Below the pieces are notes generated by a model. The model did no database searches. It had not been told where the DNA came from and saw only the letters and a program-made list of their open reading frames with translations. A stretch of 64,000 bases of DNA, taken from Methanococcoides sp. GTDB taxonomy: Archaea > Halobacteriota > Methanosarcinia > Methanosarcinales > Methanosarcinaceae. The first letter of the stretch is position 1; each line of letters begins with the position of its first letter. The translations under genes were made by a program, and so were the position numbers. Where the stretch lies: NCBI GenBank assembly GCA_021108275.1, contig JAIORD010000014.1, forward strand, positions 1-64,000, given 5' to 3'. Shown piece after piece: positions 1-64,000 of this stretch.

Positions 1-2244
1 GGGGTAGTTCAGGGTGTTGGCTTTCGCCCATTCGTATATAATGTCGCAATAGAGAACGGACTCTGCGGTTATGTAAAAAATGCAGGTAATGAAGTAGAGA
101 TAGTTGCAGAAGGAGAAAAAAAAGATATTGAACATTTCCTCCACGACCTTTATTTTAAGAAGCCAACGCTATCACTGATCTACCAAATAAGAACGAAGGT
201 CTTTCTTGTATCAGGTTTTTCTGATTTCTCGATACTTAACAGTGAACAGGATGAAACTGCCAACTCCATCATCCCGCCTGACACTGCGATCTGTTCCGAT
301 TGCCTGCAGGACATGTATAATAGCAAAGACAGGCACTATCATTACCCTTTTACCTCCTGTACGAACTGTGGTCCGAGATATTCTCTGGTAAGTTCTCTTC
401 CTTTTGATAGGGAAAATACAAGTATGTTTGAATTCCCATTGTGCCCGGAATGCGGTATTGACTACAAGATGCCTTCTGACAGACGATTTCATGCACAGGC
501 CACGTGTTGTCCAAATTGTGGTCCTGTCCTTTCATTTACTAATGGAAGCGGTGATGTCCTTGCATCCGGACATGATGCTATTATCAAATGTGCTGAACTC
601 ATAGATGATGGATCAATTGTTGCAGTCAAAGGATATGGTGGATTCCACCTTGTATGTGATGCTACTTCAGACAGTGCGGTCCTAAAGCTCCGAAATTCTC
701 TTGATCGTCCTGCACAGCCTTTTGCGGTGATGGCAAAAGATATTGAAACGGTATGTTCTTTTGCCAGTATCGATACAGACGAGAGTTCCCTGTTGCTCAG
801 CAGGAAGCGTCCAATAGTTGTCCTGGATAAAAATGATGATTTTTCACTATCGTGTCACATTACTCCCGATCTGCATAATATAGGTGTAATGCTACCTTAC
901 TCAGGCACACATAACCTTCTATTCGATAATAGTGATACGGATGTTTACGTAATGACATCTGCAAATCTTCCAGGTCTTCCAATGGTGACTGATAATGGGG
1001 AGGCATTGTCACATCTCGATAAGATCGCAGATCATTATCTTCTTCATAATTATGTTATCAGGAACAGGACAGATGACACGGTGATCAGGTCCGTTAATGG
1101 TAGAATGGCTTTTATAAGACGATCGCGGGGTTTTGTACCTGAGAGGATAGAACTTCCGTTCCCAATAGAGCCGGCGATAGGTGTGGGTCCCGAACTAAAT
1201 ACGACTGTTACCCTGGCAAAGAAGAACAATGCATATATTTCTCAATATATTGGGAACACAAGGCACTTTGAGACCGATCAGTATCATAAGCAGGTTGTTT
1301 TGAATTTGGAACAATTGACAAAAATTGAGCCTGGCTTATGGGGTTGTGATCTGCATCCGGAATTCAATACCACACGGTTCGCACAGGAAAAAGGTGGAAA
1401 TAACACGGTTTTCGTGCAACATCATTATGCACACATCGTGTCGCTAATGGTGGATAACCTTTTGCCGGTTGATTCAAGGATCATTGGAATTGCTCTTGAC
1501 GGTGCAGGTTACGGGGAAAATGGAACAATATGGGGTGGAGAGATCCTTGAAGCCACTTATTCTGGTTATGAAAGAACTGCCCATCTTATGGAGCAGCCAA
1601 TGCCTGGCGGGGATATAGCTGCAACATATCCTTCGCGTATGCTTCTGGGAATGCTGCATGATGTTCTTGAGCCGAAAGAATTGAGGGACTTACCTCTTTA
1701 TTTTAAGCATGGCGAATTAGAACGTAACATTGTATTGGACCAACTGGAAAAAGGCATAAACCTGGCTAGAACGAGTAGTGCCGCACGGGTACTTGATAGT
1801 GCAGCAGCACTTCTTGGTGCCTCACATTATCGCAGTTACCAGGGTGAGCCTGCAATGAAGTTGGAATCCGTTGCAAAAAAGAGTGTACATAACGTAGATC
1901 TGCCTGTTAAGTGCAAACGAGGCGTGCTTGATACTACCAGTTTGTTATACGATCTATACGAAAGGATCGATACACACGCAGTTTGTGATCTGGCATATTC
2001 TATAGAAGATGCACTTGCAGTTGGGGTTGCAGAACTTGCCATCTCATCTGCTAAAAAAAGGAACATTGATGTTATAGGACTCAGTGGCGGAGTTGCATAC
2101 AACGAACACATAACAGGCCGGATCAGTGAATCTGTTAAAGATGCGGGTTTTGAATTTATTACACATAAAAAGGTCCCATGTGGCGATGGCGGGGTATCTT
2201 TGGGACAAGTGGTGATTGCAGGGGCCTCTGAAGGAATTTCTTGA
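1..2244 (+). CDS. hypF: Carbamoyltransferase HypF, 5' end cut by window
   Basis: HypF makes the thiocarbamate precursor of the CN ligands of [NiFe] hydrogenases, acting with HypE in the cytoplasm. The frame is open from base 1, so the start lies outside the window; 747 residues are visible. In order: an acylphosphatase domain (VQGVGFRPF near residue 3), paired zinc-finger Cys motifs (CSDC, CTNC, CPEC and CPNC between about residues 98 and 172), a YrdC-like domain (about 185-370), and a Kae1-like carbamoyltransferase domain with the HHYAH metal-binding motif near residue 474 and CGDGG near the C-terminus. The stop is TGA. No other hyp gene is in view. The family call is secure from the domain order. 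Confidence 0.96.
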   Translation, partial: GVVQGVGFRPFVYNVAIENGLCGYVKNAGNEVEIVAEGEKKDIEHFLHDLYFKKPTLSLIYQIRTKVFLVSGFSDFSILNSEQDETANSIIPPDTAICSDCLQDMYNSKDRHYHYPFTSCTNCGPRYSLVSSLPFDRENTSMFEFPLCPECGIDYKMPSDRRFHAQATCCPNCGPVLSFTNGSGDVLASGHDAIIKCAELIDDGSIVAVKGYGGFHLVCDATSDSAVLKLRNSLDRPAQPFAVMAKDIETVCSFASIDTDESSLLLSRKRPIVVLDKNDDFSLSCHITPDLHNIGVMLPYSGTHNLLFDNSDTDVYVMTSANLPGLPMVTDNGEALSHLDKIADHYLLHNYVIRNRTDDTVIRSVNGRMAFIRRSRGFVPERIELPFPIEPAIGVGPELNTTVTLAKKNNAYISQYIGNTRHFETDQYHKQVVLNLEQLTKIEPGLWGCDLHPEFNTTRFAQEKGGNNTVFVQHHYAHIVSLMVDNLLPVDSRIIGIALDGAGYGENGTIWGGEILEATYSGYERTAHLMEQPMPGGDIAATYPSRMLLGMLHDVLEPKELRDLPLYFKHGELERNIVLDQLEKGINLARTSSAARVLDSAAALLGASHYRSYQGEPAMKLESVAKKSVHNVDLPVKCKRGVLDTTSLLYDLYERIDTHAVCDLAYSIEDALAVGVAELAISSAKKRNIDVIGLSGGVAYNEHITGRISESVKDAGFEFITHKKVPCGDGGVSLGQVVIAGASEGIS

Positions 2245-2515
2245 AAACATCAATAGCATTAGATACTGAAAAACAAGTAGGTATGCACCTGCGAAACAAG
2301 AACATTGAAAATGATAGATTCGATGAAGATTATTCACATAGGAGTGAATGTGAACGAGTACACAATCATATTAAATGGACAATTTTAGGACTATATAATT
2401 TTGTTAATAAGCCGTGCCGGGCTACCAAATTCTTTTTGGAAGTCCAATTCTTTTATTGCTGATTTTACAAAAATAAATTACAATTCAGTGCTTCTATTTT
2501 TATCAGATTCTCCAA

Positions 2516-2528
2516 AACAATATATATT
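2516..2528 (+). promoter_or_regulatory. TATA-like box of RNA element copy 1
   Basis: An AT run (AACAATATATATT) lies about 27 bases before a CCG triplet at 2551. The same spacing is seen in the second copy (4962-4970 and CCG at 4992), which fits an archaeal TATA box with a start site near the CCG. Inferred from position and conservation only. Confidence 0.45.
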
Positions 2529-2549
2529 GTATAATAAATTATACATTCT

Positions 2550-2712
2550 GCCGTAACCTGTTTTAACCTATAAACCAATATATCAAATGGGTGTGGGAGT
2601 TATATGGCGTAGAGCGAGTTTGGGGATTCGAAGTGGGGGATCCACAATGTGTGGATTCTTGAATGTATGACTCCTATGCCCTTGATCAAAGTGATTATTT
2701 GCCTCTTTTTAT
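2550..2712 (+). ncRNA. Candidate structured RNA, copy 1
   Basis: Not a family I recognise. GGGTGTGGGAGT (2589-2600) pairs with ACTCCTATGCCC (2670-2681) over 12 consecutive pairs, three of them G-U. Inside lies a hairpin of GGATCCACA (2638-2646) with TGTGGATTC (2650-2658). Between them is an apparently unpaired AGCGAGTTTGGGG block at 2613-2625. A U-tract (CTCTTTTTATC) follows near 2703-2712. A second copy at 4991-5152 keeps the helix, the inner hairpin, the unpaired block (12 of 13 identical), the 38-base spacing from CCG to the helix and the U-tract, while changing several paired bases. The G-U pairs work only if the + strand is the RNA. Exact ends are inferred. Confidence 0.6.
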
Positions 2713-2715
2713 CCC

Positions 2716-2904
2716 CTAAGGATGTATGAAAAATCCCTCTTGCATACTAATCTCTTGATTTGGATATATCTTCGATGCATTGATGGTCTTTGTACCAATC
2801 GTGACAGTAGGGATTCGTTTGAAGATCTCTTTATTTTGAGATGATGATAGTATTCTTGACAGGGTCAGGGTTCTCTTGAGGTGTTGAGAATGTGTCTTCT
2901 CCAC
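2716..2904 (-). pseudogene. Decayed ORF beside RNA copy 1
   Basis: A 62-codon leftward frame without recognised domain. Its last about 30 residues (TVTIGTKTINASKIYP, then a HP end) align without gaps to the end of another leftward open stretch beside RNA copy 2 (TVYTLKLSDSIEIDP, then HP). The frame stops with TAG directly after HP; six more codons follow before TAA. Either a remnant of a duplicated gene or DNA that travelled with the RNA element. No function can be given. Confidence 0.3.
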
Positions 2905-3021
2905 AGGAAGGGGGAGACTTTGGGATATAATATGGAAAGTTCAATCTGATTCGATAAAATATTATACATCCAAAACAAGTATTTCACATGATTGACTTTG
3001 ATCAAAATGTCTTAAGATCGC

Positions 3022-3171
3022 TTGCGTTTTGGAACAGTAACTTATTGGAAAGATGAGACAACTGGATTCAAAGATTGGGGATTCACAAAGTGCGATAAAT
3101 GCGGTTTTAGCCTTGAAGAGATTATGTGGAATAAGCCTACAGACAAATTAGGAAGTGTGAGTTTACAATGA
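3022..3171 (+). pseudogene. C-terminal fragment with CxxC motif
   Basis: Forty-nine codons beginning only at a TTG, with TAA in frame just upstream (3013-3015). The peptide looks like a real protein end: FGTVTYWKDE, then CDKCGF and a Glu-rich tail. It may be the end of a zinc-ribbon protein whose front is lost. It converges on the DUF2971 gene 23 bases away. No family recognised. Confidence 0.35.
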
Positions 3172-3194
3172 GATTGTAAACCCTCTTTTTTGAT

Positions 3195-4076
3195 TTATAC
3201 TAACGAATCCAAATACTTATTCATATCATCTATTTTTTCAACTTGTATTGCATATTTGTTTCGAATTTCTTTCGCTTCATAAAAATTAACATTTACTCTT
3301 TTATTGATGTAATTCTCTCTGATTGTTTCATACACATCTTGTGCATCTTTTTTATTTACTTTTAATCCAAAAACGATTCCTTCTAAATCTTGTTTTTCAT
3401 AATTCATTATGTTATTTTGCTCAAATTCATCTTCAAAACGGAGTATTCGATATTCATTTTCATACTCCCAATCAGAAAATTTTGTTAATAAACAAGTTGG
3501 AATTTGATCAATTCTTTCCTCATTATTTGCCATATTGACATCATCTGGGAGATCATCGTTATATTGCACTTTCATTAAAGGAATTTGTTTGGAGTTAAGC
3601 AATAAATAATGGCAGTCTAATGCTGGTTTTGCTTTAAAACGGAGGCAAATGCCTTGGTGGTTATTTGCATAATGACTCCACATTAAAATGCTATCGTCCT
3701 TTTCAGTAAAGCACGCAACTAGTGGAAGATTTTTGCTGTGCACATCTCCATGAAGATCGCTCCCTTCTAGATTACGATAAATTTCATTTGCAGGATCTAG
3801 GATAAAGAGATTACCATTTTTTTCAAGAATCCCCTTATTAATGTTTTCTTGCAAAGTTGCATCTACCTTAGTAGGATCGACTCCTGCACGAATAAAAAAA
3901 TCACACCAATATTTTTCATCACCTTTATAGCAGTAATTCATTTTAGAATCAAAGGGATCATTATAATTTGCTGGATGATTAAAATATATTTGTTGATTGC
4001 TTAAATTTCCCTAAAAATATTCGTTTATAGTGTGATATTTAAAATATAGCTTCTCTGTTCTGATTTCTTCACTCAT
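3195..4076 (-). CDS. DUF2971 protein with in-frame UAG at codon 22
   Basis: DUF2971 proteins are of unknown function and common in accessory regions. The family block is plain here: ACFTEKDDSILMWSHYA followed by HQGICLRFK. A conventional start at 3941 would remove the N-terminal block. Reading the same frame upstream to ATG at 4074-4076 restores it (LYFKY at residues 10-14, IYFNHP and NYNDPFD about 20 residues later), giving 293 residues. The frame is broken only by TAG at 4011-4013. In a pyrrolysine-using methanogen this may be read through; otherwise the gene is a pseudogene or starts late. The stop is TAA. The gene lies between the two structured RNA copies. Confidence 0.7.
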
Positions 4077-4221
4077 GGAATTACTGAGATGAGTACACAT
4101 TATATAAATTTACTTACATACTTAATATATATTAAATATTCATTTGTTTATTTATGTATAATAATTGCAAATATCTTTATATTAATATCCAGCACTAATA
4201 TTGAATGAAATTTTTAATCTT

Positions 4222-4600
4222 TTAATTATTAAGTACCCATTTTTCTTTCCCAGCATCATACCTCAAGCCAGCCTTAAGCTTTTGTTTTTCGAAGAACTCA
4301 GTTGGAGTATCAAGTTCAGAATCATCAAAGAAGACGATTGCTCGGTGCCTGCAGTAAGGTTCATGCAGCAATCGAAGTGCAAGGTCTGATTCCTGAGTGC
4401 CATACTCATAGACATTGCCAATAACAGCACAGTGATCAGGCCTGGAGCATTCATCAGTTTACAAAACGATTTTCCAGAGCCGGTGGTACGTCCATATAGT
4501 ACGATATCAGCAGTTGATTCCAGGAACTGGTGTTGCGGATCGGGTTGTGCTCAGATTTCAATCATTGACATGATCTCTTCGACTATTCTATATGGAAATC
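4222..4600 (-). pseudogene. Provirus-like remnant with Walker A, frameshifted
   Basis: Leftward, one frame gives FLESTADIVLYGRTTGSGKS, resembling the N-terminal ATP-binding motif of phage terminase large subunits. The reading then continues better in another frame (VIGNVYEYGTQESDLALRLL, later VFFDDSELDTPTEFFEKQ) to a TAA at 4222-4224. A stop also interrupts the upstream part (near 4556). No intact protein can be assembled. I take this as a decayed viral or plasmid gene; the terminase assignment rests on one motif. Confidence 0.4.
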
Positions 4601-4957
4601 TATTTATAGATGCATAATGTTTACGTGGATTAAGCGAGTTCTTTAAGGGCATTACCCCCCACCCCCCAACTTCTTTTTTGCCCTTTTAGAACTCATCTAA
4701 AACTTCTTTTTCTTCATAACTTTATGTCCTTATTCCAATCATTGTCATGTTCCTCTTCAGTTGTTCATTACAGATAGGTATCTATGCAAAAAAATGACAG
4801 TTTCTATTATTGAGTTCTTCAAGGACAGTTACCAATTCATGCTCCACTTCCTAATTCTTGTCCTTTTTGAACTCACTCATCACCTTCTTTTTCACGCCCA
4901 TCACCTTACTCGCATCTGAATAATAGTTCCCTCTTTTTGTTCGAATAATAGTTAAGG

Positions 4958-4971
4958 AATTAAATATATCT
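4958..4971 (+). promoter_or_regulatory. TATA-like box of RNA element copy 2
   Basis: ATTAAATATATC lies about 26 bases before the CCG at 4992, the same arrangement as in copy 1. It is taken as the promoter of the second structured RNA. Confidence 0.45.
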
Positions 4972-4990
4972 TAAAATAATTAAACCTCTT

Positions 4991-5152
4991 ACCGCAATTG
5001 ATTTTAACTTACAGGACAATACTTTGCCTGGGTGTGGGAGTCGTATGATATGAAGCGAGCTTGGGGCTTATGGGGCGAGAGTTCACTTTTATGTGTATTC
5101 TCTGATTAAAGGCTCCTATACCCATTATTAAAATGATCTTTGACCTTTTTCA
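4991..5152 (+). ncRNA. Candidate structured RNA, copy 2
   Basis: Homologue of the element at 2550-2712. GGGTGTGGGAGT (5030-5041) pairs with GCTCCTATACCC (5112-5123). Compared with copy 1, one U-G pair has become U-A and one U-A has become U-G, and C5042-G5111 and T5029-A5124 extend the helix. The inner hairpin is GAGAGTTCAC (5077-5086) with GTGTATTCTC (5093-5102), one U-U mismatch; its sequence differs from copy 1 but the fold is kept. The unpaired block AGCGAGCTTGGGG is at 5054-5066. A CCTTTTT tract follows near 5143. Ends are inferred. Confidence 0.6.
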
Positions 5153-5368
5153 TCTGACATGGATGCATAGTGTGGCTCATGTTGGTCACTTCATATCCCT
5201 CAGGATCAATCTCAATACTATCACTGAGTTTTAATGTGTAAACAGTTATCAGCCGTTGAGTACAAGTCAAATCAGGCTTATATCGAACATATAGAGGCCT
5301 ATAAAGAGAATTATATTTAATTAATAAGGACTCTGTAGGGACTCTGTCTGAACCGCTATAAAATGAAT
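5113..5368 (-). pseudogene. Open leftward stretch without start, overlapping RNA copy 2
   Basis: About 85 codons stay open leftward without an ATG (GSDRVPTESLL near the beginning, SDSIEIDPEGYEV in the middle, GYRSL at the end, TAA at 5112-5114). The last part aligns with the ORF at 2716-2904. It crosses the presumed promoter region of the rightward gene at 5385, so it is probably a remnant. No family recognised. Confidence 0.3.
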
Positions 5369-5384
5369 AAAGGAAATCTGATAT

Positions 5385-5642
5385 ATGAAACGCTCAACAC
5401 TACTGGAAAAGCATATACATTCTAAATTAAGTGAAATTTTAGAACCACTTGGCTCGACCCGTTATTTTGTAGAGGTAAAACCAAGGGGGCATCAATTTAG
5501 CGCAAAGATCTGGGTCGAAGCGAATATCCTGAATGAAATTGCAGAGGATCCTGAAAAGCTTACATCTATCTCGGATACCATTATAGAAGTTGAAAAGGAA
5601 CTCAAAACGAAGATCTTTGAAAGTCTGAAACCCCTTTTGTGA
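5385..5642 (+). CDS. Small hypothetical protein (85 aa)
   Basis: Starts at ATG after AGGAAA, a reasonable ribosome-binding site. The protein is soluble and mixed in charge (starts MKRSTLLEKHIH, ends LKPLL), with no signal peptide, membrane segment or motif I recognise. It stands alone, 100 bases before a convergent small membrane-protein gene. The natural-looking sequence and the RBS support it as real; function unknown. Confidence 0.6.
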   Translation: MKRSTLLEKHIHSKLSEILEPLGSTRYFVEVKPRGHQFSAKIWVEANILNEIAEDPEKLTSISDTIIEVEKELKTKIFESLKPLL

Positions 5643-5742
5643 TATTTTTGATCTTTATGTTTCTCTCTGTGTCAGTTAAAAATGTGTTTACTCTTCATGG
5701 GGTTTTATAAGTCTAAAATAGAGTTAAAAAAGAGATTTCTCA

Positions 5743-6162
5743 TTAAATAGAAATATTGCTTTTAATTGGTGTGAAATGTTCAAATGAATTGCAGACCTTT
5801 AGAGCATACTTGATCTTGCTTCTATTCCGAGATCCCTTGGTAAATGATCCATCATTCTGAAGTTCTACGAAAATGGATCTCCATTGAATAAGTATCAACA
5901 ATGCTAAGAGTAATTTGCCAGGGGATGTTTTGTTAGTGAACCAACCGATTAGTTCTACCGCATATGCTGCGAATAAAATACCTATGACAATTTCGTATGA
6001 AATGCCAATATAGCTCAAAAATCCCCCAATAATTATCCCATAAAGCATAAGGGATACTACAAGTGAGATCTTTATCCAGAGTAAATTCCAAAATGATACC
6101 CTGGCATGATTTCCAGTTTCCTTATCGATTATGTAGTACATTTCATATCGGCATCCTTTCAT
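5743..6162 (-). CDS. Small membrane protein, unknown function
   Basis: A 139-residue protein with three or four hydrophobic segments (about residues 27-50, 55-75 and 82-97) and a basic C-terminal tail (SRNRSKIKYALK). An internal Met at residue 8 (MYYIIDKE) is an alternative start. The next leftward gene upstream is also a small membrane protein. No family recognised. Confidence 0.55.
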   Translation of the reverse strand: MKGCRYEMYYIIDKETGNHARVSFWNLLWIKISLVVSLMLYGIIIGGFLSYIGISYEIVIGILFAAYAVELIGWFTNKTSPGKLLLALLILIQWRSIFVELQNDGSFTKGSRNRSKIKYALKVCNSFEHFTPIKSNISI

Positions 6163-6219
6163 TGCTATATTTTATTACTAGTTGTTTCTACATAAGTCTA
6201 TTTTTGATCGTTTATCAAA

Positions 6220-6567
6220 TTAACTGTATTTATTCTCATCAACAATGTCACTATCATCATCCGCAGGAACGGGAATTGACCCCATGTCCTTGATCTTCAC
6301 GATCTCGAAACGAGAATCCTATGAACTATTTGGTAAATGATCCTTGATCATATTCATTACAAATATTAAAAAGAAAATTAAAAGAACAACTGGGTGAACA
6401 ATACTGTGAAGAATTGTGGCAAACAATTCATTTTCAAACTCACAAAAATGAATGACATGATCTATTGCAAAGAAACATCCAAGCATCAGAATGACAAGTA
6501 ATGAATCGAGTAATATGGCAAAAGCCATCTCGATGTGCACATTCAGTAAGCTTCGCCATCTTACCAT
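6220..6567 (-). CDS. Small membrane protein, possible UAG readthrough tail
   Basis: The first 82 codons encode two strongly hydrophobic segments (about residues 12-33 and 48-72), then DHLPNSS and TAG at 6319-6321. The same frame continues for 32 more codons as a hydrophilic, acidic, protein-like tail (SRFEIVKIKDMGSIPVP, then DDDSDI) ending with TAA at 6220-6222. This suggests either pyrrolysine readthrough to 115 residues or a membrane protein ending at the TAG. No family recognised. It is leftward with 57 bases before the next membrane-protein gene. Confidence 0.5.
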
Positions 6568-6632
6568 TTTTACACCGTTTTTTGTTATACATATTAAATT
6601 AGATTGGCTTTTTATATAAGTTTTTTTAAAAT

Positions 6633-6779
6633 TTAAATGAACATCTGGAGATACAAATCAAACTTTTGTGGCATCAATTGTACAAATATGTACATGGCGT
6701 AGAATGGTATAAAGAGATTGAAGGGAACGGGGGATGGATATTAAAATCAGTTCTTGAAGATGAAAAGAAAAAGAGATAA
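6633..6779 (+). pseudogene. Short C-terminal-like fragment
   Basis: Forty-eight open codons without a start, containing YKYVHGVEWYKEIEG and a Lys-rich end, then TAA. The peptide looks protein-like but matches nothing I can name. It sits in an otherwise gene-free stretch (6568-6883). Confidence 0.25.
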
Positions 6780-6883
6780 GAAGAATTTAAGCACAGTAGA
6801 GAGGTAGGTAAAATACTAAAAGAACTTTATTCATTACTACTTCAATATTAAATTTTAGAATTGAATTCAATATTCCACAATTT

Positions 6884-7084
6884 TCACTCATTTTGAACAA
6901 TAGCTTCAAAACGAAGTCCATGGTCACCTTCGTATGATTCATGGTGTTTCTTGAACCCCTGCCATATCTCTGATGGAATACCATATGGGAACGCTTTACA
7001 TGCAGGCATACCAATCGATTCGATGAAATGTTTACATTCTATACATTCAGGTGCTTCAGCTGTTATTGCATCTAATTCGTTCAT
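6884..7084 (-). CDS. Small Cys-containing hypothetical protein (66 aa)
   Basis: Starts MNELDAITAEAPECIECKHF and carries CxxC (residues 14-17) plus a later Cys in MPACKAFP. I recall similar short proteins with the pattern ECxxCxH...CxAFPxGIP...W in many bacteria and archaea, annotated only as hypothetical. The cysteines may bind a metal. It is alone and leftward; TGA stop. Confidence 0.65.
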   Translation of the reverse strand: MNELDAITAEAPECIECKHFIESIGMPACKAFPYGIPSEIWQGFKKHHESYEGDHGLRFEAIVQNE

Positions 7085-7139
7085 ATTATGTCACCATTAT
7101 TTTTCTGCTTTATCAATTTATTGTAAACCAGTTCTTTAG

Positions 7140-7262
7140 TCCTTGCCAGTACTCTCAATGCTTCCAAATGGAGCTGTCAGTACAGTTGCAACATCAAGGT
7201 TCTCCAACTCAAGTGATCAAAACCCGCCTGCTCAGCAGCTGCCTGAAATGCAGTATACAACA
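7140..7262 (-). pseudogene. Frameshifted protein-end remnant
   Basis: Leftward, AFQAAAEQAGFDHL in one frame continues as LENLDVATVLTAPFGSIEST in another and then ends at TAA. Together they look like the last about 40 residues of a lost protein. This lies just downstream of the ArsM-like gene and shows no intact frame. Confidence 0.25.
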
Positions 7263-7274
7263 GCTAACCGAAGA

Positions 7275-8120
7275 TCAGGACGGCTTAATCCCACGCACTT
7301 CAATGCTAATGACCGATTCAGCGATCTCTCTTGCTTCTTCTATGGAAATGTCCAGATCTTTTAGTATTGCAGCCATCTCATCCGAAGAGACCAATTCAAT
7401 GATCAGTTCAAAAGGATAGTTTGTCTCTTCCATTATCTCAACATCCTCAAATCCCGAATTCTTAATCGTATCCAGGTAATCTTTTTTCAGTATCGCGCCT
7501 GAAATACAGCCAATATAGGCTTCTGCTGATGTTTTTATCTTTGCAGGGATGACTTTCAAAAGGACCATGTCCGATATGATGAAACGTCCACCGTTCTTCA
7601 GTATCCTGAATATCTCCCTGAATACTTTATCTTTTGAAGGGACAAGGTTGATGACACAGTTTGAGATCACAACATCAATGGAAGCATCAGCAACAGGTAT
7701 TTCTTCGATGTCTCCCAGTTTGAATTCCACATTCGTATAGCCACCATTTGAGGCGTTCTCTCTGGCTTTCTCTATCATCTCCGGTGTCATATCCACACCG
7801 ATGACCTTTCCTTCCTTTCCCACTCTGGCGGCTGCAAGGAAACAATCAAAGCCTGCACCCGACCCTAGGTCAAGAACGGTCTCACCCAATTTCAAAGAAG
7901 CTAATGCAGTGGGATTTCCACAGCCAAGACCGAGGTTTGCCCCTTCCGGTGTCTCATCAAGTTCTTTCTCAGAATACCCGATCTTCTTGCTTATTTCCTC
8001 TGCCACGCCACTCAAACTGCAGCATGGACTTTTCGTTGAACAGCAGGAAGATCCTTTTATTGCTACTTCGGAGTAACCTTTTTTTACCATCTTCTTTATT
8101 TCTTTTGAATCCATAATCAA
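7275..8120 (-). CDS. arsM: ArsM-like SAM-dependent methyltransferase
   Basis: A 281-residue class I methyltransferase of the arsenite methyltransferase family, which transfers methyl groups from S-adenosylmethionine to As(III). Seen: a Cys-rich N-terminus (SSCCSTKSPCC near residue 24), the SAM-binding VLDLGSGAGFD at about 82-92, GVDMTPEMIEKA about 20 residues later, and the family cysteine in ISNCVINL. GCISGA may supply a further arsenic-binding Cys. The start overlaps the stop of the upstream radical SAM gene by four bases, so the two are co-translated. Arsenic as true substrate is likely from the cysteines, but the partner gene leaves other methylations possible. Confidence 0.85.
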   Translation of the reverse strand: MIMDSKEIKKMVKKGYSEVAIKGSSCCSTKSPCCSLSGVAEEISKKIGYSEKELDETPEGANLGLGCGNPTALASLKLGETVLDLGSGAGFDCFLAAARVGKEGKVIGVDMTPEMIEKARENASNGGYTNVEFKLGDIEEIPVADASIDVVISNCVINLVPSKDKVFREIFRILKNGGRFIISDMVLLKVIPAKIKTSAEAYIGCISGAILKKDYLDTIKNSGFEDVEIMEETNYPFELIIELVSSDEMAAILKDLDISIEEAREIAESVISIEVRGIKPS

Positions 8121-9574
8121 CCCTCGTTTCCATTTTTATGATCGCCATTCTTCCTGAATTCATTATGATAGAGGTTCCTGAACTCTTTGGTCGATCCTTT
8201 CCGGTAGAGGATGTTATACACGCAGAACGGTATCATCTGTCCGTTAGGAAGGATTTCTGTTATGCAGCATTTCTTTGCTCTTTCCAGATCTAAATTAAAT
8301 TCGTCCATGAATGCATGAACTGAGATAAGGGTGACATTATCGATTATTTTGCCTGTATCTGAAACCATGCCCTGTAAAAATGTACAATCACACTTTTGTT
8401 CACCATCGCCACAACACTTGTTTGTTTTGGACATGACCATATTGAGAGCATTGATAGATCTTTCGATCTTGGAAGTGACCTTAATATCTGCAATTGTGCG
8501 GTCAACAAGATAATCCCTGCAGGCACTGGAATTCAGGAATTTAGTTAATGAGATGTTCTTTCCCTTGTGATTGTAAACATAGGAGCAAACTGAACAGGTT
8601 GGATGCGGGCAGGGGATGCTAATGAAGTTCTTTTTGCTCAATACACCTCCTGTCTGGTCCTCGATCTCATGTAACACTTCAGGAATTGTAAGCGCTGTTT
8701 CTGTCTTCTTTTCCAGCTCATACCTTCCTGTCAGTGTAGCTGGCTGGAAATTGACCATTTTTATGTTCGTTTTCCCCAGCGCATAATCTATAATAGCACC
8801 CATCTCGTGCTCATTTACTCCTTTGACAATGGTAGCTACCAGAGCAACCGTTAGACCAAGTTCTTCACAGTTCTCAAGCGCCTTCAATTTTATATTGATA
8901 AGTGGCCTTCCTCTAAGGGCTGTATAGGTCTTGTCATCGAATCCGTCGAATTGAAAATATATTACTGGCTTTCCGACTCCAGATACATCATTTTGCACAG
9001 TAGATGCTACCTTTTTTGCAAAATCCATGTCAGCAAGTTTTAGGCCGTTGGTGTTCAGGACCGGATAAAGGATATTTTTTTGGCCCATATATTCCAGAAT
9101 TCCAAGGATATCCGGATGCAATGTAGGTTCACCTCCACTTATCTGGAGTACCTCGGGTTCCTTCTCATGCTCAACGTAAAGGTCTATCATCTCCTTTACC
9201 TTTTCAAAAGGCAGTGTAAAAAGTCCTTTTGAATCTGCAAAACAAACCGGACAATTCAGATTACACATATCAGTTATCTCTATGATCCCTACGCATGTGT
9301 GTTGTTGATGGTCTTCGCACAATCCACAATCATGAGGACAGCCCTTGGAAACAGGTGTTGTGTGCAAGGGTTTTGAACCGGGTTTGTTGTGCTTTACCGC
9401 TTCCAGATAATCATTAGCATCCGAATATACAGGGACTTCGAAAGAACCATGGTCCACACAATGCTTACGCAAGAAGACCATGTTCTCACGCAGTATCATC
9501 TGGCAATCTATAACTTCAAGACATTCAGGACACACGCTTTTTGATTTTCCTGCAATAAGTTCACCACTCACCAA
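8117..9574 (-). CDS. Tes-like radical SAM protein
   Basis: A 485-residue radical SAM enzyme of the group that includes MJ0619 and tetraether lipid synthase (Tes). The N-terminal CPEC...KHCVDHG pattern and a second cluster (CPHDCGLC) precede the radical SAM motif CNLNCPVC at about residue 112; the SAM-binding ISGGEPTLHP follows. More cysteines near the C-terminus (CPHPTCSVC, KCCGDGEQKCDC) could bind further clusters. No ATG precedes the conserved region; TTG at 9574 is used here and the true start is uncertain because the frame is open back to a TAA about 70 bases upstream. It is first in a two-gene leftward operon with the ArsM-like gene. The substrate is unknown. Confidence 0.75.
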   Translation of the reverse strand: MVSGELIAGKSKSVCPECLEVIDCQMILRENMVFLRKHCVDHGSFEVPVYSDANDYLEAVKHNKPGSKPLHTTPVSKGCPHDCGLCEDHQQHTCVGIIEITDMCNLNCPVCFADSKGLFTLPFEKVKEMIDLYVEHEKEPEVLQISGGEPTLHPDILGILEYMGQKNILYPVLNTNGLKLADMDFAKKVASTVQNDVSGVGKPVIYFQFDGFDDKTYTALRGRPLINIKLKALENCEELGLTVALVATIVKGVNEHEMGAIIDYALGKTNIKMVNFQPATLTGRYELEKKTETALTIPEVLHEIEDQTGGVLSKKNFISIPCPHPTCSVCSYVYNHKGKNISLTKFLNSSACRDYLVDRTIADIKVTSKIERSINALNMVMSKTNKCCGDGEQKCDCTFLQGMVSDTGKIIDNVTLISVHAFMDEFNLDLERAKKCCITEILPNGQMIPFCVYNILYRKGSTKEFRNLYHNEFRKNGDHKNGNEG

Positions 9575-9790
9575 GTCTTTTTGAGGCGATCTATTTACAT
9601 CTGGAATCGTTTCAGGATCTTTTGTAATTGTAAATTCCCCCTCTTAACAGCAAATACTGCCTTTCCCCCACAATATTACTATACTCTATTTTTTTCTTTA
9701 AAGTATATATAAGGTTAGACTTCATCCTGGAATTCAAAGTTGCATATTATTGAGAAATAGAAAGAGCACAGTTCTTAAGTAAATAGTAAA

Positions 9791-9826
9791 AGAGGATGTA
9801 GTCGCCTTTTCACAACCACATCCTCT
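9791..9826 (-). terminator. Hairpin with U-run after the CxxCH lipoprotein gene
   Basis: AGAGGATGT (9791-9799) pairs perfectly with ACATCCTCT (9818-9826). Read leftward, TTTTACT follows the stem, giving a terminator 25 bases after the lipoprotein stop codon. Confidence 0.65.
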
Positions 9827-9851
9827 CAACGATCCGTATCAGATGAAGAAC

Positions 9852-11087
9852 TCAGACGAACTTCATGTAATACATCCGGGAGGTCATGTGCTGATAACCA
9901 TGCCGGGAGTTATCAAATATAGCAACCCCGAAGAAATGTTCTTCACTTGTATTGAACTGAACATCATCTTCGTTGGCATTGATGAGGTCCCTTCCCAGCT
10001 CAGCAGTCCATATCCCATCTTTCCATACAGCTCCAAATTGTATGTCAGCACGGCTACTGTCTGGAGTCCTGAGGACCCGTTCTGGAACGATGGCATCCAA
10101 AACCTCATAGTTAGGCCAGTAAGTGACGGCATCTTCATCGCTCACGCCTGTGTCTTCATTTCCGATGGTCTCGCCTGCATCGATCTCTGCTTGAGTTAGG
10201 ACCATGGCATCAGCAAAATCGAGAGGGTCCTTTTCCATGTATTTTGGACGTGACTTGTCAGCAATACGGTTATGTGAATATGCACTGGTACCGTCATCAC
10301 CATAGCGGCCACCATCTTCTCCATTAACGGTATCGTTTGCCCAAACATCAACGTACTTGTCATCAGCATACCCTATCATAGAGATAGTTCCAGCAACGAC
10401 CTCATGTGAATCTGGATCTACCGTAAGGTCTGAGGTTGTGGTTGATGTCAGCCCTGTTCCTCTTCCTGCCTTACTATGCCACATATCTGCTCTTCCGTCC
10501 TTTAACCATGAATCATCAATGATGCCATGGGTACTGACATGAGGGTCAGTGTCCGTTGGATAATACATATGACATTTAGCCATACATCCCCCAGTATCGA
10601 AAGGTTCGCCCTCTATCTCTCCGATAGGCCAGAAGAAAGATATGCGGTCCTCGGATTGGTCTGAATTCAGTTTCATCCATGTTCCATCAATGAATGACCA
10701 GGAACCTCCACGGGTGAAACTCGCGGTTGGATCAGGCCAGGTCGCCAGGACGGTAAGACGAGTGTCATCATGAAGAGCTTTTAATGTAACTGTTGTGTCG
10801 CTGTCATAGGCATGACATCCAGCACAGTCGGTAATACTTGCAGGGTCTTGTGTATCGTATGTCTCGCCGAGAGGTATGTTCAGTTCCGGGGCATCAGCCC
10901 ATATGTCATCCACTTCACCATCCACTACTGGCAAATTCATGACCTCGATAACATTCAGTTTACTTTGATCGAATAGCTGCTCTGGTCCGACCTCCCCTTC
11001 ATCCTCAACACAGCCGGATGTTAGTATTATGAGCACCGACAGTATCACCATTAGTGCTTTACTTGCATTTCTTGATATCATTATCAT
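9852..11087 (-). CDS. Heme-type CxxCH lipoprotein, ethylbenzene dehydrogenase gamma-like
   Basis: A 411-residue exported protein with a signal peptide and lipobox (LTSGC near residue 25). The body resembles the heme-binding domain of ethylbenzene dehydrogenase gamma subunits (LNVIEVMNLPVVDGEVDDIW early; GIWTAELGRDL late). It also has a cytochrome-c motif CAGCH (about residue 89) and a CMAKCH variant (about 168). This predicts a heme-carrying extracellular electron-transfer or sensing protein. No catalytic partner or cytochrome maturation gene is adjacent. The gene stands alone, with its own terminator. Family placement is moderately sure; the role is inferred. Confidence 0.7.
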   Translation of the reverse strand: MIMISRNASKALMVILSVLIILTSGCVEDEGEVGPEQLFDQSKLNVIEVMNLPVVDGEVDDIWADAPELNIPLGETYDTQDPASITDCAGCHAYDSDTTVTLKALHDDTRLTVLATWPDPTASFTRGGSWSFIDGTWMKLNSDQSEDRISFFWPIGEIEGEPFDTGGCMAKCHMYYPTDTDPHVSTHGIIDDSWLKDGRADMWHSKAGRGTGLTSTTTSDLTVDPDSHEVVAGTISMIGYADDKYVDVWANDTVNGEDGGRYGDDGTSAYSHNRIADKSRPKYMEKDPLDFADAMVLTQAEIDAGETIGNEDTGVSDEDAVTYWPNYEVLDAIVPERVLRTPDSSRADIQFGAVWKDGIWTAELGRDLINANEDDVQFNTSEEHFFGVAIFDNSRHGYQHMTSRMYYMKFV

Positions 11088-11427
11088 TTCCCCCCACTCT
11101 GTTGGTATCTATGTCTTATTCCCACAGACATTTAGTTATTCAACATTTAATTGTGGACAAATATCTTCTGTAATAAATAATTTATTTTTACCATTCAAAA
11201 ATATATGAGTATGTCAGTTTAAACTTTGTGCTTTGATCATTTGGTTTTTCCTTTATTTTGATCTCTGAAATCAATGGATATATTGAAGAGCACAATGAAT
11301 ATTCTGATGATATATCTAATTCGAACGTGATCATAATGGGTTGAAAAACAGATAGATATGTGGACCCCCCAATCGTCCCTTTATAATTGAATAAGCAAGA
11401 AGACCACCTATTTGAATGGTTGGTAGT
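11088..11427. other. Intergenic, promoter of lipoprotein gene
   Basis: 340 AT-rich bases between two leftward genes. A pyrimidine/AT-rich stretch before 11088 probably holds the lipoprotein promoter. I see no ORF, repeat or stable hairpin worth naming. Confidence 0.4.
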
Positions 11428-12066
11428 TCACAGTGGATTCAGACTCAAATAAATTCCCCAGATCCCACTGGCGATCATAGTTACTGAAATTGCACCCAGG
11501 AACAAGCCAAACAATCTGGTAAGTACCAGCATTCCATTATATCCTATTTTTTTGTGTATTCTCCTGGAAAAGAGAAATGTTACCAGGGTTATTGAATAAG
11601 TTAGTACCAATGCGAGAATAATGAGTGGTTTTTGTTGAACAAATCCAGCGGTCTCTGTAAGAACTACGACTGTTGTTATGGTAGCAGGCCCTGTTAGTAT
11701 AGGCATTGCAATTGGGAAGATCCAGATATCGTCACGTTTAGAAGATTCATCCATCTCTTTATCAGTAATGCTTTCTCTTGAGATCTTAGCCTGCATCATT
11801 TCAAAAGCTATCATTATAAGTAACAGACCACCAGCAACTTTCATTGAATCAAGACTGATCCCAAGAACATCCAGGATAATGTTTCCCGCAAACATGAAAA
11901 ATACGGCAATGACAAAAGCTAAAGCAACCGATTTCTTTGCAATTACATTCTTTTCATCCAGGGTCAGACTATTGGTGAGCGTTATAAATGTAATTACTGC
12001 GGTAATTGGGCTCACAATGACGAACAATGTGATAAATGAAGAAATGAAATAACCCACAGGATCCAT
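11428..12066 (-). CDS. MarC-family membrane protein
   Basis: A 212-residue integral membrane protein with six hydrophobic segments, matching the MarC/UPF0056 family (start FISSFITLFVIVSPITAV, middle WIFPIAMPILTGPATITTVV). Bacterial MarC was once linked to multiple antibiotic resistance, but that role has not held up and no substrate is established. Single leftward gene, TGA stop. Confidence 0.88.
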   Translation of the reverse strand: MDPVGYFISSFITLFVIVSPITAVITFITLTNSLTLDEKNVIAKKSVALAFVIAVFFMFAGNIILDVLGISLDSMKVAGGLLLIMIAFEMMQAKISRESITDKEMDESSKRDDIWIFPIAMPILTGPATITTVVVLTETAGFVQQKPLIILALVLTYSITLVTFLFSRRIHKKIGYNGMLVLTRLFGLFLGAISVTMIASGIWGIYLSLNPL

Positions 12067-12403
12067 TGATTATTGTATGTTCACATTGCTTAAAAAATAT
12101 ACGGCTGTGATATTTTCTTGAGATGATTTTGGGTGTAAAATAGTACTTCCATTCAAATTTTTGAAAATTTAAAAGGAAATGGGAGTATTTTCTCTTCAGA
12201 TATCCACTAATGTTTTCAAGCGATCATTTCATTTTAATTTCGAATAATAGTTACAGGGAAGTCTAATGAATGCTCTTGTGTTTGACTTTTTAAAGAAAAT
12301 ACTATGTGTGGGATATTATTTATATTAAATAAGAACTATTAAGTTTTGGGGGATAATATTTTCGTGATGCTGGTAAATTTACTACGTTGTAGGGGAATGG
12401 GAT
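12067..12403. other. Divergent intergenic region
   Basis: 337 bases between divergent marC-like and kinase genes. It must hold both promoters; an AT-rich TATTTATATTAAATA at about 12319 is a likely TATA box for the kinase. Nothing else seen. Confidence 0.4.
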
Positions 12404-14431
12404 ATGGAATCTGAAAATGATCAATATTTATCAACCTTCATGGATTCCTTAATTGCTGGCATTGTGATCATTGATCTGGAAACTCATGAAATAATTGATG
12501 TGAATGCTACAGCTGCTGAGATCATCGGTAGACCAAGAGAACAAATTATTGGTCATGCATGTCACAAATACATCTGTCCTGCAGAATGTGGAAAGTGTCC
12601 AATTAGTGATATGAAGCTAACTATCGATAGATCAGAACGTGAACTGCTGGTCGAAGGTGATAAAAAACTTCCTATTTTGAAAACCGCAACGTTGGTAAAT
12701 AAAAATAATCGTCAGGTGATTGTCGAAAGTTTTATTGATATCTCACATATAATTAATACAGAATCGCGCCTTGTGAAGAAGCTTGAAATTGAAAGAACAG
12801 TATCTTCTATTTCCTCTTTGTTTGTTTTTTCTGATGATATTGATGTTAATATCAATAAAGCTCTTGAGGATATTTCGAAAACATGTGAGAGCTGCCGAAG
12901 TTATATTTTTCTTTTTAATGATGATGGAAATACGATGGATAATACGCATGAATATTGTAAAAAGGGTAATTCATGCCAAAAAGAAAACCTTCAGAATCTC
13001 CCCCTGGATATGTTCCCTTGGTGGATGAAAAAACTCAATAATGGCGAATCAATTTGCATTAGCGATGTTTCAGCTTTACCCATAGAAGCATCGGCAGAGA
13101 AAGAGCTCCTTGAAATACAGGATGTAAGATCATTGCTTGTTTTCCCCATTCATATGAATAATAAGCTTGCTGGGTTTATCGGTTTGGACAATGTGGTTGA
13201 TATTGGAGAGTGGGCAGAAGAAGATATTAGCCTTTTATGTATGGTGGCCAACATTATCGGAGCTAGCCTCGAGCACAAACAAGCAGAGAGGGCACTTAAG
13301 GCTAGTGAAAATAAGTACCACACGCTAGTCGAAAAAGGAAACGATGGAATTATCATTCTTCAAGATGGTCTAATTAAATTCGGGAACCAAACGATTGCGA
13401 GTATTACCGGCTTCTCTATTGAGGAAGAACTCGAAAAACCTTTCATTGATTTTATTTTACCTGAATATAAAGAAATGGTACAAGAAATGTACATGAAGAG
13501 ATTGAGTGGGGAAGAGGTCTCCACTAATTATGAGATCGAGATCATCTCAAAGGAAGGGAGGAGAATTCCAGTGGACGTCAGCCCATCTACTATCGAATAC
13601 GAAGGTAGGCCAGCAGACATGGCAATTATAAGGGATGTTACTGAACGCAAGAAAGCAGAGAATGTAATGATGCATACAAAACTTGTTGCAGAAACTGCCA
13701 ACCAGTCCAAGAGTGAATTTCTCGCAAACATTAGCCATGAGTTGAAGACACCTCTAAATTCGATAATTGGTTTTTCGGATGTGATCAGCAATGAAAGTCA
13801 TGGCTCTTTGAATGAATATCAGAGAAAATACATATCTAATGTTCTTAGCAATGGGAAACATCTTTTGAATATTATCAATGACATCCTCTCTCTATCAAAG
13901 ATAGAAGCTGGCAAGATGGAACTTCATATGAATGAATTCTTTGTATCTGATACTATTAATGAAATAGAAGAATTGATGGAACCTATTGCATCAGAAAAAG
14001 ATATTGACATGAGCTATGAAATTGACATTGGAATGCCTGCCATAAAAGCAGACATGATCAAATTCAAGCAGATAGTTTACAATCTCGTGAACAATGCCAT
14101 TAAGTTCAGCGATCAAGGGGGAGCAGTGAAGGTCGGAGGGAAGATCTCAGATGACTTCATGCATATTTCTGTAAAAGACCATGGCATTGGCATTTCACCA
14201 AAGGACCAGGAAAATTTGTTCCATCCTTTTTTTCAGGTGGAATCTTCAACTACTAGAAGTTATGGGGGCACTGGTCTTGGCCTTTCGATCGTTAAGAAAT
14301 TTGTTGAAATACATGGTGGCGAGATCAGGGTTGAAAGTGAAGTTGGAAAAGGAAGTACGTTCACATTTACAATGCCAACCGCTCTTCTGAATTCAAACCT
14401 TCAAGATATCAGTATATCATTTGATGAATAA
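12404..14431 (+). CDS. Sensor histidine kinase PAS-GAF-PAS-HisKA-HATPase
   Basis: A 675-residue cytoplasmic sensor kinase without membrane segments. The first PAS domain (about residues 5-115) carries clustered cysteines (CHKYICPAECGKCP), a feature of redox- or heme-linked sensors. A GAF domain spans about 135-300 and a second PAS about 305-420. HisKA has its phospho-His in FLANISHELKTP near residue 444. The HATPase shows NLVNNAIKF, DHGIGI and GGTGLGLS. ATG follows an AGGGGAATGGG ribosome site. No response regulator is adjacent. Its 3' end is nearly identical in DNA to the kinase at 15622. Confidence 0.92.
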   Translation: MESENDQYLSTFMDSLIAGIVIIDLETHEIIDVNATAAEIIGRPREQIIGHACHKYICPAECGKCPISDMKLTIDRSERELLVEGDKKLPILKTATLVNKNNRQVIVESFIDISHIINTESRLVKKLEIERTVSSISSLFVFSDDIDVNINKALEDISKTCESCRSYIFLFNDDGNTMDNTHEYCKKGNSCQKENLQNLPLDMFPWWMKKLNNGESICISDVSALPIEASAEKELLEIQDVRSLLVFPIHMNNKLAGFIGLDNVVDIGEWAEEDISLLCMVANIIGASLEHKQAERALKASENKYHTLVEKGNDGIIILQDGLIKFGNQTIASITGFSIEEELEKPFIDFILPEYKEMVQEMYMKRLSGEEVSTNYEIEIISKEGRRIPVDVSPSTIEYEGRPADMAIIRDVTERKKAENVMMHTKLVAETANQSKSEFLANISHELKTPLNSIIGFSDVISNESHGSLNEYQRKYISNVLSNGKHLLNIINDILSLSKIEAGKMELHMNEFFVSDTINEIEELMEPIASEKDIDMSYEIDIGMPAIKADMIKFKQIVYNLVNNAIKFSDQGGAVKVGGKISDDFMHISVKDHGIGISPKDQENLFHPFFQVESSTTRSYGGTGLGLSIVKKFVEIHGGEIRVESEVGKGSTFTFTMPTALLNSNLQDISISFDE

Positions 14432-14639
14432 CCATTTTTTATCTTTTTATTTCAGTACAGAACCATTTTTCGCTTCTCTTCTTTGAAGAGATCCTTAGAA
14501 ATGTTAACAAGCTCTGAATCTCAAGATCATGGATCATATTGTTGTTTAACTAATTAACAATAAGTTGCCATACAAAAAAGTAAGGGTATAAATCCAAGCA
14601 GATCCAATACAATATAGTTATTCTTGGAGAATCAGATAT

Positions 14640-15488
14640 ATGATACCTGTCGAATTCCTTGTGGTTTTTTTTGGCCTCATGTCAGCTATGTGTTGGGGTG
14701 CCGGAGATTTCAGTGGAGGCTTTGCGTCAAAACGTGCAAATGTCTATAGTGTTGTTCTGATAACCCAGATAGTTGGTATTTTCCTTCTTGCATTTTCAGC
14801 CCATTTAATGGCAGAAGAGATGCCACCTTTTGGTGGTATGGTCTGGGGTGTCGTTGCAGGAGTTTTCATAGGCATTGGACTTCTGGCCCTTTATCGTGGT
14901 CTTTCACAGGGCAATATGGGTTTTGTTGCACCCATTTCAGCAATAGTGGCAGCTTCCGTACCAGTCATCTACGGCACTTTTTACGAAGGACTTCCTGCTT
15001 TTCATCAAATGATAGGCTTTGCTTTCGCACTTGTAGCAGTCTGGCTCATTGCTGGTGGAGGGGACGGGAGTCGTAAAATTGAACGCACCGATCTCATACT
15101 TCCACTAATCGCTGGGATGGGTTTTGGATTATTTTTCATATCCATTGACAAGGTTAGCGATACGGCTGTACTCTGGCCTCTTACTGCTGCAAGGATAGCG
15201 GCAGCTATAACATTGATCATATTTATAGCTCTGAAAAAGCAGGTCTATATCCCACCCAAAAGCGTCTTTCCCATAATCGTCATTGCCGGGATCTTTGATA
15301 CAGGAGGAAACACCTTTTTTGCTTTTGCATCTCAGGCAGGTCGACTCGACATAGCATCTATCACTTCTTCCCTCTACCCCGCAGGGACAGTGTTGCTTGC
15401 ATGTTTTATACTCAAAGAAAAGCTTTCTTCAAAACAATGGTTAGGTTTAGCTGCTGCCTTGATTGCGATTATATTTATCTCAGCTTGA
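14640..15488 (+). CDS. EamA/DMT-family transporter
   Basis: A 282-residue membrane protein with about ten hydrophobic helices in two EamA repeats (CWGAGDFSGGFASKRAN at the start; a second repeat from about residue 150). This drug/metabolite transporter superfamily moves small metabolites across the membrane; the substrate cannot be told from sequence. A GGAG site precedes ATG. It lies between two kinases but is not clearly linked to them. Confidence 0.87.
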   Translation: MIPVEFLVVFFGLMSAMCWGAGDFSGGFASKRANVYSVVLITQIVGIFLLAFSAHLMAEEMPPFGGMVWGVVAGVFIGIGLLALYRGLSQGNMGFVAPISAIVAASVPVIYGTFYEGLPAFHQMIGFAFALVAVWLIAGGGDGSRKIERTDLILPLIAGMGFGLFFISIDKVSDTAVLWPLTAARIAAAITLIIFIALKKQVYIPPKSVFPIIVIAGIFDTGGNTFFAFASQAGRLDIASITSSLYPAGTVLLACFILKEKLSSKQWLGLAAALIAIIFISA

Positions 15489-15621
15489 AAGTATATGTTG
15501 TCTTCATTCCCTATTTTATTTGATGAACGCACAATATATTCAATATTATGACGACTACTATATATAAGATTAATTTATTTATTTCCTGCTGTAATTATAA
15601 TCTTTTGAGAGATAATGAAAA

Positions 15622-17985
15622 ATGAATGGAATTGAAGATGTTATGAATAATTTATCTGCTGAAGGATCTTATAATATTCCAGCTGAATCGTTTAAAAATC
15701 CTGGGGTCTTAAATTCTATTTTTGAGAATCTTCCTCTTATTCTGATCCTTATCAATAAGGACGGCAGAGTTGAAAACATCAATCGAGCTACTTCCATTAC
15801 ATTAGGAAAGGAAAAAACAGATAGTATTGGTCTTCTTGGTGGTGAATTGTTTGGATGCATGAATTCGTTGAAAGATGAAGGGTGTGGGAAAAACAGAGAA
15901 TGCTCTGAATGTACTGTGCGAAACTCTGTAATGTACACTTTTGAGACAGGTGAGAACATTTACAAAAGGGAAGGTGAATTGGAAATAATTGCCAATGGCC
16001 GGTCTGTAACACTTCATCTTTTAATTTCAACGCTCCTGATAAAACAAAACAATGAACCAATGGTTTTGCTCACTGCTGATGATATTACAGAACAGAAGCT
16101 TGCTGAAAAGGCACTAAAAGAAAGCGAGATCAAGTATAAAGAGTTGGCTGATTCCTTGCCCCAAACGGTTTTTGAAACTGATCTACAAGGAAATCTCATA
16201 TTCGTCAACCGTTATTCATTTGACATGTTCGGTTACACGCAGGAAGACTTTTCCAAAGGTTCAAATATTTATCAGACACTGATTCCCGAGGATCTGTATA
16301 GGGCTAAACTGAATCTAGAGAAGGTCGTGCGTGGAGAAGATCAAGGGTCTAACGAATACACAGCTCTGAGAAAAGATGGCAGTACATTTCCTATCAGCAT
16401 ATATTCAAGCAGAATTGTTCATGATGACAGAACAATAGGCATTAGGGGAATACTTGTAGACATCACTGAACGCAAGCAAGCGGAAGAAATTCTACGCAAG
16501 AGTGAAGCCAGTTTGTCCAATGCACAGCGTATTTCCCATCTTGGTAATTGGGATTGGGACCTCGTCAAAAATAAGGTAAAATTATCTAACGAGATCTATA
16601 ACATCCTTGGGCTGGCACCCCCGAGATTTGAAACTACTTTTGAGTCATTTCTAAAGTACGTCCATCCTGATGACGAGTTGTTTGTTCAAGATAATATAAA
16701 TAAGGCAATATATGAACATAAACCGTATAGTATTGACTACCGCATTCTTTTGTCCGATAGCTCAGAACGTATTATTCATGCGCAAGGTGAGGTTACTTTT
16801 AACAAAGCTGGCCAGGCTATTTGGATGTCTGGGATAATGCAGGACATCACTGAGCGGAAGCAAATGGAGACTGCTTTACAAAAATCGGAACAGAAGTTTA
16901 GAACATTTTTTAATAATTCTAATGATCCAACTCTAATATACGATTTGGACGGGTTCATCCTGGAAGTGAACGAAGTTGCTTGTGAATTCACGGGTTATGG
17001 CAGAGATGAACTGCTGAATATGTCGATAATGGACCTGGATTCTTCTGAATATGCATCAAATATGCCTGATAATATCAAGCAATTACAAAAGGGAATGTGT
17101 TCCATATTTGAAAGTGTAGCTATTTGTAAAGATGGCACTACTATCCCCATAGAACTAAGCAATCGCATTATTGATTATGATGGCAAACCAGCTGTTCTCT
17201 CCACTTCTAGAGATCTCACAGAGCGGAAACAAGCAGAAGATGCAATGTTCCATGCAAAGCTTGTGGCAGAAGCTGCCAACCGTGCCAAATCTGAATTCCT
17301 TGCAAACATGAGCCATGAGCTACGCACGCCTCTTAATTCCATAATTGGCTTCTCACAGTTACTAAATAGTAATCCTTTCGGTAACCTGAATGAAAAGGAA
17401 ATTAATTATTCATACAATATTATGGACAGCGGGAAACACTTACTGAGTTTGATCAATGATATTCTTGAGATCTCAAAGATAGAAAGTGGGAAAATAGAAC
17501 TTGAATGTGAAAAGTTTAGTTTACCTTCCTTCATTTGTGATGCGGAAAATACAATCAAACATATGGCATATAATAAGAACATTGAAATTTGTAATCAGGT
17601 TCGTTCTAAAAGTATCGAAGTGTATGCTGATAAATTAAGGATGAAACAAATATTGTATAATCTATTAAGTAATTCCTTGAAGTTCACACCTGAAAATGGT
17701 TGTATATAGATCAATGCTGTTAATTGTGGTAATATGTTTGAGATATCTGTATCAGATAATGGTACTGGTATTCCCAAAAATAAACATGATGAAATATTTG
17801 AGACCTTCAAACAGGTGGATTCTACAATTGCCAGAAGTTATGGGGGAACTGGTCTTGGTCTTGCAATTGTCAAGAAATTTGTTGAAATGCATGGTGGCGA
17901 GATCAGGGTTGAGAGTGAAGTTGGAAAGGGAAGTACGTTCACATTCACAATTCCTATTGATTCCGATACACTTCTTTTTAATTGA
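15622..17985 (+). CDS. Multi-PAS histidine kinase with in-frame UAG at codon 696
   Basis: Read through a TAG at 17707-17709, this is a 787-residue kinase: a Cys-containing PAS (about residues 25-155), three further PAS domains (about 170-295, 300-415 and 420-545), HisKA with [12 protein letters not shown] (His near 565), and a HATPase. The N box (LLSNSLKF) lies before the TAG; DNGTGI and GGTGLGLAI lie after it, in the same frame, with no other disruption. Aligned to the kinase at 12404, the TAG falls opposite a Lys codon. If the TAG is a true stop the ATPase is destroyed. Pyrrolysine insertion, or a young nonsense mutation, are the alternatives. Confidence 0.82.
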
Positions 17986-18215
17986 TCTTAGTTCGAATGT
18001 GACTGTCTTTAACAGACAGAATTTCTTTTTTGTAAAGGACTGAATACCTAATTCTATTCTTCAACAAGCACATCTCTAAAAAATGTGAATCTATTTATAG
18101 TCTAACAACAAATTTATTCTTGGGTTTTTGTGGGTATGATCAAGAATTTGATCTAGTTATTACTTGATATATTTCTTCAATATACCCTATCTATAAATTT
18201 GAGGAGTGAATTTTA

Positions 18216-19730
18216 ATGAGTGATGAGAATACTTCCAGCTTAACTACTGCTTTTGGAATTCCGGTGGGGGACGATCAGAACAGCCTCACGGCCGGAGAAC
18301 GTGGTCCAGTTCTCATACAGGACGTTCACCTTTTGGAGAAACTTGGTCATTTTAACCGTGAACGCATCCCTGAGCGTGTTGTGCATGCCAAAGGTGCAGG
18401 TGCTGGCGGCTATTTTGAAGTGACTGCAGATGTGACCAAGTACACAAAAGCCAAGTTCCTTTCTGAGATCGGTAAGCGTACTGAAGTCTTTGCCCGCTTT
18501 TCCACCGTAGGTGGTGAAAAAGGTTCTCCCGATGCAGCAAGAGATCCACGTGGTTTTGCTATAAAATTCTATACCGAAGATGGAAACCATGACCTTACCG
18601 GTAACAATACACCTGTGTTCTTCATTCGGGACCCTTTAAAGTTCCCCGATTTCATTCATACACAGAAGCGAAATCCTGCCACAAACTGCAAAGATCCAAA
18701 CATGTTCTGGGACTTTCTATCTCTTACTCCGGAATCAATTCATCAGGTCACGATCCTCTTTTCAGACAGGGGTACACCTGCAACCTTCCGCAACATGAAC
18801 GGATACTCAAGTCACACTTACAAGTGGTACAATGATGATGGGGACTACTTCTGGGTGCAGTATCATTTCAAGACTGACCAGGGTACAAAGACCCTTACCC
18901 GCGAGGAAGCAGATAAATTAAGCGCAACAGATCCTGATCATGCTACAAGGGACCTTTATGATTCTATTGAGAGGGAAGATTATCCTTCCTGGACCCTTGA
19001 GATGCAGATCATGACCCCGGAACAGGCCGAAGAATATCGTTTTGATATCCTTGATATAACCAAGGTCTGGCCACATGGTGACTTCCCGACCATCAAGATA
19101 GGTAAAATGGTACTTAACAGGAATCCTGCCAATTACTTTGCTGAAGTGGAGCAATCTGCATTCAGTCCCGGTAATTTGGTACCAGGTATTGATATTTCTC
19201 CGGACAAGATGTTACAGGCCAGAGCTTTCTCTTATCATGACTCACATGTTCACCGTCTGGGTCCCAACTACCATCAGATCCCTGTGAATGCTCCTAAGAA
19301 CGCCCCCGAAACCAGTTATCAGCGTGATGGGTTCATGCGAATTGATGCCAATGGAGGCGGCGGACCAAATTACTGGCCTAACAGTTTTGGTGGTCCTGCA
19401 CCAGACCCTGATGCTTTGAAGTCAGCATTCGAAGTATCAGGTAAAGCAGACCGTACGCCTTATGTTCACCCCAACGATGACTTTGTGCAGGCAGGTAACC
19501 TGTATCGTGACGTTATGGATGATCAGGCCCGTGAGAACCTTGTGGGCAATATCGTGTCCCATCTCTCAGGTGCACAAAAACGCATTCAACTCAGACAGAC
19601 CGCTATATTCTTCAAGGCCGATCCAGACTATGGTGGCCATGTGGCTGAAGGGTTGGGTCTGGATATAAAGGAAGTTGAGCGTCTCGCCAATATGACACAA
19701 GAAGAGCGTGCAAAAGCTACTGAAAAGTAA
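18216..19730 (+). CDS. Monofunctional heme catalase
   Basis: A 504-residue small-subunit catalase that dismutates hydrogen peroxide to water and oxygen in the cytoplasm. Seen: the distal His in [11 protein letters not shown] (about residue 49), the Asn region [11 protein letters not shown] (about 130), and the proximal heme ligand Tyr in [16 protein letters not shown] (about 340). The length is usual for the family. A strong site (GAGGAGTGA) precedes ATG and a strong terminator follows, so it is monocistronic. Its presence in a strict anaerobe fits defence against transient oxygen, together with the superoxide reductase at 26914. Confidence 0.97.
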
Positions 19731-19755
19731 AACCTTATTTAATGAAATTTCAATG

Positions 19756-19795
19756 TTCCACCGTAGAATTATAAAGATCTGATCCTACGGTGGAA
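19756..19795 (+). terminator. Catalase terminator hairpin
   Basis: TTCCACCGTAG (19756-19766, about) pairs with CTACGGTGGAA (19785-19795), 11 base pairs, followed within 15 bases by TTTTTT. It lies 26 bases after the catalase stop. Confidence 0.7.
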
Positions 19796-19888
19796 TTTAG
19801 ATCATTTTTTATCTAAATTTATATAGCTATTGATATGATGTGTACATTTTTAGATATGTTAATTTGTTCTTGACATTCGTTGTTCAGC

Positions 19889-22033
19889 TTAGAGATCAGC
19901 CTTTTTCAGAGTTACCCAGAAAACACTACCCTGACCTTCTGGATTGTTACTTACTCCCACATCACCTTCATGTAGCTCCATGATCCTTTTCACGATTGCA
20001 AGGCCAATGCCTGTGCCCTCAATGTTGCCTTTGTTAACACGTTTGAACCTGTCAAATACCAGGGGCTTATCTTCATCTGCAATTCCTTCGCCTGAGTCGG
20101 TTATGCTTATTTTCCAGAATTCTCCTTGATCAGCAACATCAACTATTACTTTTGTTCTTTTCGGGCTGTATTTTATAGCATTTGATAGAATATTTGCAAA
20201 CACATCTTCTACCATGGGGTCAGCTTTCACAAAATAAGGCCCGTGAAGATCGAGTTCAATTGTCATTTCTTTTTCATCGGCCTGTTTTTGAATATACATG
20301 GCAGATGATCTTAGCATAAATTCAAGATCAAAATCCCTTAAAGTAATTTCATCTGACTCTTCCAGCATTGAGAATTTTGATGCTTCCTCTATCATTATGA
20401 TCAATTTTGAGGTGACATTTTTCAAACGCTTTATTTTAGTGACTTTATCAGGATCTTTTTCCGTTTCCAGTAACAGACCAACATATCCATTTATGAAGCT
20501 TATAGGATTCATCAGATCGTGGCGCATAATATCGGTAAAAATGGTCTTGAGTTCATTCGAATGCTCAAGCTCTGCTGCATATTTTTTCAGCATATCCTCA
20601 TCTTCTTTTCTCTTAGTGATATCACGGATCACTCCACCATAATAACGACCATATTTTGAATTCCAGCTTGATAGTGAAAGTTCAACTGGTATCTCTGAAC
20701 CATCTTTTTTCAATCCCTCTATCTGAACAGTTAGGCCAGTTATATCTGATCCATTGAATTTATTTTTATGACCTTCCCTATATCTTTCCGGGATCAATGT
20801 CAAAAGATGAGCACCTATTGTTTCGTCTCTATCATAACCAAATATTGATTCAGCCCTTTTATTCCAATAAACGATCTTTCCTTTGGAATTCACGATCATA
20901 ACTGCATCATGTGCAGATTCGATAACGGATCTGAAGCGATCACTGCTTTCCTTTACTATGAACTCGTTTTCAAATATGTCTTGAGCAGTTCTCTTCAACA
21001 TAAAAAAGTAAAAGGAACACAATAATACGAAGAGTAAAATTGACCTTATAATTAACCTTTTCAAATTTTCAGCGAACAGGTTTTTTTCTGCTGTGATGTC
21101 CTGTCTGATCAGCATGAAACCTACTTCATCGCCTGAAGCATCATTTAATGTAATTGATGATGTATGCCATATAGTTTCATTATCTTCTATTTCAAGAGAA
21201 TTACCTTTCGTTATAGCTTCCTCTAATTCGATGGTCTGCTCAAAAGCAGCCGATAAAGGAACTGTGCCATAAATAATAACTTTTGAAGAATATCGGTCCC
21301 AATCTGCTTCACGGTCTAGTTTAAGCATTCCATTTTCCCAGTTATTTCTATCAAGAGAATCTTTGTAGATAAAAACGGTCAACTCAGCACCCGTATTTTC
21401 TGTGATCGAGTTGAGAATGTCCTCAATTTCTTTTCCAAGCTCAATGTAGCCGATCAATGTTCCATTAGAATACACAGGTTTTACAGCCCGTAGGGTGAAA
21501 AATCCTAGTGAACCAAGTTCCACTCCAGTAACAACATCCCCTGTTCTTTCAGCTTCAAGTAGAGTAAAACGTTCAATGAGTCCTCCCCTATTATCAGGCA
21601 TATGGACCCTCAACACATTTACCCTATCAGGACCCTGATAATAAAAATGGGATATATTATGGACTTGGGATAGTCTAGCGTACAAATTCTGGGAATTTAA
21701 TAAAAGCGTATCAGGATCTTGCTTTTCCAAGGCATCGATCAAAGGTTCATTTACATCGATCCAATTCAATTCAGTAACCATTTTTGAAGATTGTTTCTCC
21801 AATGTTGTCTCATACTCATTCTGAACGAGATCTATTGTTTTTTGAATCCCCTCTTCTATTTGCTGATCCTGCTGCCACCATAGTAAAACTGAAAAGGAAG
21901 CGATCAATATCAATGCTGTAAGAAGCAATGGGATCAATAATTTCCATATAATTGGACTCGAAGATGGGACTTTGTCTAATGGTGATCTTTTCTTAGCACT
22001 TCCATCGAGTCCATTTCTATCACTTAAGACCAT
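19889..22033 (-). CDS. Membrane sensor kinase (Cache-like)-PAS-HisKA-HATPase
   Basis: A 714-residue sensor kinase. A hydrophobic segment at about residues 34-54 and another at about 330-350 bracket an extracellular domain of about 270 residues that resembles a Cache-type sensor ([20 protein letters not shown] is typical of such ligand-binding domains). A PAS domain follows (about 365-480), then HisKA with [10 protein letters not shown], where Asp follows the His as in many archaeal kinases, and a HATPase with DSGEGI and GTGIGLAIV. The ligand is unknown. Convergent with catalase; no response regulator nearby. Confidence 0.9.
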
Positions 22034-22448
22034 ATTTCCCCATATACTCTATTTGAAAACCAACTTAATATCAATAGTGTAATATATTATATAAATTATA
22101 TGCGAGAATAAAAAAAATCAAATGAGAAATTATTCAAGGCAAATGACCTTTGTATTCTGTTCCATATAGTGTAAAAGAAGATAGACAGCTCTTGTATTTT
22201 GTAAAGCTTAAGGCCTGTTTTTTCCGATTGAAGTTAATAAACTGAAGGTTTCGATATAAATTATCAACTAAAAAATAAAGCATGCAATATTTGTGTGCTT
22301 AGTTTATTTTGGAACTTTTAAAGAGCCAGAATTTCGGTTCTGTAGAGATTCTATACAATAAAAAAGGTACAAACCTGTTCGTAGAAAATAATCACTTCTA
22401 ATCCTTATATCTATGTACAAATTAATCAAAAAAGAAATGAGAGAGAAG
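22034..22448. other. Intergenic with transporter terminator
   Basis: 415 AT-rich bases. At the right end, GAGAAG...CTTCTC (about 22443-22462), overlapping the stop of the betaine-binding gene, forms a hairpin that on the minus strand is followed by a CTTTTTT run, a likely terminator. The left part holds the kinase promoter (AT-rich at about 22080). No ORF seen. Confidence 0.5.
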
Positions 22449-23324
22449 TTATAACTCTTCTCCCAGCCATTCGTTTACCTTTTCAGGATTGTTCTCTATC
22501 CATTTTGCTGCTGCATCCTCAGGAGCCATTCCATTCTCCATATCACTCATCACTGACTGTATATCTTCATGGGTCCAGTGGAATCTTGTAAGTACATCAT
22601 AGACCTCTGGCATATCTTCTTCAAGACCTGTACGAGCAAGGGTCTCTACATTATCTGCCTGGCCAAAGGCTCCTTCTGGATCATCAAGGTACTTCAAGTC
22701 CCAGCGATCAAATGACCAATGTGGTGACCAGAGTGTAACAACGATGGGTTCTTCATCATCAATAGCTTTGCGAAGCTGTGCGGTCATGCCTGCGGTACTG
22801 CTTGAGACCATTTTGTAATCCATACCATAGGCTTCGATAGCATTTTCGGTGTTCTGCATGATACCTGCTCCAGGATCGATGCCGATAATCTCTCCATCAA
22901 ACATTTCTTTGTTGTCGTTGAGTTCTGCTATGGAGTCTATCTCTACATATGCTGGTACAACAAGTCCCAGAGGTGTGTTCTCAAGGTTTTTTCTGACACT
23001 GACCAACTGATCTCCATACTGATTCCAGTAGTTTTCCTGAGTTACAGGTAACCATGCGGATGTTGTGAAATCGAAATCTCCCTGTGCGACTCCCAGGTAA
23101 AGGGCGCCTGCATCCACTGCAATGATCTCAACATCATAGCCCTTTTTCTCAAGAACCTGCTCGATCACATTCGTGCTTGCTATTTCGCCGTCCCATAGAA
23201 CATATCCTACAGTTACTTCCTTTGATTCTGTGTCAGTTCCATCTTCCTGCTGGACACATCCTGCACCAACAAGGCTTATTGCAATCAGCAATACCAGCAA
23301 TAACGATTTTATTTTTCCATTCAT
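22449..23324 (-). CDS. Glycine betaine/proline-type substrate-binding lipoprotein
   Basis: A 291-residue OpuAC/ProX-family binding protein with signal peptide and lipobox (LVGAGC near residue 22). It captures glycine betaine or a related compatible solute outside the membrane and hands it to the permease. The ligand-box aromatic residues of this family are plausible in SAWLPVTQENYWNQY and LWSPHWSFDRWDLKYL. It is the third gene of a leftward operon after the ATPase and permease. A small hairpin (TGCGG...CCGCA near 23366) lies in the 79-base gap before it. Confidence 0.92.
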   Translation of the reverse strand: MNGKIKSLLLVLLIAISLVGAGCVQQEDGTDTESKEVTVGYVLWDGEIASTNVIEQVLEKKGYDVEIIAVDAGALYLGVAQGDFDFTTSAWLPVTQENYWNQYGDQLVSVRKNLENTPLGLVVPAYVEIDSIAELNDNKEMFDGEIIGIDPGAGIMQNTENAIEAYGMDYKMVSSSTAGMTAQLRKAIDDEEPIVVTLWSPHWSFDRWDLKYLDDPEGAFGQADNVETLARTGLEEDMPEVYDVLTRFHWTHEDIQSVMSDMENGMAPEDAAAKWIENNPEKVNEWLGEEL

Positions 23325-23403
23325 TATATCACAAACATTAATTTTTTTTATTTATGGGTTAATATGCGGTAATTCCGCAATAAAAAGTAAAGAGGTGTGC
23401 ATC

Positions 23404-24234
23404 TTATTTTGGTGTAAGATGCTGCGTGAACCTGTCTAGTATGATCGCTATGATCACAATTCCAAGTCCTGCTTCAAATCCCTGGCCTATATCTACCCTC
23501 TGAATTCCGATGAGTACCTGATATCCCAGACCTCTTGCACCGATCATGGCAGCTATTACAACCATTGAAAGGGAAAGCATTATGCACTGATTTACACCGG
23601 CCATTATGCTTGGCAGAGCAGTTGGCAGTTCCACCTTGGTCAGTTTCTGCCAGGGTGTTGATCCAAATGCATCTGCGACCTCGGTAAGTTCCTTTGGCAC
23701 CTGCTGAATTCCCAAGGTGGTAAGTCTGATCGCAGGGGGCATTGCAAAAACGATCGTTGCAACAAGTCCCGGAACATTTCCAAGCCCGAAGAATATGACT
23801 GCAGGGATAAGATAAACGAACGATGGCATTGTCTGCATCAGGTCAAGCAGAGGCTTGATAACGTGGTATGCAAATTCATTCTTTGCTGAAATTATTCCCA
23901 ATGGTATTGCGATAATTAATGCAAGGGATGCCGATGTGAGTACAAGGGAAATAGTCTCCATGGATAGTACCCATAGTCCCATGTTCTCTATCAGAAGCAG
24001 GCCAACCGTACTGCCGATCGCAAGTTTTAGGTCCTTCCTGCCGATGAAATATGCAGCTATGCCAATGATCAATGCAAATACAATGGGAGGAAACAAGAGC
24101 AGGGTATCATTAAGGCCGGATATTATGTAATCCGTTACATCACTGAATATATCCAGCAGTATTCCAAAATCATCTTCGATCCAATTGACTACTTTTTCCA
24201 CACCTTCGCCTATCGGTATTTTTGGTATAACCAT
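23404..24234 (-). CDS. Glycine betaine ABC transporter permease (ProW/OpuAB-like)
   Basis: A 276-residue inner-membrane permease with a soluble N-terminal stretch and about six helices. The EAA loop region is PKELTEVADAFGSTPWQKLTKVELPTALP-like, here in the segment around residue 180. It forms the channel for the substrate delivered by the binding protein at 22449. It begins three bases after the ATPase stop, so it is translated with it. Confidence 0.93.
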   Translation of the reverse strand: MVIPKIPIGEGVEKVVNWIEDDFGILLDIFSDVTDYIISGLNDTLLLFPPIVFALIIGIAAYFIGRKDLKLAIGSTVGLLLIENMGLWVLSMETISLVLTSASLALIIAIPLGIISAKNEFAYHVIKPLLDLMQTMPSFVYLIPAVIFFGLGNVPGLVATIVFAMPPAIRLTTLGIQQVPKELTEVADAFGSTPWQKLTKVELPTALPSIMAGVNQCIMLSLSMVVIAAMIGARGLGYQVLIGIQRVDIGQGFEAGLGIVIIAIILDRFTQHLTPK

Positions 24235-24237
24235 TGA

Positions 24238-25446
24238 TCACACCTCCTCGATCGCAAGTGCACCAAGTACACTGCCCCTTACAATTACTCCAAGGAGTTT
24301 TCCATCATCCTTTGTAACTGCAATTGGTGAACTGTTTTCTATTGTCGGTATAAGCTCGTTCAAAGGTGTATCTAAGTGGGTGACTGTGACATCTTCTGTC
24401 ATGACATCCTTTATGGTCTTCCCAGCCTTTGAACCACTTACTGCATCATCAACTGAAATAATACCTTTCAGATGTTTCTCCCTGTTTACGACGAATATGG
24501 ATGATATGCCATGTTCTCTCATCAACTGAAGGGCTACCTTTGGACTGGAGTTCATTGATACCACGGGATCGGCACGTTTCATGACCGTTTCTGCAGTGAG
24601 TATCTTTGTCCTGTCCACACCTGCCACGAACTTAGACACATAATCGTCTGCAGGCTCTGTAAGGATATTTTCCGCAGTGCCGATCTGAGCGATCTTTCCA
24701 TCATGCATGATCATGATCCTATCGCCCAGTTTTAGGGCCTCATCGAGATCATGGGATACGAAAACGATAGTTTTCTGCATCTTCTCTTCCAGTGCGAGCA
24801 ATTCGTCCTGCATCTCGCTTCGTATAAGAGGATCAAGAGCACTGAAGGCTTCATCCATCAGCAGGATGTCTGGATCAGTTGCAAGAGCCCTTGCAAGTCC
24901 GACCCTCTGCTGCATTCCTCCACTTAGCTGGGATGTTTTGCTATCTTCATAGCCTTTAAGGCCAACTGTTTCGATAGCTTCCTTTCCTTTAACATCTCTT
25001 TCTTCCTTTGATATACCTTGTATCTCAAGGCCGTATGCAACGTTATCAAGGACAGTTCTATGGGGAATGAGTGCAAAATTCTGAAATACCATACCCATTT
25101 TTTTCCTGCGTATCTCTCGCAGTTCCTCAGAATCTGCTGTGGCCACATCCTCACCATCGAGAATTATGTTTCCGGCAGTTGGTTCTATAAGGCGGTTTAT
25201 ACATCGCAAAAGAGTGGATTTTCCTGAGCCGGAAAGGCCCATTATCACAAAGATCTCGCCTTCGTATATATCAAAATTGACGTTGTAAAGTCCAACGTTC
25301 TGTCCCGTCCTTTCAAAAATTTCACTTTTTGAGGATCCGGCTTCGATAAGAGAAAATGCTTTCTTGGGTTTTTTCCCAAAAATTTTAGTTAGGTTTCGTA
25401 CTTCAATTTTTTTTTCCTACTTAATATTAAAATCTCCAGTTAACAT
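24238..25446 (-). CDS. Glycine betaine ABC ATPase with CBS domains, in-frame UAG near start
   Basis: ATP-binding subunit of the ProV/OpuAA type: Walker A GLSGSGKST, signature LSGGMQQRVGLARAL, Walker B ILLMDEAFSALDP, then two CBS domains that sense ionic strength in this family. A Met at 25248 would delete the strand before Walker A and about 55 conserved residues (IEVRNLTKIFG to YEGEIFVI). The open frame upstream has no ATG, GTG or TTG until ATG at 25444-25446, and TAG at 25417-25419 (codon 10) interrupts it. So the gene uses either readthrough of UAG or a rare ATT start (25405-25407, preceded by AGGAAA). First gene of the operon. Confidence 0.85.
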
Positions 25447-25831
25447 TGGATACTAGCCCAACGCTGGGTAAAACAGATTTTAGGTTTAAATTAGAGTAGC
25501 TCTAATCAGTGAAACCATGTGTTATAATATTTGTGGCTTAATAGAGGCCTAATTATTCTCTCTGAAATTCAATTTCATGTTGTAGCAAACGATTCTTTTA
25601 TCACAATGACATGTTCGAACCATAACTATATCACAACATCATGAATCCCATTATCTGTTCATCGTCTGCTGCTGCAAGAATTCAATAATTATATAAATAT
25701 TTAATAACAATAAGTCCCTTGTATATGTTTGTACCAGATACACAACTTGATGGACGAAGACACGTGGTCATTATCTGCAATTAATGATAATAAAGCGAGA
25801 TCCACTCCGTTCTATATGGTAAAGGGATGAA
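25447..25831. other. Divergent intergenic region
   Basis: 385 AT-rich bases between the betaine operon and a rightward gene, with several AT runs that could be TATA boxes on either strand (for example TTATATAAATATTTAATA near 25690). No ORF, repeat or hairpin that I can support. Confidence 0.4.
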
Positions 25832-26215
25832 ATGAAATATTCAAAGACCGTCCAGAAAAGGCTGGACTATATTGCAACAATATGTGCAACTGAATTATCT
25901 CCACTTGAGATCAGAACATTGTTGTCCAAAACAGTGACAAAGAACTATGATGTAGTGCACGATGTAATGGAAGCCGCCAGAACGGAAGGACTTGTTGAGA
26001 AGAGGGATGGCACATACCATTTCTGTCATGAATCACATGCCCTGGAATTCTACAAACCTAAAATAGTTTTCAAAAAAGAAAGCAGTAAATGTCGATGTTG
26101 TGGCAGGGGTATGAATGAATGCTGGTATATTGAACTAAAGTCTGGAATAATTGGTCCATACGGTTCTAAATGTGTCAGAAAGCTGTACCTTGAACATATA
26201 TTTGAAGAAGAATGA
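25832..26215 (+). CDS. Hypothetical protein with winged-helix-like front and Cys cluster
   Basis: A 127-residue protein. The first about 70 residues are helical and could be a winged-helix domain (LSPLEIRTLLSKTV). The rest has CRCCGRGMNECW and YGSKC, a four-cysteine pattern suited to a zinc-binding fold. Such a layout suggests a small DNA-binding or RNA-binding regulator, but I recognise no named family. ATG is used as start; monocistronic. Confidence 0.65.
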   Translation: MKYSKTVQKRLDYIATICATELSPLEIRTLLSKTVTKNYDVVHDVMEAARTEGLVEKRDGTYHFCHESHALEFYKPKIVFKKESSKCRCCGRGMNECWYIELKSGIIGPYGSKCVRKLYLEHIFEEE

Positions 26216-26445
26216 TCATCAATTCATTTCTTTCAATTATTAAGAAATTAAAACGCCTGGCATACTTGTTCTATTATCAATATCAGAATAATTTCAACTA
26301 CTATTGGATCTTCTTTTGTACATTCTAAAATCAATTTTTCTTTGCTACATAAAATGGATGATTATTGTTGGATCAGATTCGAAGTTCATTAAGCTTTAAG
26401 TAGAAATGATGACATATTTTTAATTATTAGTAAGTGGAGGATCAA

Positions 26446-26781
26446 GTGGATACGTATACTATCATAGAGATCATCTTAAGATCAATTGCCAGCTTATTCA
26501 CGATAGTGGGAACGGTCTTGATAACGTATGGTGGCTTTAGATCAATGTACAAGTTGATCATGCTTGAGATATTTAAGAAAATATATGAATATAATGAGAT
26601 CCGAAGAGATCTAACTAATAGAATAATATTCGGACTCGAGTTTTACATAGCAGCTGACATTCTTGAGACGGTATTAGCTCCCACTACTGAAGAACTTATA
26701 CTTTTGGGTGCAGTCGTAGGTATCAGGACTGTTTTGGGATATTTTTTGGGTAAAGAAGCAAAAGAGTACCCTTTGGATTAA
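26446..26781 (+). CDS. DUF1622 membrane protein
   Basis: A small membrane protein of the DUF1622 family (unknown function), with two or three hydrophobic segments (IIEIILRSIASLFTIVGTVL at the start, ELILLGAVVGIRTVLGYFLG at the end). GTG at 26446 is chosen because GGAGG lies five bases before it; a GTG at 26434 in the same frame would have the GGAGG inside the gene. Monocistronic. Confidence 0.8.
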   Translation: MDTYTIIEIILRSIASLFTIVGTVLITYGGFRSMYKLIMLEIFKKIYEYNEIRRDLTNRIIFGLEFYIAADILETVLAPTTEELILLGAVVGIRTVLGYFLGKEAKEYPLD

Positions 26782-26913
26782 ATCAACAGAATGTTTTCAA
26801 AACAATGACATGAAATGACATAGCGAATCGTCTTTTATCTCATGATCCTACCAACAAGAGCATATACCTAAGTTGTTAATGAAAAATGGGTATTATAGTT
26901 AAAAGGTGATAAC

Positions 26914-27285
26914 ATGAGTTTTAAAAATATTTTAAAAGGGGAATACACGGAAGCTGAGGATGTGATGCTTGAAAAGCATGTTCCAACTATCGAGATCCTA
27001 AGTGGTCATGGCGGAGATGGAAATAACTTAGTTCGGGTGATCGTGGGCAAAGAGGTTGCGCATCCAAACACAATTGAACACCACATCGCATGGATAGAAC
27101 TCTATGGTGTGAAACAGACAGGGGAGTCAGTAAACCTTGGCAGGATGGTCCTTAGTCCAGGTAACACTAGACCTGACGTTAGTTTCAAGATCGAACACAT
27201 CGAGGATTTTAAGTCATTCTGTGCACTTGAATACTGTAACATTCATGGTGTATGGGAAGGGACTCTGGATATAACTGATCTCTGA
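26914..27285 (+). CDS. Superoxide reductase (desulfoferrodoxin/neelaredoxin family)
   Basis: A 123-residue class II-type superoxide reductase that reduces superoxide to peroxide at a mononuclear Fe centre. The expected iron ligands are visible: EKHVP, HPNTIEHHIAW with several His, and CNIHGVW near the C-terminus. The N-terminal desulforedoxin Cys4 domain is absent, so this is the one-iron form, not the methanoferrodoxin with an added cluster. GGTGATAAC precedes ATG. Its product peroxide would be removed by the catalase at 18216. Confidence 0.93.
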   Translation: MSFKNILKGEYTEAEDVMLEKHVPTIEILSGHGGDGNNLVRVIVGKEVAHPNTIEHHIAWIELYGVKQTGESVNLGRMVLSPGNTRPDVSFKIEHIEDFKSFCALEYCNIHGVWEGTLDITDL

Positions 27286-27468
27286 TCAAGTCCAGTTTCA
27301 CAGCAAAATTGATTTTGTTGAGTTTTCAATACTGTTCTCGATAAAGACAAGATCATTTTTATCGATTTGATTTGATTTTCATCTTTTTTTAGATAAAGTC
27401 GAAAACCTTTTTTATAAGTTATTTTATTTATTACTTCCACAATAATATCGCTGGGGAGTAAAAATAGA

Positions 27469-28020
27469 ATGCTACACTTAGAAATACGCAGACATTTTCT
27501 ACTAATATTTATCATTCTTTGCTTAACTGCTCTGATATATAGTAATCTCCCTTTTGATAATGATCCAATGAACATTTCTGTACAACAGGAAAACCAAACG
27601 ATCGAGGATATCCTGTTCGATGAAATATCCCTGGCTCTTGATGCTTCTGAGGTCCGCATAACCGGAGTGAGCTACTATGAAGATATCGATTCTATTGTCA
27701 TCGGATTTGAAAAAAAGTGGCTTTATATTAATCCTGATATAAAAGCTTCAATGGTAGATTCTGTTTTCACAGCTACTTCAGTAATTGTCACACATCCGGA
27801 GGAATTAGCTGGTAAAAAGATTGTTTTCACTGGAAGTGCAATAAGGCGGAATGGAATCGGAGGTCAGAACATGGTGAAGATCTTCCAGACCGAGATAGCA
27901 TTTGATGATGCTCTTTATGTTGATTGGGATGAGTTCAACGGTCCTGGAGGACAAAAGGAGCTTAAGAATGCCAGTTTCGAATATGTGTGGTGGCATTCTA
28001 CTCTTTCAGCTGGAACATAA
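27469..28020 (+). CDS. Membrane-anchored hypothetical protein (183 aa)
   Basis: An N-terminal hydrophobic segment (about residues 9-25) is followed by an extracytoplasmic domain of about 150 residues with no cysteines and no family I recognise (ALDASEVRITGVSYYED; GKKIVFTGSAIRRNG). Probably exported and anchored. It converges on a small leftward membrane gene. Confidence 0.65.
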   Translation: MLHLEIRRHFLLIFIILCLTALIYSNLPFDNDPMNISVQQENQTIEDILFDEISLALDASEVRITGVSYYEDIDSIVIGFEKKWLYINPDIKASMVDSVFTATSVIVTHPEELAGKKIVFTGSAIRRNGIGGQNMVKIFQTEIAFDDALYVDWDEFNGPGGQKELKNASFEYVWWHSTLSAGT

Positions 28021-28046
28021 GATATGCAGGTATCTTTATGATCTTA

Positions 28047-28280
28047 TTACTGATCAGCAAGTCTGTTATTTCCAAAGAATTTGAAGGCCATGACTCCAAA
28101 TATAGTGGTTATAATGAGAAAAAGAACTCTTTCTGCGATTGAAAATGGTGTAAAGTTCGTTAAGAGCGTACCGGTTACCAAAGTGTTGTGAATTTCTGCG
28201 AATATGCCCAAAGCAAAGTAAGACAATATTATAGTTCCAAATATAGAATATTCTATTTTCATGTATGGTACCCCCATCAA
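28047..28280 (-). CDS. Small membrane protein (77 aa)
   Basis: Two hydrophobic helices (IFGTIILSYFALGIFAE and VLFLIITTIFGVMAFKFF) joined by a short loop. The start may be the second Met (MKIEYS, 28262). No family recognised; TAA stop 27 bases from the end of the convergent gene. Confidence 0.5.
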   Translation of the reverse strand: MMGVPYMKIEYSIFGTIILSYFALGIFAEIHNTLVTGTLLTNFTPFSIAERVLFLIITTIFGVMAFKFFGNNRLADQ

Positions 28281-28677
28281 TAAATTGACAATTTTAAGTC
28301 TATATTATCCAATTGATAACTTCAACATGCCATTTAACAGTCCATAAAATTTGCCTAATGCATTATAAACATTTCGATTTCATATTATTCAATATTTCCT
28401 GAAATTATGATCAGTTAAAAAAATTAATAACTTTTGATCTTGAAAAATAATGCATAGATCTTATCGAACGCAATTTTACGCTGTTAACAATTACTCAAAA
28501 CCTTTATGTTGAATGTGTTTTAAGTCTAAACTGTAATTAATATCGATAGACGTAAGTATTAGACATGTATTCTGATTTGCAATACGGTCTACATTTATTA
28601 TCTGGTAACAGTCTACGAAGTCTGGAATTCTTGTACTTCAATATTAAAGAGTTCTCTTCAAAACGATCGGAGGAAAT
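28281..28677. other. Long leader before sufC with hairpin
   Basis: 397 bases without a gene. Between 28548 and 28597, TAGAC and GTATT pair with AATAC and GTCTA across a small internal loop, a possible structured leader of the suf transcript. GAGGAAATATG-like site (CGGAGGAAAT) is directly before sufC. Otherwise AT-rich. Confidence 0.35.
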
Positions 28678-29427
28678 ATGCTCGAGATAAAAGATCTTAC
28701 AGTAGAGATTGGCGGAAGGAAAATCCTTAACAAGGTCAATCTCAAAGTGGAACAGGGCAGCACGACTGTCCTTTTTGGTCCAAATGGTGCTGGCAAATCT
28801 GCTCTTCTCATGACGCTTATGGGATTTAGTGGTTATGATATTGTGAGTGGGCAGATATTGTTCAAGGGAGAGGATATCACCCATCTTTCAGTGAATGAAA
28901 GGGCTGAGCGTGGTCTTGGGATCATGACACAGAGGCCACCAAACCTTACCGGTGTCAAACTTAAGGATCTGGTCAAGGTAATAAGTAATGACCATAGCTT
29001 CGATACAGATGCTGCTTCTAAGAAGCTGGATATGGAACGCTTCATGGACCGGGATGTGAATGTCGGTTTTTCCGGTGGTGAGATAAAAAGGTCTGAACTG
29101 TTGCAGCTTTCCGCACAGAACCCATGCCTTTACTTGCTCGATGAACCGGAATCAGGTGTAGATCTTGTGAGCATAGAAGAGATCGGTACGACCATCGATG
29201 AGTTGCTCTCAAGCAGATCGAAATGTTCCGTGGACCATTACAAGAGAGGTAATTCTGCACTTATTATAACACATACAGGTCAGGTTCTCGATTACGTTGA
29301 ACCGGACGTGGGATACATACTCTGCAATGGTGTTGTCATGTGCAGGGGCAACCCGCGTGAAATGCTTAAGGAAATAAAAGCACATGGATATCAGGAGTGT
29401 ATAAAATGCAAACAGGCAATTCTCTAA
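28678..29427 (+). CDS. sufC: SufC-like Fe-S assembly ATPase
   Basis: A 249-residue ABC-type ATPase that powers Fe-S cluster assembly on the SufB partner. Seen: Walker A GPNGAGKSAL, signature FSGGEIKRSELLQL, Walker B LYLLDEPESGVD. GGAGG precedes the start. It overlaps the next gene by 31 bases, so the two are translationally coupled. The two-gene SufCB set is the usual minimal archaeal SUF system. Confidence 0.94.
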   Translation: MLEIKDLTVEIGGRKILNKVNLKVEQGSTTVLFGPNGAGKSALLMTLMGFSGYDIVSGQILFKGEDITHLSVNERAERGLGIMTQRPPNLTGVKLKDLVKVISNDHSFDTDAASKKLDMERFMDRDVNVGFSGGEIKRSELLQLSAQNPCLYLLDEPESGVDLVSIEEIGTTIDELLSSRSKCSVDHYKRGNSALIITHTGQVLDYVEPDVGYILCNGVVMCRGNPREMLKEIKAHGYQECIKCKQAIL

Positions 29428-30629
29428 AGGAAAAGGCTGAGAAGGCCATTGAAAAATCTGCAATGTATGGAGAGGATTTCGACCTTAACGAATTCGAGGT
29501 TGCTGCAAAGGAAGTTCCACAAACAGAGGATCTTGAGGACCTTGATGATGAGTTCAAGCAAACGCTCCTGAACGTTGGTGTGTTGACAGATGATAAGGAA
29601 CGCTCAGGCAGTTTCCTGATGCTCGATAACGCAGTTTCCCACTCTTCACTTAAGGATCCCAATATCGAGTTGATGTCACTTCATGAAGCCCTGGAAAAAC
29701 ATGATTGGCTCAAGGATTATTCCTGGAATCTTGTCGCAGTGGATGCTGACAAGTACACCGCAAAGAGCTATCTTGAAAATGCTAACGGTTATTTTATCCG
29801 TGCACCTGCCGGACAAAAAAGTTCCATGCCTGTGCAGACCTGTCTTATGATGGGGCATAAGGACGTTACACAGACCGTTCATAACATCCTTATCGTGGAA
29901 GAGGATGCAAAGCTCGATGTCATTACAGGATGTACTACCAAAAAGGGTGTTGAAAGGGCAATGCATCTTGGTATCTCTGAAATATATGTCAAGAAGGGCG
30001 GTGTTCTGAACTTTACCATGATACACAACTGGGCAGGCGATGTCGGTGTCAGACCAAGGACAGTTATCCATCTGGAAGAAGGAGCATCGTTCGTTAATAA
30101 TTATATCCTGTTAAAGCCCGTAAGGTCCATTCAGTCCTATCCGACTGCTATACTTGATGGAGAAGGAGCTTTTGCAAGATTCCATACCATAGCTGTTGCT
30201 CATCCTGGTTCAGAGCTTGACCTTGGTAGTAGGGTTCTTTTCAATGCACCCAACACAAAGGCCGAGCTGATCTCAAGGACCATCACAACAGGTGGTAAGG
30301 TCATTGCCAGGGGCGAAATGGTGGCAAATAAACCGCATTGTAAAGGTCATCTCGAATGTCATGGTCTTGTTCTTAAGGATGGAGGTACACAGCTTGCTAT
30401 TCCGGTCCTTGAAGCAAACGTGGCAGATGTGGAACTTACTCACGAAGCTGCTGTTGGAAGGATTGCCAGAGAACAGGTCGAATACCTGATGGCACGCGGT
30501 CTTTCAGAAGAAGATGCAGTGGGAATGATAGTACGTGGTTTCCTCGATGTTGGTATTACCGGTCTTCCTGAAGAGCTTGCAAAGGATATCGATGATACTA
30601 TTGCACAGATCGGAAAGGATGCTATTTAA
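29397..30629 (+). CDS. sufB: SufB/SufD-family scaffold protein
   Basis: A 410-residue SufB/D protein, the scaffold on which Fe-S clusters are built with SufC. The C-terminal beta-helix core is typical (NNYILLKPVRSIQSYPTA; CKGHLECHGLVLKDGG; THEAAVGRI; RGFLDVGI). The Cys and His residues in CKGHLECHG fit cluster binding. It is second in the sufCB operon and is followed by a strong terminator. Confidence 0.93.
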   Translation: MYKMQTGNSLKEKAEKAIEKSAMYGEDFDLNEFEVAAKEVPQTEDLEDLDDEFKQTLLNVGVLTDDKERSGSFLMLDNAVSHSSLKDPNIELMSLHEALEKHDWLKDYSWNLVAVDADKYTAKSYLENANGYFIRAPAGQKSSMPVQTCLMMGHKDVTQTVHNILIVEEDAKLDVITGCTTKKGVERAMHLGISEIYVKKGGVLNFTMIHNWAGDVGVRPRTVIHLEEGASFVNNYILLKPVRSIQSYPTAILDGEGAFARFHTIAVAHPGSELDLGSRVLFNAPNTKAELISRTITTGGKVIARGEMVANKPHCKGHLECHGLVLKDGGTQLAIPVLEANVADVELTHEAAVGRIAREQVEYLMARGLSEEDAVGMIVRGFLDVGITGLPEELAKDIDDTIAQIGKDAI

Positions 30630-30660
30630 TAAGTGTCCTGTTCTTTTTTATTTATATGTT

Positions 30661-30692
30661 GGCTCTTGCAAGAGCCTTTCATTCTTTTTTTC
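30661..30692 (+). terminator. suf operon terminator
   Basis: GGCTCTTGCAAGAGCC (30661-30676) is a perfect palindrome, followed by TTTCATTCTTTTTTT. It lies about 30 bases after the sufB stop. Confidence 0.8.
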
Positions 30693-30841
30693 TAATCCTT
30701 TGAAATTACCGCTGAAATGAATTGAACTCTTTTTATTATTTTTAAGCAATTGATGAATTTTTGGTTGATGCATAGTGAAAATAAATTACTAACAACCAAA
30801 TGTATAAATATTCTAAAGTTCACTTTGTGAAGGGGTAAAAC

Positions 30842-31754
30842 ATGAATTGGAAAATTCTATTTGCAACATTTGTTGCTTTAGCTGTTATCCTTAGTGGATG
30901 TACAGAACCTGCTTCTGATGATACGGAAGTGGAGAAGGGAAATGTGGTCATAGGTTCAAAGTTATTCCAGGAATCATACATTCTGGCTCACATGACCGGT
31001 ATAATGCTTGAAGAAGCAGGATATGAGATCGATGTGAAGGAAGGCCTTGGGGGCACTTTCGTAAACTATGAGGGTCTGAAACAGGGCAGTGTGGATGTAT
31101 ATGTTGAATATACTGGTACTGGCATACAGCCAGATACTTGAAGAGCCTGCTCTTGAAGTATGGGACCCTGAAGTCGTTTACCAGAAAGCCGAAGAAGGTC
31201 TGAAGGAAGATGGAGTACTGGTCGTAAGTAATCTTGGTTTTGAAGATGCCTATGCACTTGCAGTGAAAAAGCAGTGGGCAGAAGAGAACAATGTTGTTAC
31301 TATAAGCGATCTTGAAACCCATGCACCCGATCTGATAATCGGTACTGATCCTGAGTTTGCACTTCGTGAAGATGGTCTTCCACGCATAAGCACTCTCTAT
31401 GGATTTGAGTTCAAAGAGGTAAAACCAACAGTTGCTACACTCATGTATGAGGCCATAAAGCTCGATGAGGTTGCTGTTATCTCAGCTTACACTACAGATA
31501 CAAGGAACGAGTTATTCGATCTTAAGATCCTGGAAGACGACATGAACGCATTACCACCATACGATGCGATCGTTGTAATGTCTGCTGAATTTGCAGAAGC
31601 AAATCCTGATGCTGTTATAGCTCTTGAGAAGCTTGATGGTCAGATAGACACAGAGACCATGAGAGGTCTTAATTACCAGTTCGATGTCGATAAGCGTGAA
31701 GCTGAGGACATTGCCAGAGACTTTTTAATAGAGAGTGGATTGATCGAGGGGTAA
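30842..31754 (+). pseudogene. Osmoprotectant-binding lipoprotein, frameshifted
   Basis: An OpuCC/OsmF-type binding protein with signal peptide and lipobox (AVILSGC). The frame from 30842 ends at 31141 just after VYVEYTGTG, and the remainder (EEPALEVWDPEVVYQKAEE to LIESGLIEG) is in the next frame. The GG at 31121-31122 would need one base less to join them as [12 protein letters not shown]. The two halves together have the usual length (about 303 residues). Either a recent inactivating mutation, a sequencing error or a programmed shift. The following ATPase and permease genes are intact. Confidence 0.85.
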
Positions 31755-31820
31755 TTCCCTTTCAATCCATTTTATTTTCGTTTATATTTATTTTTTAATC
31801 GCTGAAAACAGCTTTTCAAT

Positions 31821-32963
31821 GTGAGATCTATTATGGCATCCAAAAGGTTATTCGACAAGATCGATTCGATACAGCTTCTCAGTGTAACGAAGAAATATGA
31901 TGACAGGTTTGCTATCAATGATATCTCTATTGATATTGAAGGTGGAGAGCTGGTAATTTTCATAGGACCCAGTGGGTCGGGAAAGACCACAACGCTCCGT
32001 ATGATCAACCGTTTGATAGAACCAGATTCAGGGACCATTCTCATCAATGACCAGAATGTCATGGAACTTGAACCGGTCGCTCTTCGCAGGAATATTGGTT
32101 ATGTCATACAGAATATCGGTCTTTTCCCTCACATGAACATTGCTGAGAACATCGGTCTCGTGGCCAAACTGGAAGGCTGGGATGAGAAAAAGATCAAAGA
32201 CAGAGTGGAATATCTCCTTGATTTTGTTTCCCTTCCGTCGGAGATGTTCATGGATAGGTATCCTCATCAACTAAGCGGTGGACAGCAGCAGAGAGTTGGT
32301 CTTGCAAGGGCTCTCATGATGGACCCTCCCCTTCTGCTCATGGATGAGCCCTTCGGTGCACTTGACCCGATCTTAAGAAAACAACTTCAGGAAGAGTTCT
32401 ACCAGATCAGAGAAAAACTGGGTAAGACCATAATATTCGTGACACATGATATCGAAGAAGCTTTCAAGCTCGGTGACAGGATCGCTATAATGGATGATGC
32501 TAAACTTGTTCAGATAGGCACAGCAGAAGAATTGATCTTCCACCCTGCAAACGAGATGGTTGCAAGCATTGTGGATACCAGTAAGAAGTTCAAGCACCTT
32601 GATACATTGAAAATAAAGGACCTTATATCTCCTCTTGAGTGCATGTATGTCCACGATGGGTCCCTTGATGTTGAGGGTGCTATCAGTTCCATGATAGAGA
32701 AGAACATAGAGATCGCTGTGGTATCCAATGGTTCAGGCCCGCTTGGTATTGTAAAGCTTATAGATCTACTGCGTATGGATGACAAGGAAAGCAAGATCGT
32801 TGATCATGTTATTGAAATTCCTTCATTTTCCAGAAATGAACTGCTTTCATCCTCACTGAAAATAATGCAAAAGGATGGACATTCAATGGCCTTTGTCATG
32901 ACCGATGGAAAACTAAGCGGGTTCCTGTTTCCAAATGATGCTTTCAGTCAGGTAATTGGATAA
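31821..32963 (+). CDS. Osmoprotectant ABC transporter ATPase (OpuCA-like)
   Basis: A 380-residue ATPase subunit: Walker A GPSGSGKTTTL, signature LSGGQQQRVGLARAL, Walker B LLLMDEPFGALDP, and C-terminal CBS-like repeats. It energises uptake of betaine, choline or carnitine-type solutes. It follows the frameshifted binding-protein gene by 66 bases and precedes two permease genes, the standard four-gene OpuC order. Confidence 0.92.
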   Translation: MRSIMASKRLFDKIDSIQLLSVTKKYDDRFAINDISIDIEGGELVIFIGPSGSGKTTTLRMINRLIEPDSGTILINDQNVMELEPVALRRNIGYVIQNIGLFPHMNIAENIGLVAKLEGWDEKKIKDRVEYLLDFVSLPSEMFMDRYPHQLSGGQQQRVGLARALMMDPPLLLMDEPFGALDPILRKQLQEEFYQIREKLGKTIIFVTHDIEEAFKLGDRIAIMDDAKLVQIGTAEELIFHPANEMVASIVDTSKKFKHLDTLKIKDLISPLECMYVHDGSLDVEGAISSMIEKNIEIAVVSNGSGPLGIVKLIDLLRMDDKESKIVDHVIEIPSFSRNELLSSSLKIMQKDGHSMAFVMTDGKLSGFLFPNDAFSQVIG

Positions 32964-32992
32964 GGAACACAAAAGGGGTTGATCATCTGTTA

Positions 32993-33625
32993 TTGTCTGA
33001 TATTATTGAAGTGTGGGAAACGAACTCATTGACATTACGTACGATCGAGCATCTGACGATGTTCGGCATTGCCATATTTCTGGCTTCCATCATAGGTGTC
33101 TTTCTTGGATTGTTCCTTTTCTCCAGACCAAAGATAGCACATCCCATGCTCAATCTTTTAAATCTTGTCGAGACGATACCCGATATTCCATTATTGGTAC
33201 TGCTATTGCCCATATTCGGACTTGGAAAAGAACCTACCATTGTGGCATCAGTACTTTATTCCCTTTTACCTATTACACGAAATACCTATACCGGCCTTAA
33301 AGAAGTGGATCTCAAATACGTTGACATTGCACGTGCAATGGGACTATCCGAAAAAGATATACTGCTAAAGGTGAGGATTCCTCTTTCTTTGCCGATGATC
33401 GTCGGTGGTTTGCGTATAGCTCTTGTTTTTACCATGGGCGTTGTAACACTTGGCGGCCTGATTGCTGCAGGTGGACTGGGTGCAGCTCTTATTGCCGGAA
33501 TACAGCTCTATAAGATAAACACGATCCTGGTAGCCGGCCTATGGACAGGTTTGCTCGCTGTCATCTTTGACGGGCTTGCCGGAATTGTTGAGAAACGCCT
33601 TCAGAGGAGGTATGGTATATGGTAA
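32993..33625 (+). CDS. Osmoprotectant ABC permease 1 (OpuCB-like)
   Basis: A 210-residue permease with about six helices and the family segment ETIPDIPLLVLLLPIFGLG. The start used here is a TTG after a GGGGTTGATC site; no ATG lies nearer the conserved region. It overlaps the second permease by seven bases. Membrane partner of the ATPase at 31821. Confidence 0.88.
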   Translation: MSDIIEVWETNSLTLRTIEHLTMFGIAIFLASIIGVFLGLFLFSRPKIAHPMLNLLNLVETIPDIPLLVLLLPIFGLGKEPTIVASVLYSLLPITRNTYTGLKEVDLKYVDIARAMGLSEKDILLKVRIPLSLPMIVGGLRIALVFTMGVVTLGGLIAAGGLGAALIAGIQLYKINTILVAGLWTGLLAVIFDGLAGIVEKRLQRRYGIW

Positions 33626-34230
33626 CTCTTGAGAGCATACTCAGCCATACTGCTGACCACCTAGTATTAGTTGTCATAACACTGATCATAAGCATTTGCA
33701 TATCCATGCCCCTTGCATTTGGTTCACTTTACAACAAGCGTTTCGGTTATGTGGTGATCAAGTTTGCAAATCTTGCACAGGCGGTCCCAAGCTTTGCAGT
33801 TGTTGCTATCGTGGTCCCTCTCATGGGAATCGGTTTCTATCCTGCCGTGGTGGCGATATTGCTGCGTGCTTTGCTTCCAATAATCAAGAACACGTATATC
33901 GGGCTTTCAACGGTCGATCCGTCAATGCTTGATTATGCGGATGGTATTGGGCTGAACGAGTGGCAGATACTTCGCTATGTTCGCCTGCCAAATGCTTATC
34001 CCGCTATCTTTGCAGGTATCAAGTTCGCTTTTATACTCATCAACAGCATTGCCATTCTCACAGCGTATATTGGAAGTGGTGGCCTTGGCGAGCTAATATT
34101 CCAGGGACTTGTTGCATTCAATAATGAGAAGATCCTCGCAGGTGCTATTCCGGCTATTCTGATAGCTATAGCATTTGATATTATATTTACCAGGATCGAA
34201 AAGAAGCTTACACCACATTACAGGAAATGA
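33619..34230 (+). CDS. Osmoprotectant ABC permease 2 (OpuCD-like)
   Basis: A 203-residue permease, paralogous to the preceding gene (NLAQAVPSFAVVAIVVPLMGIG; AYIGSGGLGELIFQG). The two are expected to form a heterodimeric channel. GGAGG at the end of the preceding gene serves as its ribosome site. The stop overlaps the first possible ATG of the downstream helicase frame. Confidence 0.9.
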   Translation: MVTLESILSHTADHLVLVVITLIISICISMPLAFGSLYNKRFGYVVIKFANLAQAVPSFAVVAIVVPLMGIGFYPAVVAILLRALLPIIKNTYIGLSTVDPSMLDYADGIGLNEWQILRYVRLPNAYPAIFAGIKFAFILINSIAILTAYIGSGGLGELIFQGLVAFNNEKILAGAIPAILIAIAFDIIFTRIEKKLTPHYRK

Positions 34231-34298
34231 GCTTTTTAAGTTCTTCCTTTCCTGAGATTTTAAGTACCATCAAGTGTTGTTACGGATGGTTTTCATTA

Positions 34299-37121
34299 AT
34301 GGATATGTCAGGAATTATCAAGATCATCAGTTCTTCACGTGGCTATGAAGGTCAGATAGTTCACGTAGAGAATATTTTGCCACGGGATGCGGAATTCGGT
34401 TCGGTCGAGCTTAAACCTTTGATACAATATGCTCTTGCTGAGAAGGGGGTCAAAGAACTTTATACTCATCAGGCTGATGCTGTTAAGGAAGTGCTGGACG
34501 GTAAGGACGTCGTGCTTTCCACCAGTACTGCCAGCGGGAAATCGTTGTGTTACATGCTCCCTATCTTTGAGACATTGATAGATGATCCTAATGCCACTGC
34601 CCTTTATATTTCTCCTCTGAACGCTCTTGTGAACGACCAGCTGGAGAGCTTTGAGAAGTTCAGGGATTCCATGGGGCTTGACCTCAATATCAACAAGTTC
34701 ATCGGAACAATGCCCCCTGAGGAAAAATCCGCAGTGAAGTATGGAAATCCGCGTATCCTTTTTACAAATCCTGAAATGGTGCATCTGAGCTTTTTGCAGT
34801 GGAAGCAGCAGTGGAAGAAGTTCCTCTCGAACCTTAAATATATAGTTCTTGATGAGAGTCACACGTATAGCGGTGTCACAGGGATCAATATGGCCAACCT
34901 CTTGAGGAGGCTCAACCGCATTTGTGACCATTATGGTTCAAATCCGCAGTATATCTGCTGTACTGCGACCATTGGAAATCCAATGGAACATACTTCGGCC
35001 TTGATAGGCAAGGATGTTACTTTGATAGATAATGACGGTTCTGGCAGAGGTGCTCAAAAGTTCATGTTCTGGAACCCACCTCTTTATTCCCGATCAAAGA
35101 ATTTCACTGTTCGGAAAGCGAGCTTTGGTGACACTGTCAATATCTTCACGACCTTCGTCCAGAACGATCTTCAGACCATTGTCTTTACAAGGGCCAGGCA
35201 GAAGGTCGAAAAGATGTTCGTGGAGGCCAGGAACCAGCTTGAAGGCAGGGGTGTCCAAAAGACCATAAGCTCTTACAGAGGCGGCTATTATGGAAATGAG
35301 CGTGAGGCCATCGAGAAGGGATTGTCAAGAGGCGAGATCGCAGGCGTGATCTCGACCACGGCCCTTGAACTTGGAATTGATATTGGCGGTTTGGATGCCT
35401 GTGTTATCGATGGATTTCCGGGCACTTTGATGAGTGCGAGACAGCAGGCAGGCCGTGCGGGTAGGGGCAGCAGTGAGAGTATTGTTGTTCTGGTTGCGGA
35501 TTCTAATGCCCTTGATCAGTATTATATGAGAAATCCAGGAGATTTCTTTGTTAAGGAGTGCGAGCGTGCTGTCATCAATGTCTCGAATAGGAACATTCAG
35601 GCCGACCATTTGCTCTGTGCAGCAAAAGAGCTGCCTTTAAGGGATGAGGATGAGCGTTATTTCGGTGAGGAGTTCAAACGAATAGTCGCTGCTCTCGAGG
35701 AAGAGGGTTTACTTGAAGGCGGTTTTGAGAAGCGTTCGCTGGATGGCGGGACGCATATGCGTGTCCATATCAGAGGCACTGAGGGCAATGGTTATACTAT
35801 CTTTGAGAAAGGTTCCCGCAAGCCCCTTGAGAAGGATATCGATAGGCTGCGTGCTTATCGGGAGGGCTTTAAAGGTGCTATTTACTTCAATAAGGGTACT
35901 CCGTATTGTGTGACGAAACTGGACCATGAGAAACGTATCATTCAGGTCGAGAAGGCGAGGGATGCGTATCATACCAGGGCTCAGGTAACGTCTGATATTG
36001 CTGTTCGGGATGTTATAGATAGCAAACCTCTTTCTACCTTTGATGGTGTCAGTGTTGGTTTCGGCTATGTGGAGGTCATACAGCAGGTGACGGGATACAG
36101 GAAGCTCCAGCTTCGTTCTGAAAATGAACTTGGGAGGTTCGAGCTTGAGATGCCGGAGTTCAGCCTTGAGACCGAAGCTCTCTGGCTTGAGCTGCCTGAT
36201 GGCCTTGTGGGTCTTGTGGAGGAACACGACAGGGATTTCAATGGCGGTATCCATGCCATCGAGCATGCTCTGATCGCTATGTATCCGTTGCATTTGCTTG
36301 CTGACCGCAATGATGTGGGCGGTGTTTCAACTCCCGAACATGGGGATATAGGCAATAGGAGCGGTATCTTCATCTATGACGGTCATGCAGGTGGTGTGGG
36401 TTATGCTGAAGCCGGTTATGCGAAGATAGAGGAGATGCTTGAGGTCACGTTAAAGGCCATAGAGGGCTGTCCGTGTAAGGGTGGATGTCCTTCATGCATA
36501 CAGTCCCCGAAATGTGGCAATAATAATGAACCTCTGGACAAGGATGCTGCGATCATGATCCTCAGTAAGATGCTTGGCAAACCTGCGTATATCCCTCAGA
36601 GGACCCATCTGTCCGAGGTTGCAAAGCAGAGAAGCAGCGCTGTTCAGGGTCGTGGAATTTCCAGACCTGTCAAGGCCGGTGACAGTCCTGCAGAGGCTTT
36701 GAACAGGGCAAAGAGGAAGCTCAAGAAGCAGGGTTCAGGCAGTGCTGGCGAGTGGGTAAAACTGGGAATTGCTGCCGGCAGGGATGAAAAGGACCATAAG
36801 AAGGCCTGTTATTGCTTTGATAAGGCCTTACAGCTGGAACCGGACAATGTCACTGCTCTGTTCAATAAGGGCATCACTTATCTTCAGATGAAGATGTATC
36901 CTATGGCTTTGGAATGCTTTAACCGGTTGTTGAACATCGGTTACAGGGACAATGTCAAGGTGTGGAAGTGTAAAGGGGATTGTTTACGCATGCTCGATAA
37001 CCGTGCAGGTGCTATTGAATGTTATAATGAGGCCTTGAGGTTGAAACCTGATGATGTTAAGATCAAGCAGGCAAGGGATAGTTTGAGGGCAATGGATAGG
37101 GCTTTGTATCCTGATGATTGA
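34299..37121 (+). CDS. DEAD/DEAH helicase (DUF1998/Hrq1-like) with C-terminal TPRs
   Basis: About 940 residues. A superfamily 2 helicase core with TASGKS (motif I), DESH (motif II) and QQAGRAGR (motif VI), followed by a DUF1998-type domain with the cysteine cluster CPCKGGCPSC and PKCGN that binds metal in MrfA/Hrq1 relatives, implying a role in DNA repair. After about residue 800 come two or three TPR units (ACYCFDKALQLEPDNVTALFNKG; CYNEALRLKPDDVKIKQA-type), an unusual extension. ATG at 34227 overlaps the upstream stop but would add 24 residues unlike the family, so 34299 is preferred. Confidence 0.85.
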   Translation: MDMSGIIKIISSSRGYEGQIVHVENILPRDAEFGSVELKPLIQYALAEKGVKELYTHQADAVKEVLDGKDVVLSTSTASGKSLCYMLPIFETLIDDPNATALYISPLNALVNDQLESFEKFRDSMGLDLNINKFIGTMPPEEKSAVKYGNPRILFTNPEMVHLSFLQWKQQWKKFLSNLKYIVLDESHTYSGVTGINMANLLRRLNRICDHYGSNPQYICCTATIGNPMEHTSALIGKDVTLIDNDGSGRGAQKFMFWNPPLYSRSKNFTVRKASFGDTVNIFTTFVQNDLQTIVFTRARQKVEKMFVEARNQLEGRGVQKTISSYRGGYYGNEREAIEKGLSRGEIAGVISTTALELGIDIGGLDACVIDGFPGTLMSARQQAGRAGRGSSESIVVLVADSNALDQYYMRNPGDFFVKECERAVINVSNRNIQADHLLCAAKELPLRDEDERYFGEEFKRIVAALEEEGLLEGGFEKRSLDGGTHMRVHIRGTEGNGYTIFEKGSRKPLEKDIDRLRAYREGFKGAIYFNKGTPYCVTKLDHEKRIIQVEKARDAYHTRAQVTSDIAVRDVIDSKPLSTFDGVSVGFGYVEVIQQVTGYRKLQLRSENELGRFELEMPEFSLETEALWLELPDGLVGLVEEHDRDFNGGIHAIEHALIAMYPLHLLADRNDVGGVSTPEHGDIGNRSGIFIYDGHAGGVGYAEAGYAKIEEMLEVTLKAIEGCPCKGGCPSCIQSPKCGNNNEPLDKDAAIMILSKMLGKPAYIPQRTHLSEVAKQRSSAVQGRGISRPVKAGDSPAEALNRAKRKLKKQGSGSAGEWVKLGIAAGRDEKDHKKACYCFDKALQLEPDNVTALFNKGITYLQMKMYPMALECFNRLLNIGYRDNVKVWKCKGDCLRMLDNRAGAIECYNEALRLKPDDVKIKQARDSLRAMDRALYPDD

Positions 37122-37315
37122 TCATCCTAATTTCTTATCTGTTGGCTATATTAAAGCATTACAAATATCTGCCAGACAGCATCACGGAAGTTCTCTAATT
37201 AGTCTAAGCAAGAAGAAACGCTTTCAAATTCGTGGACACAGTAAGAAAAGATCATCAGATTAATTCTATCTCATCTGAATGATGCAATAAAAAAAGAAAT
37301 TCAAAGATGCTTGTA

Positions 37316-37996
37316 TCAGAGCATCTCATTAACTGCTTCCAGAAGGTCGTGAGCTCTCTCCACAGGGATTCCTATGATCATCTCGTCTTCTGCTATGTTT
37401 GCGAACTTTCTGCTGCCACCACATCCAAGGGTGACGCTGACCTTTCCTTCTTTGTATGGTCTTACAACACCATCGGCACAAACACTCTGGATTCCTGCAA
37501 AGCTTGTCTCGACCCTGCCGCCGTGCCTGTAAATAAGCGCCTGTGAAAGCTGCATTACCTGCTTTGGTGTAGTGATTATTACAATTACATCAGGAAAGAA
37601 TGTTGCACTCTCAAGAGGGCCGTAAACAGCAGCCTTTATGGAATTAGGCTCTAATCTAGTAACACTTTCCATTGTGCGTCTTGCTGCATTGATAGTGTCG
37701 AAACGGTTAAGATTGAAATAGGTTTGACCGGTAGCTAGTTTCCTTGGCATATCATTAAGTCCCATCATTGCAGAACCGCCTTTACATGCCTGCTCATCTG
37801 CGGTTGCATAGAACTCCCTGCCGGTCTTTCTTACGATGTCTACCATCTGACAGTGTCTTGTAGTCTCATCAAGCTTCTCAATACCTTCAGGAATATCTCG
37901 TCCTTCCGGAATAAGTGAAACTGCAACAGGCTTTGTCTTAAGGTTGAGTTTTTCTGTGAGTATCTTACCGAATTCATTTAGCTCTTTGAGATCCAT
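37316..37996 (-). CDS. DUF169 protein 1
   Basis: A 226-residue DUF169 (COG2043) protein; biochemical role unknown. Family features: KTKPVAVSL near the start, RHCQM, and the cysteine stretch ADEQACKGGSAMMGL. AGIQSVCADG and TLGCGGSRK hold two more conserved cysteines, suggesting a metal or cluster site. A second DUF169 gene follows at 38705 in the same orientation with a CGGC gene between. Confidence 0.88.
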   Translation of the reverse strand: MDLKELNEFGKILTEKLNLKTKPVAVSLIPEGRDIPEGIEKLDETTRHCQMVDIVRKTGREFYATADEQACKGGSAMMGLNDMPRKLATGQTYFNLNRFDTINAARRTMESVTRLEPNSIKAAVYGPLESATFFPDVIVIITTPKQVMQLSQALIYRHGGRVETSFAGIQSVCADGVVRPYKEGKVSVTLGCGGSRKFANIAEDEMIIGIPVERAHDLLEAVNEML

Positions 37997-38212
37997 ATTG
38001 ATTTACTCCATATTTTCATACATTTATGATCTGAACTGTATCTGTCTACTGGTACAGTAGGTTTGTCACGGTTATGGTCTAAATGTACACAACTGCTTAT
38101 ATTTAAGCATTTCTATAAATAGTTAGCACTGTTCAATGCTATCAATTGTGCTTATTGTGGTTAAAAAAAAGAAAAATAACGGCTCTGTAGAAATCCTTCG
38201 TTTTAATATAAT

Positions 38213-38545
38213 TTAATGAGTGTAATTAATTATTTGAACTTTTTCACCAAGTTTATTTTTTATGGATTCCTCAATTATTGCTGCATGCGGACAAGGAAAA
38301 CCAATAGGGTTACCTCTGGTGATACAGGACGCAAGTACTATAGTATCGGCACCTCTTTTAACCATTTCTTTGGCTCTGGTTACAACTTTTTTGCCAGGAC
38401 AACCTCCACAAGAAACCATACCTATTATTTCAATGTTTTCTTTAATGCCTTCAAAAGCACATTTCTTTTCTCTTATTATTTTAAAATCCATAGTTCCAGG
38501 ACACATATCTTCTGTTTGTCTACATCGAATTATTCCAATTTTCAA
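38213..38545 (-). CDS. CGGC-domain protein
   Basis: A 110-residue protein of the CGGC family, a predicted metal-binding domain named for its VSCGGCPG motif (here about residues 45-52). Further cysteines are in IIRCRQTEDMCPG, KKCAF, LASCITRG and FPCPHA. It has no assigned reaction. It lies between two DUF169 genes, all leftward but with gaps of 150-200 bases. Confidence 0.85.
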   Translation of the reverse strand: MKIGIIRCRQTEDMCPGTMDFKIIREKKCAFEGIKENIEIIGMVSCGGCPGKKVVTRAKEMVKRGADTIVLASCITRGNPIGFPCPHAAIIEESIKNKLGEKVQIINYTH

Positions 38546-38656
38546 AACAAAGCACCACTTTTCATTTGTATAAATATTCTAACTTATTAAATTCCTGTAA
38601 TCACATGACATTCAATAAAGAGCCAAAATAACAGAGAATATTAAGACATTTGATAT

Positions 38657-38686
38657 CCCTGTAGAGAAAATACGTATTCTACAGGG
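38657..38686 (-). terminator. Hairpin after DUF169 gene 2
   Basis: CCCTGTAGA (38657-38665) pairs perfectly with TCTACAGGG (38678-38686), extendable by GATA/TATC around one bulge. It lies 18 bases after the leftward DUF169 stop. There is no strong U-run, so processing or termination are both possible. Confidence 0.5.
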
Positions 38687-38704
38687 TATCATCATGCTTG
38701 ATTA

Positions 38705-39406
38705 TTATGATCTCATCCAGTCATTCCAGGTTCCTGCCTTCATTTCCAGGATATTAGTAATGTCCTCAAGCTGTTCTTCCGGAATACCGATAACCATTTC
38801 ATCGTCCTTGAGTCCTGCATTCTTGGCAGCGCCATCACAACCAATAGAGATGTTTACTTCTCCGGTGGTATATGGTGAACCGGTAGCATCGGCACATGTG
38901 GACTGGATTCCTGCAAAGTTTGCAGTCATACGACCACCACGTCTATAGATCACAGAATGTGCTATCCTTCTGGCTACAAGGGTGTTTCCGATCACGATAA
39001 TAACATCAGGTCTTGTTGGTGTGTTATCCAGGGGAGCAACGATCGTTGCAACGGTCGATCCGGGTTCAGGTCTTGGCATGTTGTCTACAACACGTTTGGC
39101 AACACTCAGGGAGATTTCCTTTCCAAGTTTACCGAAATACAATTCTCCACTTTTGATCTTGTCAGGATAGTCCTGTAATCCTATAGCTGCAGCACCACCT
39201 TTGCAGGCATGCTCATCCATGGTAGCAAAAGTGACCTTATCATCGAACCTGGCATCCTGAAGCATCTGGCAGTATCTTCTTGGGGCCTCTATCTTTTGTA
39301 AGTCATCCGGAATATCGATTTCCCTTTTTAATAATGATATTGCTACTGGTTTCCCTTTAAGGTCCAGTGTCTCAATAAGCTTCTCACTCATTTTTGTATA
39401 ATCCAT
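38705..39406 (-). CDS. DUF169 protein 2
   Basis: A 233-residue paralogue of the DUF169 protein at 37316 (KGKPVAISLL, RRYCQM, DEHACKGGAAAIGL, AGIQSTCADATG, GCDGAAK). The start at 39406 (MDYTKMSEK) is preferred over 39466 because AGAGGTAATAAC lies just before it. It is divergent from the NifX-like genes at 39585, sharing about 180 bases of upstream DNA. Confidence 0.88.
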   Translation of the reverse strand: MDYTKMSEKLIETLDLKGKPVAISLLKREIDIPDDLQKIEAPRRYCQMLQDARFDDKVTFATMDEHACKGGAAAIGLQDYPDKIKSGELYFGKLGKEISLSVAKRVVDNMPRPEPGSTVATIVAPLDNTPTRPDVIIVIGNTLVARRIAHSVIYRRGGRMTANFAGIQSTCADATGSPYTTGEVNISIGCDGAAKNAGLKDDEMVIGIPEEQLEDITNILEMKAGTWNDWMRS

Positions 39407-39584
39407 GTTATTACCTCTGGAATTTGTACCTGTATTGGGGATCAAAGTTAATTTATCCCTGTTCATTGCATATTCCTTAATATCTCATATGGGAGTAAAT
39501 ATATAAGCGTTGTGAGAAAATTTTATATACATTCCCCCATGTGAGTATTATATAATAACAAATAACTATGAATGAGGGAATTAT

Positions 39585-40040
39585 ATGAAGATATGTGTAA
39601 CAGCCACAGATGAAAATATTAGTGCAGCACTGGATTTACGTTTTGGAAGATGCCCCTACTTTATCCTCGTAGATCCGGAAACTATGGAATTCAAAGCAGT
39701 TGACAACCCGGCAGCTTCAGCGGCAGGTGGAGCAGGTATACAGGCTGCCCAGAACATTTCTGACAAAGGGATCGATGTCCTTCTTACTGGTAGCATCGGT
39801 CCTAACGCCTTCCCGATCCTTTCTGCAGCCGGAATTAAGGTAATGACGGGAGCAAGTGGTTCAGTTATAGATGCGATCCGTCAGTACAAAGAAGGTCAGT
39901 TGCAGGAAACTGGTGGCCCAACAGCACAGGCACATGCGTCCATAGCTCCACCCGGCAGAGGGATGGGTGGACGCAGATCGGGCGGCTCCGGCAGAGGCAT
40001 GGGAGGCGGCGGTGGAGCTGGCAGAGGAATGAATCTTTAA
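39585..40040 (+). CDS. NifX/NifB-type Fe-Mo cofactor-binding domain protein with Gly-Arg tail
   Basis: A 151-residue protein whose first about 105 residues are a dinitrogenase iron-molybdenum cofactor biosynthesis domain (LDLRFGRCPYFILVD; GIDVLLTGSIGPNAF). In nitrogenase systems such domains carry metal clusters; here no nif genes are near, so a general Fe-S or metal carrier is likelier. The tail is very rich in Gly, Arg and Met (RGMGGRRSGGSGRGMGGG). It begins a rightward run with a second NifX-like gene and Fsr. Confidence 0.88.
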   Translation: MKICVTATDENISAALDLRFGRCPYFILVDPETMEFKAVDNPAASAAGGAGIQAAQNISDKGIDVLLTGSIGPNAFPILSAAGIKVMTGASGSVIDAIRQYKEGQLQETGGPTAQAHASIAPPGRGMGGRRSGGSGRGMGGGGGAGRGMNL

Positions 40041-40063
40041 GTTAAGGACTATGAGGTGATAAG

Positions 40064-40435
40064 ATGAAAATATGTGTACCTTCAAGCGGAAAAGGCGGAC
40101 TCGATGATCTCGTTGGCCAGCATTTTGGCAGGGTCCCGACCTACACCATAAAAGACACTGAAACGAATGAAATTAGAACTATCGAAAATAAAAGTGAGCA
40201 TATGGGAGGAGTGGGACTTCCTCCAGAGCTCCTGTCACAGGAAGGAATTGATGTCATGCTTTGTGGGGGACTTGGGGACAAGGCTGTACAACAATTCGAA
40301 CAGTTTGGTATAGAAGTATATGTTGGTGCCAACGGAACAGTAGAAGAGGCCATAATGGCATGGGATGCCGGAAAACTTCCAAAGGCTACGAGTGAAAATG
40401 CCTGCCAGTCACACGAACACCATCACCACGACTAA
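40064..40435 (+). CDS. NifX-type protein with His-rich end
   Basis: A 123-residue second copy of the dinitrogenase cofactor-type domain (DDLVGQHFGRVPTYTI; GIDVMLCGGLGDKA). It ends in SHEHHHHD, a likely metal-binding tail. GAGGTGATAAG precedes ATG. It lies 23 bases after the first NifX-like gene and 26 before fsr, so the three are probably one transcript. Confidence 0.88.
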   Translation: MKICVPSSGKGGLDDLVGQHFGRVPTYTIKDTETNEIRTIENKSEHMGGVGLPPELLSQEGIDVMLCGGLGDKAVQQFEQFGIEVYVGANGTVEEAIMAWDAGKLPKATSENACQSHEHHHHD

Positions 40436-40461
40436 AAATAAAGTATAAAAACTAAAACGAG

Positions 40462-42390
40462 ATGAGACCAATGTCAGAAGAATATAAATGGTTCTTAAAA
40501 AATGCAGTTGTCGATACCGGAATGTGTACCTTATGCGGTGCCTGTGCTGCGGTTTGCCCCTATGAGATAATCGAATTCGATAAGAACGGACCAAAATTAA
40601 AGGAAGAATGCTATAGGAACGGGGAAGGCGCCTGCAAGGATGTTTGCCAGCGTGTTATGACAGATGCAGCCCGTATCTCAATGAACGTGTTCAATTTCAA
40701 GTCATTGCCTCCGACATCTATCGGTCAGTACCAGAAGATAGTTTCTGCAAGGGCTACAGCTCCGTCAATAGCTGAAAATGGCCAGGATGGCGGAGCGGTG
40801 ACCGCGCTTCTCGGATACTGCTTTGACAATGGTCTTATCGATGGTGCTGTTACCACTGCAGGTTTTACAAAACCGGATTCCTGCATTATTACAAGCAAAG
40901 AAGAACTTATGGACACCCAAGGTGCCAAATATTCAGCAGTTCCTGTGATGGCTGCACTACGCCAGAGCAAGGATGAACTGAAAAATGTCGCAATGGTAGG
41001 TGTCCCATGTCAGACATACGGAACCAGAAGGACACAGTTCTTCACAGGTCTGAACGTTCATCCGGTGGAAGTCGGAATGAATGGTGAAAAAGCTGACATT
41101 CCAAATATACCATATACGATCGGCCTGTTCTGCATGGAGAACTTTAACTACGAAAAGTTATCCGAGCACATGAAAAGCCTAGGTATCGATCTGGACAAGA
41201 TCAAGAAATATGCTATCAGGCTTGACGAGATGATCGTTACTACCGATGACGGAGAAATTGAGATCTCCCTGAAGGACATCGCTGACTGTGTATGGGATGG
41301 ATGCCGTATCTGCAGGGATGCTGTTTCCAAAGTTGCAGATATATCAGCAGGACATGTTGGCTCATCTACCGGATGGACCACTTTAATAGCCCGCAATGAT
41401 AAGGGCCTGGAACTTCTTGAAGCAGCAGAAAAGGCTGGATACATAGAGACCATCGACGATGTCGATATCAGCATGATAGAGGACTTTGCAGCTATCAAGA
41501 TGAGAAAGTTCAACAAAGAACTTGATAAACGTCTTGATGCTGAAAAGAAAGTGAACTTCTACTGGGTACGCGATTATCCGGGTGTAAGACCAGAGGCAAA
41601 TGGTACGAATTTCGTGAAGATCAAAACCAACTCCGGTATCGTGCAGCATGATTACATTGCCAGGGTTGCTGAACTTGCAGAGAAGTATGGAGACGGCAGC
41701 CTTGAGCTTACCTCAAGGAAGAGTGTTGAGATACAGGGCGTCAAAGGCGAAAATGTCGATAGCCTGATGGCCGATGTCTATGGCAGTGGTCTCAAGACCA
41801 TTGGAATGGGTTATGCGAATGCCTGTCCGGGAATGGATTACTGTCCCGAGGGACTCGTCACTACTAAGGATCTTGCAAATGAACTTACAATGCAATTCGC
41901 CCAGAAGCTCACTCCACACAAGATGAAGATCGGTGTGGCCGGATGTCCGAACAGCTGTGTAAGGGCAGAGAGCAATGACATTGGTATTGTGGGTCAGCTC
42001 CGTCCGAAGTTGGATACGGAAAAATGTACCGGATGTGGAAGATGCAGTGAATTGTGCAAACTGAATGCTATCTCTGTGATCTCAGGAAAAGCTGTCATCG
42101 ACAGGGACCTCTGCATCAACTGTGGATGGTGTGTCCGTGGTTGTCCACATGAAGCAGCTGTTGAAGACGAGAGAGGTTATTCTTTATGGATCGGCGGTAA
42201 CGATGCAAGAAGACCAACAAATGGTGTTCTTCTGAAGGCATTCTGCACAAAAGAGGAGATCCCTGCCCTGATAGATAAGGTTGGTAAGACCTTTGTCAAA
42301 TACCGGACCAAACCTGGAAAAGAAAGACTTGGTAACATCATTGAACTGGTAGGAGAAGGTCAGTTCATCAGTGAAGTTCTGAAAGAATAA
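40462..42390 (+). CDS. fsr: F420-dependent sulfite reductase (Fsr-like)
   Basis: A 642-residue fusion. The N-terminal half is FpoF/FrhB-like: a ferredoxin motif (CTLCGACAAVCP, residues about 22-33) and the F420-reducing domain with GVPCQTYGTRR. The C-terminal half is a dissimilatory-type siroheme sulfite reductase: CPGMDYC (C-x5-C) and CPNSC (C-x3-C) bind the siroheme-[4Fe-4S] centre, with an inserted ferredoxin pair (CTGCGRCSELC, CINCGWCVRGCP). Known Fsr reduces sulfite to sulfide with F420H2, detoxifying it or supplying sulfur. A second Met (40471) is an alternative start. The NifX-like genes before it suggest cofactor-linked partners. Confidence 0.9.
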   Translation: MRPMSEEYKWFLKNAVVDTGMCTLCGACAAVCPYEIIEFDKNGPKLKEECYRNGEGACKDVCQRVMTDAARISMNVFNFKSLPPTSIGQYQKIVSARATAPSIAENGQDGGAVTALLGYCFDNGLIDGAVTTAGFTKPDSCIITSKEELMDTQGAKYSAVPVMAALRQSKDELKNVAMVGVPCQTYGTRRTQFFTGLNVHPVEVGMNGEKADIPNIPYTIGLFCMENFNYEKLSEHMKSLGIDLDKIKKYAIRLDEMIVTTDDGEIEISLKDIADCVWDGCRICRDAVSKVADISAGHVGSSTGWTTLIARNDKGLELLEAAEKAGYIETIDDVDISMIEDFAAIKMRKFNKELDKRLDAEKKVNFYWVRDYPGVRPEANGTNFVKIKTNSGIVQHDYIARVAELAEKYGDGSLELTSRKSVEIQGVKGENVDSLMADVYGSGLKTIGMGYANACPGMDYCPEGLVTTKDLANELTMQFAQKLTPHKMKIGVAGCPNSCVRAESNDIGIVGQLRPKLDTEKCTGCGRCSELCKLNAISVISGKAVIDRDLCINCGWCVRGCPHEAAVEDERGYSLWIGGNDARRPTNGVLLKAFCTKEEIPALIDKVGKTFVKYRTKPGKERLGNIIELVGEGQFISEVLKE

Positions 42391-42397
42391 GTGGAAT

Positions 42398-42427
42398 GAA
42401 AGACCCCTATGGGGATCTTTTTTTCTT
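42398..42427 (+). terminator. Terminator after fsr
   Basis: AAAGACCCC and GGGGATCTTT form a hairpin with one bulged A and a TAT loop, followed directly by TTTTTTCTTG. It lies 8 bases after the fsr stop and ends the NifX-NifX-fsr unit before the CDF gene. Confidence 0.75.
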
Positions 42428-42454
42428 GCTTGTTTTTTATTGGGTGAACAGAAT

Positions 42455-43690
42455 ATGGCTGTAAAAGAAAAACTCCGATTGGGTGTAAATGCTTCTAAGA
42501 ACTCTACCATTGCACTGGTTTTTCTTGCAGCAATAAAAGGTATCGTGGGTTTCTATTCAGGCAGTTCCTCCCTTCTCGCAGATGCTATTCACACATCAAT
42601 GGATATCTTTACATCCCTTGCAGTGTGGATCGGACTAAAGCTAAGCTTGAAAAGTAGCGGGGAACAGTTCCATTATGGTTACTACAAAGCAGAGAACCTT
42701 GTGGCTCTTTTTGTCTCAGTACTCATTTTATTATCCGGGGTCGAACTTGTCCGTGGGGCCCTGAAAAGTATAAAGGACCCTGTTGAAATGGAACATCAGG
42801 GACTGGCGCTTGGAGCGGCTGTGTTCTCTGTAATTACTATCTATGCCCTTTCACAGTATAAGTTCAAAATAGGAAGACAGATAGGTTCACAGGCATTGAT
42901 CGCAGATGCTACTCATTCGTATACAGATGTATTTAGTTCCATTATCGTTGTTGTTGCTATTACCGGTTCGATGTTTGGCATACACTGGCTTGACGGTGCC
43001 GGGGTTCTTGTTATATCGTTGATCATCTTCAAGCTTGGGATCACAACAGCAAAGGAATCAGCACTGACCCTGATGGATGCATGGCTGGACAGGGATTCTC
43101 TCGAACGTATCCGGCGTTCAGTGAACCATATCCCCGGTGTTAACAAGGTTGATGAGATCAGGCTCAGAAGATCCGGCCTTGTGGTATTTGGGGAGATGCA
43201 GGTAGAAAGTGCAGGAGAATACGACCTACAAATCGTGGAAATGCTTTCTGTTGAGATCGAAGAAGCGGTTAAAAGTGAGATCCCAAATCTGGAACATATT
43301 TCAGTCGATGTAAAACCCGGAAAAATATCCGTGCTCAAAGTCGCGATCCCTGTAATGATGCCGGAGGGATTACGGTCGAAGCTATCCAGACATATCGGAA
43401 AAGCTCCCTATTATATTTTCATCGAGCTGAAAGACAACAAAATAATGAGCTGGGATATTGGTGAGAACCCTGCTGCTGATCTTGATCGAAAAAGGGGTGT
43501 AAAGACAGCGGAGTACTTGGAAGGACAGGGTGTTAATATTGTCATCGTAAAGGATATCGGGGAAGGTCCATTCCACAAATTCCATGACAGCTTTATCAAA
43601 CTATTAGAGATGCCGGATGATGTGGAAGATGTCGAAACACTTATTGGAAAGATCCCTGAGCTGAGAGTGATCACCACTCCTACAGAGTAA
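42455..43690 (+). CDS. CDF metal efflux protein fused to NifX-like domain
   Basis: A 411-residue protein. Residues 1 to about 290 form a cation diffusion facilitator: hydrophobic helices and the metal-site Asp pairs in LLADAIHTSMD and LIADATHSYTD, then the cytoplasmic domain. The last about 115 residues are a dinitrogenase-cofactor-type domain (LRSKLSRHIGKAPYYIFIEL; GVNIVIVKDIG). CDF proteins export divalent metals such as Zn, Fe or Mn. The NifX-like tail could sense or deliver a metal or cluster. ATG at 42455 after GGGTGA is preferred over TTG at 42440. It leads the MinD pair. Confidence 0.88.
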   Translation: MAVKEKLRLGVNASKNSTIALVFLAAIKGIVGFYSGSSSLLADAIHTSMDIFTSLAVWIGLKLSLKSSGEQFHYGYYKAENLVALFVSVLILLSGVELVRGALKSIKDPVEMEHQGLALGAAVFSVITIYALSQYKFKIGRQIGSQALIADATHSYTDVFSSIIVVVAITGSMFGIHWLDGAGVLVISLIIFKLGITTAKESALTLMDAWLDRDSLERIRRSVNHIPGVNKVDEIRLRRSGLVVFGEMQVESAGEYDLQIVEMLSVEIEEAVKSEIPNLEHISVDVKPGKISVLKVAIPVMMPEGLRSKLSRHIGKAPYYIFIELKDNKIMSWDIGENPAADLDRKRGVKTAEYLEGQGVNIVIVKDIGEGPFHKFHDSFIKLLEMPDDVEDVETLIGKIPELRVITTPTE

Positions 43691-43717
43691 TGTTATTTAA
43701 GAATCGGAGACTCATAA

Positions 43718-44572
43718 ATGAAAATTGCAATCGCAAGTGGAAAAGGTGGAACAGGCAAGACCACAGTAGCAGTAAATTTTGCTATCTCTCTAAAGGATGC
43801 GCAGCTTTTCGACTGTGATGTGGAAGAACCAAATTGTAACTTGTTCCTTGGGTATGATCTTGAGAAGGTCGAGGATGTGAATGTTCTAAACCCGGTAATT
43901 GATAAGGAGAAGTGTGACTTTTGCGGCAAATGTTCTGAATTTTGCCAGTTCAATGCCCTTGCCGTTCTACCTGAAGATGTAATGATCTTTCCAACACTCT
44001 GTCATGGCTGCGGTGGATGCAGTATTGTATGTCCGAATGAAGCTATCAGCGAGGTGGGCAGGAAAGTGGGAGTTATCGAAGGTTCGGTGAATGAAGGCCT
44101 CGTATTCTATCAAGGTATGTTGAATATAGGGGAACTCATGACATCGCTTGTGATCAAGGTCTTGCAGGACCATATTGATACGAACGGGATTGCCATCATC
44201 GATGCACCTCCAGGTACTGCCTGCTCGTTCATCGCCTCAGTGAAGAATGTCGATTACTGTATTCTTGTGACCGAATCGACACCTTTTGGGTTCCATGACC
44301 TGAAGCTTGCTGTTGATGTAATAAGGACTCTGGGAATACAATTCGGTGTGGTGATAAATCGGTGCAATATCGGTGACAACAGTGTGGAAGATTACTGTAT
44401 TGAAGAGGGAATTCCGGTCTTGATGAAGATCCCTTACGATAGGGAGATAGCAAGATTGTATTCGCAGGGAATTCCCTTTGTCAATGAAATGCCCGAGTGG
44501 AAAGAACGATTTGTCAAACTTTTCAGAGATGTTACCTCTCTGTATGAAATGGGGAACTGCTCTGAACAATGA
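43718..44572 (+). CDS. MinD-like ATPase with inserted ferredoxin domain 1
   Basis: A 284-residue P-loop ATPase of the Mrp/MinD group with deviant Walker A (SGKGGTGKTT) and, at about residues 60-110, two inserted [4Fe-4S] motifs (CDFCGKCSEFCQ, CHGCGGCSIVCP). A second P-loop family motif is IIDAPPGTACS. Such proteins are thought to act as ATP-dependent Fe-S carriers or regulators. It lies 27 bases after the CDF-NifX gene, and a paralogue follows 43 bases later. Confidence 0.92.
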   Translation: MKIAIASGKGGTGKTTVAVNFAISLKDAQLFDCDVEEPNCNLFLGYDLEKVEDVNVLNPVIDKEKCDFCGKCSEFCQFNALAVLPEDVMIFPTLCHGCGGCSIVCPNEAISEVGRKVGVIEGSVNEGLVFYQGMLNIGELMTSLVIKVLQDHIDTNGIAIIDAPPGTACSFIASVKNVDYCILVTESTPFGFHDLKLAVDVIRTLGIQFGVVINRCNIGDNSVEDYCIEEGIPVLMKIPYDREIARLYSQGIPFVNEMPEWKERFVKLFRDVTSLYEMGNCSEQ

Positions 44573-44615
44573 TCAAAGGAAGTGATATGGTGATAAAGAT
44601 CCTCGGAGAATTTAC

Positions 44616-45488
44616 ATGAAACAGCTCACTTTAATAAGTGGAAAGGGTGGCACAGGAAAGACTACTATCGCAGCAGCGTTTGCTTCACTTGCAGAAAACG
44701 CTGTGATAGCTGATTGTGATGTGGATGCAGCCGATATGCACCTGATATTGAACCCGGAGATAATTGAAACAATAGACTTCTATGGTCTGAAGGAAGCCTA
44801 TATTGATAGCTCCCTATGCATTCAATGTGGACTGTGCAAAGAGAATTGCAGGTTCGATGCAATTACTGATGATATCAAGGTCGATAGCTTCGAATGTGAG
44901 GGCTGTGGCGTATGTGCTCATATCTGTCCCGAAGGAGCTATAACTATGGTTGAAAGAAAAGCAGGAGAAGCTTATCTTTCTGAAACCAGATTCGGACCAA
45001 TGGCACATGCAAAACTCAGTGTAGGGGAGGAAGCAAGTGGTAAACTGGTAGCGCTTGTAAGGGAGAACTCAAGAGACCTTGCTGAAAGATATGGAAAGGA
45101 CCTTATCATCATTGATGGTCCTCCTGGTACAGGTTGCTCTCTGATCGCTTCCATTACCGGTGTTGATATGGTTGCGGTCGTAACCGAACCTAGTGTATCA
45201 GGAATTCATGACCTAGAACGGGTTCTGGGCGTAGCCGGCCACTTTAATATCCCGGCGGTGGTCTGTATAAACAAGTACGATATAAACGAAGAGAACACCC
45301 GTATTATTGAAGATTATTGCAGGGATAACGGGATCGATGTTGTAGGAAAGCTTCCTCTTAGCAGAATTCCGACCGAGGCAATGATCCAGGAAAAGACGGT
45401 GATGGAATATTCAGGTAATGAATTGCCAGATAAGTTCTCAGAAAAACTAAAAGATATGTGGGGAAGCGTTATGAGAAGCCTGAACTGA
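44616..45488 (+). CDS. MinD-like ATPase with inserted ferredoxin domain 2
   Basis: A 290-residue paralogue of the gene at 43718: Walker A SGKGGTGKTT, ferredoxin motifs CIQCGLCKENCR and CEGCGVCAHICP, and IIDGPPGTGCS. The pair probably forms a heterodimer, as is common for these adjacent genes in anaerobes. It ends beside convergent nadA; a short inverted repeat (GCCTGAA/TTCAGGC, 45478-45509) spans the junction and may terminate both. Confidence 0.92.
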   Translation: MKQLTLISGKGGTGKTTIAAAFASLAENAVIADCDVDAADMHLILNPEIIETIDFYGLKEAYIDSSLCIQCGLCKENCRFDAITDDIKVDSFECEGCGVCAHICPEGAITMVERKAGEAYLSETRFGPMAHAKLSVGEEASGKLVALVRENSRDLAERYGKDLIIIDGPPGTGCSLIASITGVDMVAVVTEPSVSGIHDLERVLGVAGHFNIPAVVCINKYDINEENTRIIEDYCRDNGIDVVGKLPLSRIPTEAMIQEKTVMEYSGNELPDKFSEKLKDMWGSVMRSLN

Positions 45489-45526
45489 AACATTGGTCAT
45501 GCTTCAGGCCATGCTTTCATATAATG

Positions 45527-46447
45527 TCACATAGTACGTTTGACCGCAAGCATCCTGTCAAGGGCTTTCTTTGCTTTAATCCTTGTATCTTCAGGTACAG
45601 TGATAACATACTGCATGTTCTCAAGAGCATCGAGGACGGATTCAAGAGTTGTTATCTTCATGTTCGTACAGATAGTGAACTCGGAAACATAATAGAAGTT
45701 CTTTTCCGGATTCTCTTTACTAAGCCTATGAAGGAGTCCGTTCTCCGTACCGATGATGAATTCCTTTGCATCGGACTTCTTCGCATAGTTCAATATACCG
45801 GTTGTGCTCAACACCTCATCAGCAAGGTCCAGCACTTCTGTGCGACATTCGGGATGTGCCAGGAACAGTGCGTTTGGATGTTCTTCCTTTGCTTTAATTA
45901 CGTCATGGCCACGCATCTGGTGATGTGTGGGGCAGAAACCATCCCATGGGTAGATCTTCTTATCCGTGAAGCCTGCAACATAGTTTCCGAGGTTCTTGTC
46001 CGGAACAAAGATCACCTCATCTTCTTCAAGGGAGTTCACCACATCGATGGCATTGGCTGAGGTGCAGCAAATGTCGCACTGTGCTTTTATCAGTGCAGAT
46101 GAGTTCACATAGCACACAACAGCAGCATCAGGGTGCTTCTTCTTTTCGTCATCAAGGGATATGACATCCACCATCTCAGCCATGGGACAGCCTGCTTCCT
46201 TTTCAGGAAGAAGCACTGTCTTTTCCGAACTTAAGATCGCTGCACTCTCCGCCATGAAATCAACACCACAGAATACGATAACATCCGCATCCGAATTGAC
46301 CACTTGCTGGCTCAATCCCAAAGAATCGCCTGTAAAATCTGCAATGTCCTGTACTTCGGGACGTTGATAGTTATGAGCAAGAATAACTGCATTAAGTTCC
46401 GTTTTTAATTTATTGATCCTTTCAATGATCTCTTTCATGTCCTGCAT
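45527..46447 (-). CDS. nadA: Quinolinate synthase NadA
   Basis: A 306-residue [4Fe-4S] enzyme that condenses iminoaspartate with dihydroxyacetone phosphate to quinolinate in NAD synthesis. Family features: [31 protein letters not shown], and cluster cysteines in [17 protein letters not shown] and [13 protein letters not shown]. Length is normal. The usual partners nadB/nadX and nadC are not adjacent. Leftward; TGA stop. Confidence 0.96.
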
Positions 46448-46464
46448 ATTCTCACCATGTAAAT

Positions 46465-46553
46465 ATCGCTTATTGAGCTATATCAATCTTACCTATATTT
46501 TATATAATTCATTTAATTTTATCGTCGTAGTCTATTTAAATCAAATAAGCGAT
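46465..46553. promoter_or_regulatory. Inverted ATCGCTTATT pair before nadA
   Basis: ATCGCTTATT (46465-46474) and its exact complement AATAAGCGAT (46544-46553) flank 69 bases just upstream of nadA. They could be operator half-sites for a looped repressor, or chance in AT-rich DNA. Confidence 0.3.
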
Positions 46554-46563
46554 AATACCTTAT

Positions 46564-46578
46564 GTTAACACCGTTAAC
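46564..46578. promoter_or_regulatory. GTTAAC palindrome before copZ-like gene
   Basis: GTTAACACCGTTAAC lies 103 bases before the copper-chaperone start. A related palindrome (GCTAACAGTGTTAAC, 12 of 15 identical) lies at nearly the same distance before the NosD-like gene at 51056. A possible shared operator. Confidence 0.3.
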
Positions 46579-46681
46579 TGACGATTGTAAATATTTGTTG
46601 CTTTAAGTAATTAACGGCAGCATAAAATATTGCATAAGTATAAATTATTGTAAAACCCTCTTAATTTAGGGAGTGAAATAA

Positions 46682-46885
46682 ATGGTAGAGACCAAAATAA
46701 AAGTTGACGGCATGTCATGTGGGCACTGCAAGATGCATGTTGAAAAAGCAATATCCGGGGTTGGGGGAGTTTCATCCGTAGATGTCGATCTCGACAAAGG
46801 TGAAGCTAAAGTCTCCTATGATGAAAATGCAACGGACATCGATGCTATTAAAAAAGCTGTGAACGATTCCGGATACAAGGCTTAA
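46682..46885 (+). CDS. copZ: CopZ-like heavy-metal-binding protein
   Basis: A 67-residue single HMA domain with the metal site GMSCGHC (residues 9-15) and the fold's typical pattern ending AVNDSGYKA. Such proteins carry Cu(I) to a P-type ATPase, and copA follows 170 bases downstream. GGGAGTGAAATAA precedes ATG. Its own terminator-like T-run (near 46900) suggests a separate transcript. Confidence 0.92.
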   Translation: MVETKIKVDGMSCGHCKMHVEKAISGVGGVSSVDVDLDKGEAKVSYDENATDIDAIKKAVNDSGYKA

Positions 46886-47055
46886 GGCCTTATCTTTTTA
46901 TTATTTTTTTATGCTGCACGATAAGCAGTATTTTTAGACAGAAATATCCTATTAACAATTGTGCAACAACATAGAATCTAAAATTTTCGACAGCATTAGG
47001 TATATCTGTATTTTGCATGGACCGAATCAAACAAGATCATGAATGATGTGAAAGT

Positions 47056-49503
47056 ATGATAAAAATAGTACTAGAGATTGAAGGAATGACCTGTGCTTCG
47101 TGCTCAAAACGGGTCGAAGATGCCTTAAGAAATACAGAAGGCGTTGCATCTGTAAATGTCAATCTGCCTGCCGAAAAAGCGTTTGTGGAATATGACCCGG
47201 ATATCACAAATGTGGATACCCTGATAAAAGCTGTTGATGATACAGGATATAGTGCGACTCCTGCAGGTCAGGGAACGAAGATCATCACTGCAAATATCGG
47301 TGAAATGACCTGTGCGACATGTGCACAAACGGTTGAAAGATCACTTTCTTCGATTCCTGGGGTTCATGAAGCAAACGTCAATTTTGCTGCATCCAAAGCA
47401 ACAATTTCTTACGAACCCTCCGTTGCATCCATCGACGATATGAAAGCGGTTGTTGATGATTCAGGCTATACGATGAGCTTTGAAGAAGAAGAGGATGTTG
47501 ACCGTGAACAGCTTACGATCAACAAGGCAGCACGCAAGATGTGGATCGCAGCGTCTTCTGCTAGCATAATCATGGTCCTTATGACGACCCATATGTTCTT
47601 TGTATCAATTCCATATTATTTCATCATCACTCTAATACTGGCCATTCCATCTGTTTTTATAGCAGGAGCTGATACCCACAGGACAACCTGGAAAGCTCTG
47701 AAACACAGAACGGTCAACATGGATACGCTCATAACCATGGGTTCCCTGATCCCTTATTTTCTCAGCATGCTTGGCTTCTGGTTCAAGGTGACCACATTTG
47801 TAGAAATGGCAGCTACGATCATGGCACTGCACCTTGTTGGAAGATATCTGGAAACAAAGGCAAAAGGCAGAGCATCCCAGGCGATCAAGAAATTGATCGC
47901 CCTGGAAGCCAAGAATGCCCGCATCATTGAGAATGGAGTTGAAAAAGAGATCCCAGTTAGAGAACTTAACATAAATGACATAATAATCATAAAACCCGGC
48001 GAAAAAATACCGACCGATGGTGTTGTGGTTTCCGGCAGCAGTACTGTGGATGAGTCCATGGCAACAGGCGAATCAATGCCAGTTGAAAGAAAAGAAGGAG
48101 ATGAGGTTATCGGCTCCACCATTAATCAGAATGGCGTCCTGCGTGTAAGTGTCACAAAGCTCGGTAAGGATACTTTCTTGTCCCAGGTCATAACCATGGT
48201 AGAGCAGGCACAGGGATCAAAGGTTCCGATCCAGGAGTTTGCTGACAAGGTGACCGGGTACTTCGTACCGACTGTGATCATCATCGCCATAGGTGCCTTT
48301 GTCTCATGGATACTATTTTCCAGTTTTCATATCTCGATAGTTGAGTATTTCAATTTCCCATGGAGTAATACAGATGTTCCTCTTTTCACCCTTGGACTCC
48401 TTGCAACAACAGCAGTACTCGTTATCTCCTGCCCCTGTGCCCTTGGTCTGGCAACCCCCACAGCCCTGATGGTTGGGAGTGGAAGGGGAGCACAGCGAGG
48501 CATTCTCATTCGCAGTGGTGAAGCAATACAAACTATGAAGGATGTAAAGATTATTGCCTTTGATAAGACAGGTACAATTACAAAAGGCCAACCTCAGGTG
48601 ACTGATGTACTGGTCTCTGATACCTCGTCATCAGAGGAAGTATTGTCCTATACAGCAAGCCTGGAATCAGTTTCAGAGCACCCTCTGGCATCTGCCATAA
48701 TCAAGAAAGCAGAAGAGAGCGGGGCGAGTACCCATGAAGTTAAGGATTTTGAATCTGTAACAGGTAAAGGTGTGAAGGGCCTTATTGATGGTCATGAGAT
48801 CATCGTGGGAAACCGCAAGATCCTCTCCATGTTCAGTGTGGATTATCAGGAATTTGAGGGGAAAATGGGCGACCTTGAAGCTGCTGCCAAGACAGTTGTA
48901 TTGGTGGCAATGGACGGGAAAGTGATCGGAGCCATTGCAATTGCAGATACTGTCAAGGAAGATTCCATTCAGGCGATCCGGGAGATCGAAAGAATGGGCA
49001 TAAAAACCGCAATGATCACCGGCGACAACAGGAAGACAGCAGAAGCAGTGGCAAAGATGGTTGGGATCAGTTATGTGATATCCGATGTTCTGCCTGGTGG
49101 GAAAGTGGATGAGATCAAAAAGTTGCAATCCGAATATGATATAGTTGCAATGGTGGGGGACGGGATCAATGATGCTCCGGCACTCAAACAGGCAAATGTC
49201 GGCATTGCCATAGGTACGGGTACTGATATAGCAATTGAATCTTCTGATATCACACTGGTGAGGGGAGATATCAAGTCAGTTATTTCTGCTATCAAATTAT
49301 CAAAGGCAACTTTCCGTAAGATCAAAGAGAATTATTTCTGGGCTTGGATCTATAATGCGGTAGCTATCCCTGCAGCTTTCTTTGGATTACTTCATCCCAT
49401 GATAGGAGCTGGTGCAATGGCACTGAGTTCACTGACCGTTGTACTTAATTCATTGAGACTCAGACACACAAACATTGATCCTGATACTGAATCCGAAAAG
49501 TGA
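47056..49503 (+). CDS. copA: Copper-exporting P-type ATPase CopA
   Basis: An 815-residue P1B-type ATPase exporting Cu(I). Two N-terminal HMA domains have GMTCASC (residues 9-15) and EMTCATC (about 84-90). Then membrane helices, the actuator motif TGES, the transmembrane metal site [11 protein letters not shown], the phosphorylation loop [16 protein letters not shown] and [10 protein letters not shown]. Length and order are complete. It works with the CopZ-like protein upstream. Immediately after its stop lies a fragment of a second ATPase. Confidence 0.96.
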
Positions 49504-49513
49504 CAATTGTAGG

Positions 49514-49651
49514 AGATTAGCTGCAGGAATTCTGTATCCTGTGTTCCATCAGGTGCTTGTGACTCCTGCAATGGCAGCGGCGTTTATGGCAATGAGCTCG
49601 ATTTCGGTCGTGACGAACTCCCTGCTGATGAAGAGAAGCAGAATAAAATAA
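49514..49651 (+). pseudogene. C-terminal fragment of a second copper ATPase
   Basis: Starting 11 bases after copA, about 45 codons encode AAGILYPVFHQVLVTPAMAA then MAMSSISVVTNSLLMKR and TAA. This is the typical last helix and end of a Cu P-type ATPase, but different in sequence from the intact CopA end. It has no start and is taken as the stump left by deletion or recombination between tandem ATPase genes. Confidence 0.7.
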
Positions 49652-49909
49652 TTTCCTTTTAAGAAGAGGCATTCGCAGCAATACGTTTGTTGTTGTAGAA
49701 ATGCCTCTTCATGCCATTATTTAATGTTTGGTCCATGTTGGAATTTAAGCTCAATGTCCTTTTCCCTAAGTTATTCTTCTGTAAACATGTTAAACTCGGA
49801 GTATGCAGATTTTAAAAGCTAAAGCTTAGTAGTTTCGATTCCGGATTTCACCCATAATTTTTTACAGAAAAATATACCACCTTTAACGTTTTTCCGGAAG
49901 GTATCGGTT

Positions 49910-50389
49910 TCACATCATTTCTATATATATCACGCATACACTTTCCGTTGAGACACTGTCGATCTTTTGAGATACATCGTTTAGATATATCCTAAACATC
50001 AACTCATTCCCATCTTCTGAATACACATCCCAGCCTGATCCCAGGTCATCTGAGATAGCCAAGACCTGATCGTCTACGAAATCACCGTTCCTGGAAACCT
50101 CCAACCACGCCTTTTTGCCCTCGACATCGATCTGCCTTGGAATGAGATTATAATTATCCGGCAGTTTGAATGTCTCACCAGTACTTAGAACGTATCTATC
50201 GGAGAAGGAGAATGTCTGTTCTCTTAATACTTCATGTGGAAGGATCTCTTCCTCAGGATGTTCCGAAAAATCCTTCAAATATTTTGACGGGACAAAGTTT
50301 GCTGAAAGTATCAGTGATGAAATAAATATAACGATGAGAATAGATATTAATTTAAGTACATTGGTCACTTTCTTTGAATTTTTGTCCAT
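49910..50389 (-). CDS. Membrane-anchored S-layer-type (DUF1608-like) domain protein
   Basis: Start chosen at MDKNSKKVTNV, just before an N-terminal hydrophobic helix (about residues 12-32), giving about 159 residues; the open frame reaches 50521 but the added part looks unlike protein. The exported part has the pattern of Methanosarcina S-layer duplication domains (YVLSTGETFKLPDNYNL; IDVEGKKAWLEVSRNGDFVDD), here as one short unit instead of the usual two long ones. Likely a cell-surface accessory protein. TGA stop. Confidence 0.6.
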   Translation of the reverse strand: MDKNSKKVTNVLKLISILIVIFISSLILSANFVPSKYLKDFSEHPEEEILPHEVLREQTFSFSDRYVLSTGETFKLPDNYNLIPRQIDVEGKKAWLEVSRNGDFVDDQVLAISDDLGSGWDVYSEDGNELMFRIYLNDVSQKIDSVSTESVCVIYIEMM

Positions 50390-50660
50390 GATTGCAATTG
50401 AACCCCCACAAAATATACCTAAATAGTACTTTAAAAAAACATGCGCTGTTGTATAAAAATATTTTGGAACCAAAATGTGTATTTTGTTACTTCCAGAATT
50501 GCCATAATTTGCTAAGATCAACTATTTTACCTATCATGAATTGTTATGAAAGGTCAGATACTAGTAAGATAATGACAGAAAAAGAGGACAGGGGCATAAA
50601 AAATAAGCCCCTTGATTTCGTTCCTTATATCTGACATTTCTGCATTAGGAAGGTTAAGGT

Positions 50661-50706
50661 TAAGACTTGATAGGATTTGTGGGTTCAAATCTAATTCCTC
50701 GCACAA
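50661..50706 (+). repeat. tRNA-Leu-like 3' fragment
   Basis: The segment TTGTGGGTTCAAATC then TTCCTCGCACAA resembles the T-arm and acceptor end of archaeal tRNA-Leu. The T-stem is not paired properly and the end reads CAA, so it is not a functional tRNA. It may be a decayed tRNA end or an integration-site scar. Confidence 0.35.
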
Positions 50707-50938
50707 TCAATTGGGGATATAGGTAAGGATGAAAAATGCAACCTTTTTAAAATATTTACTTTTTTAATCTTCAATAAAAAATTATCCTAACATATTATCC
50801 AATACCTTATTTCAAATAATGAGGAATGCAACAACATGAATATTTTGTTGTATTTTATAATTGAGTAAAAATTAGTTACATTTAATTGCTAAACCAAGAA
50901 TGGAATGATTTCATTTTGTTGCAATTTTATTGCTTTGC

Positions 50939-50953
50939 GCTAACAGTGTTAAC
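50939..50953. promoter_or_regulatory. TAAC palindrome before NosD-like gene
   Basis: GCTAACAGTGTTAAC, 102 bases before the gene start, matches the palindrome before copZ at 46564-46578 in sequence and position. Confidence 0.3.
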
Positions 50954-51055
50954 TTCTTAAGTACTTCAAGTTCTAGCTTTTTTATTAATGATTAAAAAAA
51001 ATACTATATAATAGAAATTAATTTCTTCTTTTAAATTGCTTGGCGGTGAGGAGTT

Positions 51056-52495
51056 ATGAGAACTGAAAAATTCATAATGGTTTGTTTTATAATATCTTTA
51101 GTATTAATGACCGTGGGAACTGCAACAGCAAGTACAATCACAGTGAACAACAGCACTGGAACAGTAGCCAATTTCACATCGATACAAGCTGCCGTAGATG
51201 CTGCACTTGATGGCGACATCATCCTTGTCTATCCAGGAACATATAGTGAGAACGTGGACGTGAACAAGCAACTAAACATCACATCAACGGGTGGTTACGC
51301 GGTCACACATGTTACTGCTGCATCCCCAAGTGATAATGTCTTCGAGGTTACTGCCGATTGGGTAACCATTGACGGATTCAATGTGAGCGGCGCTACTGAT
51401 AGGAAAGCAGGAATCCATCTGGAGTATCACAGCAGCGACAACACGCTGAACAATAACCATGTGTGGAACAACCAGTTCGGCATCCATCTGGATTATCTCA
51501 GCAACGACAACACGCTGAACAATAACCATGTGTCGAACAACCTGTATGGCATCTATCTGGATGGATCCAGCAACGCCACGCTGAACAATAACCATGCGTC
51601 GAACAATACCTACCAAGGCATCGATGCGGTTCATTCCAACTACAACACGCTGACCAACAACACAGTGTCGAACAACAGCTATGGCATCAATCTGGTTTTT
51701 TCCAGGTACAACACGCTGACGAGCAACAAGGTGTCGGACAATAACGTGACCGGCATCAGACTGGAATTTTCCTACAACAACACGCTGACCATTAATACGG
51801 CGTCCAACAATACCGAATACGGCATTATTCTATATGATTTCAGTAACAACAACAGCCTGACGAGCAACACGGTATCGAACAATACCGCTGGCGGCATTAT
51901 TCTGTCTTCTTCCAGCAATAATCTCATCTACAACAACCACTTCAACAATTTTGATAACACTGTTTTTTCCTTGTTCAGCACGGATAATGTCTGGAATTCC
52001 ACAAAGACCGCAGGCACGAACATCATTGGTGGCTCCTATTTGGGTGGAAACTACTGGGCAAAACCGGATGGCACAGGTTTCAGCCAGATCAATGTTGATA
52101 TGGATTGTGATGGTTTCTGCGATTCACCTTTAAGTAAATATGAATTGGATGTGACTAACATCGACTATCTGGCATTGTGTTTAGTTGCATACAATCCATA
52201 CGATAAAAATGAAGACTATGTGATTGATTTTGGTGAAGTGAGTGCAGCAATCGATGACTATATTCTAGGTGGGCCAATATCTTTTGCAGATATCAGTGGG
52301 CTGATAGATATGTATCGTTCAGGTGAGCCCTATTGTTTAGTTACATACAATCCATACGATGAAAATGAGGACTGTGTGATTGATTTTAGTGAAGTGAGTG
52401 CGGCGATCGATGACTATATTTTAGGTGGGCCAACATCTTTTGAAGATATCAGTGAACTGATAGATCTGTATCGTTCAGGTGAGCCCTATTGTTAA
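51056..52495 (+). CDS. NosD-like beta-helix surface protein with tandem EF-hand-type repeats
   Basis: A 479-residue exported protein with signal peptide (about residues 1-25). The N-terminal YPGTYSENV region is typical of NosD/right-handed beta-helix proteins. Repeats of about 23 residues follow (NTLNNNHVSNN, then GIxL) from about residue 120 to 290. After a GNYWA segment typical of NosD-like proteins come two 52-residue repeats at 52178-52333 and 52334-52489, each with an EF-hand/dockerin-like calcium loop (DKNEDYVIDFGE, DENEDCVIDFSE). Probably a cell-wall protein or carbohydrate-binding protein. GGTGAGGAG precedes ATG. Copper binding is a family name only, not shown here. Confidence 0.85.
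   Translation: MRTEKFIMVCFIISLVLMTVGTATASTITVNNSTGTVANFTSIQAAVDAALDGDIILVYPGTYSENVDVNKQLNITSTGGYAVTHVTAASPSDNVFEVTADWVTIDGFNVSGATDRKAGIHLEYHSSDNTLNNNHVWNNQFGIHLDYLSNDNTLNNNHVSNNLYGIYLDGSSNATLNNNHASNNTYQGIDAVHSNYNTLTNNTVSNNSYGINLVFSRYNTLTSNKVSDNNVTGIRLEFSYNNTLTINTASNNTEYGIILYDFSNNNSLTSNTVSNNTAGGIILSSSSNNLIYNNHFNNFDNTVFSLFSTDNVWNSTKTAGTNIIGGSYLGGNYWAKPDGTGFSQINVDMDCDGFCDSPLSKYELDVTNIDYLALCLVAYNPYDKNEDYVIDFGEVSAAIDDYILGGPISFADISGLIDMYRSGEPYCLVTYNPYDENEDCVIDFSEVSAAIDDYILGGPTSFEDISELIDLYRSGEPYC
52178..52489 (+). repeat. Two tandem 156-bp coding repeats
   Basis: Two direct copies with few base differences, each encoding 52 residues of the NosD-like protein's C-terminus, including one calcium-loop motif per copy. 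The near identity of DNA suggests a recent duplication. Confidence 0.85.
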
Positions 52496-52501
52496 GAATT
52501 A

Positions 52502-52536
52502 GTTGAGGGTGATTATCTCTCAACCAATATTTTTTT
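52502..52536 (+). terminator. Terminator after NosD-like gene
   Basis: GTTGAG (52502-52507) pairs with CTCAAC (52519-52524), followed by CAATATTTTTTT. It lies 7 bases after the stop. Confidence 0.65.
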
Positions 52537-53183
52537 GAATTTTATACATTCGCAACATGACGATTTGCAAATCTTACTCTTTAATTTACTGATAAATTTA
52601 CCATTGATAAATTAGCCTTTAATTCCTTCTATCATTTATTCCCACTATTCAACCCTCTCTTTTACATGAGCATTGAGAGTAAACGGCTTATTACCCACAG
52701 CATAAGCTCCTAACTTTTGCATTTCATTCAAGATTGTCAAATCATGTACACTTGTGAAGTGTAACTGCTTATACCTGACATTTATGTGTAAAAGGTTAAA
52801 CTAATTTTTCAAAGAAATTAAGTCATATTATCAATACGATCTATAATCAGGAATGTGGGTATGTTTGGAAATTAGCCCGGATAAACGAAAAGGAATCAAA
52901 CTGTGTATTTTGATGTTAAATTTAGATTATGGGTAATGTCGGTAGCAGTGATCATAAAACTCCTGTGGTCGTTTTACTAATTTCTGGTAACCGTCTAAAA
53001 GCTACTTCCAAGTACCAATTAAACTGGCTAATGCTTCTTTTTTTTCAATTTTGATCAGGTACTTCGAAGATTCTGATAACTACGGATGAATTCGAAGTTT
53101 AGACAATTCTTTAATAAGTGTAACTCCTATTGGAACATGTAGAAAGACGCTCACTATTACCAGATCACAAAAGGAGAATCGAT
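52537..53183. other. Gene-free region
   Basis: About 650 AT-rich bases between two surface-protein genes. I find no ORF with protein-like sequence and no clear structure. The right end holds the promoter and the AAAGGAGAATC ribosome site of the next gene. Confidence 0.45.
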
Positions 53184-54575
53184 ATGAAAAAATATTTTGC
53201 ATTTATGTCAATTGGCCTGTTGTTGCTCAGTATGACAGCAATATCAGTTGCCATTGCTGCCCCTGAAAATACAGCAGCAGAACCGGAATTGTTTGCCGAA
53301 CCCATGTTAATAGCTGAACCTGTATTGATATCTGAACCTGCACTGATAGCTGAAAAGATCTCTGCGGATGGATATTATCAGGACATGTTATATCCTGAGA
53401 TTGAAAAAGAGATAGTTCCTTTACTCGTTGACCCGGGATATTCATATCTTAGAATTAAGCCAGGAGAGTCAGATGAAATGACTGTAGTGCTTTTCAATCA
53501 CGGTAAAGAGCCACTAACACTTGAGCCTTATGTTGCACCAAAGGTATTCAGTGACAACATGCTTGACGAGGACTGGGTTACTATTTCACCTGTAAAGGCT
53601 GAACTCAATGCCGGAGAAAAGCAGGAGTTCACCATCAAGGTCTCAGTTCCTGAAGATGCTGCACTTGACAATTATAATGCAAACGTTTTCTTCAGCGATC
53701 TCGAAGGGGATGTTTCAGCTCTGTATCCTGGTTACAATGGTGCACTTGAGCTTTCAGTGAACGTCTGGTTGCCACCAAATATACAGATATTCAATTCATA
53801 CATCAATGACCGTGTTGAAGCTGGTTCTGAGTATGAATATGTCATCAAGCTCAAGAATGTTGCTGACAAGGCAATTTCCATCAACCCTGAATTCGAGGTA
53901 AGTGAGGATGATTGGTATGGATACAGTGCACAGGTATCTCTTGATGAGAAGGACGTGACCATCACAGCACCTTCTCTTATAAAGGCAGGGGAAAAAGCCA
54001 CTGTAACGGTAAAGGTCAGAGTTCCAGCTGATGCGGAAGGAAATCTCAATGGTATAATCAACCTGAACATCGATGACAGAACAATGAATGAATGGAGCCA
54101 GAAGGTTAGCATTAATCTCGATGTCTGGCAACAGCCAGAAGACCCGTTCACAACAAGCTTTGTTGCAAGGACAGATGATCCAGTCACCCTCAAGATAATC
54201 TCAAGGGACTATAATTATGGTGGCAGCAGTACATCTTCTACAACACCCTCCTTCGATGTTGTGTTGAAGAACGCTGATGGTCAGGTCAAGTCGGTCCTTA
54301 TCAGTTCAGGTCACAGTAGCACTGTCAGTCTTTCACAGCAATCTCCTGTCTATTATGGAATTGCAATGGACGAGGCAAGAGATGGAGCTATGAGCGAGGT
54401 TTCTGTTTCAAGCGATGATCAGGACGATGAGCAATTCAATGTTTATCAGCAGGGTTCAACAACATATACAGAAGTTTATCTTGCTGATGGTGCTGTTGGA
54501 GAATGGACACTTGAGATAATGCCTCACAATACCGAGAATTTTGAATATTCTGTCAACATCGGTCCTGTTGATTGA
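53184..54575 (+). CDS. Secreted Ig-like-domain surface protein
   Basis: A 463-residue exported protein. ATG at 53184 is chosen because AAAGGAGAATCGAT precedes it and MKKYFAFMSIGLLLLSMTAI is a good signal peptide. A short repeat of EP-x-LIA-type hexapeptides follows (about residues 34-58), then two domains resembling immunoglobulin-like/COG1470 modules (VLFNHGKEPLTLEPYV; AGEKATVTVKVRVPADAEG) and a C-terminal domain like a pre-peptidase C-terminal beta-sandwich. Likely part of the cell envelope. Monocistronic; function beyond that unknown. Confidence 0.75.
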   Translation: MKKYFAFMSIGLLLLSMTAISVAIAAPENTAAEPELFAEPMLIAEPVLISEPALIAEKISADGYYQDMLYPEIEKEIVPLLVDPGYSYLRIKPGESDEMTVVLFNHGKEPLTLEPYVAPKVFSDNMLDEDWVTISPVKAELNAGEKQEFTIKVSVPEDAALDNYNANVFFSDLEGDVSALYPGYNGALELSVNVWLPPNIQIFNSYINDRVEAGSEYEYVIKLKNVADKAISINPEFEVSEDDWYGYSAQVSLDEKDVTITAPSLIKAGEKATVTVKVRVPADAEGNLNGIINLNIDDRTMNEWSQKVSINLDVWQQPEDPFTTSFVARTDDPVTLKIISRDYNYGGSSTSSTTPSFDVVLKNADGQVKSVLISSGHSSTVSLSQQSPVYYGIAMDEARDGAMSEVSVSSDDQDDEQFNVYQQGSTTYTEVYLADGAVGEWTLEIMPHNTENFEYSVNIGPVD

Positions 54576-54750
54576 ATCTATTTTTATTGTGTCATGTGCT
54601 AACATGGCACTCAATACCTTTTTTTACTTCTTCTTTTAACATCACCAGCAGATAATGATATAATATATCAATGCTGAAAGTTCAGTGCCTATATTAAAAA
54701 AATTGTCGTCTTGCAAGCATTTTTTGTAACGGCTCTAATAAGTTGATAAC

Positions 54751-55305
54751 ATGCAGGAAAAAATAATCGAAATCGCATCACGTCTATCCGAATTGCGCGA
54801 ATTGTCCGACATAGGTGTTGAGGCCATGGCTGAGAAGCTCGGCATCTCTGTGGATACCTACAAACTATATGATTCCGGGGAATCTGATATTCCTGCAAGC
54901 ATGCTGTTTGAGATATCACAGATACTCAATGTGGACATGGGACTTCTTCTTACAGGAGAGGAACCGCGCATGCATATCTTTGCGGTCAACAGAAAAGGCA
55001 AAGGTACTGAGGTGGAAAGAAGGGCGGATTACAATTACCAGAACCTTGCCTCGAACTTTGTTCATAAAAAGGCAGAACCCTTCATCGTCAGTGTAGATCC
55101 GCGTTCAGATGCTAATCCCCCTTCCATGAACTCTCATCCTGGACAGGAATTCGATTATGTGATAAGCGGCAAGCTCAAGGTCTGGATACATGACAATGAG
55201 ATAATTCTTGAGGAAGGCGATTCCATTTATTTCGATTCCAGCTTCGTTCATGCAATGGAAGCGGTTGGAGATGAGCCGGCAAAGTTCCTTGCAATGGTTC
55301 TATGA
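54751..55305 (+). CDS. XRE-family regulator with cupin domain
   Basis: A 184-residue transcription regulator: helix-turn-helix at about residues 12-66 ([22 protein letters not shown]) and a cupin at about 110-184 ([35 protein letters not shown]) that probably binds the inducing ligand. It stands directly before the acyl-CoA synthetase (53 bases) and the oxidoreductase genes, which it presumably controls. Confidence 0.9.
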
Positions 55306-55357
55306 TAGTTTTGCTATCTGAACCTTATTTATTTTTATATAGAAAACGGGTGTAAAT

Positions 55358-57031
55358 ATGTCATCTTTATTGGAAGAATATGTCTCACGTACAGACTTCG
55401 GATCGTATGAGGATTTTAAGAAAAATTTCAAGATCAACGTTCCTGAAAATTTCAATTTCGCATACGATGTCGTTGACAGATATGCAATGGAACAGCCTGA
55501 TAAAAGAGCACTTGTTTGGTGTGATGATGAAGGCAATGAACTGGTCTATACCTTCAAGGACCTGAAACACTATAGTGACAAAGCTGCCAATCTGTTCAAA
55601 AAATACGGCATCGAAAAAGGCGATGTTGTTATGCTGACCCTTAAAGGTCGATATGAGTTCTGGATATGTATCCTTGCTCTGCATAAGCTCGGTGCGGTCA
55701 CCCTTCCGGCAACGCATATGCTGACCACAAAGGATGTCACCTACCGTATCGAACTTTCTAATGTAAAGATGGTAGTCAGTGCGGATGATGAAGGATTGAT
55801 GGGATATATCGATGAAGGTCACAAAGGCTATGAGGATATTTTGCTCCACAAGGCATCCCTGAATGGAGGACGTGAAGGATGGCTAAATTTCACAAAGGAA
55901 CTTGAGGACGCTTCTGCTGATTTTACACGTCCAGAAGGGGAAGCTGCTGCAAAGAACGAGGATATTGCGTTGCTTTATTTCTCCTCCGGTACCACAGGAC
56001 TGCCTAAAATGGTACAGCATGATTTTGCATATCCTCTCGGACATATCATCACTGCGAAGTACTGGCAGAACGTTCGCGATGATGGTCTGCACCTTACTGT
56101 TGCCGATTCCGGATGGGCAAAGTGTGTATGGGGTAAGCTCTACGGGCAGTGGTTAAGCGGAACTGCGGTCTTTGTCTATGACTATGAGCGCTTTGATGCT
56201 AAGAACATGCTTGAGTTTGCAAGCAAGTATGGGGTAACCACCTTCTGTGCACCTCCGACGATCTATCGTTTCCTGATCAAGGAAGACCTTTCACAATATG
56301 ATTTCAGCAGTCTCGAATATTGTGTTGTGGCAGGCGAGCCTCTTAATCCTGAAGTTTATGAGAGGTTCCTGGAGTTCACCGGACTTAAGCTCATGGAAGG
56401 CTTCGGCCAGACCGAGAGCATTGTAAGCATTGCTACTTATCCGTGGATGGAGCCTAAACCTGGTTCAATGGGTAAGCCTTCACCTGAATACGATATCGAA
56501 CTTTTGAACCTTGATGGTGAGGTCTGTGATTTCGGAGAAGAGGGCGAGATCGTCATCAATACCTCAAAAGGAAAGCCAGTAGGTTTGTTCGCTGGATATC
56601 GTTCTGATGAAAAGAAGACGAACGAGGTATGGCATGATGGTTATTACCATACTGGAGATATGGCCTGGAAGGATGAGGATGGTTATTTCTGGTTCGTTGG
56701 CAGGTCTGATGATATTATCAAGAGCTCCGGTTACAAGATCGGACCTTTCGAGGTAGAGAGTGCTTTGATAGAACATCCTGCTGTGCTTGAATGTGCGATA
56801 ACGGGTGTGCCTGATGACACAAGAGGGCAGATAGTCAAAGCTACAATAGTTCTTGCAAAAGGCTATGTAGCAAGTGAGGAATTGAAGAAAGAACTTCAGA
56901 ACCATGTCAAGAAAGCTACTGCACCTTACAAGTATCCACGTGCTGTGGACTTTGTTGATGAGCTTCCCAAGACCATCAGCGGAAAGATCAGGCGTGTTGA
57001 GATACGCGATCACGATGAAGGAAAGAACTGA
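55358..57031 (+). CDS. AMP-forming acyl-CoA synthetase
   Basis: A 557-residue adenylate-forming enzyme making acyl-CoA from a free acid, ATP and CoA. Seen: the P-loop [14 protein letters not shown] (about residues 207-220), GFGQTES (about 349), [14 protein letters not shown], and the catalytic Lys in KTISGKIRR near the end. The sequence is most like medium-chain/MACS-type synthetases rather than acetyl-CoA synthetase. With the downstream oxidoreductase it could convert organic acids to 2-oxoacids by reductive carboxylation. The actual acid is unknown. Confidence 0.9.
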
Positions 57032-57151
57032 TAAATATCATGGAACGTTTCAGGACCATAATAGTTCCTGAAACATATTTAAATATTCGAATAATCCAAT
57101 GGATTAAAATCTTTTATTTACAGTTTATCTATTTACCCAGAGGTTGATATC

Positions 57152-57394
57152 ATGTCTGAAAATAGTGAAAATATGAAACCTTATCCACAGCTTAACCATC
57201 TTGAATGTAAAGGCTGTGAAAGATGCATTCCCGCATGTCCAAAAAGTGTTCTGTTCATGAGCGAACAGATCAATGAACGCGGTTATCGTTATGTTGAATA
57301 CAAGGGAGAAGGCTGTATAGGATGTGGAAATTGCTACTACACCTGTCCTGAGACACTGGCTATTGCAGTGCATATCCCTATAAAGGAAGAATAA
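57152..57394 (+). CDS. 2-oxoacid:ferredoxin oxidoreductase, ferredoxin subunit
   Basis: An 80-residue two-cluster ferredoxin ([12 protein letters not shown] and [12 protein letters not shown]), the delta subunit of the oxidoreductase encoded by the next two genes. AGGTTGATATC precedes ATG. A gap of 120 bases after the synthetase may hold a promoter (TATTTAAATATTC at about 57075). Confidence 0.93.
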
Positions 57395-57416
57395 GCCCGG
57401 AAAGTGAGGTAAAATT

Positions 57417-58478
57417 ATGGCTACACAATTGATCAAAGGTAACTCAGCTGTCATTATTGGCGCATTATATGCCGGATGCGACTGTTATTTCGGTTATCCG
57501 ATAACTCCGGCAAGTGAGATCCTCCATGAAGCTTCCCAGACATTCCCGAAGCTTGGAAGGAAATTCGTACAGGCGGAATCAGAAGAAGCCGCTATTAATA
57601 TGGTCTATGGGGCGGCATCTGCCGGCCATAGGGTCATGACCGCGTCATCAGGTCCTGGTATGAGCTTGAAACAGGAAGGTATCTCATATCTTGCAGGAGC
57701 TGAACTGCCCAGTGTCATCGTTGACATTATGAGAGCAGGTCCGGGTCTTGGTAATATCGGTCCGGAACAGGCCGATTATGCTCAGGTTGTAAAAGGTGGA
57801 GGACATGGAAACTATCGAAATATCGTACTTGCACCTAATTCCGTTCAGGAAATGTGCGATCATACTATAAAGGCCTTCGAACTGGCAAGTAAATATCGCA
57901 ATCCTGTTGTCGTTCTTGCTGATGGTGTGCTTGGACAGATGATAGAGCCCCTTCATTTCCCTGACGAGGCTATAACACCTGTCATAGATGAGTCCTGGGC
58001 TGTATGTGGTACGAAAGAGACAAAGGAGAACCTTGTCACGTCTATATTCCTGGATTTCGACAAACTTGAGGATTTCAATTATCAACTTCAGGAGAAGTAT
58101 GAGACGATTAAGGAGAACGAGACCGTCCATGAAGAATATATGACAGAGGATGCTTCTATTGTTCTTGTTGCGTATGGTATCAGCAGCAGGATCTGTCATT
58201 CAGCTGTAGAGGTTGCAAGACGAGAAGGTTTCAAGGTAGGATTGTTCCGTCCTATTACATTGTTCCCATTCCCTGAAAAGGAGCTTAAAGGTATTGCTGA
58301 TTCATATGACTGCACTTTCATCGCAGTCGAAATGAGCAACGGTCAGATGATGGAAGATGTAAAACTTGCTATCGAGTGTAGCAGACCTGTTGAACTGGTC
58401 AATCGCTTGGGTGGAAATTTAATAACACTGGATCAGGTTATGGAAAAGATCCGAGAAGTTGCTTCAAGGGAGGTATAA
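57417..58478 (+). CDS. 2-oxoacid:ferredoxin oxidoreductase, alpha subunit
   Basis: A 353-residue KorA/VorA-type subunit ([45 protein letters not shown]), containing the pyrimidine-binding part of the thiamine diphosphate site. It reversibly interconverts 2-oxoacids with acyl-CoA, CO2 and reduced ferredoxin. It lies 22 bases after the ferredoxin gene and 2 before the beta-gamma fusion. Substrate class (branched-chain, aromatic or 2-oxoglutarate) cannot be fixed from sequence. Confidence 0.93.
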
Positions 58479-58480
58479 AA

Positions 58481-59908
58481 ATGGCAGAGAAGATCATTGG
58501 AAGACCGGCAGCGATCTATGAAGAGTTCTCAAGAAAGGGAGGAGCTGCACCAACTGCAACCCACTATTGTCCGGGATGTGGACATGGTATCATTCACAAG
58601 CTCATCGGTGAGGCTATGGACGATCTTGGAATTCAGGACAGGTCTGTCATGATAAGCCCTGTTGGGTGTGCTGTATTTGCTTATTACTACTTTGATTGCG
58701 GAAACCTTCAGGTAGCACATGGACGTGCACCTGCTGTGGGCACAGGTATGTCAAGGGCACAGGACAATGCTGTGGTTATCTCATATCAGGGCGATGGTGA
58801 CCTTGCTTCAATTGGTCTTAATGAGACCATGCAGGCTGCGAACCGTGGTGAGAAGATGGCAGTATTCTTCGTGAACAATACTGTTTACGGAATGACCGGT
58901 GGTCAGATGGCACCAACCACACTTATAGGTGAGAAGACCGTCACGTGTCCAGATGGAAGGGACCCAAGGTTTGCCGGATATCCGCTTCACATGTGTGAGA
59001 TCCTTGATAACCTGAAAGCACCTGTGTTCATCGAGCGTGTATCCATTTCCGATATATCACATATCAGGAAGGCAAGAAAAGCTATTAGAAGGGCTCTTGA
59101 GGTGCAGAGGGACGGTAAGGGATATGCATTTGTTGAAGTGCTTTCCACATGTCCTACAAACCTCAAGCAGAATGCACAGCAGAGCACCGATTTCGTGAAT
59201 GACATGATGGAGAAGGAATTCCCACTCCAGAACTTCAGGGACAGGTTCGATGAGGCTGAGCCATTGTGGAGGGATGAAAGTGATTTCTCCAAGTCTGCTA
59301 TTGATAACCTTTACAGCCTTGAGGATAATGCTTCACCCGAGGCAGTACCGGACAAGGATTTCAAGATAGCTTTAGTTAAGATCGCTGGATTCGGTGGTCA
59401 GGGTGTTCTGAGCATGGGACTTACCCTTGCACGTGCAGGTTGCCGTGATCAGCGCTATACTTCCTGGTATCCGTCATACGGTCCTGAACAGCGTGGTGGA
59501 ACTTCCAATTGTTCCGTTGTCATTTCAGGAGAATCCATCGGCTCACCTGTTGTGTATGAATCAGATGTGCTCATAGCTCTTAACCAGCCATCACTTGAGA
59601 AGTTCGCAGGTGATGTGAAAAAGGGCGGTGTCATTCTCTATGATGCAACTATCAGTGGTGTCGAAGTTCCGGAAAATGTAAGGTCAATTTCAGTTCCTGC
59701 CATGCAGATCGCAAAGGATGCAGGTTCTGTTAAAGCTGCAAACACCGTTATGCTTGGTGTTATGATGGAACTGGGAGATACGGGTCTTCCTGAAAAGGTA
59801 TTCAGGGAAGCTATCGAGGATACCTTTGCAAGCAAACCAAAGCTTATCCCTATGAACCTGACAATTCTCGAAGCCGCTGCAAAGTGGGCAAGAGAGAATG
59901 TCAAGTAA
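58481..59908 (+). CDS. 2-oxoacid:ferredoxin oxidoreductase, fused beta-gamma subunit
   Basis: A 475-residue fusion. The beta part (about residues 1-270) has [14 protein letters not shown] and the TPP-Mg motif [12 protein letters not shown] with [11 protein letters not shown]. The gamma part (from about 290) has [13 protein letters not shown] and [12 protein letters not shown]. Many archaeal enzymes keep these as separate chains; fusions also occur. A decayed copy of the segment 58932-59031 is found at 63491. Confidence 0.93.
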
Positions 59909-59994
59909 TATCAAAATAGAACCTGATAAGTTCTAAATATAGAACAAAACCATGTGTCCGGCATTTTGCCGGATACTACCTAATTTTTTATTTC

Positions 59995-60606
59995 ATGAAA
60001 ACAATAACAAACCTATTTGTTTCTTTTATATTGTTTGCAATAGTGGGGATCGCTGTTACAGCTATCCTTCAGGACAGGATTTTCTTCTCATTCTTTGTTG
60101 GTTTCCCAGCAGGTATATTTGCAGGATTTGTGACCTTCTTGTATCTTAAATGGAAGAGCAGGGTTGTAGTGTCAAAAGTAGATACTGCTTTTGATAACAT
60201 AGTTGATTTTCTTCAAAATGAAGTTTCACTCCGCTTTGGTAAAAACAAGATCGAAAAAGATTATCAACAAGATCTGGAAGGTAAATTATCAGTCCTGACC
60301 GAAAGATATGGATATGACATTAAGTACGAATCTGTAAAAGGTAAACATAGGGTTGATTTTGTAATTAATGGAAATATAGGCATTGAAATGAAAGTCCACC
60401 GAGGTGGAAATCGGGTTAATAAAGAATTATACAATCAGATCGCAAACTATGCACCATATTGTAATAAGTTGATAGGTTTTGTTGTGAATGAAACAAATAA
60501 TGATACTGAAATTTTACGAATGCATATTAAAGATGAATTGAAAGATCAGCATGCAATTAATGCAAATGATTATGAAATAATTGTTTTGGATGTAAAAAAG
60601 AGATGA
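59995..60606 (+). CDS. Membrane-anchored PD-(D/E)XK nuclease-like protein
   Basis: A 203-residue protein with two N-terminal hydrophobic helices (about residues 5-25 and 30-51) and a cytosolic domain. That domain reads RVDFVINGNIGIEMKVHRGG, matching the D...(E)xK pattern of PD-(D/E)XK nucleases and resolvase-like folds, followed by a helical NQIANYAPYCNKLIGFVVN as in restriction-like endonucleases. The acidic Glu upstream in KIEKDYQQDLEG would complete the site. Role could be defence or DNA maintenance at the membrane, or a non-catalytic relative. Confidence 0.65.
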   Translation: MKTITNLFVSFILFAIVGIAVTAILQDRIFFSFFVGFPAGIFAGFVTFLYLKWKSRVVVSKVDTAFDNIVDFLQNEVSLRFGKNKIEKDYQQDLEGKLSVLTERYGYDIKYESVKGKHRVDFVINGNIGIEMKVHRGGNRVNKELYNQIANYAPYCNKLIGFVVNETNNDTEILRMHIKDELKDQHAINANDYEIIVLDVKKR

Positions 60607-60941
60607 TATAATGTCATCTATAAAGCCGATATTAATTATTATATTTTTTATGGACTCTTTTATACTCAAGTTTGAAAGTTTCAATAAATTCACTAGATTT
60701 GTCATAAAATGCTCCACTTTGACCTCAAAATCAGAGTATTTATCGCACATTAAAATTGGGATAAATGTACTTTTTTGATTTTCTTTGCCATGAACTCACA
60801 GTAATTATCAAATTCGAATTAAAGCAAGTGAGTTAAGTTATCAGCTTGCCAAAAAAGGGAAAACCGTTGAGTTCATGAAATCCTCTACAATAAAAAAATA
60901 AATGATAAAGTCCTTGGTGGCTAACCTTTTTAACAAAAACT
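60607..60941. other. Gap with short open fragment
   Basis: 335 AT-rich bases between convergent genes. At 60794-60901 about 35 codons lack a start but read ASELSYQLAKKGKTVEFM, reminiscent of a nucleotide-binding segment of pyridine-nucleotide oxidoreductases; a possible remnant. Nothing else seen. Confidence 0.25.
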
Positions 60942-61496
60942 TTAAAAATGGACCTTTGGGACTTCACGTTCTTCTGGAGGAGTTTGGAATAACTCTTTTT
61001 TCTCAAATTTCATAACACTTGCGATGATGTTAGTTGGGATTGTCTGAATGCTGATATTGTATTTCATAACAGTATCATTGTAAAATTGTCTTGTATAAGC
61101 AATTTTATCTTCTGTTTCTGAAAGTTCTTGTTGTAGTTGCATAAAGTTTTGGTTTGCCTTAAGTTCCGGATAGTTTTCTGCTACAGCAAAGAGCGATTTT
61201 AAAGTAGAAGACAACTGATTGGAAGCATCGGCTGTTTCATTTATACCCTTTGCAGACATCATTGCAGCCCTGGCTTTTGTTACATTCTCAAAAAGACTCT
61301 TTTCATGTTGGGCATAACCTTTCACAGTCTCTACCAAGTTAGGGATAAGGTCATTTCTTCTTTTTAATTGAACTTCTATCTGAGCCCAAGAATTTTCTAC
61401 TCGATTTCGTTGTCTAATAAGCTTGTTATAGATTACAACAAAAAGCAAAGCTAAAATAACTAATGCTGTTCCTATTATTAAGATTTCCAATACCAT
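60942..61496 (-). CDS. LemA family protein
   Basis: A 184-residue LemA protein: one N-terminal membrane helix (about residues 3-22), then the conserved [20 protein letters not shown] and a helical bundle. The function of LemA is unclear; it is often next to genes such as the DUF2207 protein upstream here (30 bases), as in many bacteria. GGAGATGATC precedes ATG. Confidence 0.93.
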
Positions 61497-61526
61497 TTGA
61501 TCATCTCCTTATTGATTCTATTACTT

Positions 61527-63305
61527 TCATCTGGCTCCTCCGCCACCGCCACCAAAGCCACCACCGACACCTCCAACGCCACTAGTACCACCACTTGATG
61601 AACTTTTGGGAGTTGATGCCTTGTAAGCACTATGGAAACCAGAAGCAAAAATAGGACTTTGGTGCATGGGATAGAAATGGCTGTCTCTAAGTTGGTCAGA
61701 TGGGATTATGAGAGACATATTTTGAAGAGCTTTCTCTGCTATACCCAGAGCTATGGCATAGACCATATAATGATCCCAGATCTTAATTGATTCAGGAGGA
61801 TGTTCTTTCAGTGCAGAAAAATCGTTTAAATATTTCCTGAAATTATTCCATCGTTTTTGGAAGAGCCTTCCTTCGGAGGTCCACCTTCCAAAACTTTTCT
61901 CGCGGGTCACCGTAAAAATGATCAATCCTACTGAGAAAACTGCAGCGATCATGACCAAATATTTGACATTTGTCATAACCGGGAATTGATTCAATGGAAA
62001 GCAATCAAATATTAACCAGAATGCAAGGAAAGCTGCGATAATAGTAGTGATGCTAAACACAACCATATATGAATTACCTTTAGATACAAACAATTTATCA
62101 ACTTTGATCTGATTTTTTACCTTTTTATTCCATTCGTTCACAAATTTATAAAATTCAGTTCCCCTTCCAAGATCTGCTTTCAGTTGACTCCATAATACAC
62201 TACCTGATGGAGCATGGGATTTTAATAAATTGTAAACATCGATTTCAAAATCGAGTAGGTTCTCTAAGTTAGTTTTTTCGTTTATCTCAATTATAACGTC
62301 TTCAGTTTCATGTTTATCACGAAGGCTTACATAGTCACGGTTTACCAGATCCATAACTGTACCAGTAAACCCTTCCAGAGTAGGAATGCCGATCTGGCCT
62401 TCTAATAAGGCATTAACTACTGCGGGTTTTGAATCTGTAGGTGGCTCCCGTTCGTATAGCGCATAGTAATCTACCCTCGGTTCTTTCCCATATTTGAAAT
62501 AGATGTAAAAAGGAAATATGAAAATACCAGATACAAACAAAATTGTTAATATAAAGAGAAACTGAGCTGTATTTTGTTTTGATTCATATTCTTTTTCAAC
62601 GGCTAATATTTCTTCAAAACCATCTTCATTTTGTATTGAAACAAATTTTGAATCTGGAGATTCTATCCTTGGAAATACTGCCCTTATCTCATACCAGCTA
62701 TTGGATGGAATATTATCTGCTTTTACTCTTATAACATTGTCTTCAAGATAGGTCTGTTGAGTATAATCATTTGGATGAAGCCAATAGGAAATGTCTTCTC
62801 CGGTTTCAGTCGGTAAGGTAAGAGTTGCAGTGAAAGTATTGAGTGGTCTTTCCCATTCATCACCCCATAGCTTATAATGAAGTTCAGAAATGTCATTGTA
62901 AACCTTAACTCCCCCATGATAATCATACGAAACCACAAAAGTTATTTTTTCAGGTGTGGGTTGAGGAAGCTTACCAATTAATTCATATCCATTTTGAATC
63001 GAAACAATTTCAAATGTACATTGTTCATTGTTACAATATCCTTGGATATTTTCAATAGATCCTCCGGGTGGGTAATATATTCTCCGGAAAACTTCAAAGT
63101 AAGTCCCTTCAAAATTATATGAAATTGACTCTTCCACGTGGGTTAGACCATTAGAATCTACAGTTATGTTTGCTGTAGCCTCTTCTAACGAATAATCACG
63201 TGCACTAGCAGAAGGTGTTAATAAAAAGAATAATACTAATAAAAAGATTAATCCTTGAGTAACAATATTTAAATTGATTTTTTCTCCCTTGTAAAAGGAT
63301 AACAT
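61527..63305 (-). CDS. DUF2207 membrane protein
   Basis: A 592-residue protein with signal peptide (to about residue 35), an extracellular DUF2207 domain (YSLEEATANITVDSNGLTHVEE; about 36-235), a membrane helix (about 248-270), a cytosolic part, two more helices (about 415-460) and a C-terminal GGVGGVGGGFGGGGGGAR tail. The Gly-rich end is typical of this family and of partners of LemA. It is cotranscribed with lemA. Function unknown, perhaps envelope stress. Confidence 0.9.
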   Translation of the reverse strand: MLSFYKGEKINLNIVTQGLIFLLVLFFLLTPSASARDYSLEEATANITVDSNGLTHVEESISYNFEGTYFEVFRRIYYPPGGSIENIQGYCNNEQCTFEIVSIQNGYELIGKLPQPTPEKITFVVSYDYHGGVKVYNDISELHYKLWGDEWERPLNTFTATLTLPTETGEDISYWLHPNDYTQQTYLEDNVIRVKADNIPSNSWYEIRAVFPRIESPDSKFVSIQNEDGFEEILAVEKEYESKQNTAQFLFILTILFVSGIFIFPFYIYFKYGKEPRVDYYALYEREPPTDSKPAVVNALLEGQIGIPTLEGFTGTVMDLVNRDYVSLRDKHETEDVIIEINEKTNLENLLDFEIDVYNLLKSHAPSGSVLWSQLKADLGRGTEFYKFVNEWNKKVKNQIKVDKLFVSKGNSYMVVFSITTIIAAFLAFWLIFDCFPLNQFPVMTNVKYLVMIAAVFSVGLIIFTVTREKSFGRWTSEGRLFQKRWNNFRKYLNDFSALKEHPPESIKIWDHYMVYAIALGIAEKALQNMSLIIPSDQLRDSHFYPMHQSPIFASGFHSAYKASTPKSSSSGGTSGVGGVGGGFGGGGGGAR

Positions 63306-63868
63306 GCTTTACACTCCCCCATAATATTAATTGATAATTTAAATTATTTATATCTTTGGCTTTGTAAATAATTTTAAAATATTGCATATAAATAATACAA
63401 ATAGTTTGGTTCATTCTCACTTAAAACTCGCTCTTTTATAATTTGGTTTTTGAATTATATGTACACAACCAAGTACAACAAAAATCGATTAGAAGACCGT
63501 CACATGTCCGGACAGAAGGGACCCAAGGTTTACTGGATATCCGTTACACATGTGCGAGATCCTTGAAAAATTTGAAAATCCTTGCACACATTGGATCACA
63601 GCATTAAGAATGCTCAACTTTTAGGACATATTAGATAAGCTCAATATTCCTAAAATGATCCTCCAGCATTACATCAGTTCCCTGATAATGCAGGTCTGGA
63701 GAAACCTAATAAAAAGTAGCATCACGTCTATTTTCTATTCATTAAAAGTCGTTTTGTACCGAACAATAAAATTGTTGCCAGATAGATATTCATAACTTAT
63801 ATCTACGGTTATGTTCCTTCATACAAAATAAATGTGTACCTACCTAAAGTATTTTGAAACACATTAAA
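63306..63868. other. Gap with decayed oxidoreductase fragment
   Basis: 563 AT-rich bases. The fragment at 63491-63590 is described separately. The part to about 63715 holds a further short open stretch (FPDNAGLEKPNKK) that may come from a later part of the same gene. The rest shows nothing. Confidence 0.4.
63491..63590 (+). pseudogene. Decayed copy of oxidoreductase beta segment
   Basis: This stretch matches 58932-59031 of the oxidoreductase beta-gamma gene at roughly four of five bases, including AAGGGACCCAAGGTTT and GAGATCCTTGA. Frame is not kept beyond it. It is a remnant of a related gene or a copied piece that has diverged. Confidence 0.75.
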
Positions 63869-64000
63869 TTACTTCGCCGGCCTATACATCTTCACTTCTA
63901 TTTCCCCTTCGATTAGATCTGCCAATTTAGGAACAATCTTCATAAAGTGGTCCGCTTTATTATGAAGATCAATTGCTTTCATATCTTTCCAGGATTCAAT
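63869..64000 (-). CDS. Quinol monooxygenase (ABM)-like protein, cut by window end
   Basis: The last 43 residues of a leftward gene: ESWKDMKAIDLHNKADHF followed by KLADLIEGEIEVKMYRPAK and TAA. This matches the end of antibiotic biosynthesis monooxygenase/YgiN-type proteins (W...HxxxxHF...IEG). These small dimers act on quinols or related aromatics, or are of unknown role in archaea. The start lies outside the window. Confidence 0.75.
   Translation of the reverse strand: MESWKDMKAIDLHNKADHFMKIVPKLADLIEGEIEVKMYRPAK

Follow-up and report, generated by a model that had tools for sequence, protein, structure and literature searches.

Where translation of proV begins is the question raised by a betaine-transporter locus of Methanococcoides sp., located in a window (the whole stretch of DNA that was analysed) of 64,000 nucleotides, positions 1 to 64,000 of contig JAIORD010000014.1. 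A proV-proW-proX-like operon on the minus strand opens with the gene encoding the transporter ATPase and consists of the following features.

24238 to 25425, minus strand: ATPase of a proV/opuAA-type betaine ABC transporter (TIGR01186, ABC_tran, CBS; PDB relatives 7ahc and 7ahd), with a proposed AUU start at 25425-25423 and the stop codon TGA
23404 to 24234, minus strand: proW-like permease with an ATG start; its best family scores lie below the equivalog cut-offs
22449 to 23324, minus strand: proX-like substrate-binding protein with an ATG start; its family scores lie below the cut-offs
25522 to 25532, minus strand: TATA-like AAATATTATAA, possibly the operon promoter; a similar block occurs in the alignment of upstream regions, in which genome G007 is represented by a partial second copy and its true upstream region is absent

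The ATPase reaches 455.6 bits with the proV family TIGR01186, for which the curated cut-off is 326.6, and has the domains of ProV/OpuAA proteins, PF00005 (ABC_tran) and PF00571 (CBS, two stretches in the C-terminal part). Named relatives of the protein are found in M. alaskense (96%), M. seepicolus (96%), and M. vulcani (88%). A second ProV-like ATPase is encoded at window positions 31806-32963 on the plus strand and scores 326.5 bits with the same family. A 136-base stretch 5' of proV (window 25663-25798) recurs about 46 kb away at G000:C7:71966-72101 with 84% identity. The partial second copy in G007 (L006, around position 714) comprises the proV leader and N-terminal part as an open frame of 80 amino acids upstream of the intact gene, and it has TAG where the intact G007 copy has CAG. 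In the comparison of 5' ends and in the hairpin alignment, G007 is represented by its intact gene.

Read on the minus strand, the 5' region consists of ATG (25446-25444), the codons TTA ACT GGA GAT TTT AAT, ATT (25425-25423), AAG, TAG (25419-25417), GAA AAA AAA, ATT (25407-25405), and GAA GTA. Between the TAG and codon 57 the proV frame contains no ATG, GTG, or TTG, and the claim of the first-pass annotation that the ATPase lacks a normal start is thus borne out. The first canonical start past the TAG is GTG 25248-25246, the 57th codon after it, followed by ATG 25242-25240 directly before the Walker A motif. The annotation had further described conserved N-terminal sequence ahead of the first internal ATG, and this was confirmed both by structure alignment and by the substitution pattern. 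In the solved betaine-transporter ATPases 7ahc and 7ahd, residue 4 pairs with residue 3 of the query. Among 11 Methanococcoides genomes, dN/dS is 0.114 for codons 4-56 vs 0.088 for codons 60-150, and variable sites in codons 4-56 are distributed over the three codon positions as 12, 9, and 33 (third positions 33 of 54), a selection pattern that disappears in the other two frames. Judged by these comparisons, the N-terminus upstream of GTG 25248 is real protein under coding selection. An internal start at GTG 25248 was therefore rejected, because this conserved and selected N-terminus would be lost. Use of the amber codon itself as initiator was dropped as well, as it would need a changed initiator tRNA.

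A scan of the window against stretches of G002 matched 26 separate open reading frames. The canonical start of proV lies 56 codons from the upstream stop; in the 22 other frames with a canonical start this distance is at most 18 codons. Three small frames without a canonical start (11969-12223, 28066-28293, and 28563-28730) look non-coding. The conserved Ile/Leu encoded here by ATT 25407-25405 served as the anchor for comparison with relatives outside the genus, 76 of 77 of which were readable. A canonical codon lies at most 15 codons before the anchor in 74 of them, including L070 and L073, where it may not be the actual start.

The elements that bear on the choice of the start codon are all located on the minus strand.

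25442 to 25465, minus strand: candidate leader hairpin of 9 bp, weakly supported, whose end is separated from GGAG by 4 nt
25444 to 25446, minus strand: upstream in-frame ATG in the 3' arm of this possible hairpin, probably not the start; ATG-TAA in G003 and G005
25434 to 25437, minus strand: Shine-Dalgarno (SD) core GGAG, 8 nt before ATT; two congeners have the anti-SD sequence GGATCACCTCCT at the 3' end of their 16S
25423 to 25425, minus strand: proposed AUU start codon (ATT) at an SD-aligned spacing of 7; ATT or ATC in 11/11 Methanococcoides genomes, at the same place as the ATG, GTG, or TTG starts of other genera
25417 to 25419, minus strand: in-frame TAG, probably pyrrolysine, which is the third codon if the gene starts as proposed; TAG in G000, G001, and G002, CAG in G007, TCG in G008
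25405 to 25407, minus strand: ATT named by the first-pass annotation, here an internal Ile codon at the conserved Ile/Leu anchor, 26 nt past GGAG

No 16S gene was found in the organism's own draft assembly. The block ACTGGAGATTTTARTAT(T/C) is unchanged in all 11 Methanococcoides genomes, with ATT in six and ATC in five of them standing in frame 8 bases past GGAG. The SD match in this genus is limited to the four bases GGAG. Taken as a whole, the locus is best explained by translation of proV from AUU 25425-25423, upstream of the TAG, with UAG as codon 3 read as pyrrolysine; a probability of roughly 0.8 is assigned to this reading of the sequence. Only ATT 25405 and ATG 25444 had been considered as in-frame upstream candidates before, and this list did not hold, since ATT 25425-25423 had been overlooked. 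The alignment with related ProV starts that had been proposed as a check was run, and the orthologues resolve the start in favour of this codon. As to the choice originally offered between UAG readthrough and a non-standard start, the comparison suggests both: with an AUU start at 25425-25423, UAG is codon 3 and needs decoding.

The comparison covers the proV 5' ends of 67 Methanosarcinaceae genomes (67 of the 111 family genomes matched at 1e-120, minus G024, in which the 5' end is missing, plus G030), with genera given as numbers g1-g14 and AUH standing for ATT, ATC, or ATA. In the canonical group (g2, g5, g6, g7, and g11), a canonical start is found before the anchor in 26/26 genomes, at a distance of six codons in 24 and of eight codons in two (g5). 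At the corresponding place, all 41 genomes of g1, g4, g8, g13, and g14 have AUH, which is out of frame in G075. No ATG, GTG, or TTG occurs from the in-frame stop to the anchor in 31 of these 41 genomes when TAG is counted as a stop, or in 27 of 37 when the three TAG genomes and G075 are left aside. Of the 21 g4 genomes, 19 have TGA as the in-frame stop, located 8-9 codons ahead of the anchor. The AUH codon has an SD-aligned spacing of 7 in 30 of the 36 scored rows of the AUH genera, and ATG, GTG, or TTG has a spacing of 7 or 8 in 13 of the 24 rows of the canonical genera; in the other 11 canonical rows (all g7) and in five g8 rows the SD lies outside the scoring rule. For five of the six g8 rows the ATT was placed by eye, and the SD sequence GGGG is unscored there.

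A start of the AUU/AUC/AUA type is thus indicated by a site that has no canonical start, by an AUU-type codon at SD spacing, and by its retention in relatives, with 10 of the 41 genomes keeping a canonical codon in an open frame at which they could start. These are six Methanococcoides genomes (G004, G006, G007, G008, G009, and G010) and G095, which have an upstream ATG in open frame; G081, in which an extra ATG at an SD-aligned spacing of 4 lies three bases before AUH; and G030 and G059, where an ATG precedes the anchor by three codons. The third base at the site is T, C, or A and never G, a pattern compatible with selection for a weak start and equally with a coding Ile. In G075 (L133), a run of 11 A shifts the proV start out of frame. 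Frameshifting from another frame was dropped as an explanation; the sequence hints at it only in G075, where the long A-run more likely reflects an assembly error or slippage. In G051 (L204), the coding sequence of proV occupies two frames, with the break near residue 105.

In a tree of 60 rows, the AUH rows form one side of a single branch (91/88), corresponding to one change vs a mean of 19.0 for shuffled labels, and one change was also obtained in 88% of the bootstrap trees. Start labels were set by hand, with G081 and G075 placed in the AUU group; scoring G081 as canonical would add one change. Seven genomes (G030, G051, G100, G101, G102, G107, and G109) were added after the tree and are outside its 60 rows. 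As the root is only a midpoint root, the tree gives no direction of change. The canonical starts of bacterial relatives point to AUU as the derived type. The proV orthologues of g7, which is probably Methanosarcina, start in the same place as the gene studied here but with ATG (11) or GTG (3) in 14/14 g7 tree rows; their transport system is presumably Ota. In the g7 genome G109 (L203), a TAG lies within proV at query residue 18 (FGKNS-TAG-KVLS). Outside the family, proV relatives at three loci of Rubrobacterales MAGs (L066, L068, and L070) have an ACG six bases after SD-like AAGGGG or AAGGAG in 3/3 cases. The scanned stretches of L066 and L068 contain no canonical start, and L070 has other start candidates; this ACG is perhaps another non-AUG start.

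The second part of the preferred reading concerns the decoding of UAG. The pyrrolysine gene pylS is present in 11/11 Methanococcoides genomes, and the organism has both pylS and, near it, a tRNA-Pyl with the anticodon cta (CUA). Two of its four MtmB matches each contain one TAG. An independent sign that UAG is a sense codon is encoded in the window itself.

15619 to 17985, plus strand: histidine kinase with an in-frame TAG at 17707-17709 inside HATPase_c

For the part after this TAG the HATPase_c score is 87.2 bits vs 111.1 bits when the codon is read through, and sequence is conserved on both sides of it. Twenty PAS histidine-kinase homologues across the genus (L212-L231) were picked because a TAG was present, and in 19 of them it falls in one and the same column; three homologues without TAG have Thr at that column. 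The codon is therefore a probable conserved pyrrolysine site in this kinase family. As the genus decodes UAG, judging by pylS, tRNA-Pyl, mtmB, and the histidine-kinase TAG, the UAG does not necessarily stand in the way of proV translation. Sequence conservation in proV extends from the TAG onwards, and with the AUU start only AUU-AAG precedes it. For proV itself, the decoding of UAG is deduced from these comparisons. Pyrrolysine at codon 3 would probably be neutral, because this part of the protein is a lysine-rich tail that varies, the codon being TAG, CAG, or TCG. The organism shares pylS, tRNA-Pyl, and a TAG inside mtmB with the known pyrrolysine systems of methylotrophic methanogens, and differs in that UAG would here be codon 3 of a gene for transport. 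Certain archaea are said, in a Science report of 2025, to read every TAG as pyrrolysine.

Sense decoding of UAG would also open the frame for a start at ATG 25446-25444, with UAG as codon 10 read as pyrrolysine (MLTGDFNIK-Pyl-EKKIEV). This ATG is in frame in 11/11 Methanococcoides genomes, and in six of them it is open into the gene without recoding. However, in two of the 11 congeners, G003 and G005, it cannot be the start because TAA comes right after it. Moreover, the 30 bases before it contain no SD match of four bases, the remaining AUU genera, with 30 genomes, offer an in-frame ATG well upstream only in G095, and the bases of ATG 25446-25444 fit an arm of the hairpin at 25465-25442, so that initiation there is considered unlikely. 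The hairpin upstream of the SD, with the ATG in its 3' arm, is possible as judged from the alignment, at a weak level: its pairs are kept as 9/9 in nine genomes and 8/9 in two, the single-sequence fold has a z of -1.32, and only one pair is changed on both sides among the 11 aligned sequences.

A start at ATT 25407-25405, after the TAG, would leave no stop to be read and might be used on a leaderless or internal transcript. The codon is kept in 11/11 Methanococcoides genomes, and about 16% of the transcripts of Methanolobus psychrophilus are leaderless (PMC5378194), which counts in favour of this start. It is nevertheless unsuited as an SD-led start, because 26 nt from GGAG is too far. In addition, four residues precede this position in the solved homologues, and in many relatives it is ATA, CTT, or another codon and encodes the conserved Ile/Leu, which makes a start here highly improbable. 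Least credible of all are a silent or decaying proV in the species that carry the TAG and an error in the sequence. In their favour, proV has no canonical start and a TAG in its first codons. Against them, the bases are identical in G000, G001, and G002, all of this genus, so resequencing is not expected to yield an ATG; the dN between the TAG-bearing genes of G000 and G001 (0.002-0.027) is far below the dS (0.18-0.20), indicating that purifying selection has been kept; and the proW- and proX-like genes are intact.

Initiation at AUU 25425-25423 could proceed as follows. The SD interaction would hold the mRNA, and the initiator Met-tRNA would pair with the first two bases of AUU, helped by the SD. 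The mismatch at the third base would result in a low initiation yield and so hold back translation of the operon's first gene, an effect that has been reported for E. coli infC and pcnB. Codon 3, which is UAG here and in two closely related species, would then be read as pyrrolysine by the ordinary Pyl system of the cell. Although AUG is a single base change away, the codon at SD spacing is AUH in all 41 genomes, and it may for this reason be kept for a purpose. A tentative and rather doubtful proposal is that the weak start has been retained as a translational throttle or sensor of betaine uptake, for example via the stringency of aIF1 and the intracellular ionic strength, with the Rubrobacterales ACG of proV as a second independent case. 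The factor aIF1 was found in 11/11 congeners, and in Sulfolobus it favours discrimination against non-canonical starts (PMC6237735).

AUU starts have precedents. In E. coli, AUU regulates infC, for which Butler 1987 is cited, and lowers the expression of pcnB, as stated in PMC1780047, the text of which prints pncB while the title in its reference list has pcnB. The product of infC is an initiation factor (IF3), in contrast to the archaeal transporter ATPase considered here, and for this reason feedback by a start-checking initiation factor of the infC type is not expected. A further difference is that the third base varies between T, C, and A across the group, and regulation is only proposed here. 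In pcnB, AUU lowers the expression of an ordinary gene; the present AUU type differs by spanning five genera of archaea. Among archaea, an ATT start has been proposed for the AtubA tubulin of a Kariarchaeaceae (Asgard) genome, where an upstream ATT completes the N-terminus and has a plausible ribosome-binding site (PMC13394414). Both archaeal starts were inferred from alignment; AtubA, as far as described there, is one gene of one operon, whereas 41 genomes and a tree are available here. A literature search of titles and abstract beginnings, with subscription journals mostly outside its range, returned neither a betaine transporter nor a methanogen gene with an AUU start. AUU starts are thus already known in bacteria and have been proposed for one archaeal tubulin; what is new is the breadth, with five archaeal genera and one change on the tree.

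According to a survey of 36 genome triplets (PMC5622118), AUU starts are extremely rare, with a switch to AUU in 1 of 61,358 ancestral AUG starts and 1 of 5,080 ancestral GUG starts. Gene finders would assign wrong starts to such genes or truncate them, the more so where TAG is a sense codon. The host is a marine methane-making archaeon, and betaine is the salt protectant taken up by the transporter. If true, the AUU start of proV would be a natural test of how far a third-base mismatch is tolerated in archaeal initiation and of whether it is used for control.
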